Positions 1-64,000 of a DNA stretch of 64,000 nt are shown one piece after another. The DNA comes from Ectocarpus siliculosus (lineage: Eukaryota > Sar > Phaeophyceae > Ectocarpales > Ectocarpaceae). The stretch lies in the NCBI GenBank assembly GCA_000310025.1, contig FN648545.1, positions 2,763 through 66,762 on the forward strand, read 5' to 3'. Positions within the stretch are counted from its first letter, which is position 1. Each line of letters starts with the position of its first letter. Position numbers and translations under genes: made by a program. The notes beneath the pieces were generated by a model. That model worked only from the letters and a program-made list of their open reading frames with translations, was not told where the DNA came from and did no database searches.

Positions 1-832
1 GCGGAAAAGGATGGAAAAATCCACGAAGTGTACTGCCTGTGCAGGGGGGACGTGGCATTCTTCGAGGGCGATAAGCAGCTGGAAGGACCGTAGAGGTTAA
101 GGGCAGAAAAGATAGAAGTGCAGAAGAGAGGCTCGAAGGGAGACCAAGGGAGGAAGGGAGCGGTGATGGTCAGGGAGAGGGGGAGGGCGAATGGAGCGGT
201 GGAATTGACGCTGGAACTATTCGGGATTTATTTATGGAAGTGAAGGATTAAGTGCAACGGCACCATTGATGGTACACAGAAGGGAAGGGAAGTGGGAGGT
301 ATGGCAGAGAAGGAAGGCGACAGAACAGATGAGGGAGGGGATAAGAGCGGTGTCAAAGATGTGGTCGAAGGAAGGGAAAGGGGCAGGGGCGAAGCTAAAA
401 CCGGAAGAGTTCGCGCTACATTCGGGAAGGATAGGTGGGGCGACGAGGCTGGCCGCGAAAGGGGTACCGGAGGCTGTGATAAAGAAGGAAGGGAGGTGGT
501 CGTCGAACGCATTCATGGCATACCTCAGGGCGAATATGCAAGACCCAGCATGGGTGTCGGCGGTGTTGGAAGAAGGGGAAGGAGTATTAGAGATACAGCT
601 GGGGCAAGGGACGGAATGGGGAAGAAATCGGGAAGAGGCATCCAGAAGTAAGAAGAACAAGACTTCGTGATGGGGAGGTTTGTGTCCAAGCTGGGCAACC
701 AGCGGAATGTGGTCAGCCTGGTTCTTATTACTAAAGGAAGCGTGTGGATTCCTTAGTAGGCTTAAGGGCCGGGAGGGAGGGAGAGAGTTCTACCTCCAAG
801 ACCCGGCCTTTGCGCGGCGACACAATAATAAA
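1..832 (+). mobile_element. DIRS-like (tyrosine-recombinase) retrotransposon fossil, 3' end
   Basis: This is the 3' part of a DIRS-type element, cut by the window edge. The recognisable part is the C-terminal half of a tyrosine recombinase (about 266-670). It has the box-II-like pattern HSGRIGGATRLAA, followed by a GRWSS.AF..Y stretch like the region around the catalytic Tyr in DIRS and Crypton recombinases. A 159-bp tail (674-832) ending in AATAATAAA follows, and a 98%-identical copy lies at 2,646-2,804. In the DIRS/Ngaro order the recombinase is the last gene before the 3' repeats, which fits. Reverse transcriptase and RNase H would lie to the left, outside the window. The visible recombinase piece reads open, but whether the whole element is intact cannot be judged. 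Naming it DIRS rather than Crypton rests on the second element at 7-9.5 kb, which has RNase H. Confidence 0.7.
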
Positions 833-2645
833 AATGGCATTTTTCGGGAAGTGAAAGACAAAAGTGGAAGGTTGTGTTGTACAACCTGGTGTTTTGTCAG
901 AACGGCTAGAAAGATCAAAGGGGGGCGCCGTAGGTAAGAGAGAATTGATAGATAGGTAGGCATGTGTAACGGAAAGAAAAGAAAAAGAAAGAGATGCACC
1001 TTGCTCACAACAAAAGAAACATCTGAACGAAAGAGCAAGACAACAAACAAACAAGAGGAGGAGTAGAAGAGAGGCAGAGGAGGAAGAAGAAGGAAGCGAG
1101 TGTACGGAAGGGAGGAGACAGACAGAGAAAGAGAGCAAGAGCATCGTCGGTTCGTTTTTTTTTTTTTTTTGAAGCCGAGGTAGGCGTGTCGCGGGCGGAA
1201 GCTAGACATGGGTAGCGTGTTCTAGGCTGAAGCAGGGCATGGGAAGGCAAAAATGATGGTGGTGGACAAATAGGGTCAAGGTAAGCGTGTCTCTGGCTGC
1301 TGAGCAGCAGGGCACGGAACGACCGGTTAACCCTTTTGAGTCTTCAGGCGTTCTCACTGATCATTGATTGATCATTTGCAAATGCTGGTGTAGTGGCAAG
1401 TCGTGGAGTTGCCGCCCTGCAGCCCTTCGCGCCGCGTATTGGCAAGTCCATAGGTAGGTGTGTCTAGATTATTAGCACCCGCGCTAACCGGCTGACCAAT
1501 GAAGAGACTTCAGTGACAGCGGGTAATATCAAGGTCTCGGGAATTGGAATGGGGTCAATCAATGCCAAATCACGAATCTCTCAACGTATGCACATGTCAA
1601 TGAACGCGTGTGTGCATACATACATACATATATATATATATATGTGTTCTTTCGCAGCACCACACAGACACTCGCCCGAACGTAGGAAGCCACTGCTGCA
1701 AAGAGCAGAGGGCAGCAAAAGGGAGGGGTATTGCAATCCCTGCCGAAGCCCAGATATCGAGGATATCGTGGTTCCCAACAATTTGAAAATCGTTCCCAAG
1801 ATCCAGCAGTCATTGTGTCAGCAGCTATAACGAACGCTGCAACAACACTACTACTACTGCTGTAGACGAGTAAAACATATCAGCAACACATCCACACTCG
1901 TAGCGCCACACATACCACCCTCGCCCGAACCTAGGAAACCACGAGGTACAGGTGTGTGCTGGTGGATGTGCTTGTTGTTTGAAAAACACAGGAGCTCTAG
2001 AGAGCTGGCAGGGCACATATTTCGGGGGGGGACAGAGAACAGAGAAGTACAGAAGTACAAATACCAGCTATGGGTCTTCACTGATCATTTTGCCCTCTCT
2101 GGACTGATCATTTACAATATACCGAAAATAGACTAGTTGAGGCAGCTAGACGACTGATCATTTCGAAGTCTACACAGCTAACCTGCCCTACTGACCACAG
2201 CGCGACCACCTATCAACCCTTCTACGACCCTGTCTGTGGCCACCACCCTGTCGCCGGCTTCTCTCATGGCCTACAGGTGGAGATAGCTGTTGCGTGTGCA
2301 GAAGTACACTGGTGTATTTCTCTGCACTTCTCTCTCTCCCGCTCGCTCTCGCTCTCATTTTGTTTTTTTTGGCGCAAACAAAAAAATCTGACAGTCCAGC
2401 CTAGACCCAAAGGGGTTAAGCCGAGGTAAGCATGTTGTTGGCGAGAGCGAGACATGGAAATACCAGAAGGTTGAGGAAGCATGTTCTAGGCTTGAACAGG
2501 GCATGGAAAGGCTGAATAATGCGAAGGGTGTGGTCAAGGTAAGCGTGTCTCTGGCCAGAGGGCAGGACATGGAACGACCGGTAAGCCGAGGTAAGCGTGC
2601 TCGGGCAAAAGCGAAGGCTTGATTGAGCAGAGCATGGAAAGGCAT
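833..2645. repeat. Cluster of GCCGAGGTAAGCGTG-type repeats, no gene
   Basis: No credible gene is seen here. Blocks at about 1,170-1,333 and 2,413-2,590 are copies of one ~165-bp sequence (roughly 75% alike). A shorter third unit lies at 2,583-2,645. All start near AGCCGAGGTAAGCGTG and contain a GGCATGGAAAGGC-like piece. The stretch also has a T-run at 1,155-1,170, a TA/CATA microsatellite at 1,617-1,643 and several TGATCA palindromes (1,357-1,375 and 2,083-2,163). It lies between two copies of a DIRS 3' tail, so it may be the internal part of that element's terminal repeat system. Confidence 0.6.
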
Positions 2646-2804
2646 GGAGGTTTGTGTCCAAGCTGGGCGACCAGCGGAGTGTGGTCAGCCTGGTTCTTAT
2701 TACTTAAGGAAGCGTGTGGATTCCTTAGTAGGCTTAAGGGCCGGGAGGGAGGGAGAGAGTTCTACCTCCAAGACCCGGCCTTTGCGCGGCGACACAATAA
2801 TAAA
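2646..2804 (+). repeat. Second copy of the DIRS-like 3' tail
   Basis: 159 bp, matching 674-832 with about three substitutions by eye. Both copies begin GGAGGTTTGTGTCC and end CACAATAATAAA. No recombinase sequence precedes this copy. It could be the B2 part of split direct repeats of the upstream element, or a solo tail from another insertion. Confidence 0.8.
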
Positions 2805-4904
2805 TAACGTTATGGACCCCACCAGCTGGATCCCCCTCTACAAGGCTTCGATCGACACAAAAGTACACTGCAGGAGTTTTTTGTGATCGATGCACGCACA
2901 GCGCACAGCAGCAGGCAGCACCTGGGGCCGCGAACAGGTCAGGGAATCCCGAGGCATAGCGCCAAACGCCTGATGTGGGTAAAAGCGAACACTGCCTTCT
3001 ATTTTCTTGCAGAAGGCTTCGTCAACCCCCTTACCACGCACAGAAAATTCGGCGTTCTTGCGATATTTCTGAAATGTACGAAAAAGAGCGAACGACGCCT
3101 GCTGATTGGATGGTGCAGACAGTTCCATCCCTGGGTGCAAGTGCAAGGCTGCCTTCCCACTTGAGCCGTCTCTTGTCTATAATCCCTATCAATTGTCCCC
3201 TCGTATCGAGGGACAATTGATAGGGATTATAGACAGCAACTGGTGGGAGCGTGGTAAACGGGGCACGGAAAGGAGGTTTTCAATACATTTCTCTAGAGGG
3301 AAAGCGAGACCTTCTAACTCAAGCCCTAGGCTGCTCGGTGCCTCCTTTCAACCGTGGGCTAGGTACTTCTTCCGCGCTTGCCCCTAGTAGCGCTTAGGTC
3401 ACCCAAGGGTAGACAGACGCGGCGCAACTTCGCTGTTGAACCCGCGGCGTAATCAACTCGCGATTCGACCTGTTCATTACCCTCATACTCCTCCACTCTA
3501 CAAAGCATCCATACTACATAGACTAGAGTCGTCCCCGTGTACCCTGGCACCCCCCTGGTCGAGAAGTGGAAAGGAGGAGACAATCATGCCATTCTTCGCA
3601 AGGCAAAGCAGGTGAAGAAGATGGGGACAAAAAGTGTCCCCACAAGGCGATCCAGCCCAAAGGGGTTAAACACCACCAGGCACCCACTGCCAGATCTGCC
3701 CCCGCAACACTCCAATTGACCCAAGACATGTATGTACGAATGTATTGCTGCGTTGCAGGGCTATCGTGAGACCCATGGTGAGGCCGAACGATGAAGGTTT
3801 TGTGGCACCACAGTCTGTGGGGTGAACAACGCATAGTATGTCCCACCGTCCGGTGTGGTCGAAAATGAGTTCAACACCCTGCCAGCTGTATCTCGTTGTA
3901 CAAGACTCCAATCGAAGCAGAAGCGCCATGGTTAGAGCGTGCTGTTCAATAACACATTGCGTGCACGACGCAGTACACAGCACGCAGCACACACAGAGCA
4001 CCGCAGTAGCCCTGCGTTGGGCAAGTCAGTTCTGTGCAACGATTTTGGAGCGCTTCGATAGTTGGGTTTTCAAACCGGTTGTAGCGACAGAATATCCCCT
4101 CCTTCAACGTTGACTACAAACACTTCTTGCTGGGTTCCGCCCACGGTTAGCCCGTTCCTGGCCGGCAGCAGGACCTAAGTCCCCCGCGGTTGACAGTTTA
4201 AAACTTGCATTTGTACAAATTTATAGTGTCGAGGTGCCCTGTACCCAAGGGTCGTCTGCAGGCGGTTAAGCCTTTGTGCAGTTCCAGATAGAAGTCTGTG
4301 TGATGTTCAGACCGATATCTGTGCAGACCGAAGTCTGCTGAGGCAGTGACCGAAGTCGACGATGTTGCTAAATGCCGCTTCTGGGACTTGTACTTTCTTT
4401 CTTCTTGTTCTTCAGTTTACTTGTAGAGGAGAGATGCTGAGGGATAGTTGGGGAGTGAGCACGGTGGGGCTCGCACACCTCGTGATGTTTCGCTACCATT
4501 ACAATCATCTCATAAACCATCAATTCATTCATGACACCGTGTTACGTTCCACTGTACAAGACGTCATTTATCACACCGCATCTACGTATCATGAAGGTTC
4601 CGTCGTTGACAATCTTGTCCACGGCCACGTAGAGATGGGAAAATTGCTTGTTATTGCTGAGAGACGATCAGCAAGGGTATGAGATGAAGTCGGGATCCAA
4701 CTTCGTCTTAGGGGGCACACAGAGTAGATAATTCTAAGGGAGGGGTATGGGTACAAGAAGGAATACATACCTGCTGACCATCCCACTCCTATGAACAATA
4801 GGATGTACCCTATTCATGCTAGCAGCCACACTCCTCAACAATCTACTGCACAAATTCTCTCAGTATTGGTATGCATCATATACGAGTTTGGTGTTCCAGA
4901 ATTG
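2805..4904. other. No gene seen; degraded dispersed repeats
   Basis: Only short ORFs without recognisable domains are present. Pieces of dispersed repeats can be seen: 2,820-3,030 resembles 29,880-30,330 (CGCACAGCAGCAG, then GCGAACACTGCCTTCT). CCCAAAGGGGTTAA occurs at 2,409-2,422 and again at 3,655-3,668. A near-perfect hairpin at 3,175-3,234 is listed separately. Confidence 0.5.
3175..3234. other. Near-perfect 60-nt hairpin
   Basis: The 28-nt right arm (3,207-3,234) is the reverse complement of the left arm (3,175-3,203) except for one extra C. The loop is only TAT. Arms start GTCTATAATCCC and meet at CCTCG/CGAGG. No flanking repeat explains it. It could be a tiny foldback element or a small-RNA precursor. 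An assembly or cloning artefact is also possible, because such a tight palindrome is hard to sequence. Confidence 0.75.
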
Positions 4905-5305
4905 GAATTCCATGAAATATTCCATGGGCGTTCATGAAACATTTCATGGATGTCCAAAATGTTTCATGGACGTCCATGGCCTTTCATGAAACATTTCATG
5001 AACGTTCATGAAATGTTTCATGAACATCCATGGTATTTCGTGAATATTTCATGAACATCCATAAACGTCCATGGAATGTTTCATGGACGTCCATGTCATG
5101 GACATCCAAGGAACTTTTCACGGAATGCCGTGAAAAGTCTAATGGAATTCCATGGACTTCCATGGAAGGTCACGGAAATTTCATGGAAGTCCATGGAAGT
5201 TCCATGGAATTCCATGGAAATCCCATGGTCTTCCATGAAACCTTTCATGGACTTCCATTAAATGTTTCATGGAAGACCATGGAAGTCCATGGAACGGAAA
5301 TTTTC
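4905..5305. repeat. AT-rich CATG-palindrome array
   Basis: About 400 bp in which CATG recurs roughly every 10-12 bp inside short palindromes such as TTCATGGA, TCCATGAA and ATTCCATGGAAT. It is not a simple tandem repeat: the spacers vary while the CATG centre and its A/T-flanked symmetry persist. The apparent ORF over 5,030-5,344 (rich in Met, His, Trp and Phe) is a by-product of the array. A GC-rich analogue lies at 21,325-21,737. Confidence 0.85.
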
Positions 5306-5428
5306 ATGAAAAAGTACGAAAATGTACAGCCCCTGTACACTTGACGGATGGGTATTTCTTTCTCACGAGGTTTTCCAGAAGTCAATGTGGACCGGATGAG
5401 AAGAAGGGGTGCGATGATTGATTGTCAA

Positions 5429-5960
5429 CCATGATGGCGTGTCATTGGCGATGAGTCGTGGTTGTCAGGAGCCGCACGTAAGATGTGTGGCATGTATGTC
5501 GCTGGTGCGACAGCGAGCCGGCATGCGGCCGTAATGACACAAAGTAAACCTTGCATGGGCCGGTTGTGCACGCACGAAGTGGGTCGTCGTGCATGGAATA
5601 ATCGGTGGAGCGGCAAGAGGGCAAAACAAACCAAATGTATAGAGCTGGTTACGCTGGAGCGCATGTTTGCCGGCTCACGACCTATTGATCGTAGACCAGG
5701 ATGGCGGGTCATCTGGAGATGATCCGTGGTGGTCAGGAGCCGCACGCAAGATTTATGGTATGTCTGTCGCTAGTGCGACTGCGAGACGGTACAATTGTAT
5801 GCGGTCGTTATGACACATACTGAATCTTGCACGGACAGGTTGTGTACGTAGACTGTGGGTCGTTGTGCACGGGACAATCGGTGGAACGGCATCAAGACAG
5901 AACACTATATATACAGCTGGTTACGCTGGAGCGTAGATCGGCCGACTCACAGCCTCGTGT
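5429..5960. repeat. Tandem duplication, period about 268 bp, two copies
   Basis: Copies at 5,429-5,690 and 5,697-5,960 share GTCAGGAGCCGCACG, the GTCGCT(G/A)GTGCGAC segment and CTGGTTACGCTGGAGCG. By eye they are about 75-80% identical. No ORF spans both copies with a recognisable product. The unit may be part of the terminal region of the DIRS-like element downstream, but this is not shown. Confidence 0.75.
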
Positions 5961-6955
5961 CTCGCCCACCTGGTGCTGGGCAGGGAGACATGGTTTGTCA
6001 GTTCTCCTGACACGTGTGTGTACGGAAACACAAATATGCGAGAGTACAGGGGACACAGAACCAACATGTCTATCGGCCTGTGATCAGACTACATGTACCA
6101 CATCGGTGCGGCGTCTCCTTATGGAAACCACCGAAAGCGAATCGCTGTCGGCCGGTGTGTGTAGCGTGCATATCGTTCGCCCGTTGCGCATCAAGTGATG
6201 GATTTATCGCTGGCGCTGGTACGGGGGATCGAAAAAGGCTTACCACACGCGAGGGATGAATGTGCAAATCATAATTTGGTGGAAAGAGCCACAGCAAAGA
6301 GCCACAGCACACAAAGGTGTTCGCGAGCTCTTCGGCAGAGGTACCGGCGTACACAACAAACTTCGCATTTCATTGACCTATGCCCGGTGATGTCTAAGCA
6401 CAATGCCTTACATCTGGTGTTGTGTGGTTCGCACCGGTGTGTGGACCGGGGGTTGCGCAGTAAGCGGAGTCATTGATGCGTGTTGACGGTCGCGAGAGGG
6501 TCCGTTACCGCAACTACACATGACCGTGGTGGGGCCACAGACATGCACGTTCGTTGGTCATCCACGCGTGCTGTACTGGGGTACACGGCCTGGCATATCA
6601 CATTGTGTGCAATGCTTTGGGGGGTGCACGGTCCGAATGCGCCGGCAACAACACGAGCGAGGAGACGTTTACGATGCGCGCCGGTAGGCAGGTGCATACC
6701 GTGACGCGTGTACCTCGTCATCGTTCTCACGTTCTCGATATCTATTTTGCTTTGCTTGTGCCTTCATGCCCAATTGTCCCCCGTGATCAGGATATTGATC
6801 GGTATATCGGGGGCACGTCGTCCAGGGACGGAGATATGAGCGGGGACGGGAACACCTCGGATGAATCCGCTACTGGCCGCGAGGAGTACGCGGCGGAGAG
6901 GAAAGGACAGCACCAATGAACGGGCTGTCATCAGCGCGTCGGTTAAGACCTCAGG
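5961..6955. other. No gene seen
   Basis: Several short overlapping ORFs occur on both strands, none with a recognisable domain. A C-terminal acidic and basic stretch of one + frame (up to 6,919) leads towards the DIRS-like fossil and could be a remnant of its gag-like region. Nothing else is supported. Confidence 0.35.
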
Positions 6956-9520
6956 ACCGACATGGCGGCAAGGTTCCCGGAGTTGCTGGAGACCGTGTGC
7001 GTCCGGGGCGGCGGGGCCGCGGCGGGTGGCGCTGCCGAGGTTGCACCAGCGCCGATGTATGGGGGCGCGGGTGCGAATGGCTTCTCGTCCGGCTACGGGT
7101 CACATCACGGTGGTCCAAGCCCCGGGTTGCTGCAGGGCGTTGGTCGGCGTGGTAGCGGGGGCGGCTTAAGGTTCGCTCCCGCGGTGCCGTCCCTGTTTGG
7201 AGCGGGAGGCTCACACATGGATTCCGGTGTATACAAGGGTGGAGCAGGGGTGTCGTCCGCCCACCGGCGGATGGAGAAGGTGATCAGGGACCAGCGGGTG
7301 AACGCGTTGGAGCTCGGCGAACGTCCGCATGTGGTGCTTCATACGCTGGAAGTTCTGCGAGCGACAATCTGCAAGTGGCCCTGCGCGCCACTGCTGTGCT
7401 TCTGAGTCCAAGTTACGGGGGGTGATTGGTTCACTGTTGCATATCTGTGAAGTCGTGCGGCCTGGTAAATATTTGTTCGCCGTAGGCTCCTACTGTTGGG
7501 GGCTACCGCCGGTGCGATTGGCAGCCCGGGGGCGAGAAACGGATCGGTTCCGAGTTTCGTTCGGACATGCGGTTTTGGCGTCTGATGGTAGAAGGGGGCT
7601 TGGGGTCGCCATCGCGATTATTAACAGTCCCACTTGTTTGTTTGGTTGGTTATGTTTCGATCAACCATATTGGTGTCTTTCGTGGTCAGACGTATCTGGT
7701 GATGCCATGGGAGGGTATTTCTTGCACGCCGAATTCTGTTCGGGAGTACGGTGGTGTTTCGATTTCAGTCAGGAAGTACGGGAGAGGTTTCGCCAGCAGG
7801 CTGAGGGGCGCGATGGTTTGAGCATAAACACGCTCAAACTCCTCGCGATGGTGATTGTCGCCTGGGTGTTGATTGTGCAATCGGACATGAGGCCGGAGTA
7901 CGCCCGCAATAGCATCCAATTGATGGGGGACAACTCCTCGCGTGTGGCCTGGGTGAACAAGTATCGGGGGGGAAGCGAGCCCCGGTCGGGAGGCACTTAT
8001 GCGTATGCTCGGATGTTTAGAGATGGGCAGCGGATGGTGCTTTGAGGCGCTCAGGTTAGGGGTGTCGATAACACGATTGCGGATGGTATTCCCGATGAGA
8101 GCCGGAGACCATGGACGCATGTCTTCGCCTGTCCCGTCCCAATGTCGCATGGCGCCAACTTGTCCTGGGCCCGGAGGTCGCCGATCTTTGTACCGGCGTC
8201 TTAGCCGCGAGTACGTCCGCGAGTCAGTTGCGCAGTCGTCTCGAAGAACTACCTGTCGGGTTGGCGGGCTTGGTGTGCTTTCCGCCGCATGGTTGGTGAG
8301 TCGGAGTACCTCTCGGGGGATGCAGATGGCGCTGTGCTGGAACAAGCACTTTTGGAGTGTGTGGCGTGGCGTTGTGCAGATAAGGGTAACATTGCACCGA
8401 CCATATCCGGCAAGCTCGCCGCGGTACAGTACTTTCATCGAGTTGACAAGCAGCTTGAGTTGCCTACCGGTGCGCCTCTTATCAAACGGAGTTTGTTGGG
8501 TGTCGCACGTGTTCACGTCCGAGCGGGTACGAAGAGTCGCAGTCGTGTTCCCGTCTCGTGGGAGACGTTGTTGGAAGAACAGCAGTTGACGACGTCGTGG
8601 GGTACAGGTGGCCGCGTGTTGTGGCTGTGTTTGACGGTGTCGTACTTCCTGGTGGCGCGTTCAGATGAGGTTTTTGCCACACTGTCGGGACAAGCCATCA
8701 GGTGCATTGTTTGCGGCGTAGCGACGTCGAATTCTTTGATGGGGAGTACGTGCTAGCCCCGTTGCACTGGCACAAGGCCACAGGAGTTCGGGTTCGGTTT
8801 CGCGGCCACAAGGGGGATCAGTCGGAGACGGGGGCGTGCGTTACACGGGTGCGCGATGCACGAGGCGCGAATTCTCAGATTGGAGCCGGTGGCGGTGCCG
8901 TGGCGGTGTTGGTGGAATTGATGGCGTGCCATCTCGCTTTACCTAAGGACGCCCCTCTGTGCTCGTTTCGCTGTAGGAGGAGCAATACGGTTAAGGTTTG
9001 GTGATAATTCCAAAACTCTTAGCGCCCTTCGCCAGATTGTGGAGAAGGCAGCTGGCGACCCGAGACAGGTTGGCTTGCATTCGTTGAGAATCGGGGCCGC
9101 CACCACGTTGGCAGCAGGAGGAGACGTACCGGACAGAATTTTACAGAGAGAGGGTAGATGGAAGGAAGGTTCGGGTACGTTTAAAATATATACCAGGAGT
9201 AATATGGTGGACGTAGACATGGTATCCCGTAAACTAGCGAAGGGGAAGAAGACGGAGCAGAAGAAGGGTTAGTACACACGAAGGTACGGGCAAAGGGACA
9301 GAATGCCATCCCACTAAACGTCGATGTTGGTGGATGTCAATGGTATGGAGTACCATTGGGAGTCTCGGTGTACTGAGACGGCATTTTGTTAGGGCCTGCC
9401 AGTTGACATGGAAGGGGAACTTGGACTCTGGAGGAGAGAGGGAAGCGACCGGTGTCGTCCCCTCGTTATTGGCCAGAGAGTTACCTTCCAGACTTCGTGG
9501 AAAATAATAATAAAAATAAA
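6956..9520 (+). mobile_element. DIRS-like retrotransposon fossil with RNase H and tyrosine recombinase parts
   Basis: This is a broken DIRS-type element. Parts in order: a Gly/Ala-rich gag-like stretch (about 6,960-7,320); a segment like the RT-to-RNase H linker (about 7,410-7,480); an RNase H-like region (about 7,670-7,980) with SDVSGDAMGGYF and LMGDNSSRVAWVNK, the usual DIRS RNase H blocks; and a tyrosine recombinase from about 8,110, with its box II (HSLRIGAATTLAAG) and GRW region at about 9,075-9,215. The end is placed near 9,520 because the A-rich AATAATAAAAATAA tail resembles the tail of the element at 1-832. The pieces lie in different frames with several breaks (at least three), so the copy is dead. 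It is clearly diverged from the first copy and so probably older. Confidence 0.8.
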
Positions 9521-10171
9521 CCACACGATAAAGATTTTTTTGCCCATAAAAACGGTACTCAAATGTTCCTCTGGCAGATATTCGCGCGCAAATGTTTGAC
9601 AACTTTTGAAGATTTTTTTCAAAGATTTGGCGACCATAAACATGGGTCTTAGGTGTCGGAATTGTTTTTTTGTGCGGCCTTGGCGCAAGAATAAATATTA
9701 AAACGAAAACCAAATAGATCTCCATCTACTCTAGTTCCAAGTCATGCGACGGCATGAATCCTTGGAGTATACAACTCAGGGTTATGTGACCCCGGTTTAG
9801 TCGTCTAGCTGGTAGAAGTGGAGGATGGGGGCCAGAGAGGCAGACGACAGAGTCCAATGATGGGAGAAAAAAATATATAATAAATAACTGGGTGAAGAAT
9901 AATCACACAAATCTGTCAATTTCTTCTCCCACGAACGATGAACTGTATCACACCAAATACAGCAAGGTCAATACACACTCACTTACACATAACACATCCC
10001 CACCTGCGCACCACCCCCCTCATGTTTCCAATACTGGCCCGGCGACAGCAGCAAGGTTCAACACGGATCCCGAACCTCAACGTTTTCAGGTATGTTTGTA
10101 TGTTGTCTCAACACGATGATGGACGGTGAACATGCTGCCTAGCCTACAGCAGTAGATTATTCCTTCTTGTG
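9521..10171. other. No gene seen
   Basis: AT-rich stretch (T-runs at 9,534-9,541 and 9,612-9,618) followed by unremarkable sequence with short ORFs only. Confidence 0.4.
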
Positions 10172-10390
10172 CCGGAAGCCCAAATGGGGACACTTTGGGG
10201 ACACTTTGGGGACACAGAACTGAAATTCCTATTTCATCCCGCACTGTAGTCACCCTAGGCTCCGCTGGGTGCTATGCAACGCACGTGAGAACCCTTGGCC
10301 TACCATGCTAGGCTGAGGCGGTACGCTGTGTGACATGCTGTGTGGTGCCTCTCCTGGGCCTCTGACTTGCTGTACTCCTAACCCCCGCCC
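10172..10390. repeat. Dispersed repeat R1, first copy
   Basis: It begins GGAAGCCCAAATGGGGACAC and ends near CTCTGACTTGCTGTAC. A copy in the same orientation lies at 29,243-29,398 inside the giant intron, about 80% alike, with this copy carrying extra sequence after the GGGGACACTTT triplet. No coding potential is seen, and the mobile family is unknown. Confidence 0.75.
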
Positions 10391-11357
10391 GCCCCCGCAG
10401 AGAGGGGTGTGAAAAAATCGTTGTTTTCATGGCAAGTTTTTGTACGGGCTTTCTTCGCTTTCTCCCTCTCCATTGCGTGTGCTTGCGTGTGGTGGTGGTG
10501 TTTACGGCACAACGTGCACGCAGGACCTTGTTACTCGGAACGTCTAGATTTCTACTTCATGTAATAAGCTGTGACGGGCTGGGAACACTTGTAATTTCGT
10601 TTTCAAGTCTTGGAACAGCTACAAGTATCACAACTTCTCAAGGCCTTTGCGCCAAGTCAACGACATTTGACCTTGGGTGAATGTGGCGAAATATAACAAC
10701 CAAATGACACATACCCATGCGTCGAAACGTCATCATTCTAAGCTTACTCAAGCCGGCAACGTACAGAAGAGGGGCTGTCGATGAGCCGGCGGTGGCATGA
10801 CCTCCGCCACGTGCAACACCCATCCACAATTGCAATTTGCCTTACATTGTACTCCCGCTGGGCCGTAATACATAAGAAGATCGGTTGGGATGGGCCAAAT
10901 ATAAGATCGGTATGTTATTTATGGCACTTGGAAGTCGACTCCTCTTATGATTATGTTTCACCCATGCTCGGACACGATATAGGCGGTCAAGGAAAACGTA
11001 TAAAGGGAGGGATGATAAGGTGTGATCCCCTCCCGTGAGAAAACTAGCGTCAATTCAAAACTCCCGAGAAGATCGTCAGTACGGAGTAAAAGACACGGGT
11101 GTTTTTTTTCTCTCGAACGCGCCAAAAAAAAGTGTTTCTTAATTTCTTTGTTATCCTGGCTATTTTTTGCTACTGGAGCTACATGTAAACCACATTTTGA
11201 AGCCTGTAAAGCTGTTATTTGCTGTTTACCGGGGGCAAAACTTCAGGGTGGCAAAAATGAACACGCTGGGCGGGCCAAAACGAAGGGAACAAACTCTTTC
11301 TTTTTTAAAATATATAATACTAGGGTTGGTTTAGGATTGGCCCCCCGCCCCCCAATC
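10391..11357. other. No gene seen
   Basis: Short ORFs on both strands without domains. The A/T-rich stretch at 11,100-11,170 and the homopolymer runs look non-coding. Confidence 0.4.
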
Positions 11358-11512
11358 GGGCGGGCGGCCGCACCGGGATGGATGACGGTGAGGGTTTGGG
11401 GGAAGTTAGGAAAAAGAAGAAGGAAGAAGATACGTTAGAAGTACAAGAAGGAACGGTGTAGAGAGACGCAATGCGTGAAGACGTTCGCGAAGAGCGAGAG
11501 GGTACAGGAGGG
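11358..11512. repeat. Dispersed repeat R2, first copy
   Basis: It shares GGGCGGCC(G/A)CACCG, a GAAGAAGGAAGA-type purine run and GAAGACGTTCGCGAAGAGCG with 28,907-29,058. Order is R1 then R2 here but R2 then R1 in the second locus, so the two were not copied as one block. Confidence 0.7.
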
Positions 11513-12712
11513 TGAAGGATCGGCCCTCGCGTCCCCAGTGGGCGGGGGGGGCATAAGGTGTGACAGATGTCGGGTAGATCGTCTGCGAGAACGGCCGACG
11601 TGTGTTGCGCGGCTGGCTACGGTCGATGCTGTCAATCATTTACTTCATGTTGTACTGTCTGTAGTCGTTCAGTAGTTCGGGACCACCTCTCCACCATTTT
11701 ATTTCGTGGGCAGACTAAATCATATAGCGTCCGCAGTTAAGAGACGTCAACATCGGGTCGAGCCTGAATCCCTTATTCTTTGGTCGAAGGACCAGTCGAA
11801 GTCGTCCATTTTCTTACGAAGCATTTCTAATTTTTTTGGACTGTCGCATCCTCTTCATTCTCTTATATCTTAGAAGTACTTAGCATTTCTCATTTCTGCC
11901 TTTTGATCTCTGAGGGCAATCCACGTCTGTGAGTTTCAAACACTCAAGAGAGGTAGTGACGAGTGCCATCAATCCCGTACAGCGGACAGCATGTGGTTGT
12001 CGACGATGCGCGGGAGTACCACTCTCTCTCCCCCCTTACAAAAAACATACACTCTTCAGCTAGGTAGGGGGGTGGGAGCACCGAAGTATGGTACGTTCTT
12101 ACTGTACACGCTCCCCCGGTTGCCGGTTGGTTCTTACGTCTCGGGGGTATCGCACTATCATGTTTCTTATTGGGGCGTTTCTGATGTTGTTGCCGAGATT
12201 GAGCTGTGTTTCTTGGTCCTCTTTTCTTTGCAAATTGAGCCTCAATTTCTTAACCTAATTTTTCTGCGGGCGCTATCTGTAGTCTAATCATGCAAAAAAC
12301 TTTGTGTTCAAAGCATTTATTATCCCATACAACCAAGACGCGCGTCACCAATCCACATCATTCATTCGGTGCTGCAGTAGTCCATCCATCTACCTATTAT
12401 TTCGTGCAAGCTTTTGGCGATAGCAACGATTGTAACTTGATGAAGCACACACTACTGTTGGAAGGATAGTGACCCGAGTACTACATACAGTACACATTTG
12501 CTGTAGAGCGAATACAATAATATACTTCGAGCACATTATAACACCGTGGCCCCCATGGTAAGGAACCGAGACAAGAGTAAGTATTTTGTGTGCTTGGACT
12601 ACAACCAACCCTAAATGTACACCTACCAACCATATACTCCGAGTAGCGGAGACTGTTGGATATCTCTGATGGACATACACACAAAACGAACAACGTAGGG
12701 AGCTCTGGACAA
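11513..12712. other. No gene seen
   Basis: No ORF with a recognisable domain. One + ORF (11,991-12,287) and one - ORF (12,390-12,743) have low-complexity or hydrophobic composition typical of chance frames. Confidence 0.4.
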
Positions 12713-12766
12713 ACGCTGTTGTTGTTGTTGTTGTTGTCTTCACAATAAAAACCGTTCCGATCTCTC
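12713..12766. repeat. Anchored (GTT)n repeat
   Basis: A GTT run is followed by GTCTTCACAATAAAAACCGTTCCG. The same arrangement, (GTT)n then a GTTGTG run, a TTTTTGTCTTCTCAATAGAA-like piece and CCGTTCCG, is at 46,757-46,860. A microsatellite fixed to the same unique tail at two places suggests a short mobile repeat with a microsatellite end. Confidence 0.65.
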
Positions 12767-13239
12767 TCTACCCAGTACCTTCATATGTCCGTACTGATCC
12801 AACACTTGACGCGGTCGATTCCCGTGGTCACAGGCTAACCTACCCTAAAAAGGTACACTAAAATACACTGGCCCCGAGGGGTTAGGGTGTGGACACTTGG
12901 ACATTATTGCGGAAAAATGGGGGGAAAACAAAAAACAACAAAAAAAGAGCAACCAGCCAAGTCTTGAACATCGGGGCGTGTCGGTTGCTGCGCGTATCGT
13001 CCCGACACTGAGCACTACTGTGTTTTAGTCGGCAAAATCACGTATTTAAAGTGATTAAACGAAGAAGACTTACAGTAAGGGCGGGTGCACAGCAGGTTGA
13101 TTGGTGTGCTGGGCGCACGACAACGGCCGCAACTCCCTCTGCTTTCGTTGTGATGGATAGGGTCATGCAACAGACTACGGCAGTAGAGTGCTTTGTCTCG
13201 TGTCATGCGGATAGTTATTTCGCGAAATGGAAAACGTTG

Positions 13240-13640
13240 ATGTCGCGTACTGCTGTGTGTGCTGCATCAAGCGTAGTGCCGATGTCGATATGCATACACG
13301 TGCGTCCAAAGATGCGCTTAAGCCTTCGTTGGCTTGCGGTAGGTCTGCAAGTACGGCCGACCCGTGCTGCGCGTCTGTTTTATGCTGTCAACCAGTTGCG
13401 AGTTGTGTCGGCGTTTATCTGTACGTGATTCAACGTGTGTGTCTGTTGCAGTGCGTGCTGCTGCAGCGTAAAACAGCGTGGTGTGGATACATGCGTGCTA
13501 CCAAAGCTGCGTTAGCCTTACTTGCTTGCGGTAGGTTCTACAAGTACGGCTGACGCGTGCTGCGCGTCTTGCTCTTTGCTGTTAATCATTTGCGACCCGT
13601 GTCGGCCTTATCTTGCGGTTGCGCGTGACTGAACATGAAC
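13240..13640. repeat. Tandem repeat, period about 192 bp, two units
   Basis: Units share CTTGCGGTAGGT, CAAGTACGGC(C/T)GAC and GCTGTCAA/GCTGTTAATCA pieces (starts near 13,333 and 13,525). Related copies are at 39,890-40,180. A reversed, partial copy lies at about 29,650-29,765. The upstream flank (13,140-13,290) also resembles 28,555-28,710. Confidence 0.65.
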
Positions 13641-14454
13641 CTTCTCCGGTGTCTGGTCCATACTCCTGTGTAGCCAAACAAATAATGCGAGCTACGATTT
13701 GATTTTTTTTCATACTAAAAGTAAGAAATGTGTCACGTCACGTCGACCATCTGTTGGGATGTAGCCTTTGTGATAGGTGTATCCCTGGCAATGGCCACTG
13801 TGTAGCAACAGTGTGTAGAGGCTCACAGAGTGACTGTAAAGTACACTTGTGTTGTAGACCAGATGATACGGTTGTATTGGCGCTTAGTTGGCCGAAAGGT
13901 CAGAAGAGAGAAAGGAGAAGAACAAAGAGAGAGTGAGCGAGTGGGGGCGAGCCCCACGGGGGCGAGCCATCCACCGTCATCACGGAAAGGAAACACACAC
14001 GGGCTATTGCAACGTACCGATCACGGTAATAGACGGTCAGTCCGACTTATGACAACGTTTCTAGACTATCCTATTGGACAATGGTCCGATGTACCATACT
14101 TCTATGGTTCAATGTTTAACCCGTGGGTGTGTTCAATTATCCGATTACTGACTCAACATACCGAAGACTATTCCGGTAGTACTCCTTAGGTGAATACCTA
14201 CGTCCTGTTGTTAACAGCAGTGCAAACTCAATCACTGATATAATATATTGAGTATTCCACACACTCCGCCGCAGTGGAAGTCATACAAGAAAACGACATA
14301 CCTATCGAATTCGAAGAAATGTTCTCAACGAAAAAGGATTAACACAAAGGATCGTGTTATCTATATACTCACAGGAAGGTCGTCGTGACGTGATACATTT
14401 CTTGATAGTAGTATGAACAAAAAAAAAATGGCTCGATTTTTGTGTTTCTGCAGC

Positions 14455-15212
14455 AGCAGTGTGGACCAGACGCCGACTGTACATAGAAGTTGTACGAGTG
14501 TCGACCTGGTTGTGCTGACACGGCATCTTCCACGCACTTCTGCCAGTGCTGGTTTGTTAATTGGAGTCTTGTAGGTCGAGATACAGCAGTGGGATTCTCG
14601 GGCTGTGGAGGCAAAAGTCTGCCTGCAACCGCAGCAAAACATAGCATGCATAGATAGCTCATACAGCAGTACTACTTGTGCATAGATGTCGTAATAGGAG
14701 AGTGGAGTTGTGCTGTCACGGCATCTTCCACGCACTCTCCTACCGGTGCTTGCGTCGATTGGAGTCTTCTAGGCCGAAATGCAAGAGTGGGTTGGGTTCC
14801 CGGGTTGGTTGTGGAAGCAAACCTGCCCGCAACAACAGAGGATGCGGTGTTCTATTTATTATTATCCCGCTCACCTTTTTTTTTTTTTTTGCGACATGGT
14901 TGCATTTTAATTTGGCACTGCCGAGAAGACGGCTTTATCTTTAGGCTGTCGATCTTTCGCATTTATCATTTTACATCGAACGACGCACGACGGGTCGACC
15001 TTCATTATGCCCACCTTCGACTTTCGTATCGACCAGACCCCGACTGTACATAGTCGTAGGATTGAGTGTGGAATTTGCTGTGTTGTGACGGCATCTTCCA
15101 CGCACCCACTCCTCCTACCTGTCCGTGCTGGTGTGTCGATGGGAGTCTTTTACGTCGGGATACAACAGTGAAATTCTCGGGTTCTTTATGGAAGCAAGTT
15201 TTCCTGCAACAA
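14455..15212. repeat. Three copies of a ~180-bp repeat
   Basis: Units near 14,455-14,635, 14,665-14,835 and 15,030-15,212 share GACGGCATCTTCCACGCAC (or close), GGAGTCTT(C/G)TAGG and TTCTCGGG/TTCCCGGG blocks, each ending in CCTGC(C/A)(T/C)GCAAC-like sequence. Reversed relatives lie at 29,880-30,330, where GAGAATCCCACTGCTGTATC is the complement of a block here. Confidence 0.7.
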
Positions 15213-16212
15213 CGAGAGCAAAAAATGTTTTTCCCACTTGACGAGTATGTTGTTTGTATTGTTGTTTTTTCAAACTACGTAACACCAAGTGACAATTTCA
15301 GGTTGGCATTTTTCTTTGCCACCGCCGGAGACCGTTGAATCTTTATGAAGTCTATTTTCCGCTTTTAGACAAGACTTCGGACTGACATGTCCCTTTCACC
15401 CCCGACGGGACCGCGCGCTCGTCGAGTGCGGAATTATCACGACTTCCTTGCCTGTCCCAACACCGTCCCTTCTTCCCGCCCCTACAAATCCTCTCCCGTT
15501 CTTCTTCTTTCCATTCTCCCGGACACTCACTACCATCCGTCCTGGATGTTGCCCCCCGGCCCCAAAAAACGTTTTGGGAGTTAAGTGTCGGAAAACGTTT
15601 TTTGTTCGCCCTTCAAGGGTGCCCAAAACATTTTTTTCCGACACCTACGTACCCATTTTCTTACTTGGGAGGTTTTTTGGGGGGGAGAGGGTACGAAGTG
15701 ACCATCCCCCCCCCAAAAACGCCATACTAAATCCTATGTAAAACACGACATACTAATCTCTATATAAAAAAGGGGCACCGTATGACGTAGGGGGTATTTC
15801 GGCATCTGCGTGCCCCCTAGCCTGTGCACTGCGAGTGTGGTGCACCCTGGCCTCCCCGTACGCTGAGTTGCGTACCAGGGAGAGCATGATGAGCGCGCCC
15901 TCAGGGGGGGGCGTAGGCCTGCACCAGGCGCATTTCCGGCAAGATGTTGGCTGCGGCCACAGGGTACGAAGATAATCGACAGCGACGGTGGTGTGGGGTG
16001 GATCTGCTCCTGTGGGCAAGGGTTGGGCGATGTGGCTCTGGGGTAGACGCGGCGACGTCTGTACAGCGTGAGCTCTCGGACAAGCGCAAAGAGTGAGTAG
16101 TGCGGAGAAGTGACCACGTTTGGGGTACTGTATACTGTGAACGCTGCCTCTCTTATCACCGTTGTCTAGACGTCTCTAAAACATGATGACCGCAGCACAC
16201 CGCTGCGTGATT

Positions 16213-16445
16213 GTACCGTACCTGACACAAGATACCACACTCGACTGCAAGTACTCGACGGTAGTACAAGGAGTGGTGGTGCCGTAAATGGCGGCGTTGA
16301 AACCGTTTGGTCGAGGTCTTTCCGAAATAAAATTCAAGTTGATTCTTGCATTCTGTTCGTCGTGAGGTGTACAGCAGTAGTCAAGCCAAGTCGAGCGGAG
16401 AAAATCGCTCCGGGGTATGTGGTATCTTGTGTCACCTACGGCTGC
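16213..16445. mobile_element. MITE, GTAGGTGACACAAGATACCACA family, copy 1
   Basis: The left end has CCGTACCTGACACAAGATACC and the right end its inverse, GGTATCTTGTGTCACCTACGG, about 230 bp apart. A second copy with both ends is at 25,419-25,640. Single ends occur near 22,518, 35,247 and 45,345. It is non-coding: the - ORF over 16,176-16,667 only reads through it. A parent transposase is not identified. Confidence 0.7.
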
Positions 16446-17559
16446 TACGCTGCTTTGGTCTAGGGCCATGAGGCTTAAGCGCTGGCTACTCCAAACAAAA
16501 TCTTGAACAGAGCGTTCATCGAAGTACTCTATACCGGCAGCTGCAGCGGCAACAGCGGCAGCTTGTGTATTGCGCATTCCAACTACAGATGCAACTGGTT
16601 GTTCGACGCCCACACTACATAAATAGCTTGAATGGAAGAGGTTAAGCTGTGTTGACGCTGGCCGCACCCCCCCCCCTCTTCGAAAACTCTATGACGTTCT
16701 GCAGCCACATCGAGGCGGTGAATGAAGTTGTCGTGTCGTGTTCGCATGTTTCTTAGACTTGCTCACATACATTTGCCCTGCTCTCTAGTCGCTCTCTTAT
16801 CACGCCCATTCATGTTGTTCCCCTATGTTCCTGGCGCCTATCCCGTTTATGTCTGTGTTGGATGATAGGTCCACAAGGCATCGGCACTGATAGTGTACAC
16901 CGGGCAGCATGCCCAAAGCGCCTGCAGAGACCGCCTTATGCGAGTACGGGCTATCAGTGTGGGCCCACAGCCACTGGAACCTCGACGATCAAGCTCAATT
17001 CTGCAGGTCGGAGATCCTTTTACGAACCTTTTTAGACTTCGTTCGGAACTTCGACAAGCCCCTCAGTATGGTATCGGGACCGGGATCGTAATGCAACCAC
17101 GTGCCGCCGTTGAGGCGGCAGATGGGCAGGTTGTCAACGGGCAGCTACCGAAGCTGGCTGCTGAGGGCGGAACTTCGGTGTTTGTGTGGGAGAGCCGATC
17201 GCTTCACACGGACTGTACCTACAGCTGCCATCCAGCGCTTGTTGCCGAGCTGAATCCAACAATGGACATGGACACGATGGCCTACGCCTTCAGTGTTGGA
17301 ATACTCAATATCAGTCATTAGAGTTTGCACTGCTGTAAATAACAGTAAGTAAGTATTCACCTAAGGAGTATTACCGGAATAATCTTCGGTATGTTGATTA
17401 GGTAATCGGATCATTGTACACACCTACGGGTTATGCATTGAACCATAGAAGTATGGTACATCGGACTGTTGTCCTATAGGATATTCTAGTAACGTTGCCG
17501 TGATCGGTACGTTGCAATAGCCCGTGCGTCCTATAGGATATCCACGAGCTGCACCCAAG

Positions 17560-18538
17560 GGTGGGCGGCTTTTCTTACTGTGGGCAAGCCAAACAAGGGG
17601 AAAGCAGCAGCTCTTTCCCTACATGGGGACCTGATTTGCACACCAGGCGGGGCTCTAGCGGCCGGAGATGTTCCCGCAGCATCTGTGGATGGGAAGGTCG
17701 AGTGTCCGCGCTGCTGCTTGAGGGTTGGTGCGAAAGCCCTGCGGCGACACATGGCAGGACACAGGACACATCCTTGAGAATGAGGTAGGTACGTGTCCAC
17801 GTGTGTGTTTATTAGGAATGAGCAGTCCAAGGTATTTTTGAAAGTATTTTTTGCGACATTGTGCCATTTGAACGTGCACGTCGACGTTGATCTTGATAAG
17901 CCCATAGAAAACCAATGATTCAACATATTTCAGACATCTCTTGTTACCTCGTCGAAGGAATGCTCGTGTCTGGACGTTGCTGTTGCTTGCTGACTGAAGG
18001 ACCTCCGCAAGAGTGATATACGGGCTTTTGTGGAGAGGGCCGCTGCAAGACGTGGGTTGTGACGCCCGGCGCCAAAGCTGCACCGCAAATGCATTCGACC
18101 TGTACGCTCGCGCCAAGGGCGGACTCGCGAAGTACTGTCGTCGGAATAGGCCTAAAGACGGCGGGAAAAGGCTCCATTGCCACACCATGGACCAACGTGT
18201 CCCTGAAGTGCATATTTTGCGTTCCCGACCATTGGGTGTGGAAGTACTGCATGTCGTACCGCGTGCAGGAAAAGCACGGGCCAGAGTTGTCGCTGAGAAA
18301 AACGGATCCCAACACTGCGAGATTTACTGCCAGCTAAGACATGAGCGAGGAAGAGAAATCGAAAGTGGCGAGAAAGTTGAAGGTCCGGGTAACAAAAACT
18401 TTGTAGCTGTTGCACGGCGCAAGACTAGACCAAAACCTCCTCGTCGCGCACAGGGGGAGGGCAGCGAGGAAGAGGGAGGAGGGGCGGGAGAGGGCAGTGA
18501 GGAAGAGGGGGAGGGGGGAGAAGACGAGGAGGAGGAGG
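17560..18538 (+). pseudogene. Decayed double zinc-finger protein gene
   Basis: Two zinc-binding blocks fit a known architecture seen in many eukaryotic, often transposon-linked, proteins. The first, at about 17,698-17,770, reads ECPRCCLRVGAKALRRHMAGH (a C-x2-C-x11-H-x3-H finger). A 7-bp direct duplication (AGGACAC twice) shifts the frame just after it, before a good donor (GAG/GTAGGT at 17,783). The second block, about 18,020-18,336, has FCGEGRCKTW, then C..C with KCIFCVPDHWVWKY and a His pair ending QEKH. An in-frame TAA follows at 18,337, and the frame then continues DMSEEEKSKVARKL. A Glu-rich (GGA)n stretch leads into the assembly gap, so the 3' part is unseen. The frame shift and stop argue for a dead copy, though sequence error near the gap could contribute. 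Function beyond DNA or RNA binding is not inferred. Confidence 0.55.
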
Positions 18539-18941
18539 NNNNNNNNNNNNNNNNNNNNNNNNNNNNNNNNNNNNNNNNNNNNNNNNNNNNNNNNNNNNNN
18601 NNNNNNNNNNNNNNNNNNNNNNNNNNNNNNNNNNNNNNNNNNNNNNNNNNNNNNNNNNNNNNNNNNNNNNNNNNNNNNNNNNNNNNNNNNNNNNNNNNNN
18701 NNNNNNNNNNNNNNNNNNNNNNNNNNNNNNNNNNNNNNNNNNNNNNNNNNNNNNNNNNNNNNNNNNNNNNNNNNNNNNNNNNNNNNNNNNNNNNNNNNNN
18801 NNNNNNNNNNNNNNNNNNNNNNNNNNNNNNNNNNNNNNNNNNNNNNNNNNNNNNNNNNNNNNNNNNNNNNNNNNNNNNNNNNNNNNNNNNNNNNNNNNNN
18901 NNNNNNNNNNNNNNNNNNNNNNNNNNNNNNNNNNNNNNNNN
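18539..18941. other. Assembly gap (403 N)
   Basis: Run of N directly after a purine-rich GGAGGA stretch. Apparent ORFs crossing it are artefacts. Confidence 1.
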
Positions 18942-20094
18942 CTGTTTCGTTGATGTGGGGTGATTTCTCTACATAGCAACTATAACACGTTGTAGGCGCA
19001 GGCATTGAAGGCATAACTCGAGGTAGGTACGTAGGTTTGCGGACAAGCTTTTGTCGAGCACCCGTGCGCCGTTCCTTGTGGCTGACAAACATTTTTCCTA
19101 CACATTTCTGTTTTGCGGAGGGACTGGGTACTGCTGTAGGAGGGTTTTATACCCTCCGCACTGCGGTTGGTTGCTCTTCTCGCGTGGGTTATTTCCCGGC
19201 AGATGTTTGCGACGGGCTAGGGCTGGGACGGACGATACGAAAGAGGGATTGACGCATAATACTCTCCCTGGGTCAGTGCTCACGATAAACGTTGGTGGTC
19301 GAGTTCAACTACACTAAAGCTCATCGATTAACGCCAAGGCGGTAGGAGAACGACAAAATGAAAAACTGCGTTGAGCTGGGTGCGTGGCCACTGTTGTGGC
19401 CCGCTTCCTTTCGAAACAAGGCGCCAAACTTAGCATGTGGTACTGTAGTTGTCCTCGATTGCAGGATTGTTGCTACTGACAATGGACTTTTCTGCTGGCA
19501 ACGCTGGGAGGGAGAGAACCGTCTTCCCTGCAGCAAGCAGCAGACGTTTCACAACACATGGTCTTGCCGTGGCGTGTTTGAGACCCTAGTTGCTTGCACA
19601 ATATTTGACAAATGTGTTTAGTTTCCATGGGAGTCATATCGAACCTAGCGCCTGGCCTAGCACAGCCCTACGTCGTCCGGGCGTATTAATATCTGTGTGT
19701 AACCTTGCGTGGTGCTTATTTCATCGCTGTCAAAGGATCGAATGGCATCGACTCCATCACAATGTGTCCAAGCCGCACACAATTCTACACGACCACAACC
19801 AAGTAATACCATACCGGCAGGGAAACAACACGAATACCTAGCCAAGGAAATCTGGCAAGAAAAATGGTACGCCCCTACGTCCTTCTTCGTTCATGGCACC
19901 AAACTAAACCTCTCCTCTTCCGGCCAACCTGGTGCCAACTGTCCAGATCAAAACTCTACCGGCAGGCACAAAGCACGACAGTTCACAGCTTGGGCCCTTC
20001 TCCTTCGGCTTCCGAACACCCCGGCCCGTCCACGAATTCTACATCCCCGCCTTGTTTTGTTAAGAATCACACGGATCAGTGTCTGCAGGGTACA
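18942..20094. other. No gene seen
   Basis: A GGCTGACAAACATTTTT ... TTTGCGGAGGGACTGGG block at about 19,078-19,130 recurs at 29,590-29,640. A + ORF of 144 codons (19,709-20,143) has no recognisable domain and a basic, low-complexity C-terminus. Confidence 0.4.
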
Positions 20095-20345
20095 GGGTAC
20101 GCTCGGTAGGGTATCTTTCCAAAGCGCACCGAGATTTTCGTAGGGTATGGAAATCTTTCCGAAGCCGATACCGGCACCCTCGGTTTATCAAGAGTACGCC
20201 GGTATTTCTCATTAGGGGGTGGGAGTTTTACCGAAGCGTAGCGAGAACTATGGTAGGGTATAGAAATCTTCTTTAAGTGAACTGAGATTTCGGAAGAGTA
20301 TTGACATCTTACCCAAGCGTACCGAGATTTCGGTATAGAGTTCAG
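20095..20345. repeat. Minisatellite-like array
   Basis: Degenerate units of about 60 bp built on ACCGAGATTTCGGTAGGGTA and GAAATCTT(T/A)CCGAAGCG. Four to five units are visible. Each unit is partly self-complementary (CCGAGATTTCGG), so single strands could fold. Confidence 0.65.
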
Positions 20346-21324
20346 ACAAAAGATTTTGGCGCTAGGTCTTTTGTCATACTCTAATCCAATATATACACAG
20401 AAACAACCTTCCGGTTGGATTAGCTTTGGGTCTCTACTGCTGTCATCAGTAGAAGACACCATGAAGAGAGGTCGTGCGTTCTGGCACATCAGGTTTGCTG
20501 CTCCTGGAGAGCTGAAATACCGAAAGTAGCAATCAAGTATGATGCTTCGTTGTCGCAAAAGATATCCCATTCAGTCATGGTCGTTGTCGTAGGCGAACGT
20601 TCTCCGGTGTCTGGTCATACTGCTGTAGCCAAGAAAAACATATCGAGCTACTTCAACATTATTTTTCCCATACTTATTGTAAGGACGACCATCCTGTTAA
20701 TATCGAGATCTTACTTAGTTGTTGGAAGAACGCCAAGGCACATACATTGCACCTTTCGTTGTCTCAGTGGGGACGGTCCCACCTTCACGAACATTTAAAC
20801 ATGCACTCGTAACCATAGAATACAGTCAACTTTGACCAGCCCTCCGTCATTACTGTTCACCCTGCATGTCATTCGGGCTACAGTGGGCGGGGGAGCCTGT
20901 AGTTGCCTCCATAACGTACACGTGTATTAGACGCATGGTTGGGATTCAACTTGAAAGAGAGATCAAAGCGTATTCTTGCAAACAGACGTCAAGACGTCCG
21001 CCTTCTTCATATTCCGCATTGTGGTTGTCTCGCATTTTCTGTCATCTTGGTGCGTTTTGGAACGCGTTGGACCCTCCGGGCGTCAGTAGCTCCGTACAAT
21101 GTCTCGTGTTCTGTTCGTTTCACATAATTTTTTTTGTCGAATATGGGATCCTTGCACTGTCTCTTATGTCTAGGCTGTGTCCCCTTCGATCAGAGTTGGA
21201 AGACGGGTTCCAATTCTTCTGTCTTGCATACATACATACGTAGATTTCCTTCGAGTTATCTCTTTCTTCGCGAAGTTATTTCTTGCATTTGTGCTCTTTT
21301 TTGCCTTTGTGCCCCCGCACAATC
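20346..21324. other. No gene seen
   Basis: Contains one member of a dispersed repeat: GTCATGGTCGTTGTCGTAGG, then GCGAACGTTCTCCGGTG and CTGCTGTAGCCAAG (about 20,573-20,650). Relatives are at 13,630-13,695 and 30,365-30,450. Nothing coding is supported. Confidence 0.4.
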
Positions 21325-21737
21325 TCCCTCACTACTGACAGTTTTGCTCAATGACCCATGGGCCACCCATGGGCCGCCCATGGGCACTCTCTGGGCCGCC
21401 CATGGGTTGCCCATGGGCATGCCGATGGGCGGCCCATGAAGTGCCCACCGGCATATCAACCTAGAACTTAGCTACCCAGCGCCAACCTAGCACGTATCGT
21501 GTGGGCTTGGGGTTAGGGTTAGGGTTAGCTTTAGGGATATTTCGCCGTTACCTTGCCCTTTCCAGAGCATATATATTCTGGTTCCGGTTGAAGGGCACTC
21601 ATTGGCCGCCCATGGTTGACCCGTCGGCTGTCCGTGGGCATGTCCATCGGCAGCCCACATGGTTGACCTATGGGCGCCTCGTGGTTGACCCACGGGAGTC
21701 CAATGGGTCGTTTGGGAAAACGGTAGAGAGTATGGGA
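21325..21737. mobile_element. GC-rich CATG-palindrome element with telomere-like core
   Basis: Two blocks of GCCCATGGGC-type palindromes (21,350-21,450 and 21,595-21,720) flank a centre holding GGGTTAGGGTTAGGGTTAG (21,511-21,529). The outer edges are imperfectly inverted: CTCACTACTGACAGTTTTGC on the left against CTCTCTACCGTTTTCCC read inward from the right, both followed by an AACGACCCAT-like piece. A MITE-like non-autonomous element is the simplest reading. No gene is present. Confidence 0.55.
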
Positions 21738-24006
21738 GAACCCCCCGGTATGGACACCGTGGGAAAAAAAAAAGCGGGTAGGCACTTTTTCGCCAGCCTT
21801 GCGCGTGGTGCGGCGGCACGTCTCGCGGCGTTGATGTTTCTGTCATTCTTCGCGATATTGTTTGATTTTTCTTCTGCACGTGTTTTTCGGATCCTGCAGC
21901 CTCCACGCTGATATCGGATGGTTCTTACAGAAGAGTGCATCTCCACAATCTCTTTTGGGGCAAGCCTTATCACCTTCACATACAGGTACCCGTGAGTTCT
22001 TTCCACACAAAACGCGGTGCCACGCCTTTCCACTCTCACCCTCACACGGGAACAAATTCTCATCAGCTTTTTGCGCCGTCTTCATGTTAATCTCCTTTTT
22101 CACCGTCGTCGTCGATTTCTCTCGCTTGCCATTCGGCCCCCCGCGCCAACTGGGGGTGCGGGGGCCGCTCAGTACCCTAGTACATACATGTGCGTAGATC
22201 TGGGAGATATCCCGAATTCTTCCGTGCTTCCGTGCACAAAAATCTACAGGCTACACAAACGTTCAGTATTACAAGAATCAAGATGTGCCAGTAGCGCACT
22301 GGTGGATGTTTTCAAGCGCTTCACGTATGCATTTTAGTGCTGAAGAGACGCGTAGAAAATATTGCTTCATCAGAAAAAGTTGAGGCAACTCCATTGTCAC
22401 TCCAATGTTCGCCGCATTTTGGAAAGCTCACACGTCGTGTACCTCATCCACAAACTGGCAGCTGCGACGGTTTCCACGAAGAGTGCTTTCGTGTCAAGAA
22501 CATTGGTACCCAATAAGGTAGGTTGCCTGAGATACCACACCCCCTGGACAGATTTTCAAACTGCGATTGGTTGCTCCACGAGGAGGAGACCAAACCCGAA
22601 TATATTCTTCTGTGGAGTAAGAGGTACCGGCGGTATCGGGCTCACTGTCGTGCCGGTGCCGGTCTTAAGAATACGTTGCTCTTCATCGTGGTGCCGGTAA
22701 TACTCTGGGCACTGACAGAACTCACAGGCACTATTATTGCTGTAGTGTCACTGGTCTGGTGTCAGTATTGGGCTTCACTACTGTAGGCTAGCGCTGTATA
22801 CCCTCGGTTCATGTTCAGACCACGCACACATACGTACGGTTCCAGATGATGGTCTCTACAGGGGTTTCTGTTTCCAGCCGCAGTGACACTGAAATATTCT
22901 CGTCGTTTATTGGTCAATCGGCTATCGCGGTCGATGCTAACAATGACGACACACATTTTTATGCATTCCTGCCTCTATTTTTCCTGCTGGTACTGACGTC
23001 CTTTTTATTGGTTAGGATTAGGTAGCACGGCGGTTAATGATGCCTGCGGCAAGAACAAGTGCACATACAAGATTGATTTAGTGATCTCTCCAGGATTACG
23101 CGCAACAGATAAAGACGATCAATCCACCAGTTCGGTCCTCCTGCAGCGGGTAAAAGCATGTCGGTCCAAAGGCCAGGATCCATCATCTGCCCGCGATTTA
23201 GAGGAGCTAGTAAGTAAGGCAAAACGTCGAGCTCTAGCCTCGTTGCTCCTGCTTTCGACGTATGGGAGTCTTGGCGTTGCAAAGCCTTTTTTTTTTCGAT
23301 GACGCGACGTCCTTTTTCGGCTAATGATTTCCACACGTACAAGAGTAGGAGGCGGTTTACCTTCTTCCAGCCACATAGCTCGTTTCCCATCAGTGTGATT
23401 CCGTGTCGCGTTGAAAATTCATGGGTCAGTAACTTCCCACCGCAACAATTGGTTTGGATCTCACATGTGGTGGAAATAACGCAGCGGACGGATCAATGAA
23501 GGAAGAGGGGAACTTGAAAGAAGCTACCCACGAAGCCTGAAGAAAGAGTGCTCGTGAAACGAGGCTGATGGTGCCTCGTAGGAAAATAATTGTAGCAACG
23601 GCAGACGAAGGATGTGGAACAAGAGGGAGACGAATGGAAACATGAACCAAAAAGGAATACGTCGCACGAACGAGAGCAATAGTTTCAATCCAGCTGGATT
23701 TCCTGCTCCAACCGCCAGAGAAATAGAGAAGTATCCAAAGGCAGTGGCGGAAATTTTACCGAAGAGATATGTAAACGCAAAGAGGATGATTGAAGCAGGA
23801 ATAACACGAGTAGTAGAGTGGCGGCAAACACATTCATCTCTCTTCATCTGTTCGTGTTTCTGTCTATATTTGCAGGCCTCCCCCATGACGCCCCCTCACG
23901 GAGGTCTCAGAACATGCAGAGATAGCCGTCGACGTCCCTACCTGACAACCACAAGTCATCCATCGTCGTCACCCCAAACATACGCGCTCATGAGCAGGTG
24001 GCCCCA
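21738..24006. other. No gene seen; repeats and possible 5' leader of the next gene
   Basis: A MITE-family end is near 22,518. A block at 22,855-22,960 (CAGCCGCAGTGACACTGAAA ... GCGGTCGATGCTAACAATGA) is related to 55,100-55,190. TGACGCCCCCTCACGGAGG at 23,885-23,903 recurs at 45,228 and, diverged, at 55,063. Between 23,612 and 23,875 a + frame is open, with a pyrimidine-rich stretch ending TTTGCAG at 23,875; this could be the acceptor of a leader intron of the glycosyltransferase-like gene. Confidence 0.4.
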
Positions 24007-27000
24007 ATGAGGATGTTCATGTCGCGCTGGACTCTGTTGCCGGCGCTGCTTCTGCTGCTCAAGCCGTTTCTTCGGGAAAGTGGTTTGGCGCCTGTAACTG
24101 GAGCGCCAAGATTGGTGGAACCTGCCGACGCGTGCTCCGACCTTAAATCTGATCAATACACCGAGTCGGGGTGGACGTTCGAAGACTGCTTGCACGTTTG
24201 GAATGATTTCAACGATATAATATCGGCGCCATTTCATCCACGTATGCCGGACGCGGATATTTGGACCAATACGGCGGAGGAGCTAAGACGGGCGGGGTCA
24301 CCATGCCTCGTTCGTACCAATCCGCGCGGTGATGGTGCCGGCAGTACCACCATTAGACATCTGATGGCGTGGGTATTCTCGAGAGAGATGGGGTGCGATT
24401 GGGTCACGCCCGACTGGGGGAAGAGGTTCGTGCGCGGCGGCAACGGGACGGCGGTGATGTACTGCCACTTAGCCAGCACGATCGCAGAAATGGACGTTTT
24501 GAAGACGGACGCAGAGCGGAAAGAAGTGAATCGATGTGCGGTCATTGACTGGTTGTCGTACTTCCAGTTCGATGTGCCGTCTGTCCCAAGTCCGGTGCAA
24601 GAGAAGCTCTTGGTTGTCGAGGCAAGCGCGTAGGCCAGAGTTGGTTTGAGACCTTGCCGTTTCGTCGCCGAAGTGGATTGCGAATGGCCTCGGTCATCAG
24701 ATTACACTTGCATACCGACAAACAGGCTGTCGCGCACTCAGAGTCAAAGAGCAAGTCCTTTGCAAAATATGCCAGCCGTCAAACTCATCAACCACATGTC
24801 ATACGATGTCTTCAGCGCTGTCAGGCACGTTCGGTTCTCAGACATGCGCTTACACGGTCGTCCGTTGTTCTGTCCCTCTCGACGTTTAACCCCGACAGCC
24901 TACGAATAGATCCTTCACTCAATCCATACTTGAGATACAGACCCAGCTGCAGCAATCGGATATCAAGCACCAGCGCTGGGATCGTGTGGTTTTTTCGGTG
25001 GATCTAGGGTTGGCAACCTACCACCTCGTGAACGTTGGGTCATGGGACGAGAGGAAAAGAAACATCGCTCGAGAAGTTCTCCAAGAGGCCAGATCGAATT
25101 TTCATAGGCATCCACGCCCATGGTGAGTTGACCGCTTAGAACCAAAAACGTAAAAGGGCGTGGTGGCTTGCTAAGTGCGGTTTCAGGGTGAACCACAGAG
25201 ACTGGGGTTTCCAGACATTTCGTGCGGCAGTGATCCTGAACGGCAGAGTATAAGCGAAGCATGGCCGGTGCATGCAGAAGTGTTGACCTATCGTGAAGAG
25301 TCCGTCCTAGCCCTTCGGCAGCCTTTCAAATATCAACAACGAAGTTTCTGCTCTTGGAATCGGGTAGCGGACTTCGTGGTAGTTAAAACCCCGCAGCGAA
25401 CATGAAAATAGGAGTAAACTACCGTAGGTGACGCAAGATACCACACCCCCTGGACCCATTTCCGAAGCTCGACTATTCCACAACAAAGAGTATGCCAACA
25501 TGAAATAACATGCTTTTTGAATGATCTCGATGAGACGGTGCAACGCTGCCATTTTAGCCACGTCCACTCTTTCTACTGTGAAGTATTCGAGCTGTGAAAA
25601 CCGGTCCAGGGAGTGTGGCATCTGGTGTCACCTATGGTAGTTGAATGCCCTGGCCCGAAATGTCCGAATATCTTCAAGGGGTGGTGCGTGGTTCGATTTG
25701 TTGCGAAAATTCTTCATCGTCGCAGTCAGTCTTGGGGACACGTTGCAAAAGGGTACAAAGGTATTGCGAACAAAGTAACGATTGGTTGCAACTGTTCATC
25801 GGCATGTAAGGTGTCCAGCGTGTATCAAACACCACCATGCCAGTACAACTTCATTGCTCGCCCTCCCGTGCACCGAGGCACCGCGTGCATAGCTTTGACG
25901 TCCTGTGTGAGACTCCAGCTGGTGCGCAGCAGGCGTGACGTGCATGACCGGGATACGTGTAACGGACAACCATATTCAAGTAGCGTCGTGGCTCCGAAGT
26001 AAGAGGGTCAAACTCGGTCGTCACGGACTTGACCTCCTATAGTAGTGTTTGGTACCCTGTTGTCACAGTATATGGGGAGGCTTTGCCACACAACCGCTTA
26101 TATCGTAGCCACGACTGCTGTATCGTTGTTTGTTGATGATGCGGACGGGCCGTGTCGTGCGTGATACAACCGCTTGTCATGAACGAGTACAGCTGTCTCC
26201 AACCCATGAGGAGGAAGCTTATCCTCAGCGATAAGCAGTAATCTTGTCGCGCTCTCGCGGTCGTTTGAACCGATGACGAACTTGGGTAAGACCCTCGGCG
26301 GACGACCATTGGTCCACAAATGACCCTTTCCCTCCGTTCTATCCAAACAGGTACGACGGGAACCCGCGCTGCCACTTCGAGGAAGACCGCTTTCATTTCG
26401 CCGTGCATATCCGCATGGGTGATAGACGCGCCTTTTACGACGGAAACCAGCAGTACTTCCACAACGTCGAGTTGATCATGGAGACTGTGGCCGACGAGTT
26501 CAGACAAAGAGAGTTGCCGGAGCCGCTGTTCCACGTTTTCTCCGAAACGCTGAGTCCGTGCCCTTCGACGGCCACCGGGCTGTTCGACGAATTCCCTGCT
26601 TGGCCGGTCGAACTTGACCAGGTACGAACACCTCAAAGCTTGCGCAATTGGTGCCGCTTCATGGGGCCAGCTGTGTAAGGGGAACATCAGACCACCATTT
26701 GTCTTGGGCCTGAAACACTTGCGTTGCTCGAACTCGAAGGTGGAAGCATCGCCCCCCCGTCGCCCCCCCCCAGTGGAAGGGGTTGGATAAGGTGATCGAG
26801 GTGTGGAGTAGAAAGAAAGGTAATTTCCGTAAGAGGGGAAAGAGAGGGGTGATAGCAAGGAATTCTAAACGAATATGATAGAAATAAACCGTAATCGCGA
26901 ACAATCGATAAGTGCAAATAAATGTAAACGGCGTAAATGGCAGGAGAACCTGGTATCGAACACCTACCGTTGCTAAGCGATTACAAAGTCATGGCAGGAA

Positions 27001-30000
27001 CTCAAATGGCAACGCAGGTAGTCTCAGGCGACGGTGCTGGTCCTGTAGGAGGTTGTGGTATGTTGCTGAGGGCGGCAGCATTGTCGTGATGCGGGGCGGT
27101 GCGTAATGATACCGGCTCCGTGACCAAGGAGGGAGGAAGATGTGGAGAGGAAATATGAGATGAAGAGGCGCACAGAACCAATGAATCCCTGCGCGCCTAT
27201 GGATTCGCGCAGTTGCGGTTGGCGGTAGACATGCTACCGCGCACGATGTAACACATTATCCGCGGGGACACGGGCCAGAGAAAGATGATGATGACGTGTT
27301 CCTTAAAGCGGGGGATTGGCACGTACGCCACACAAAGCACGCTGTTGGGGTCGACCGGTATCGGGAAAAAAAATTCCGGTAGGCGAAGACGACGTCGTTA
27401 AAGCAACTCGGAAGGGAAAATGGGGGAAGAAACAACGTAGCGACTTACAACGGAGATACAAAGGCTACGAATCCGATGCGAAAGTGCCTTGAGCGTCACC
27501 GCTATGATATGAAGGCCCACTATGGCAAAATAACCGAAAGCAGCAACGGCTGCTTTGAGGCGTCCGACATAACAAGACACCCCGATGAGGGATGTCCGAA
27601 GTTTGGCGAACACTTTGACATGGAGGTGCTCACATGTGTAGTTTCCGTCGTGCAGAAGCCACTACACGTTTGAGTGGTCACCCTTCTTCGAATATTGATT
27701 CGTTCTGTGACGAGGGAATCATGGACGTCGGCGCCGAAAGAATGACGGACGTTCACTGCAAGAATGTAGAAAAAATATTGACGTCAACTGCAGAGTTGTA
27801 TATTTCCTCCATCAGGGGCGGCAGTGCAGGCAGTCGTGGGAGAACGCCTTTGCCATTGTTGCTGCATACTCCCTTGAATGATTTCTTGAAACCTTGGCAC
27901 CACAATGTTGGCAAGGGTGAGCGCTGTCGATGGTCACTCTCATTCCGTCTCGTGCTGCGTCAAGAGCTTGCTTACTCAGGGCGATGACGTCTTGTATATT
28001 TGAGACCTCATCCCCGCCTACACTTAACACAGTAGTTTCCCAGCGGTTCCTCTTGGCGGCTAGGAGGGTATGCCTAGTAATGTTTTGGTAGGTTTGCTCC
28101 TATGACGCCTGTGGCTGTTGATGGCTGTTTTTTTGGCGGCATGGGCGACACGTCTCCTTTCGTTGACAGAACATCTGTTGGCGAGGTACGTCTGGCGTCT
28201 TTCGTTCACGGTGTCCGTCTTGACGAGGCGAGCGAGTCGCCTCCTTACCTGGAGGTCAGATTTCCTTTGGGCGTAGTTCCTGCGGACTCGCCAGTTTGTC
28301 CGTAAACACTTCTCATGGTTGGCATCTACATATAATGGTGGGCGGTGGACGAACAAGGCAGGACACACGCTCCGATTTCAGAGAAATATGATAATTTTCC
28401 CTCGTCAGTGCTGTTGTAGAAGGTCTGGTTATTTGGAGATCGGGTTTGTTTGGGGATACTTGGGGTGCACCTGAAGCCGTCGAACCATGAACGGGTGCCT
28501 GTCGTAGATGATAGTTTGACATAATAATGTCGGCTACCGCAACTCCTTGCTTTGTTGTGATGGAGAGGCACACGCACTAGACTACAGCAGTAGGGTGCTC
28601 TTGTCTCGTGTCATGCGGAGAGTTCATTGGCGAACGCCAAAAGGGAAAAATAATCGTCACTGTCGCGTGGCGCCTTGTATGAAGCGTGCTGCTGCTGTCG
28701 ATACGAATATGGCGACACCTACCGTATGCGTGTATGGTCAGCAGCATCATCACAGGTGAACGACACGTGCACGGTTGTTCGCATCTCATCGATGTATGTT
28801 TCTTCGTCGCGGTAGGCAAGGGTTCTTGCTCGATGACTGGTCCACACTGCTAATTGGAGTTCCCATGTAGAGCTATATACATACTGTAGGGTTAAGGATG
28901 GGACGGGCGGCCACACCGAGATGGATCACGATGACGGTTTGGGGTGGAGTTATAAGAATAAGAAGGAAGACGACACGTTAGGATTGCAAAAAAGGACGGT
29001 GTATGGAGACGCAATGAAGACGTGAAGACGTTCGCGAAGAGCGACAGGGCACAGGATGGAATTGGTAGCGGTCGCTGACGTTGACGAAACAGAAAAACAG
29101 CAATGATGAAATCATATTTCAGACAGATGTGGTCGTCGTCGACCGTCGTTTCACTAGACAATAGAGTACCCTCATCATGTTTTAGCTAGAAAATGTGTAG
29201 TCCCCAAAATAAAACTCCCTGGGCAACTTGAACCTCCTAGTACTGGAAGCCCAAATGGGGACACTCTGGGAGACAGCACTCAAAGGCTCCGCTGTATGCA
29301 ACGTACGTGAGAACCCTTGGTCTCTCATGCTTGGCTGAGGTGGTACGCTGTGTGATATGCTGTGTGATGCCTCTCCTGGGCCTCTGACTTGCTGTACACA
29401 TCTCCCAACCCGCGTGCCCCCCTGTTCGCAAAACTGTACATCGCCTGGTACTGGAAAAATTGGCTGACTAGGCTTCAGTATGAAGAGTGTCCCCACGTGT
29501 ATTGAGGACACGTTTCATACTGAAGCCAAGTCAGCCTTTTGAATGGCAAGGAGCTCACATTCTTTGAAGGACTGTAGCCCCTCGACCAATGGCTGACAAA
29601 CATTTTTTCGACTTTTTTTTTTTTGCGGAGGGACTGGGCACTAGGAGGGTTAAACGTTGAGTCACGCGCTTCTTCCATGATGAAAGCCGACACACGTCGC
29701 AAATGATTAACAGCTTCGACCATAGAAGCATACCGTACACGTCAGCCGTACTTGTGGGTCTAGCGCAAGCCAATTAGGGATAGTGCAGGTAGCATGCAAG
29801 TAGTTGGTGCAGCTATGGCTGGTGGGGGGATATTTCTGCCCCACTGGGGGGGTACATAGCCTTTGAATACCCCGCCACCTGCATGTCGCCCTAAAAGGCT
29901 CCAATCGACACACAAGCACCGGTAGGATGTTTGGTACATGCAGGCACAGCGGACAGCAGCATGGGTGGCGAGCGCGTCAAGTATTCCCGTCACACGGCCC

Positions 30001-33000
30001 CAAACACGTAAGGTGGGAATCGAACACTGCCTTGTCTCTTCCTGCAGGCAGACTTCCTTCAGCAACACGAGAATCCCACTGCTGTATCTCGCCCTACCAT
30101 TTTGCAATCCACTTACAACCACCGGTAGGAGTGTTCGGTATATGCACGCATAGCGCACAGCAGCGCACAGCAGGTCGGGTGGCGAGCACGTCAAGTACTC
30201 CCGACACACAGCTCCCAACCTAGTGAACACGTCAAGTGGAATAATTCACAGAACACTGTCTCTTTTGTTGCAGACAGACTTCCTTCAACAACATGAGAAT
30301 CCCAATGCTGCATCTCGAGCATTGAAGTATGGTTCGCCGTTCGCCGTATCAGGAGGTATCCCATCAAGTCATGGTCGTCGCCGTAGGCGAACGTTCTCCG
30401 GTGGTTGGTCCCTCTGCTGTTGTAGGTAGCCAAAAATAAAACGAGCTGCCATTTTTCCCCCATCCTAGTATACTAGGGCAATGAAAGGCCCCCCCCGCTC
30501 CCAGTGGCCAGCACGAAGCGAGCATTCCGAAATCACAATGGCGGCAATCACTAATCAACAGGCATATGGAATATTCGTCGTAAAGAGTGCCACATGACGA
30601 AGTAAACAGTACGCGTGTGAGTAGTTGCGCGTTGCTGCGGTCGAAGAAATGATAACAATATCAAACCTGAACATGCACACAGCCCTCGTTGCTGCCTCAT
30701 CCCCAAAAATGTTCGTCGACGCATTGCGCGTTTTCCGGTGTGTGGTCGTCGGAAACTTGGGAGACGATGTGCGAGTGAGGAAGACCCTGTTTCTATCATG
30801 TGGAAGTGCGTCAGAGATGCGAGCAAAGGGGGAGGGAGGAGGCGGTGCACACAATCAAGTAGTAAACGACGATGAGGTCGCGGTGCAGAGTCTTGTCTAC
30901 AAGTTTGCGTCAAAAGCAGGTGCACGTATATTTCCACGCATGACGGCAGATGAACGCGTGCTGTAGACAGGATGAAATCAGTTTCCTGGAACTCGATGAC
31001 AGCAATGCTGTAGGTGATACCGCAAAAAACGTGAGGCAAGAGCTGCGTGCGAAAGGTTGTTGCGAATGAACGTGGGGGGCGGTGGAGGAGCTCAGAATAT
31101 GCGAGCACTTTTCGGTGCCAATGAAGTATTGTATGTTTGTATATCCAGTTATAATTGGAAATGGTTGGGGCTGCATGGAATTGGCGACCCGAATAGAATA
31201 CGGGAATGTGCAACACGTGTAGCACTCTTCACGTTCTAGCCGAAAAATGCATTGAGTATGGATTATGATCGTGACGACGACATTGGAAATGTAGCCTGCA
31301 GGACAACGTCCAGCTTTTGTTGTAAAACACGCGCACAGAGTTCGGCTGGATCGAAAGCTATCTGTCTGTCGTGGAGGTGTTCTGTATTTCCGACCACTCC
31401 TGCGTCGTGTATGGCATAGGGCACGAATGAGCTGAAGGGTGGAAATCATGATTGGGCTGGAGGGGATGTAACCAAAGAGAGTTGTTCACAGCGAGGAAAA
31501 TAAAAGAAGCACGTACTTGAGCGCATACGCGCAAGAGGGAATAACGCTGGTACAAATGAACGGCCGAGACAATGAAAAAAATGCTGGCCTCGCCAAGGGA
31601 CGCATGATGTTTCTTTACTACAAGACATCACCCACTAAACACATGACTCCCGTTGTTCCATGTGGCGATGACCAAGTAAGACGGATGGTCGAAGTGTCGC
31701 AAAATGGCCATGGCTTCGGTTAGTTGCTTTGCTTGACCGGCGAATCCACCGCTGAAGCTGGACGGAATGATGATACGATCGGCCGCGAGAGATGGGTTCC
31801 CTGGTGACCGGGGGATCCGTTATGAAGCCACCTACTTGTGGTGTAGAGAGGTGCGGTACTTTTCTTGGTTGAAGGCATGGAGTGCCAGACGCTGATCCTC
31901 GATGTAACTGAAGATGGCAGGTTCGTTCACCAATGGACCACGCTGTTGGAAACGCGGCTCTCAGACCAACAACTCCGTTAGCCATTGTGCGAGAGTAATT
32001 TTGTGCCCGGTAGTTCTCCTTTAATCACTGGGCCAGCCAGACACTCCACCCTCTGGAAAAAGAAAGACATACGTCAAAGGGAAGTAGTCCTTGCCGCACG
32101 TGGAAACCTTGTTTGTCTCTCCATTGAGTGTTGTGGTCGTTGCTGTCTTGCCTTTCGGCTAAATACCCTTCGCGAGTGTGTCGACGGCGACGATTTCGGA
32201 CGAAGGCGCTCCCGGGGACGTAAAAGATAGGGAATTGGATATGACGTTGGAAGCCCGCCTAAAAAAATGGTGTGAGAGAAGAATTACAGGAAAACAAAGA
32301 TTGTGCGATGACGTTGAGTGCATCAGGTCCGTGCCTGAACGAAGTGAGGATGTATGTACAATTTTCAAGGGATCACGATACACCTCAAACGGTGTGGAGG
32401 ATTCGTTGACTATATAACAGACGACCACGAGCACGCGAGGGTGCTACGTACCTGTTGCTCATGGCCGCTCTCAGCCGCCCGACATATGGCGACACCTCTC
32501 GCAAGGCAGTCCGAATTTTTTCATGACACGCTCATCCAAGTGACCGCAGGCGTAATTGGGGTCGTGCAGTAGCCACTGTACGTTGGAATATGTGCTTTCC
32601 CTGACAGAATCATGAGTCCTGCAGGTCGACGGAAGTATGCATGGCACGTTAGAAAAAAATTATATATTGGATACATTGGTAGACGTAGGCAAATGGACTG
32701 CCGATTTTCTAGCGGGAATCCTTTGCTCGCGTGCGGGTGACTGATATACGGCAGGTTTCAACAACAACAACAACAGCGATGATGTTCTGTGTATTGTGTG
32801 CGTACACCTGGTGCACATGGATCTGTTGACGGTGTGCCTCGCGCGCCGAAACTGTGGCCTATGTATCGTGCTGTTATTGGGTTGGTGGGACGGACACAGC
32901 GCGGATGGAGCACGACGGGGACGAGATCTGCTCTTCGGCGGGCTGCGGGCAGTGCAGGCGTAGAGTAGTGGCAGCAGCACGCTCGGCGGGTCGACTACTT

Positions 33001-36000
33001 GGTGCTGTAGTCGCTGTCGAATGTTCTGTTACCTGCCGCCAGGGCACATTGGTCGGACGAAATAATAAGAAAGAGCAGTGGCCAAAATCGGGTACACCCG
33101 GTCCAAACCCGGTCAAAATAGAGTACCCCCAAGACGCTGCTGGGGACGACCGCATGACACCATCTGAATGGCCGACGCCCGCCCCTACCCGACCTTGACC
33201 GGTTTTCCACCGGGTGCACCCGATCTTGGCTACTCGGCCCCCGGAGGGGTACCCGATTTTTCGTTCCCCTACCCGAAAATGGCTGGGCTGTTCGGCCAAA
33301 CCCCATGCACACAAGTATACGTCAGCAATGCCTTGCCCTCGAATTCGGATGTTCTGACGGCGGGCGGGGCCGGACCCACCGCCGGCGGTGGAACTCTCGC
33401 TAGGGGGAAACGACATCAGGCAGGCGGTCGGTGTAACTTATCGAGAAGAACTGTGTATGAATGCCTCACACACGAGACGCATCTAAAAAATACATATTCT
33501 CTGCTTATTGCTGCTTTCTCATTGGCGACAAACGAGCCGCCAGCCGTGTGCGTCCTACCCGTGATTGTGTGCATGTGGGTTTTCGCCGAACAGCCCCGCC
33601 ATTTTCGGGTAGGGGAACGAAAAACCGGGTGCTCCTCCGGGGGATGAGTAGCCAAGGTCGGGCGCACCCGGTGGAAAGCCGGTCAAGGTCGGGTAGGGGC
33701 GGGTGTCGGCCAATCAGATGGTGCCATGCGGTCGCTCCCAGCAGCATCTCGTAGGAGTACCCGATGATGGCCGTGTTTGGACCTGATGTACCCGATTTTG
33801 GCCACTGCTCAAACAGAAACAACAGCATTTGAATTGTTGTATTTTCTGCGTGCATAAGTATTTGCCGCAACATCGCACACCGTGTGTACTCGCCTGCGTA
33901 CTACGTCGTTTTCGTCGGCAGTGGGGTGTCGTCCATCGGTGGCGGAGACCATGGTATCACAAGTGGTGATGTTGAAACGTTTACTTCTGGTCAATGGCAG
34001 GGGCGTGTGATCGTGCGTGCGTGTGTACTGTACCTTTCGCTGCTTTCGCGGAGACTGTCGGGGAGCGGGATCGTTGCTGTGGAGCCCGGAGAACGATCTT
34101 GATGTTCCGTTCGACATTTCCATGTTTTTTCCCTCTTGTTCTCGAGTGGTGTGGTTGTCGATTGCTGGACGTACCATCGAGGGCACGATCTTTCACCATC
34201 CTTGCTACAACGTCGCACATACCGTGTGTACTCGTGTAGTTTCCGATTGTCGCCTCAGGCCTCCTGTACGAACCTACAGTTGTGGGCACACGCTTGCGGG
34301 TGCTCTACGCATTGTACCCTGCAGCCGGGGAGGGTGCTGGTGCGCAGTCAACCGCTGTACACAGGGTGCTTTTCCCCGTCCGTGTGTGTAGATTTTTAGA
34401 AACACACACGCGTTCGCGATCTAGGCGCTGCCGAAGCTGGAGGAATGGGTGGAGTGATATCATCAAGATGCATTCGCGGCTGTGTCCTATCGTGCTGCGT
34501 AGGCAATTGCACATGTCCTGACCGCGACTATGTGCTGCTGCTGACAGACCTCATCCAGTGTACATCTGCTGGGCTGCCGTTCTCTCCGACGCGTTATGCA
34601 GTGAGGACGCTGAGCTGATGGAATACTCCCGTGGCGTCTATACAATGTCGGCGCCGTACTCATATCCGCCAAAGTCTCAACCTAGTCGCACAACAACTAT
34701 ACTCATACCCGCCAAGACTCCACTCACAGTCATACAACTAAAAAAAAAAGGAACGTTTGCTTGCTTTCGATCGTATTCTATTTTCAAGGAAATAACGACC
34801 GACGGTCGATGACGACGTTCTGCGAGTTTTTAATTAGAGGGTGATGTGTACGTACAAGATTTGATCACTTTTCATGCCTCGGCATTTCTTTCTCTCGCGG
34901 CAACGAGTATTTTCTCGCGATTCCTTCTCAGGGGCACGCAGGAGGCTCGTCGGTACATTCACGCTCGTGCCAGGAGCTCGGCAGGCCACCGTGGCGCGTG
35001 TGGTTGACGCTCGAAGTTTCGAAAACTGGCCAAACACCCAGGGGACGCGTTGCGCGACGACAAAGCCTGCCGAACCAGTTCGAAACCTCTCTGTTACATG
35101 CCACCGGCTGGGACATATTTCCCCCCCTAGGTGTGTCACTTTGCTTCTCGACCTCTCACCTCCTGGTTTGAAACTGCTGTATGCATACACATATGTATAT
35201 TCACACACACGTGTACTTCACACACAGAATATTGCACGTGGGATACCGTAGGCGACGCAAGACAACACACCCACACAATAAACCACACCCCGGTGATAAT
35301 TTTGGGCGTTGACAAACCATCGATTTATCACCGGGGCTACTTTAGGTTACGCCGCACACATTCACGGGCCCTCCTTCTATCACCGTGGTGATACAGCATC
35401 TGCCCCGTGGGCATGCGGGCATCGCACACACACAAAACATCTGCGTAACTCTCCTTTGGTCGTACCGAATAGACTACTAATTTTTCGGCCCGAAACATTC
35501 CGAGAACGACCCAGTCGCAGGCTATTTCAGCGGTCCCCAGCGGTGCCGGTTCGCAAAACGAAATTTGCCGCTTCAATAAAATCACCAATCTTCCAAAAAT
35601 GCATACTACTTGTACTACAGTACACACAGCTCTAGTCTACATCCACTAGGTCACCGGTACATACATAGATACATATGCATACACACCGGCATACCCTGTG
35701 TACAGCACAACCAACCTCCTCCAATGGCAAAGCAACTGCCGTGTATATGCTCCAGTAGAGCATGTGGGGAAGCTGGTGGCCTGCCCAGCCTTACCCTACC
35801 GTCGGATGACTGGAGGGCGAGATGGCTGAGACGTTTATTTAGGAGGCCGACCAGAACTACACGAAGCTTGGCGGGCGGGCGTCTCTCGTTCATATCTCCC
35901 CAAGACCACCAATTGAAAAGCAACAAGCCGAATCAGGGCAGTAGCGGTGGCCCTCCGTGTGTTAGCGGACGCAAGGAAGGGTACTGTCCCAGATCAGACG

Positions 36001-39000
36001 GACGAGCAGACAAGGGAGGCGACAGCAGGAGCCTTGGGGAAGGTTCGGAAGGCCGAAGCTCCGGCCGAAGCTCGGTGTGCTTCCTGGGAAAACGAAGCCC
36101 CGAGGCAACGAGCTGGGGCATCGGACTACTTGCTTGATGATTGCGGCTGAAGGACGAAGGACAACGTCATCTCTTCAGTGAGAATAATGTTGCTGGTGCG
36201 AGGTATGGTGGGAACGACGGCAGGCGTGTGGAGGCACAGAGTCGGGGGAGGGGGGGGGGGGGCAGGCGGGAGGGGAGCCCCAACCGCACGATCCTGAAGC
36301 GGTTGCAGCCAAGCGCAGCGCGTAGTGTCTGTGGTCCCGTAAGAGCACCGTCGCTTCTGGGTCGTGTTCGTGCGTAGCCTACAGGGGCTCGCCGCGTCCG
36401 GGAGTGTGTTCGACAACGCTACCGTCGCTTGTGATGTGGGTGGCGACCATTGTTGAAGCGAAACAAGTAACATCACTTCGGAGTGAAGAGATGACGTCGT
36501 CCTTCGTCCTTCAGCCGCAATTATCAAGCAAGTAGTCCGATGCCCCAGCTCCTTGCCTCGGGGCTTCGTTTTCCCAGGCAGCAATCCGAGCTTCGGCCGG
36601 AGCTTCGGCCTTCCGAAACGCCTCCCTTGTCTGCTCGTCCGTTAACATACGGAGGGCCACCGCTACTGCCCTGATTCGGCTTGTTGCTTTTTTGGTGGTC
36701 TTGGGGAGATATGAACGAGAGACGCCCGCCCGTGAAGCTTCGTGTAGTTCTGGTCGGCCTCCTAAATAAACATCTCAGCCATCTCGCCCTCCAGTCATCC
36801 GACGGTAGGGCAAGGCTGTGCATGCCACCAGCTTCCCCACATGCTCTACTGGAGCATATACACAGCAGTTGCTTTGCCATTGGAGGAGGTTGGTTGTGCT
36901 GTACACAGGGTATGCCGGTGTGTATGCATATGTATCTATGTATGTACCGGTGACCTAGTCGATGTAGACTAGAGCTGTGTGTACTGTAGTACAAGTAGTA
37001 TGCATTTTTGGAAGATTGGTGATTTTGTAGAAGAGGCAAATTTTGTTTTGCGTACCGGCACCGCTGGGGGCCGCTGAAATAGCCTGCGACTGGGTCTAAT
37101 GCACAGCTAGCTCTCACCGCCAGAGCAGCCAGCTCTCACCGCCAGAGCAGCCCCCACCCTCTCCCTCTATCAATCTACGCCGCCATTCATCAATGCCTCG
37201 CCAAACGTCCTCATTTAAACACATTGACCTCATGCTCAATAATCACGGCCAGTCCACCAATCAGTTTGGCCTTCCAAATGTCAACACCGAAATCGATTGT
37301 CTCGTCGGTGCATTTTTCACATCAGAGCAAGAACTCTGAACTTTGTTCTCAAATGACACCACAGCAAACTCAAGAACAACGAAACATCTTCGACACAGTC
37401 CCGGCCAGTGCCTGCCATGGAAAACCAAGGTGATGTATACATGATAGATGCTTCGGCCGGGACGGGAAAAACGTTATCAATGCGCGCCCGTGCAAAACTA
37501 GTCCTGTGCGCTGCATCAACAAGAATAGCTCCCCTTATCCTACCTGGTGGTCTACGGCCCACAGTAGCTTTAAACTCCCTTTCGGAGACGATGCCATAGA
37601 GGCAGCATTTGCAACGTTCCAGCTGAGTCCGCACGTGCCGACGTCCTAAACAAACCGTCATTATTGTAATTATATGGGATGAAAATGAAATGCCTTCACA
37701 GTTTGCCCCAGAAGCACTCAACTCCACTCTTCAGGACCTATGTCTAAAACTATTTTTTTCAGAAGGGATTGGCGTGAAGGTGCTCCCGTTCTGCCGTTCG
37801 GAACTGAGAGTGAAATCGTAGAATATGCTTTCCTGTCGTCAGGCGTATGGTCACATGTTCATCGCTTCTGCCTTCGTTGAAGCTATATCCGATGAATCTC
37901 CCATTGTTAAAATACCACGCATGCATGCATCTGCTTCTATATCAAAGTGGGAGCGCGCGGTATTACCTTTCACCGTTACCAATTCCCTGGCAGATTGTGT
38001 TCCGTTATGAAACAAAAATGAAAAAAGTCGGCCTCGACCTCAGGGGATCGGTCTTTTGCCACGGTCAGTTGTACGTTACCGATAGCCGTACAACCTGCAG
38101 GGACAGTATTCTATGCCGCGTTGAACATGGATCATCCCGTCAACGACATCCCCCAAGCGCACAACGTCGTGTTCTCTGAGTTTATTGTTGCAGCCACGGT
38201 CAACCTCCCCCTACCTTTAACTTCGACTACCTCGTCGCCATTGCCAAGGTGAAGGATGCAACAATGGCAACAGCACATCGCCCAATGATGGCGACACCGG
38301 TGGTGCGGGCAACAACAACGGCAATAACACCAACAATGGGAACAACAACAACCAACGATCTTGGCAAATTGTCAATGAAATCGGTGATGGAGCATGCCTA
38401 CTAAGATTCATTGCCCGTTGAGTTTTCAACGACCCCAACATGCACCAACTGGTTAGAACGCAACTCATCCACAATATCAACGACAACCTCCTTTGCCCCT
38501 TACCAGGCTCTGGACAAAGCACTTTTTACGACTTCATGTCGAGGTTGCCGCTGCCCAACAGTTGTACAACATTATCATAAGAATTACCCTCGTCGGCCAA
38601 CCCTTTCCACCTCCTCCTCCGTCCCATGACACATGCGATGGTTTGTACGGGGGCGAGCACTACCGAACATACATCAAGATATAGTCCATGACATATAGCC
38701 CTTCGAGCGATGCGCATTTGGTCTTGCGTCACCCCCGCGGGGCCTGACACCCACGTCCCGAAGGGGAACCTTGTACACTAGTAAGATATGTGTCACAGCA
38801 CGACGACCGTCCTGTGCAGCGAGGGACGCTGTCCTCTCGAGCTGCTGGCATTGTTCATGCGAGGTGCGGGTAGGCGAACACAGACGCCCAAGCTGTCTTC
38901 ACCTGACGGTTACAGACTTGGAAACACGCCTTCACAATACTGCACAGAACCCCATGCAGTAGAACCAGTCTTTCTTGCTCCCAAATACTCACACTAAGTG

Positions 39001-42000
39001 TATATATAACATGATTATGTAGGAAGATCTTTGAACTCATGCAGGAGTTAGAGCGCTGCGTGTGCGCGTTTTTTTGCACAAGGAAGGGCGGGAGAATGTG
39101 ATCCGAACAGCACACCGGCACACGCATCATAGTCTCTATGAAGTGCTGCTATCTACGGGGTATAGATCGCTAGTGTGTTTCCGGTGGGTCTTTCAAGATG
39201 CAGAGAAGGCGATGAAAATATGCATAGGAACAAAGATTTCAACGGATGACGAATAGTTCTACAACGTCTTTGTAATATCTATGTGCGTACCTGTACCTCT
39301 GTGTACCTCACGGATCATGTTGTAGTTAATATGACTGCCTGCAACCCACGCCCACAACGTCCATGACACGCGCAATGTCCATGGCACGCGAAAAATAACG
39401 TGGGATAAACGGTCTTCTTTCTGCGAAAAACGCAGAAGACGAAACGTGCGGTCTCCTCCTGACCCGAATAGCATTTCACCCAGGTTTTTCATTAGCGTAC
39501 CATTTGTATGTGAACACAACAATATACAGCAGCAATACATGCATGCGATACGTTATGAACACTACACGCGTGCTTTGTCTCTAAGCTGTTGTGTACACAT
39601 CCGACCCACACCACTTATCTCACGGCAACCATGTGCGTGCGTGGGTGCACAACATCCACCATTTGCTGACACTTTGGTGGTCCAGATGAGCCATTTGCTG
39701 GAATTTTGGTGGTCTCCGAGGAAAGTCACCTGCCGCAGCAGTGCGTCATCTTCGTTGATTGAAAACGGATGTATGTTCGTTCGTTCATCGGGGGTCAACA
39801 TAGATTTGGGCCCCACCTCCCCCTCAACTGCTGCCCTAAACACCGGTGACTGCACCACGCGCTCCACCAACCGCGCCCAAATATGAACGCTGAACGGCTC
39901 TTTGCTCTATGCTGGCAATCAGTTGCGACATGTTTCGGCCTTAATCGTGGCGGTTGGGCGTGATTGAACGTGTGTGCTTCACAGAGAAGAAATAAGCTGT
40001 TGCTGTGGCGCACCTGTGTGTAATAAGCGTGGATGGTGGGGAATACGTGCTGCGTGCTGCGTTCGGTATCCCTAAAGGGCTTGCGGTAGGTCTAGAAGTA
40101 CGGCCGATTGCGACGTGTGTCGGTGTTTATCGTGAAAGGTTGAGAGTGACTGAACGTGTACGTTTCTAGGGACCAAAAAGAATGATCGCACTCCATTTCC
40201 TGTGTCGGTAAACAAATATCGAGGATACTTAATTTCTAGTGAAATGGGCAGCCAAGGACGACCATATCTGCTGTAATATATTAACATGATTCGTTTGAGC
40301 GGATGAATGGTGTGCCAGATGGACGTGGCGCCAGACAAACATGAGAGAACCAGCAACCTCCACCGCCTCCACGTCCACCAGGAGCGCAGCAACGAGCCGC
40401 TTCGCCAGTGCTGGCACCCCGGACGGTCAGGGCATGTCCGCTTCCGCGACCGTTGATTTTTGAAGCACTAACAACCTCGGTGGTCTCGTGCGCGCAGGGA
40501 GATGATTGTCTCTCGTGTCCTTAGATCGCTTACTTGGAACTTGAAGCCTGAACGTATGTAGACGTAGAGTCCTTGGGGCTGTGCGTGTGATTCTGAATGT
40601 TTGGGTGATGATTTATAATGGTGATGGTATTGCGGAGAAGTATACGTGCAGTTGCCCGTTGAGTACTGTATACGGCACCCAGAGAAGGTTCACAGACCTA
40701 AAGCACGAATATGTTGTAAACATCGTTGACTTCGTTTTGGAGGAGGAAACCATCATTTGTCATTTATGGTGGCAACGAACGGTCAACTGCAAGTTTCTCG
40801 CTTGAATCTCTGCGGCAAGGTGTTATGAGGTGTACGTCCAACGCCAAATACAGACAAAATACTTATACACACGTCTAACTGTGAACTGAAGTTTTGCGAT
40901 CATCCTCCTGGATGTATTCCCACGAGACCGCGTCCACGTTTTTGGGTGTTTTTGTCCTCCTCTCTTCCGGAACAGCGTTTTTTCTCACACTTTTTTCTGC
41001 ATGGCACTGAGATGACCCGTCGGTACTTTGCCCGTTACGTGTGGGGCTCGCGAGACACAGGTGGTGCGCGTTAGGGCCGCCTAAAGTTGCTGGGACTGGC
41101 TCTATTTTCAGGGTTGGGAATCCGAAGCATAAAAGCCTCTTCGAACGGGATGAAAACTGAAAAAAGAAATTTTGTATTGCCCCACGCCACGCGCCACACG
41201 CCCACGCAGCAACTGGTGCAAAGTCAAGGATGGTAGCAGTGAAACAACAGCATCGGAGCGACAACGCGGCTGGCTGTCGCACGCTACAAGCGCATGCGTA
41301 CGCTAGCGCGATGTCGCACGCCATACGCATGTGCTTCTACGCGATTTGTTTAGGAACTCTTGTTCGAGTCAAAAAGGAATACCTTTGGCAATGACCTGCA
41401 CATGCCACAAGCCACACACGATCCGCACACCATGAGAAACGCAGAACAAACACAAGAGGGCGGGCGGGGCAAGAGTACCGGGTTACAGCAGTACGACTTG
41501 AGGCAAAGACTCCACTACCCTATCGTATGCGTGCTTGAGACTCACCACTCCAATTGCTACACAGCGGATCTAACCATGATTGCCGTGGCCATGAATCCTT
41601 GCGTCGCCTCCGGGAGGCACGCCCACCTACCTCCCGAAGGGGAACATTGTACTTTGAACCAATGTCTTTTCAATCACTTTGTACCGCCAAAGGGTGACTC
41701 GGGTGCATGCTATCTTTCGTTCGCTGTCGACGTGTGCTATTGAGCGTGCCCGAAATGGTTTGATCTGTGTGAGACAGATGAGAGGTTCATCTTTCTGGAA
41801 AATGGTAGAGCGATATGCATTTTAAGGGTTTTGCGCGACATTTCCAGCGCGTGTGCTGAAGGAGGCGAATGAAACAAAAAGTGTCAGCAAGCAACTCATG
41901 TCCCCAAATTCTATGTATGCCAACATTGTGAGTGTTCGATAGGGTGGGAACTACACTTACTTGTCGTGAGAAGTCTTCCCACGCCGCCAATGCAATAACT

Positions 42001-42967
42001 TCCCAAACTACTATTCATTTGGTAATCTGTCGGTCCCGCAAAGCGTAAGCGCCGCACTCGAATCAACACATTGCGTCAATAGTGTCGGTTTGGCACTTCG
42101 GGCAATATTCTCGATGGTGCAAGTGTCCGGTTTAGTACCGATCAATCCACTGGGCACCGGACACTCATCAAGGACCCCCTCTGTAGTGCCATGTAGGAGA
42201 TATTCCCCAGGAGTCCCTTTGCGCGGCGACCACACTTTGTCGACACGTACGGAATACGTGCATCCGTTGGTCGGCAGTATCCTGTGAGTATCGCCTCCTA
42301 ATTGTTTGCCCGGGCGCTAACAAACTGTGAATGCTTGCGAATAGGCGATGCCAACGACCCAAAAAGTGGGCCTTGGCAAGCTGCAAAGCAGGCCGTATGC
42401 TATGTTTTTCACGACTAGAGGTTGGCCTGCCCAGAAAAGGTGTTATCCAATGAAATTTCTACCACCCTATCTTGGATATTGACGTCCAACCCCGTGGGGT
42501 TGTCTTTACTCACTCTTCTCTGTGTTCCACGCGCTTCCATCGATCAGATTGACGAATGCTTGGCTGCCCCGACGCCGAGAGATTGCCTGGAGAAACAAGC
42601 CGGAAGTTCCTGCGCCCCGACGCGATCCGGCATTTTCCGAATTCGCGACAAATCCTTCGTCCTTCACGTGGGCTCTGACGTTCAGAACGAAATGTCCTGC
42701 ATGATTCAAGCCGACGGGGTTGTGATGGGCTGCAGCACGTTCGGCCAGATAGCCGGCTTGCTTACGAGAGGCATCTCCTTCTTCTCCACGCGATGCAGCG
42801 GCGATGCCACCCCTCCTCAGTACAGGTCGATCCCGCCTCTCGCAATCGCGGAAAGAGGGCACCTGTGGGTTCCCATTGAGGGTTCGTGGCACGATCCAGT
42901 TTTGTCCTCGACGTCGATCTTCAGAGCCGCGTTAGATGCGTTGCTTGTGGCCAAAGGTCGTCGCTAG
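24007..42967 (+). CDS. Glycosyltransferase-like protein with HIRMGD motif, four exons, giant last intron
   Basis: Exons: 24,007-24,621; 24,899-25,122; 26,351-26,621; 42,548-42,967. All phases agree, giving about 509 residues. Junctions 2 and 3 are canonical: ATG/GTGAGT to CAG/G, and CAG/GTACGA to CAG/ATT. The first fits best with a rarer GC donor (GAG/GCAAGC) to CCGACAG; a GT donor slightly upstream is possible. The ATG begins a short hydrophobic N-terminus (WTLLPALLLLL, residues 8-18), a signal peptide or signal anchor, so a Golgi or secreted place is likely. Residues 299-305 are HIRMGDR, like the HxRxxD nucleotide-sugar motif of fucosyltransferase families. FHVFSET follows, then in the last exon VLHVGSDVQNEMSCM and ADGVVMGCSTFGQIAG, the usual end of such Rossmann-type transferases. 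Donor and acceptor sugars are not known. Exon 4 was joined on the basis of phase and family order, across a 15.9-kb intron. Confidence 0.8.
25419..25640. mobile_element. MITE, GTAGGTGACACAAGATACCACA family, copy 2
   Basis: The left end is CTACCGTAGGTGACGCAAG and the right end CAGATGCCACACTCCCTGGA read inverted, closing with GTCACCTATGGTAG. Arms are about 50 bp and the total about 220 bp. It lies in the second intron of the glycosyltransferase-like gene, so it is transcribed but should be spliced out. Compare 16,213-16,445. Confidence 0.8.
28060..28368 (-). pseudogene. Basic RR-repeat ORF, Helitron-N-terminus-like
   Basis: The - frame has repeated basic units around NERRQTYLANR and NERRRVAHAAKK, a pattern common in N-terminal parts of Helitron and other large transposon proteins. 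Just downstream on the same strand (28,030-27,812, another frame) is HPCQHCGAKVSR with a later C..C pair, which resembles the zinc-binding start of Helitron Rep proteins. No Rep/HUH motif is visible. If real, it is a decayed N-terminal fragment on the opposite strand to the helicase fossil at 37.2 kb, so it is a different copy. Confidence 0.3.
28907..29398. repeat. Dispersed repeats R2 and R1, second copies
   Basis: 28,907-29,058 matches 11,358-11,512 (R2). 29,243-29,398 matches 10,172-10,390 (R1). Both are in the same orientation as the first copies but in reversed order. A short unrelated stretch separates them. No coding sequence. Confidence 0.7.
29462..29536. other. 75-nt hairpin, 31-bp stem, possible small-RNA precursor
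   Basis: Left arm 29,462-29,492 and right arm 29,506-29,536 pair with only three mismatches; the loop is 13 nt. Each arm carries GGCTTCAGTATGAA or its complement. Size and stem suit a miRNA-type precursor, and the position in an intron would give it a transcript. It directly follows the R1 repeat copy, so it may instead be a repeat-edge foldback. Confidence 0.7.
29880..30330. repeat. Reversed two-unit relative of the 180-bp repeat
   Basis: Two units (about 29,885-30,085 and 30,100-30,310) share GGCGAGC(G/A)CGTCAAGTA, GCAGACTTCCTTCA(G/A)CAACA and GAGAATCCCA. They are the reverse complement of the family at 14,455-15,212. Confidence 0.6.
33073..33810. mobile_element. Foldback element, 738 bp, arms about 245 bp
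   Basis: The left arm (33,073-33,316) begins GAGCAGTGGCCAAAATCGGG and the right arm (33,564-33,810) ends with its complement. The arms are about 85% alike along their length, including ACCCGAAAATGGC and GACCTTGACCGG blocks. The spacer is about 250 bp, GC-rich and non-coding. No target-site duplication is certain. Each arm contains repeated GGGTACCC-like steps, so it can also fold on itself. Confidence 0.85.
35284..35337. other. Short inverted repeat CCCCGGTGATAA
   Basis: CCCCGGTGATAA at about 35,286-35,297 is answered by TTATCACCGGGG about 25 bp later; ATCACCGTGGTGAT follows at 35,379. This is a stem of 12 bp of unknown role, lying between a MITE end (35,247) and the large foldback. Confidence 0.5.
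35508..37096. mobile_element. Large foldback element, 1.59 kb, arms about 620-690 bp
   Basis: The left arm (35,508 to about 36,197) and right arm (about 36,466 to 37,096) are inverted copies, about 90-95% alike apart from some 50-60 bp missing from the right one. Termini are GACCCAGTCGCAGGCTATTT and its complement. The spacer, about 270 bp, has a run of 14 G near 36,250. Each arm keeps an inward ORF (+ 35,610-36,137 and - 37,117-36,524, 175 and 197 codons) with matching sequence, including SSRACGEAGG and LPSDDWRARWLRR. The high identity of the arms suggests a fairly young insertion or arm correction. Superfamily and parent are unknown. Confidence 0.9.
37200..38190 (+). pseudogene. Helitron helicase fossil
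   Basis: A Pif1-like Helitron helicase, decayed into several frames with stops. Visible blocks in order: FGLPNVNTEIDCLVGAFF (about 37,265-37,320), the usual lead-in to the helicase; Walker A as IDASAGTGKT (about 37,447); AASTRIAPLILPGG, the Helitron S/T-GIAA block; FHRYQFPGRLC (about 37,970); and KKVGLDLRGSVFCHGQLYVT (about 38,020-38,080), the hallmark C-terminal block. In intact Helitrons this enzyme unwinds DNA during rolling-circle transposition. No Rep nuclease is seen upstream, where the large foldback sits; it may lie in the element's 5' part or be lost. Confidence 0.85.
38330..38685 (+). pseudogene. OTU-type cysteine protease fossil of the Helitron
   Basis: WQIVNEIGDGACLLRFIAR carries the D-G-x-C catalytic signature of OTU proteases. 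It is followed by FNDPNMHQLVRTQLIHNI, typical of the next OTU helices. After a frame change, VEVAAAQQLYNIIIRIT and GGEHYRTY give the strand and catalytic His block. One stop (TGA) and at least one frame change make it dead. OTU proteases are known cargo of some Helitrons. Here it follows the helicase and ends about 95 bp before the putative 3' terminus. An Asn/Thr-rich low-complexity stretch (AACAACAAC) lies before it. Confidence 0.75.
38731..38781 (+). other. Putative Helitron 3' terminus (hairpins plus CTAG)
   Basis: CCCCGCGGGG (38,732-38,741) and a CCCGAAGGG stem-loop (about 38,757-38,765) precede CTAG at 38,778-38,781, which is followed by T. A GC hairpin some 10-12 nt before CTRR, with insertion before T, is the standard Helitron end. 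A diverged partner sequence at 41,605-41,655 keeps both hairpins but not CTAG. Confidence 0.6.
39890..40180. repeat. Copies of the 192-bp repeat family
   Basis: Contains GCTCTATGCTGGCAATCAGT with GCGTGATTGAACGTGTGTG, and later GGGCTTGCGGTAGGTCTAGA with GTACGGCCGAT. These match the two units at 13,240-13,640, in the same orientation. Confidence 0.6.
41605..41655 (+). repeat. Diverged Helitron-3'-end-like sequence
   Basis: GCCTCCGGGAGGC, then CTCCCGAAGGGGAACATTGT parallels 38,731-38,777 hairpin for hairpin, but the CTAG is missing (ACTTTGAA instead). It may be the remnant of another Helitron copy. Confidence 0.45.
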
Positions 42968-44430
42968 TCGTTTCAAGCGCATCGGGTTGTTAGACCCAGT
43001 AAGGGGATGGTGGGGGAGAACGTAAATGAAGCTGAATATATTTGCCCCTTTTGTTCGAAGCTCAGGTGCTTGCTGGCATAGGACATTGATTCGTACTTGG
43101 GAGGGTTTGCGTAAGAATATTCTCAAGGGTCCGCATGAGATCCTGGGAGGTCCCAGCCCCATGTTAACGAGTCTCTGCTACGAATGCCCAAGATCTCTCT
43201 CCGAATACTACCAGACGGAACGAAACCGTTTTACAGTAGCAGTCTCTGAATGGTACACACTACCATTCAGAAAACACCTCAACTCACAGATTTATTCTAT
43301 GAGATGTTCCGAACTCTTCTGTGCACAAAACACTACAATTTATTCGGTCTTCGACAACTCTGCCAGCCACATTAACTACGAGGCGCGGCGTTGACTCTTT
43401 CAAACCTGTCTCACTCCCCGCAAAAAAATACCAGCCGGGTGACTACGACTGCAAGCCCTAAATGGTACACATCTTTCTACAACACCCACATCGAGGTCAT
43501 TTTCTGGACAACTAAGGCAGAAGTCGACAAATTTTTGTACCCCGTACAGTTCGATCTCTCGGCTGACTCGTACCTGCTACCGTCGCGAATCCTCTACGAT
43601 ATTGATTGCACACCTTTACGCATCCGCCTTCAAAGTTCCTCTTTCTGAATTTTATGCACTGCAATGTCTCCGCCTGAACCTGAAGCCTTCGCTCCTCCAA
43701 TCTGCCAAAGGAATCCCACTTGATCCCCCGGTTCGCGATCGTACCCCTAGCCGCACGGGGGCCGCGCTAAACTTCAGAAATCTTACTGCTCTACCAACCC
43801 CCAACGAAGTCAACGGTACGGAGCCAGGTGAGCGTCGCATGACACGACAACAACTCCACCACAAGAGCAACTGGACCGCTGTTTGCTCTCACACCTGACT
43901 GCGGTCCGGTGACTTCGTCTCTGCTTATCGATAGTAGCTCAGTCTTGTCTGGCTCGGTCATCTTGTTGCAGTCCCGTTGTCCGTGTTCTTTCCCTGCTGC
44001 CCAGGTAGTCCCCCCCCCTTCCCCAACTACGCAGACGAGCACCCCTATTCGCCGGCTCCATGGGTGAAGAAATCGGCAGCCTTGAACCGGGAAAACTTAG
44101 ACTTCGCGTTCAGAATTGGACTTCGCGTTGAGGAACGGTCCTGAACCGACGCGAAACTGTCGATTTGATTCCGAAAACCAAATCGAACACGTCACGGCCT
44201 GCGACACAAAACGATCGATCGCCCCTAAACCTTTCCTCATCGGACGCCGCTCCAAACGGGCGCAGGTAAGCCCCTACACTGGTGTGTCCATGCTGTAGTA
44301 CTTGGTAGACGTGTTGCCGTTGGTTTGGCGTCTGTAGGCAGCACCTCGGCCTCATAGCAACAAACCGACATTTTTTTGCGGATCGTCATCATCCATCATC
44401 ACTACATCATGCATGGCCACCACCAGCTCC
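42968..44430. other. No gene recognised
   Basis: Several + ORFs (43,026-43,394, 43,391-43,648, 43,602-43,898) are more protein-like than chance in composition but show no known domain; they may be pieces of an unrecognised decayed element. A perfect 11-bp stem with a 5-nt loop (TCTGAATGGTA / TACCATTCAGA) lies at 43,247-43,273. Confidence 0.35.
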
Positions 44431-44850
44431 GCCACCTACCCAACACACCCAACACACACGGAGAGAGGTTCAAACATACAACACGACGGAACTTGTTACT
44501 ACCCCTCACATCACACATGTCCCAACTCAGCTACACGCGGCACGTATTTGGGTGGATCGTAAGGAAGAAGCCGGCAGTAGGACCGAGGGCAGCAGGCTGA
44601 GTATATATGTAGCAAAAATGCAAAAATCACGCAGGAAGGACAGCTCACTCGCCAAGAAAGAGTCACCGCCAACACGCCCAACACACACGGAGAGAGGATC
44701 AACACGCAACACGACGGAACTTGTCAATAGCCCTAACATCACACACGTCCCAACTAAGACGCGATTGGGTAGATCAGTAGGGAGATGCCGGCAGTATGGA
44801 CGAAGGCCTGCAGACGGTGTAACAAAAATCACACAGAGAGCAGATGGCAA
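44431..44850. repeat. Tandem duplication, period about 232 bp
   Basis: Units 44,431-44,650 and 44,662-44,850 share CAACACACACGGAGAGAGG, AACACGACGGAACTTGT, CACGTCCCAACT-like and GCCGGCAGTA blocks. The 202-codon + ORF from 44,552 runs through the second unit and is not credible as a protein. Confidence 0.7.
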
Positions 44851-46029
44851 AGACTTTTTTTTATGGAGGCACTGCTGTTCGCCACGCGAACGTGTACCAT
44901 CCCAGCAGCAGGTTAAAATGTACCACACACTACAGACACACTACAGGGTGTCAGGACCATCATCAATAAACACCTGCCAGTGGTATTGGTGGCCCTGCCG
45001 GTACCCGCTCTCTCGGTATGTATGTATGTGTGTCCGTCTGCCCAGTTTATTTTTACTCTTCATGTCTGCTTTGTACAACTATCTGTTGGTGTGTTGGTGC
45101 CGCTTGCTGCCGCTCTCCCCTGCTCCAGTCACAAGCGAGCCTTGCTTGGGAGACACGTGAGTTTTCAGCATATATTCCTACGGGATATGTTACAATCCGG
45201 TAGAATATCTCGGTCAGTTCCCCCATGACGCCCCCTCCCGAGGTCCCAGGTCATGTGTTTTGTCCTGTTCAGCCGCAGTGAGGCTGAGGGGTATGTATCC
45301 CTCCTTCAGCCCACGAGCAGGAGGAGAAGTACCGACGTTGCACAAGTTAACACACCCCCTTGGACTGGTTTTAAAAGCTCGATAACTCCACGACCAAGAC
45401 CTGTCCAGACGGTGTGACATATATCATGCAACCTCCTTGCACGCAGTAGTTCTTGCACTCACTCACTGCTGTATACCAGGTAGACTTGAACACATCCGTT
45501 CGACTGGTGGTGCTGTGGGTTCAGTTTTTTTTGTACTTACCTCGGGAATACCGGTTACCGCGAGGATGACTACCACCGCCAAGCTCAACCAACACAGTTG
45601 TAACCCTGCAGCACCGGCGGTGGTTATGCCGTTGTCCTCGATGGGTGATATAATTGCTACAGTTACCTACGTCTCACCTTGGCCACAACGTGAGGGGGAC
45701 TGTGGCCATAATAAATGGTAGGACGAAAGACACAATAATAAGCTGCAGGTATCTGCATGTCTGCGCACCTGCCTCGATGCCTCAAATAACGCCAATAGGA
45801 AATCTGCTCAATGTACGCGTGCGTGCTCAATCCTAAATGTGGCAGAAGACCGGCTGTGTGTTTGTGATGGATGCTGACAGCGAACAACGTCCGTTTTCTT
45901 TTTGTTGTCGTCAGGCCGAAACCCGAGTTTGTGTTCGGAGATGTCTTCTTGGTACACTCCGGAAAGGTATGCTGACTGGCCGGGATCCTCGCCTCCCGAG
46001 CGCAATACAGCTATGCGGGAAGCACTTCT

Positions 46030-47100
46030 TTGGCAGCACGTATTTTTGGGGGGATTGGGTATGAAAACCCATGTACATGTTGCGGTGGTGCAAGCTGGGC
46101 TGAGAGGTTGCGACACAACGTTCATGATGGACGTAGTGTTTGGTACTGCCAAGAAGGGGAAGCCATTGCCGATCCTGATGCGGTGGGACTTTTGCCCGAC
46201 GCTGATCACTCCGGGTTTGGTTGCGAAGCCTTCGCTTGCAGTCTGGCATGAAACAGCACCTTGCTTCCTCACCGGTGTCGTGACGACGGTGACTAAAATC
46301 GCCATACACGGACGTATCCCTCTCGAGTGGGCCTGGCCAAACCCTCGGACCCTAACCCTACCTACGGCACGACGGCCCCGGACTCATCTACAATGGGCAA
46401 TCAAGTCGCCTGGGGTACGGCCAGTCAAGCGTCGAATGATGCTGTTCAACGCATGGTGCAGGTTAGAATTTTGCAGGGCATGGGTGACGACGTGTTTGAG
46501 CGTTCAGTTAGGAACTTTCCCGGTTCGCGTGACTACACCAAGATTTTAACTCACTTACGAGGAGGCAGAAAGCTAACTGTAAGAATAGGTTCATTATATT
46601 TGGATGGCACAGAGGTGCCAAGGTGCCGATCCTTGCGAAGTTGCCAGTTCCTGTGCGTAAAGGTTAAAATATATTCTGGGCCTAATTAAAAACGCACTCG
46701 CCGTGCAAAGACTCCGGTCCGTGTGTGTCTGAACAATAAAATTTATACGCGGATGCCGTTGTTGTTGTTGTTGTTGTGGTTGTGGTTGTGGTTGTGGTTG
46801 TGGTTGTGGTCGTTAGGGTTGTTTTTGTCTTCTCAATAGAAGAGACCGTTCCGGTATTGCACAGCGGGGGCTGCCGGTGGACGCTTGATACTCATCCCTC
46901 TCTCCCTCTCCCGCGCCACTGCAATTGTCACTTCCTGTAGGTACTTGACGAAGGTCAAGGCGATGGACCCCACGGACAACTATGGCATATACTCGGACGA
47001 CGCCAGGGTTCGAAACGAGACTTGGAAAGGATATATTAAATGGATCAAACGGCGCTACTGGAGGGAGCACAACAAGAGCATTGACGCTTCAAACAAATGA
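46030..47100 (+). other. Possible unrecognised gene fragments
   Basis: Three protein-like stretches lie on the + strand: 46,030-46,251 (Cys-rich, NPCTCCGGASWAERLRHN); about 46,393-46,690 (NQVAWGTASQASNDAVQRM, then FPGSRDYTKIL); and 46,940-47,100 (MDPTDNYGIYSDDARVRNET, then GYIKWIKRRYWREHN and a stop). The last follows a plausible acceptor (CACTTCCTGTAG). I recognise no family, and a longer overlapping ORF (45,902-46,549) lies in another frame, so which frame is used, if any, is unclear. Confidence 0.3.
46757..46860. repeat. (GTT)n(GTTGTG)n with anchored tail
   Basis: GTT and GTTGTG runs are followed by GTTTTTGTCTTCTCAATAGA and ACCGTTCCG, matching the tail after the GTT run at 12,713-12,766. 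Confidence 0.7.
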
Positions 47101-47354
47101 AGTTCCACAAGGTGCGTTGTAGATAGGAAAAGTGGCGTAATCTCCTGCTGTTTTCTTATTCCAGGGGTGCGTTTCTCTGTGGGTTTGCTCAGCATGAAGA
47201 CTAGAAAGCTACGAGCTGAACAGAACGTTAGGCTTTGATGCTGACATGGTCCGTTATGGTCCGTTAGGCATGTTTAGCTCAACTCTGACACGGTTATTGG
47301 TGATACAACAACATTTCTACCTGTTTCTCTCGCTCAGGCTCTCTTATTCATCCC

Positions 47355-47402
47355 CCCCCCCCCCTCTCTCTCTCTTTCTCTCTCTTTCTCTCTCTCTCTC
47401 TC
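47355..47402. repeat. C-run and CT microsatellite
   Basis: A run of about 14 C followed by (CT)n with TTT interruptions. The surrounding 47,101-47,354 and 47,403-47,720 hold no recognised gene. Confidence 0.9.
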
Positions 47403-49171
47403 GATCTGTGTGTCTTAGTGTACCTGTTGTTCCATCCATGTCCATGTGCTCCTCCCTCCCTCTCTCTCACACGCGCGGGCACACACATTTGGCTTTCGCT
47501 CCTTCTCTCGCATAACGGATGTGTTGTGCTTATGTGTAAGAAAGTTTCCTTCGCTGCCTGTCGTTCATTGCACATGAGGTGAGACTGAAACAAGATGGCA
47601 TGTTGCGTGCAGTATTGCTCCTTCTTTGATTTTCCGGTCTCGTTCGGGAGAATTTATCGAGTCTATGAGCCACTACACCAACCAGTAGGTATTTGTTATG
47701 TCCTTGTCCATTCACTGTGTGTAATTTGTTTGGCCATGCACCACTCGTCCCCCCCCGTCTAACCTAAATATACGTTGTCGGCCCGTTGTCTCCCACATGA
47801 TCGGCAAGGGGGGCGTGGCTTCCACCGATCAGCAAAGGGGGCGTGGCTTCCACCGACGGTTGTTTTCGGAGGATAGAGGACAATAGAGAGGGGCGGCACA
47901 GTGGGGAAGTTGAGAGGACGCTTGAGACCGCGTCATGATGGCGTGCGGTTGAATGGAGGTGACGCTTGGCTTAGGCGAGGACAGCTAGCTATAGGTACTA
48001 GCTTGCTGCTGTTATCCCTGTCAAGTCCGGCCGCGTAGTCTGTGCACGTAGCCCTAGCGGGTGGAGAAGTAGAAAGGTTTTATTTTTTTTTGAATTGGTC
48101 GGCAGATGGCATGGACGACAGGTAGAACCACCGTGCGGTGGTAGTAGCGAAAATGGTTAACGATGTGTATTTCATGTGTCCGCCGCCATCGGCGCGTTTT
48201 CGTCCCGAACTAATAACTCCGAAAGCTGGACGCGGAGCCTTTCGGTTAGGAATGCCACTGGCAACGAGATGAATGCAAGAATCACGTGTGAGATTTGCCA
48301 AGCTTCTTCTTCTCCGTGTGTCTCGCCATGTAGTAGGCCGTTTGTAGACGGCACCAAATGTGAACTTGTGTTGCACTTGGGGCACAGTACGGTGTCGAGA
48401 TGATGTTTGGGTTAGGAGAAGACCCAAGTGAGCAGGACTCAGTTTTTTTGTGTGTGCTCCCCACTACTTCTTGTAGAATAGTGGGCGGAGCTGTCAAAAG
48501 CACACGCACGCAAGGTATCAACCAGGGTAAGTCACGTAATTCAAAACTCGTTTTTTGGCCACAACCAGCGAACAACGTGGACCTCGTTTTAGGCCACAAC
48601 CAACCAACAACGTGGACCGCTAAAACCTCATAACCCACACAGAACGTTGATGTGGGCCCAGTCGAGCCGAGGACCATCCATATATAAATATATATGCATG
48701 CATGTACGGCAGTAATGCAGCAATGCATTCCGCACGAATAACAGGATTTTTTCCACGCTCACCGGAGACAACCACCCCGCTTCCGTGCTCAATCAACATA
48801 ATTACTACAACAACCGTAAGTACAACATCACTTCGTCCTGTTACCCTTATGTCAAAGGCACCTTGGTCGGGATCAGACCTTACTTTCCTTATGTGGACAC
48901 TACTGGCCCACAGAAACAAATGCTACGCACCCTTTCGAATGCTGTCGCAGAGAGAGAGGCTATGAACGACTGACTGGGACCTACCTAAGTTTGCAACCTT
49001 CAGCCATCCAACCAACAACACCCAAAAAAAAAGTGATTCTTCATGTTTTAATTTTGTACAAATTTGGATCTTCTCTCTCCTACCACTCCCTACGTGGAAC
49101 ATGTCCACGCGCGCTGGTCCGCACACCCTGGACCTGCACAGTGCTTCCGGGGTGCGTGTCCCCCCCCGTCT
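47403..49171. other. No gene recognised; short repeats
   Basis: A GGGGGCGTGGCTTCCACCGA unit occurs twice (47,811 and 47,839). ACAACGTGGACC occurs twice (48,573 and 48,608). A - frame at 48,172-48,357 has a hydrophobic helix (ISHVILAFISLPVAFLTERL), and a + frame at 48,785-48,973 ends YFPYVDTTGPQKQMLRTL... and a stop. Neither joins into a recognisable gene. The last ~300 bp are probably the 3' flank of the DUF7869 gene. Confidence 0.35.
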
Positions 49172-52100
49172 CTACTCCGCTCTCCTGTCCACCCCCATGT
49201 AGTCTGTCGTTCTTATGTTCTTCTCAGGCTGCTGCATGGTATCGACTTCCTTATTGAGGTCGTTGTCCTCCTCTTCCCCCTCCTCCTCCTCTTCCTCCTC
49301 CTCCTCCTCCTCCTCCTCCTCCTCCTCCTCCTCCTCCCCCTCTCGTTCGGTTCGCAGCCGCCCCTTGCCTTTCTTTCCTCCTTCGGTGACGATGTTGGCT
49401 GCCCCGCCCGGATTGTCGCACCCGCCACCACCCCCATCCTCATCATCCGCGGCCGTAAGTTGGTTTGCCGTCTTAATGGCTTGTTTGACGTGTGCCGGAA
49501 TTTTGGACCCTCCCGAGATGAGAGCGGAGGACGTCGCTACTATCCCGGACACAGGCTCCCACGACGAGTCCGGCAGTAGCTTGCGACGAGAGTTCACACG
49601 GGAAGTCGCGTCCCCTGCTATGTAGGTAGGAGAGAAGGACGCTCCGGCGTACGTGTCGAAGGACACATTCACCGCGCTGTCGACCAGGCGTTTCCTAGGG
49701 GTGTACCAGTGAAGAGCTACCTCCTCCTGCCCGTCAATTTCGCGCTTGTCGATGACCTTTCCCACAAGAAAAAGGGCTCCATCCGACAGAAAGAACGAGA
49801 AAGAGTGCATTGTGCCATGTGCCCATGTCTGTTTATCCCGCAGCCGCCGCCCCCCCCCCTGGGCGGCACGGCAACTTTGTTGATGCTGCCGTAGACGTTC
49901 ATCGAGATCGTCTCCGAACGAGCTGTCGTCGTCCTCGTCGGAGAGACCGTGTGAGAGACCCCCCTCATCGCCACCGTCGTCCAGGTCTGGTTCAGAGTCG
50001 TCGCCGGAGACCTGAAGAGGAAGCCAGGATGTGTCCAGGTCGAATGCCTTGGTTCCCGTCGTCCTTAATATTCTGAGGCTGTCGGCGTGATCCAGCTTGA
50101 CGCGCTTTTGCTTTTCCGGGTCTGGATCCATTAAGGCGCGTAGTAGTTCGGGACAACGGTTTTGCAACGCTTGAGAGCTTTGTTTCTTGCAGCATCATGT
50201 CATTGACAAAGGCGAACAACGAACGCAGGATACGTCATTACCAGGGCTCTTGTACGGCAAGCAACATATTAGGATACTCTCGTTGAACGATATTGCGAAA
50301 AAAAACGAAAACGTACCGCCGACGTAGGCGACTGGTAGCTTCTGCCACGAGGCTTGTTGGCGCAGCTCTACCCGGTGAATTATTTCATCCTGGACCAGTT
50401 TGAGCTCGTAGGGCGGGGTTGACTCCAAGTGCACTGCATGTGCGTGCATCAGGCGCCAAGGGCTGAATCCGTCCCCACTCCCCACCGTCTTCCCATCTTC
50501 GCTGAAGCCTAACCAGTCCTCGTGGTGCATCTTCATCTTTACCGTCACCACCATCGAGGGCCCCTCCTTGTAGATTTTGAAAGCTTGGTAGTTGGTGATG
50601 TTTGGGATGCGTCGTGTTACGGGAGCCACCAGGTCCTTGAAGTTGGCGAGGTTTTCTAGGGTCCGGCATTTTACTTGTACCTTTTTGTAGCCGCGTCTGA
50701 AGGCGTCCCCCCGCTCCTCTCGCGTGAAGATGTCGACCCCTTTCACCGCTTTGGCGAAGCTTCGCATCAAAATGGCGCAAATATGACGTGGGCAAAAGGG
50801 GGGGGCACGAGACGAACAAGAAAGGTTGGGGTGTCTTTTGTAAATGGTTGACGTCGGGATTTAATTGTCGGCAAGATGAAGATGTGGATATACGCCTTAG
50901 ATCAACCGCACCCCGAGGACAAAGGCTCGATCACGAGGGATATACATTTATTTCATCAACAAATAGTAGGCGCTGCAAGACGAAAAATGTAACGTCCCTC
51001 GAACGCACAGTGGATACATACTATACGTCGACCATCCTGTGCAATATTCTTATGTGTTTCTTCCGCGACGACTACTCACCAGGAGAAAATCTGGTCGATC
51101 TGGATGTGGGTGTGGCCAACCATCATGACGCAGAGCGTGACCGTCCTCATGATTCCCCGACCAACCATCGCTGCCAAAATGCCCATGAGGTAGTTGTTCT
51201 TGTTCTCGGCGACAGTGTTGTCCACCTGCACGGTCACGTCTCCCAGGGCATGTTCCCAGGAGAGGGTCAGTTCCATGAACTGGTAGTACAGCGCCGTTGC
51301 GACGAGATTTGTACCTGCGACGGAAAAACGTGTCACGCCCCCATAGCACGAGAACATACATGGTGAGAATAAAACGTACATACATGACGATGTCCGCAAA
51401 TTCATTGGGTTTATGATACCTAGCTGTCTTTTTATCTCGCGCCACGTAGAACTAGACTTGTGCCGCGGCCCAAGCCAAACGGCGATACGCGTTGAAAGGA
51501 CAACATCAATGCAACTGGGATCAAAACCAATGAAGGCGGCGGTCGCCAATCAACGTAAATATAACGCGACTGCCAAGCGTACTATCCCTGCGTTAGAGGT
51601 GTGAGCATGGCAGTCGGGCATACTGCCTGCGCGCGGCAATGCACCCTAACACCAACCGACGCAAGCCTCATCACATCATCACCACGCAAGCCTCATCGCA
51701 TCATCACCGTAACTAACTGAGCAGTGTCGTAGCAAGCGGCGAACATTTCGACCATGAACGAACATGCAATGAAAGAGTTTTATCTTCTCGCTACCGTCCG
51801 TGAATAGCTTGCTCCCTTCTACGTTCTCAGATGTAAAGTCTCCGACCCTGCTCGAACATGCCTCAAACGTGAGTCATCATGCGCACTCACCCGTGCCGAG
51901 AATCTGGGGGGCGAAGAACACGTTCATGACCATCCCGGCGACGAGCACATCGTATACCTTCGCGCGTTCGCCATACCCCCTGGAAAACAGGAATTAGACA
52001 GGGGGCTGTGCGAGCGCGCGATGGGGTGTGGGGTTGCGATTCCTCGTGTTGGATGAAGGGGCCGACGGGACTGTTACTACCACCTATTTCTTCTTTTCCT

Positions 52101-53540
52101 CACGACCGGTGACCTGTCCACGTTCGCTGATACCACGCTGATTTAAGTTAACGTAACCAATTACATTAAAGTATGTGTTTTCCGCGTAGCCTACTCGACA
52201 AATTGATACTACGTTACTAAAGCAACGGGTTCCCTTACTTGTCGTCGATCCCGTGAGCCTTGTCCTTGGACAGAGGGACAACGAAGTTGCTCTGGTTGGC
52301 GCCGTCCATCATGCAGTAGGGCTGGTCCCACGGCACCCCGTTCATCTTGGCATTCGCTGCAGCCGTCTTAAGTTTTGAGATTGCCTTCCGGTCGTTGCTC
52401 ACGTCCTGTCGACACGAACACGAAGGCACAGATTAGCTGCTCCGGTGTGCCCACCCCTGGAACCTCTTCTTGGGGAGGTAGGTGCGGTAGACAAGGGGTG
52501 TCTAATATATACTGTACATCCCCGGGTTTGTGCTGTGGCGTCTGTTCAAAAAACATGTTGGGTTGTGATGTCGTCGTATGACGCTGTAAACCACGCAAAT
52601 AGCAAATACATACATACGCACCTCCATGTGGTCGTCGTACCCCTTTCTCTTCAGGTCTTTCTCCGCCTCGTCCTGGATGCCTCTGGAGCCGGACTGCGTT
52701 CCGAAGATCCCAGACTTGAGGAGCGTGCAGATCTTGCAAAGCATGCAGTCTCCGGTTGGTTTCAACTTGAGATGGGGGAACTCTTGGGCCCATATCCTGT
52801 TGAAGTACTCGCGCGTGCAGAGGGCTGCGTCCAGTCCCACTAGCTCCCCGTGGAGCTCCTTCCGGGTATGGCTCTCGTACTCGTCAAACAACTCCTGTGA
52901 AGATGACAATAGTCGAAAAGAGAGGCGTGCATGGATGGTGGATGGATGCGGCTGCCAGTAGCAGTATTTACGTACTCCTGCTGTTGCTGTGGCAATGGCG
53001 ACTCGTCGATAGGTAGTGGTAGATAGAAGAGTACAGCAGCAGTAGGCTTGTATTACCAATCAGAAAAAGGCTAACAATTGGATAGACCACTCGGTCAGCG
53101 CGAACTGGTCAACAAATAAATGATATAATATTATCAAGTTACTGCGGATCGACCTTTTTTGTACCTGCGCGATGCTCCACACACACACCCACGACCACCA
53201 CCACCACCATGGAACAAGTCGGAAGGAAGTACGAACGAGAGTACACCACATACAGAAGACTAAAATTGTTGGCGTCTTTGGGCTATCCTTCCTTCCACAA
53301 ACTGAGGAGGGAGGGTAATGTTCCCTCCCGTCACAACCCAAATACATACGCGCAGTACATACATACATACAAACATACATGCATATGAAGTGCGTACACA
53401 TACATACATTTTCGTTCTTGAGGTAGAGGTACTTGTCGTCGGAATTCGGCATGTGCTGCGCGAACGTGTCCTGGTAGTGCTGAAGGAAGCCGATGGCCCT
53501 GTCCCTCTTGGGTGAATCTCTGGTCTTTTGCACAGGACAT
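49172..53540 (-). CDS. DUF7869-type protein, seven exons, possible transposase-like enzyme
   Basis: Exons on the - strand: 53,540-53,408; 52,894-52,622; 52,405-52,239; 51,979-51,891; 51,314-51,080; 50,759-50,317; 50,169-49,172. Every junction is GT-AG and every phase agrees, giving 778 residues from the first exon found. That exon starts in phase 2, so a 5' exon with the ATG is missing. Numbering from it: CMLCKICTLLKSG is a Cys pair near residue 105; MMDGANQSN (Asp169), VDNTVAENKN (Asp252) and GHTHIQIDQIFS (His288, Asp294) are the blocks that define DUF7869. Spacing and fold suggest an RNase H-like DDD site; this is my inference. The C-terminus is acidic, with a run of about 20 Glu encoded by a (CTC)n microsatellite. 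The head-to-head gene starts at 53,995. Length and integrity suggest a functional or recently functional gene. Confidence 0.8.
49258..49346. repeat. (CTC)n microsatellite encoding poly-Glu
   Basis: About 89 bp of near-pure CTC/CCT. On the - strand it is in frame in the last exon of the DUF7869-type gene and encodes the Glu run. Triplet length changes would keep the frame. Confidence 0.9.
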
Positions 53541-53787
53541 CTATAGACAGACCCGTCAACACACAATTATGAACGATACGGGAGTGACAACATGCACGAA
53601 CGGGAAAGACGTCGTCAGCCAAAGGCCAAAGGACAAGTACAAGTGAGCTGCCCGCTCATCGAATGTACGTATGTATGTATTAGACAGCTATCTACTACTT
53701 ACTGCTGCTGCAATCTCTACAAACGTACTATATCTTACGTACTCTATGTCTATCTTGAGAGCAGCATACCTGTAGTAGTACTGCTTA

Positions 53788-53960
53788 GGGGCGTTTTATA
53801 CATTCCAAATTTTTGTTCAAATATTTCCAAATATTTGGCGCCAAAAATTTGGAACCGACCGGCTCATTTTATACGTGCTGCAGCTGGTCTTCCAATTTGT
53901 CCAAATTTATGGTGCCGCTTGCCTGGTGCCAACAAGCACGACACACACACACACCCAACA
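53788..53960. promoter_or_regulatory. Left terminal and subterminal repeats, likely promoter of the partner gene
   Basis: AT-rich stretch with repeated CCAAATTT/AAATTTGG-type motifs (CCAAATTTTTGTTC, TTTCCAAATATTTGG, AAAAATTTGGAACC, GTCCAAATTTATGG) and two TTTTATAC copies. The 26-bp core at 53,797-53,822 matches the right end inverted. Such subterminal motif clusters are where transposase or its partner binds in several DNA transposons. The ATG of the partner gene is at 53,995. Confidence 0.65.
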
Positions 53961-53994
53961 CCTTCGCCGTCAACACCTCCACAACCAAGACACC

Positions 53995-56900
53995 ATGGCA
54001 GACAGCACAAAGGGACGCCCTGCTGGTCGCAGGGTGGCTGCTACCCCAGCCAGATACAGAGAGCAGGGCTATCTTGGCGCTGCTGCCGGCGAAGGTTCGA
54101 GCGCGCGCGGAATGCTCCCAGGCATCTCTGGCGCAACGTCGGCGCTACACACCCCTGATCCATCTCCCCCTCCGGCGAGAGTCGCCACTGGGGCTAGGTC
54201 ATCAGGTCCTTCGAGCATGGAGGAAACCCTGCGTGATATCATGAGGGACGAGGCGGTCGGCGGCATTGGTGCCGGCGGCGTTGGTGTCGGCGGCGATGAT
54301 GGTGCCAGTGGCGACAGCAGTAGTGACGACTCCTTCGACACGGAACAGCCCTCCAGCAGCAACGGCGCGGCAACCGGAAGCTCGGCGCGCACGGCGCTTG
54401 ATGTACCCGTGCTCCCCGTCGTGATGGACAAGGGTAAAGCGCCGTCGAGGGCGAAATCTCAATCCCCAACACCGCAGCAGTCGGTGGCGTCCTCCACGAC
54501 CCAGAAGTCCCTCAAACGTAACCGCAACAAGCAGTACTCAGATTGGCCTGTCAGCCTCCTACAGATCGCTGTCCAGGCGCGAGGTATCTCCGGGCTTTCG
54601 AGGGAGAGGAGCAGCTCAGTGTTGGCGAAGGCCCTAGCCGGTGTCGACAAGGTGTGTGGGCGCCCAAGCCCCTACTCCGCGGATCTCGAGGATAAAGCAG
54701 CAGGTGGGAACGCTTCTGTGTGTTTGACTTTCCCCTATCATCCCACTGTTCATCTAGTCTACCTCTCTCTGTACTATCTCTCTCTCTCTCCCTCTCTCTC
54801 ACACACACACACAAAGCAAAGGGTTTGAGCCAGATGACCTTCCCCAAAACAAGAAACGTAGGGCTAGGGGAGAGCTATCCAGAGATTCTTGTCAAGATGA
54901 GGATCAGAATGATGGTAGCGAAAACAAGGAGGATAATGGTGAAAGTACTCCTAAACGAACTAGAGTATAAGGTAATAGCCTTGGTAGACGCGTCCAGTTT
55001 TCTTCTGTTGCTGCTGTTTCTGTCTTTGATCCGAAGGATAGTTTAGCCTCCCATATGCTGCCCCCTCACGGGGTCGCAGTTGTTCATGGCAGATAGAAGT
55101 GTTTTGTGTTTTCGACCGCACTAAGACTGACGTCTTTTCATTGGTCAGCCGGTTAGCGCGGTCGATGCTAATAATAAAGACACACACACACGACGAGAGA
55201 GCATGTGTAGGTGGTAGACTTCGCGCTATTTTGGTGCATGTCCCTACGGCTGCATCGGCACCAATGCCATGTGCACGAAAGCTCCAACCCTAACCACTTT
55301 TTTTCATGACACCTCTCTGCTCCACCCATGGTTGTCAACCTGCGTGCTTCCAGGTGGGACCTCGGCCTCCAAGCCCCTAACAGCGTCACCAGGGACCGTC
55401 GAGGTTCCGGAGGCCCTGGTTATGGCTCTGCGTAACGCCATTTGCAGCGGGGCGAGCATTAACCCGATGAAAATGATTGACTGGGAAGAGAATTCCTACC
55501 TCTCTAGTCGCGTTTTGGAGGTGATAGCGGATGAAGACCGCGCGTCAGGGGCCGGCGTCACCACCGCTGGCCGAAGGAAGAGCAAGCATTGCGTTCCCTG
55601 GGCGGTGGAGCTGATGGTCGCCGAGCGCTTCAGGGAGCGCCTTGCCGCGAGCAGGACGCAATTGTCTAGGACGGAGCTCGACAATAAGGAGACCGGCAAC
55701 AAGCGGTCGGTATACTTTGAGCTACGGAAGGACTTCAAGGACACGGACGTGGAGGTGAGGTCTGAATGTACACCGTTTCCGTTAGCCCGCAGGAACGTAT
55801 GTTGTCGAGGTTACGTAAAAGTCTAGTTCGTATGCTCACAGCTCACAGCAATCTAGCACCCAGGGTCAGGGGCTTGAATCCCGTGGAGAGGGAGATTTTA
55901 TTGCGAAGTGAGTTTTTATCTCGCGCCCGTGCTAGCGCTAGTGGGTGTGCACTCTTCTCGCATTTTGTCGAAGGCAAGGGCCGCGGGAGGGTGGGTTCAA
56001 GCTTTAGGGGGATGAACCTTTTTTGTGTGACAACGGGTTGTTGAGGTCCTACCCAGCAACAAGAACGTGTGCCAGCGCTCATTTTAAGGTATTGAAAAGA
56101 AAAGCGATGTGCTTCGTCAAATTCTATCGGCCTGGTGTTCCCCCATTTATCTCCCAACCTTTCCGCCTCCCCCCGAAAAAATATGTACAAAAAAATAACG
56201 CCCTTTTCCCTTGTTGCAGGTGGTCAAACACCTCCACGACGACGAGCAAATCACCGCGGCACAGATCGACCCGAACATAGTCCATCAGCCCAACATTTCG
56301 TACGACAAGTTCATAAACATGGTGAAAGAGGTGAACAAGGACTACGGCGACTGCTACCACAACATGAAGAAGTCTGGGAGTCACGACGAATGGTACTCCT
56401 TCTGCCGTGGTGAGGTCTGCTTCTTTTTTTTTTGTAATGGCCCTTGTGCAATAGGTGGTACAGATAACGGCACGTGTCGGAGGGGTATTCCTAGAGAAAA
56501 GACAGTGGTTGGTCCACGCGTCGGGAACTCTAGTGTTGAAATGTAGTTGAATGATATTTCTGTAGCGTGCACCGTACTATGCTTGGGACGATGCTGGAAC
56601 AATAGGGTTAGGGTTATACAGTTAACGTCGATCGAACATTTCTCAACCACGGCAGAATTCAATCAAAGACAAACAGGGGACTTGCCTTGTACCACCAGGT
56701 GTTGTGTTGCAGCGATAAAAAATACCGGTCGTGGTCATTCGAAACGTGGTTCGTCGAGAAATGAGTACTGTTCGGGCTCTTCGCCCTTGTTAGTTTTGGG
56801 TCATGTAATGTGCAAGTGTTCCTCTGTTGGTCGTGAACGCCCGATAAAGTACAGCCCCCGCCCCGCCCCCCGCCCCCCGACCTACTGCGGTTCCCCTCAT

Positions 56901-57762
56901 CACAAAGGGTTTCAATGATATGCCTTTGAATATCCCGATTTTTTCTTCATGTTGGCGATGCATCAATAACGCAGGGACTTTCCTCCCACAAATACGTGTG
57001 CGCTCTAAATGACATGAGCGGGTAGTACGTTTCCGCTTGCAAATTCCAGCACGACGACATACTTTCGTGGTGACATCCACTTCCGCTCAATGTCACATTA
57101 TTGCCGTCTAACGGGCGCCCCTCCCGCCCCCCCAACCCCCCCCAACTTGCCCTGCTCAAAACACCCTGAACGTCAAAATATCAGAAAACCTGGACACGTA
57201 CTACTTTGGACAGGTCATGGCCGAGTACCCGCAGATCCTCGCCGTGTGTGACCGGCTCCTGCCCGAAGACGTGCAACGGGAGAGCAGCGGCGTGGGGGGG
57301 GCGGCCGCCGGCCCTACCGGCGCCAAGGGAGCCGCTGCTGACGCGAAGAGGAGAGAGGACTCCAAACGCAGAGCGAGGGAGGACAACGCCCACCTCAAGC
57401 CCAAGAAAAAGCCGTCTAAGAACGCCGGCAGCGTGCAAGAGACGGCCGCGGCTGCCATGCACTCAGTGGCGTCGGGGCTTGGACTGCCCCCCGGCGGATT
57501 GAGCGAGCTGTTCCGGCCTGCGTCCGAACCCGCGCCCGCCGCAGCACCTTCTTCGTGGGACATCGTTGATGAGAAGACAGCAAAATTGGCGTTCTTCGAC
57601 ACGCTGTTTAATTCTTTTCAAGCCGCCACAAAAAATCTCAAAGAAGCCAAAGCAGAGGCGGCAGGCGGCGACAGCGCGGCACTGGAAATGGTCGGTTTTC
57701 TGGAAAAAAATATTGCGAAGATTAGAACCGAGATGGCTGAATGGGACAAGAGTCCCCTTTGA
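53995..57762 (+). CDS. Harbinger partner protein (putative DNA-binding accessory), four exons
   Basis: Exons: 53,995-54,703; 55,354-55,754; 56,220-56,409; 57,185-57,762. All junctions are GT-AG (CAG/GTGGGA, GAG/GTGAGG, CGTG/GTGAGG donors), phases 1, 0, 1, total 625 residues, no stops. The ATG is in good context (ACACCATGG). The first 180 residues are low-complexity Gly/Ser/Ala with acidic patches. Residues 187-218 (LLQIAVQARGISGLSRERSS...) look SAP-like, a weak call. Residues 240-460 are a compact conserved-looking block, with WYSFCRENLDTYYFGQVMAE near 428-447. A bipartite-like nuclear signal (KRREDSKRRAR, then KPKKKPSK) is at 488-512, and a predicted helical C-terminus follows. Its place inside the element, opposite the transposase, suggests the Myb/SANT-like partner role known for PIF/Harbinger, but no SANT domain is plainly visible. 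It could instead be a captured gene. Confidence 0.8.
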
Positions 57763-57977
57763 GGGACAGCCCGCGGTCCCTCAAAGATTCCACATGTGCG
57801 CGAGCGATCGATTGTGTCTTAGTGGCGGTTAGTGTAAGATCGTTCGTGTGTGGGCGGGGGAGGGAGAAGGCAGATCGCTTTCACTTGCCGTACCGTTTGT
57901 CTTTTGTCGGGTGGGTGTTTGACGAGTGTACCACGTGTAGAACACGCATGGAGAACGCGTAGCGCGCGCTTGATGTT

Positions 57978-58275
57978 CGATGTTTTTTTGGCCACGTACA
58001 GCAGTACCACTTGTCTTGTTTTGTTTGTGGTGTTTTTTTACAGATGACTACGGGGGGGGGGACACGCAGAGAGAACGTGTGGCGCACGACCATTATTTTT
58101 TTTTTTTTGCCACGTACAGCAGTACCACCTGTCTTTTTTTGTTGTTGTGCTTTTTTACAGATGACTACGGGGGGGGGGACACGCAGAGAGACCGTTGCAC
58201 CGTGTGGCGCATGACCAAAGTTTTTTTTTTGTAGCCACGTACAGCAGTACCACTTGCTTGTTTTTGGTCGGTGTG
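57978..58275. repeat. Tandem repeat, period 118-125 bp, about 2.5 units
   Basis: Each unit runs T-run, GCCACGTACAGCAGTACCAC, T/G-rich stretch, ACAGATGACTACGGGGGGGG, ACACGCAGAGAGA. Unit anchors are at 57,991, 58,109 and 58,234. It lies about 215 bp downstream of the partner gene's stop, in the convergent intergenic space. G-run and T-run length is likely unstable. Confidence 0.85.
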
Positions 58276-58925
58276 TTTTTCACCACCTTCTACAGTCGTA
58301 GATGCTTTGGAAACAACGTCTCCTCACGACGCAAACGTAGTCAAATACAACTTGAAAAACGTTTTGAACGAGGACCCCTTCCCGATATGGTTATCCCGGG
58401 CTGTGGGAGCTAATCGTCTACGCCATGAAGCTGTTCAGCCAATACTGTCTCCCTAGAGACAACATCGTGAGGTCAGAAAAAAAAAAAACATCTCTGTTAC
58501 CATCTCGCATCACGCAACTATGACATGAAACAATTCCCCGACACAGGGGGGAGGGTGCTCACCCTTACCCTACACGCCCAACGTTATAAAATAAATGCGT
58601 TTGGAAACCTACACTCTTCTTCGAAATCTCTGCAACATTCGAATTTTCTCGCGCAAGAGATGCACAACGCAGGAATGACACCCAAACAAACGACGTCATG
58701 AAAAGCGACAATACTTATCGAAACAACACGAAATCTTACTGAACACCACTCAGGCATTCCCCGGTTCATGATGTTTGTAACACATAAAACACGACTTCCG
58801 TGAAATTATCTCCACGTCCTCGTAGAGGCGCATGTGGATTTGGCGCCCGACCCTCTCTCCCCGAAAACGAAAGCCTTCTCACCCGCCCGTGCGCCTTTCC
58901 TTCCCTTTCACCCCCCCCCCCCCCC
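58275..58925 (+). other. Short protein-like ORF and flanking non-coding DNA
   Basis: From about 58,289 a + frame reads TVVDALETTSPHDANVVKYN, then NVLNEDPFPIWLSRAVGANR and stops at 58,456. It follows a TTTTTCACCACCTTCTACAG acceptor-like stretch, so it could be an alternative last exon of the partner gene or a remnant; no family is recognised. The rest, to the gap, holds nothing recognisable. Confidence 0.3.
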
Positions 58926-59248
58926 NNNNNNNNNNNNNNNNNNNNNNNNNNNNNNNNNNNNNNNNNNNNNNNNNNNNNNNNNNNNNNNNNNNNNNNNNNN
59001 NNNNNNNNNNNNNNNNNNNNNNNNNNNNNNNNNNNNNNNNNNNNNNNNNNNNNNNNNNNNNNNNNNNNNNNNNNNNNNNNNNNNNNNNNNNNNNNNNNNN
59101 NNNNNNNNNNNNNNNNNNNNNNNNNNNNNNNNNNNNNNNNNNNNNNNNNNNNNNNNNNNNNNNNNNNNNNNNNNNNNNNNNNNNNNNNNNNNNNNNNNNN
59201 NNNNNNNNNNNNNNNNNNNNNNNNNNNNNNNNNNNNNNNNNNNNNNNN
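58926..59248. other. Assembly gap (323 N)
   Basis: Run of N after a C-run. It lies between the two convergent Harbinger genes; apparent ORFs across it are artefacts. Confidence 1.
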
Positions 59249-59697
59249 AACTGTCTCTGGAAGTGAAAGCACCTGAAAATAAATTAAGTCATACGTAGCT
59301 GTCATCCGTACGCAAGGAAGTAAGCACAAGATGCCGAACACCCTTAGCAGGAGGCAGCTCACCCTTCATGCGACTCGCCAAATACCTCACGGCGCTTCGC
59401 GCTTGGTGATGTGAGAGCCTGGTCCGGTGAGAACCCGGCGTGTTCCGTCCCGGCTTGGTAGGGATGCGAGGTCAATGGTCAAACGACTACGGCATGCACG
59501 ACTATGAGTACACCCCCCCCCGCCCTACCCCACCAAAGGCGTTGCATTCCCGACCACTAGTGTCCACATCCCCCGCCCCGGCCACGGCCCACGCTGCTCA
59601 AAGGCTACCACCGCCGCATTTGCCTCGTCTCGTCCACCATCCACGTACTACGTCCTCGGGACCCACCCTCCACCGCAGCCCCCCCACGTTCGATCCC

Positions 59698-62044
59698 TTA
59701 CGTCTTCCTCGCTGCGTTGCGCTCTAAGTTGTGCTTCGGGCGGTACTGGCGCTTGTTGTCCAGCATTATCGTGATCCCCTTGCGCGTGGACACTTCGCCT
59801 GACCTGGTCGGTTTCTGCGCGTCCTTGGTGGTCGTGCTGAAAACTTCTGACAGAGTCTTGTCGCCGAGTAGGTGGGGGCGTACCTGGACTACCTCCGCGT
59901 CTTCTTCCGACCGGTGGATTGGTGTGACCTTCTCGTCCCGGAGATTGTTGTGAAGGCGGAAGAGCGCCGTGATGACGTCGCAGCGCCCAGCGAGCTGAAC
60001 ACGCAACGGCTTCCACAGGATGCCCCACTGGCCGACGAGAATGCCGAACGCTTGCTCGATCCTGACTCTGAGTTGGCTCAGATAGAAGTTGAACGCGTCT
60101 TTGTCCAGCGGCAGTCCCCTCCCTGGGTACGGAGTCAACAGGTGGTCGCTTAGGGGGTAAGCCGCGTCTCCGAGCATATAGAAGCCTGGCGGCAGGTTTT
60201 TCACCGCTGTGGATAGATCCGAATGGTTCCATGCCGTCCAGTCATTGGTCGAGCCGGGTGCAATGCAAGACATGCTGCAAAACCGGTAGTTGGCATCGCA
60301 CGTCGCCTGTACGTTCATCCCGTAGCCGCACTTGCTCCCAGAATAATACGAGAGAACGTTCGGAGTGCTGCGGGCAGGTGGAGCAAGAGTCTTCACGACG
60401 AGGGCATCCCCCGCAGCTACCACACCTTGAAAGGCGCCGCCCGTGCTTTTTTCCTGAGGACAGACATGGCACGCGGGGAGGGACACAACAGAGGCGCTCT
60501 TAGATTCGCTAAAAATAGCTTTTCGGGCAGCGGCAAGCCCATCGACTACCCCAGAAAAAACGTACAGGTGTGTGCGAGCAATTAAAGACGAGCCCTCTCC
60601 TAGACATGCCAATCAATACAGTGCGACTGTTCGTGCCAATGTTCCCTGCAGACTGGAGCTCATTTCACCATGTATCAAGCCAATACGTGGACACAAGATA
60701 TAGAGGTTTCCCCGTGCTGTCACAAGTGCTTCCCGCTCGCTCCTTATTCGGTGCGTGTACACGAGCAGGGTATTCTGCCGAGCGGAGGTTCGACATCATT
60801 GCATCCATGCAATCCGCGTCATTTGTTTTGGGCCAGACTCTGTAGCAGTGGTGCCTTGCTTGTGTACTATATACGTTAGGAGGCCTAGCCTACGGAAGAG
60901 GTGAAGTTGTGTCGGGGATATGCATCATGTGCATGAGTATCATCAATGTTGAAACTAAACCGCCACCAAACACGATCATTATGTGTTCGTTCACAACATC
61001 ACAATCACCTACCTGGAATGCAAACATGCAATCTACCCTGCCGCTGTAAACTAGTGCATCATTTCCGCACCTCCCATTTTGCCGCCTGCCGGGTGCCCTC
61101 TTCCTCGCTCTGCGGAAAGAAGAACGGCCCAACCTCTGCTGTGCTGTTGATGGCATCTACCACCTGCCAGACGATGCTGAAGACCGTCTCCTTCGACACG
61201 CCGAACAGCACGCCGACATCGAGATACGAAGCACCGGCCATCATCCGCAAGCCGATAGCTAGTCGGATCTTCGTGGGAACAGCACCGCCTTGATACCGTT
61301 TTCCTGTTTCGCATGAAGCACAAAATAAGAACAGCGTGAACGTATCAGCAGGCGAAAATAGCAAGTGCTGGGCGGTGAAACTGTTACCCTAACCCTAGTC
61401 AGACACCGGAGGTCACCGTCCTGCTGGTGTAAACCGTCCTGCTGGTGTGACAGTGTGAGCGGTGGTGCTGCGGGATGATTCGCTCTGTTCCTACAGCAGT
61501 CCACTATAAAAACCTATTACACCAACCGTGGTCATCTGCAATGCTACACTTCAGCATCAGCAACAAGCGTAACGACGGGAAAACACCACGGCATGAGTTC
61601 TGCACCTCGTACGTCAATTACACACTCTCTCTCTCCCTGCGCCCCCGCCCCCCCATCTCTCCCTCCCGCCCTCTCTCTATTCTCACTTGCGTAGTAGTCG
61701 TTCCGTTGGAGGATCGGTTCCAGCAACCCAGCCAGTTTGTTGAACACCGGTTCCTCCATGCGATACATCCTCCGGAAGAGCTTCCGCTTGTTGAGGTCAG
61801 CAGCGTGATCCTCCCAAACCAGGCGCCGTGGCTCGTGGATAGCCGCACGCGTCTTGTTAGCGCTAGCGTGCACAGCTACAGAGGTGACCACTGCCGCCGC
61901 GCTCAGCACCAGCACCAACACAGCAGCAGCTGCTTTCATCTGCCGCTCCAGCTCTTGGCGATCGGATGCACGCCTGAATCGTTGGCTCGGTGAGCCAGCA
62001 CACGACGAGCCTGCAGGCGCGCCGCGTTTCCTGCGGTCCGCCAT
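59698..62044 (-). CDS. PIF/Harbinger DDE transposase (HARBI1-like), three exons
   Basis: Exons on the - strand: 62,044-61,687; 61,303-61,071; 60,453-59,698. Donors CAA/GTGAGA and GAG/GTGCGG, acceptors AACAG and CCTCAG; phases 1 and 0; 448 residues, no internal stop. The ATG is in strong context (GCCATGG). It excises and re-inserts its own element in the nucleus. Residues about 120-197 form the N-terminal helix-turn-helix part (KIRLAIGLRMMAGASYLDVG, then FGVSKETVFSIVWQVVDAIN). The DDE_Tnp_4 domain follows, with Asp213 (VAAGDALVVK), Asp293 (MLGDAAYPLSDH) and Glu330 (RVRIEQAFGIL), spaced Asp-36-Glu. Around Asp213 the usual DG is DA. An odd hydrophobic run (VLVLVLSAAAVV, residues 42-53) lies near the N-terminus. 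The coding sequence looks intact. Antisense ORFs over the last exon are shadows. Confidence 0.95.
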
Positions 62045-62129
62045 GGCCTTTGGTGCTATCCAAGTACCCTCCGCTCCTGCTTCTCCCTTGTAGTTGGTCC
62101 TGTAGGTCCTTTAGCGGCTGGGTTTGTTG

Positions 62130-62304
62130 TGATGCTCAAATTTATTTGGAAAAATTGGAAATTTGGAAGCTAGTGGTACAAATTTTCGGGCCCAGGTTCG
62201 TTCCGGATTTTTTGAATATATTTGGACAAACGCCTCCGTACAATGTCCGGATTTTCGGAAAATTTGTACATTTGAACAAAAATTCGGAATGTATAGAGCA
62301 CCTC
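62130..62304. promoter_or_regulatory. Right terminal and subterminal repeats, likely promoter of the transposase
   Basis: AT-rich, with repeated AAATTTGG/GGAAATTTGG-like motifs (CAAATTTATTTGG, AATTGGAAATTTGG, ACAAATTTTCGG) and the inverted copy of the left-end core at 62,270-62,295. It ends about 90 bp upstream of the transposase ATG. Confidence 0.65.
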
Positions 62305-64000
62305 CACGAGAGACTTTTTTTTGGTGCGAAAAAGCTAGGCACAGGGGATGCCACTGCAGTAGTTTCGGCCAATAGACTGGATCTTCCCAATTCGTTGGTT
62401 TGGGGCAGAGCAGAGGGCGCACCCCACACACTTTTGGGTTAAGCCTTGCTGCGTGGTATAGCCGGCGCGCTGGGAGTGAGCTGTATAGTCTGCCCAACGT
62501 CTGGAGACAGAGTCACCAAAACATCCGAGCCGCAATCGTAATTTTGAGGAAGTTCTGAGCACGGAGAGTAGCACCAGCTGTCAGCAAATATTTGCGGGGA
62601 AAAAAGGCCAAAATCCCTCTCTAACAAGCGTATGATTTAGAGACGCTCACTTTGGAGCACATGGTGGTTCACCGAACACCGGTGTCCGCAATACTCCAAG
62701 TGAGGAGGGCGTAAGAGGTTCCGAACACCCCCCTGCCCTCGGGCTATAGGTCGCTCTCGGTCTAGGGCGTGGTCCCTCTATAGTAGGGGGGCTATAACAC
62801 CGTGAACACAGCAGCAGCACACACACAGCGAAGGGCACAGAACAAAATAACAACAAAAAGTTACAAAAAGAAGAGAGAATGAGCGGACCATCCGAGGCAG
62901 GTTCCGCTATTGGCTTCACACCTCTGTGGGGTTTTAAGAATCAAGGCCAGATCGTCCACGCCGGGCTATGCTGCTGTGGGCTCTCCTTCCGTGGCACCGT
63001 GGGTTCCAAATCGGTACAGGCTCAAACCTCAAACCCAACACCAAAGTCGCTTGTGGAAATGAGACAGGCAGCAGTCTACACGGGGCCTCTGTTGCTGCCG
63101 AAAAGCGGGTTGGATCTTCCATGCAACGCCCACACCTACATAGCACACAGCAGTACACCACACATCAACAGCAACAGCTCAGCAGCTTCCAAAGCTTTGT
63201 TCTGTACAAGCGCGATCAAGCACACTCCGCCATGGTGAAGGTCTGCATCTGTAGCAGCAGCCTCGCGTGCCGGGAAGAGGGCACAGAACCGGGGTTGTAC
63301 ATCCCCAACGGAAAAGTCTTTCGATGTAGGGAGGGACACAACTGCTGTGGATATCCATCTGCTGCGCTGTAGATAGATCCACATTTAATATGTACATACT
63401 GCTGCTGTGAGGTATACCGAAGTAGTTTGTTGCTCTCTCTGCTCTGGAGGAGAGTACACAGCACACAACAGTAGTTACTCGCTTCTTCTCCTATCGTGAT
63501 GTGTTCAATCCCGGTTCCGTGCCCTCTGCACGCGAGGCTGCTGAAGATGCAGACATTCGAAGAGGCGGAGCGTGCTTGGTTGCGATTGTAGCTGCTGTGC
63601 TGGCGGTTTGTGTGTTAATTCAGTATTAAAACGTATTCAGTATTCTTATCCCTTACCCAGATCATTCAATGTAAGTGTTGGATTTGGTTGGGTGAGGCCT
63701 CCTGCGCCTGCAGGAGGGCCTCGCCACAAGTAACCCTTTGGGCTGGGTGTACCCAGGCCCAAAGTGTTTGAATGATCAGCAAGTTCATGAATATCGTAAG
63801 CATCGTGTAGGGCGGGTGGGATGGTCTCAAATATACCCCTTCTTCTCTGCTCCGGCGTATTTCGGGAGAGAAAAGGGGGACTAAACTAGGTGGGGTCATT
63901 TTCCAACATCCTTTCTGGAATATCTGACTCTTCCCGATTTCGTTCCGAAATCTAGATGCGTCTCAAATCCGAGATTACTGTTGTATTCTTATCCCTTACC
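62305..64000. other. No gene recognised
   Basis: A hairpin-forming inverted repeat (CTCACTTTGGAG ... CTCCAAGTGAG, 62,646-62,706) precedes an A-rich leader-like stretch and an ATG at 62,879 (AGAGAGAATGAGC). That + frame is 119 codons (to 63,238) without a known domain. Part of it (63,065-63,130) resembles the 180-bp repeat family, so I do not call it a gene. ATTCTTATCCCTTACC occurs at 63,641-63,656 and again at the window end. Confidence 0.35.

Follow-up and report, generated by a model that had tools for sequence, protein, structure and literature searches.

Judged from sequence, the DUF7869 gene at w49172-53540 of Ectocarpus siliculosus very probably codes for a DDD transposase, that of a giant Sola-1-type DNA transposon which is 21.4 kb long and moves by cut and paste. 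The window, i.e. the whole stretch of DNA analysed, is 64,000 nucleotides long and corresponds to positions 2763-66762 of contig C106; window coordinates are marked with a w, and the genome searched comprised 189.5 Mb in 492 contigs. The original prediction had proposed that this gene may be an uncharacterised DDE-like transposase. The transposase part of the proposal is supported by a multicopy element bounded by terminal inverted repeats (TIRs) and target-site duplications (TSDs), by the retention of three Asp residues and by purifying selection in distant paralogues. The word "uncharacterised" finds no support, since the element matches, in length and layout, a giant Sola-1 transposon already published from Ectocarpus.

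The part of the gene found in the window consists of seven exons (b-h) on the minus strand:

w53408-53540, minus strand: exon b (second exon), with AG/GT sites
w52622-52894, minus strand: exon c, with AG/GT sites
w52239-52405, minus strand: exon d, containing Asp169 (codon w52304-52306), with AG/GT sites
w51891-51979, minus strand: exon e, with AG/GT sites
w51080-51314, minus strand: exon f, containing Asp252 (codon w51220-51222) and Asp294 (codon w51094-51096), with AG/GT sites
w50317-50759, minus strand: exon g, with AG/GT sites
w49172-50169, minus strand: last exon h, joined in phase, with the acidic tail and the stop codon

These exons share one frame, as had been claimed, and its first stop is the terminal one at w49172; AG/GT splice sites were present at all six exons b-g of the window copy. 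The three Asp residues were also located where they had been placed, Asp169 in DGANQSN, Asp252 in VDNTVAENKN and Asp294 in GHTHIQIDQ. The protein used for the Pfam search was joined by eye from these exons and from exon 1 of contig C94. It matched PF25273 (DUF7869) with an E-value of 3.3e-28 (99 bits, against a Pfam gathering cut-off of 26), which confirms the family assignment, and DUF7869 was the sole family returned at E-values up to 1. A stretch of about 58 bp in an intron (w51674-51731) is missing from the other five near-identical copies and resembles a short tandem duplication.

The gene is not intact within the window, contrary to the original prediction. The ATG at w53540 is out of frame with the gene body, whose frame opens mid-codon at CPVQK, and the window part of the gene has no start; its first exon is absent from the window. 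Among the five other copies in which exon 1 was read, four (C94, C206, C362 and C365) showed an ATG and in-phase joining, while that of C296 carried a frameshift. For the window copy, a sequence matching the exon-1 region, the putative first exon, was found outside the window at C106:77477-78725, about 21 kb off and beyond approximately 20.9 kb of inserted DNA.

A 1-kb probe from the gene revealed five more places in the genome at 98-99% identity, one of them covering 731 of the 1001 probe bases, and two at 73%. The similarity among copies extended well past the DUF7869 gene. A complete element was delimited at C94:48036-69449 (21,414 bp). Its TIRs, of 281-282 bases each, are 89.5% identical over 285 columns and begin with AACCGGGAAAAC, and a CAGA TSD occurs at each flank. 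Both of the complete copies showed 4-bp TSDs (CAGA and CTTG), neither of which could be extended to 5 bp. Probing the genome with the terminus detected at least 11 repeat ends of nearly full length, plus one partial match. The suggested search for repeated termini around genomic copies thus yielded TIRs of about 282 bp together with 4-bp TSDs. The window contains one end of its own copy and the DNA inserted into it:

w44081-44084, no strand assigned: left target-site duplication CTTG; its counterpart, also CTTG, lies just past the opposite end of the element at C106:89120, outside the window
w44085-44366, plus strand: terminal inverted repeat, 5'-AACCGGGAAAACTTAGACTTCGCG; its partner lies at C106:88836-89119 on the minus strand
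w44085-53787, minus strand: in-window part (about 9.7 kb of 21.4 kb) of the Sola-1-type element, which resumes outside the window near C106:77477
w53788-62302, plus strand: unrelated transposon in intron 1, with arms at w53790-53822 and w62270-62302 that are 88% complementary; the right end is provisional

Since the element ends at w44085 and at C106:88836-89119, with CTTG at both sides, the window copy measures 42,273 bp from end to end, a length made up of the element and some 20.9 kb of DNA inserted later. The window copy is best read as a full-length insertion that was subsequently divided when some 21 kb of other DNA entered the transposase gene within its intron 1. The DUF7869 gene is therefore part of a mobile element; as the gene is multicopy and TIRs and TSDs delimit its element, the reading as a syntenic host gene present in single copy was rejected.

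The inserted DNA begins at w53787. The transposon that was described as lying next to the gene and as live-looking is located inside the element, in intron 1, rather than beside it. Its left end reads GGGGCGTTTTATACATTCC, and a stretch of about 186 bp from it (w54815-55000) was found at no fewer than 34 genomic places. None of four probes used to find where the Sola-1-type element resumes matched within the window, and further inserted DNA must follow the intron-1 transposon before the element resumes.

Twelve places in the genome scored above the Pfam cut-off, namely the six near-identical copies and six others. Asp252 and Asp294 were kept at all twelve, and Asp169 was kept in all eight of them where its exon was read (the six near-identical copies, C106b and C125); the three residues are thus conserved wherever they were read in this genome. 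In the C460 paralogue, exon d was sought in 801 bases and not found. Exons b-g of the six near-identical copies contained no indels, and five of the six had no stop; the C94 copy has one stop at residue 70. The C296 copy has lost one acceptor in addition to its exon-1 frameshift, and the C365 and C362 copies are identical over exons b-g. The pN/pS ratio was 1.1-1.5 in five pairs that include the window copy, where substitutions are few, and approximately 0.3-0.8 in the other nine pairs of near-identical copies, which exclude it. From these close copies we infer transposition activity; the stop, the lost acceptor, the frameshift and the ratio of the window copy caution against taking it as present-day activity. 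In seven comparisons of distant paralogues, pN was 0.17-0.28 against a pS of 0.43-0.71, which shows, at the level of codon comparison, long-term purifying selection.

One other gene, with several exons, was made out in the element (C94:51404-58504, minus strand of C94); it is divergent from the DUF7869 gene, in a head-to-head arrangement on the opposite strand. The first exon is ParB-like and contains DGNHRLAACKE; it matched a ParB-like family of PHROGs (PHROG 620; E = 5.7e-4) and, over the same exon, a DNA methyltransferase family (E = 0.0066). No significant match for this gene was found in Pfam, NCBIfam or the PDB. The later exons look methyltransferase-like from motifs judged by eye. These motifs appear degenerate, with DPG in place of DPP, the usual form in methyltransferases, and therefore the protein may be an altered methyltransferase. 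Residues ~210-238 of the hand-chained methyltransferase query, a stretch of about 29 residues, gave about a hundred weak genomic matches, and this stretch is probably a dispersed repeat and not an exon.

The two-gene pair recurs in the genome, clearly in one divergent lineage and partially in two more. The clear case is C106:134-146 kb, where the same head-to-head pair includes a ParB exon (46% identity; 1.5e-18), exons resembling the methyltransferase part (44%) and the majority of the DUF7869 exons. This lineage is situated about 45 kb past the distal end of the window copy on the same contig; the inverted repeats found between 137 and 156 kb were all short (21-75 nt). At C95:97-104 kb, three exons keep the order and orientation of the element, one ParB-like (39%; 1.1e-8), one resembling the methyltransferase part (43%; 1.2e-18) and exon c of the DUF7869 gene (42%; 3.6e-11); no DUF7869 core was among the matches listed there. 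At C460:34-43 kb, order and orientation are again the same, with weak ParB (E = 0.056) and methyltransferase-like (E = 0.002-0.003) matches and the closest DUF7869 core match 12 kb further along. C125 is an exception, as a weak ParB-like match (E = 0.013) there faces the DUF7869 gene and is not head to head with it.

Anatomy and published descriptions make membership in Sola-1 most likely. Dinatale and colleagues described giant DNA transposons in Ectocarpus, including the 21.5-kb Sola1-1_Ec32, in which the gene opposite the transposase encodes a 1104-aa ParB-like and DNA methyltransferase protein (PMC12477816). The element described here has nearly the same length (21,414 bp) and likewise carries a ParB-like and putative methyltransferase gene opposite the transposase gene. 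Nested insertions, present in the window copy, are described in the same paper as a feature of most giant families (PMC12477816). Elements of the Sola superfamily have a DDD transposase, TSDs of 4 bp and TIRs that measure 11-1124 bp, and some exceed 15 kb (PMC10741241); the 4-bp TSDs, the TIRs of 281-282 bases and the three Asp residues, predicted to be catalytic, agree with this description. Given these matches in length, gene layout and hallmarks, the element type is not new and has already been published. The likeness to Sola1-1_Ec32 is one of description and not of sequence, and the name DUF7869 does not occur in PMC12477816 as searched.

Some features count against this assignment. According to Table 1 of PMC12477816, a single Sola-1 family has 1989 copies, of which two are intact, compared with the at least 11 near-full-length TIR ends detected here. 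Sola-1 elements of bivalves average 5.4 kb, and most Sola elements measure 2-9 kb (PMC10741241), whereas the present element is 21.4 kb long and has a second gene. Among other algal elements, transposons of green and red algae encode ParB-methyltransferase proteins that are called similar in PMC12477816. The KDZ giant transposons (PMC12477816, PMC12730594) are comparable in being very large DNA transposons of eukaryotes that carry accessory genes, but the protein encoded here showed no KDZ match in Pfam, and a KDZ identity was dropped.

In giant Ectocarpus elements, extra genes are frequent and movement in trans is thought to occur (PMC12477816). The DUF7869 gene could accordingly be cargo in an element mobilised by another protein, encoded within the element or supplied in trans, and the approximately 5 kb beside the terminus on the DUF7869 side are covered by one open frame only, which has no Pfam match. 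However, when the open frames of at least 40 aa in the C94 element were compared with C106b and C125, matches were confined to the DUF7869 gene, plus the ParB-like gene in C106b, and seven other pieces of the element gave no Pfam match better than E = 0.015. The gene opposite the ParB-methyltransferase gene is, moreover, the one named transposase in the published element (PMC12477816). We consider a cargo role unlikely. A slightly smaller probability is given to a new DDE/DDD superfamily that resembles Sola-1 in size and layout only. The likeness to Sola drawn here is one of anatomy and description, no paper containing the word DUF7869 was found among the literature searched, and a 4-bp TSD is not decisive by itself because such TSDs also occur in Ginger1 and some IS481EU elements (PMC10045372) and in Kolobok (PMC9587614). 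Against a separate superfamily, TSD length, DDD residues and TIR length all fit Sola (PMC10741241), and the length of 21.4 versus 21.5 kb and the opposite-strand ParB/methyltransferase gene fit Sola1-1_Ec32 (PMC12477816).

The introns of the gene and the length and near identity of its copies would also suit a family of host genes, whether domesticated or ordinary, spread by segmental duplication. This is highly improbable, as the similarity ends at the same inverted repeats within differing flanks, and the complete copies are both flanked by 4-bp duplications. From element anatomy, DUF7869 is best read as the domain that carries out catalysis in the Sola-1 transposase. Within the literature that we searched, this assignment of DUF7869 to a Sola-1 transposase has not appeared in print.

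Searches for structure and for relatives outside the genome were less informative. AlphaFold2 prediction of one 78-aa exon alone, run without an alignment, gave an all-helical model with a pLDDT of 57, too low to speak for or against an RNase H-like fold. A crude propensity scan over two lineages gave no clear picture, and the best hit among solved structures by sequence was to an unrelated protein (E = 0.11). No DUF7869 relative was detected in viral contigs by protein, alignment and DNA motif searches, nor in prokaryote genome contigs and plasmids. These absences say little about the spread of the family, since the collections contain few eukaryotes.

In the mechanism that we propose, the N-terminal part of the transposase would bind the ~282-bp inverted repeats. 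The DUF7869 domain would form an RNase H-like core; by means of Asp169, Asp252 and Asp294, this core would cut the ends of the element and join them to staggered target DNA, giving rise to the 4-bp duplications. The ParB/methyltransferase-like protein may serve as an accessory factor, and what it binds and modifies would probably be the DNA of the element itself.

A broader proposal can be made only tentatively, and we think it may well prove wrong as a whole: that throughout eukaryotes DUF7869 as a whole provides Sola-type transposases with their catalytic domain, and that in brown algae the Sola-1 transposase has an obligate partner, a ParB-methyltransferase marking the element's own DNA. 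If so, the many unnamed DUF7869 genes would be copies of Sola or Sola genes that were domesticated, and the ParB-methyltransferase would act as a self-encoded epigenetic licence for transposition. The recurrence of the transposase/ParB-methyltransferase pair suggests that it is old within this one genome, which would make the proposed self-methylation of the transposon testable. The unnamed Pfam family DUF7869 gains a likely function, probably as the core of the Sola-1 transposase, and annotators could then recognise DUF7869 genes as transposon genes.
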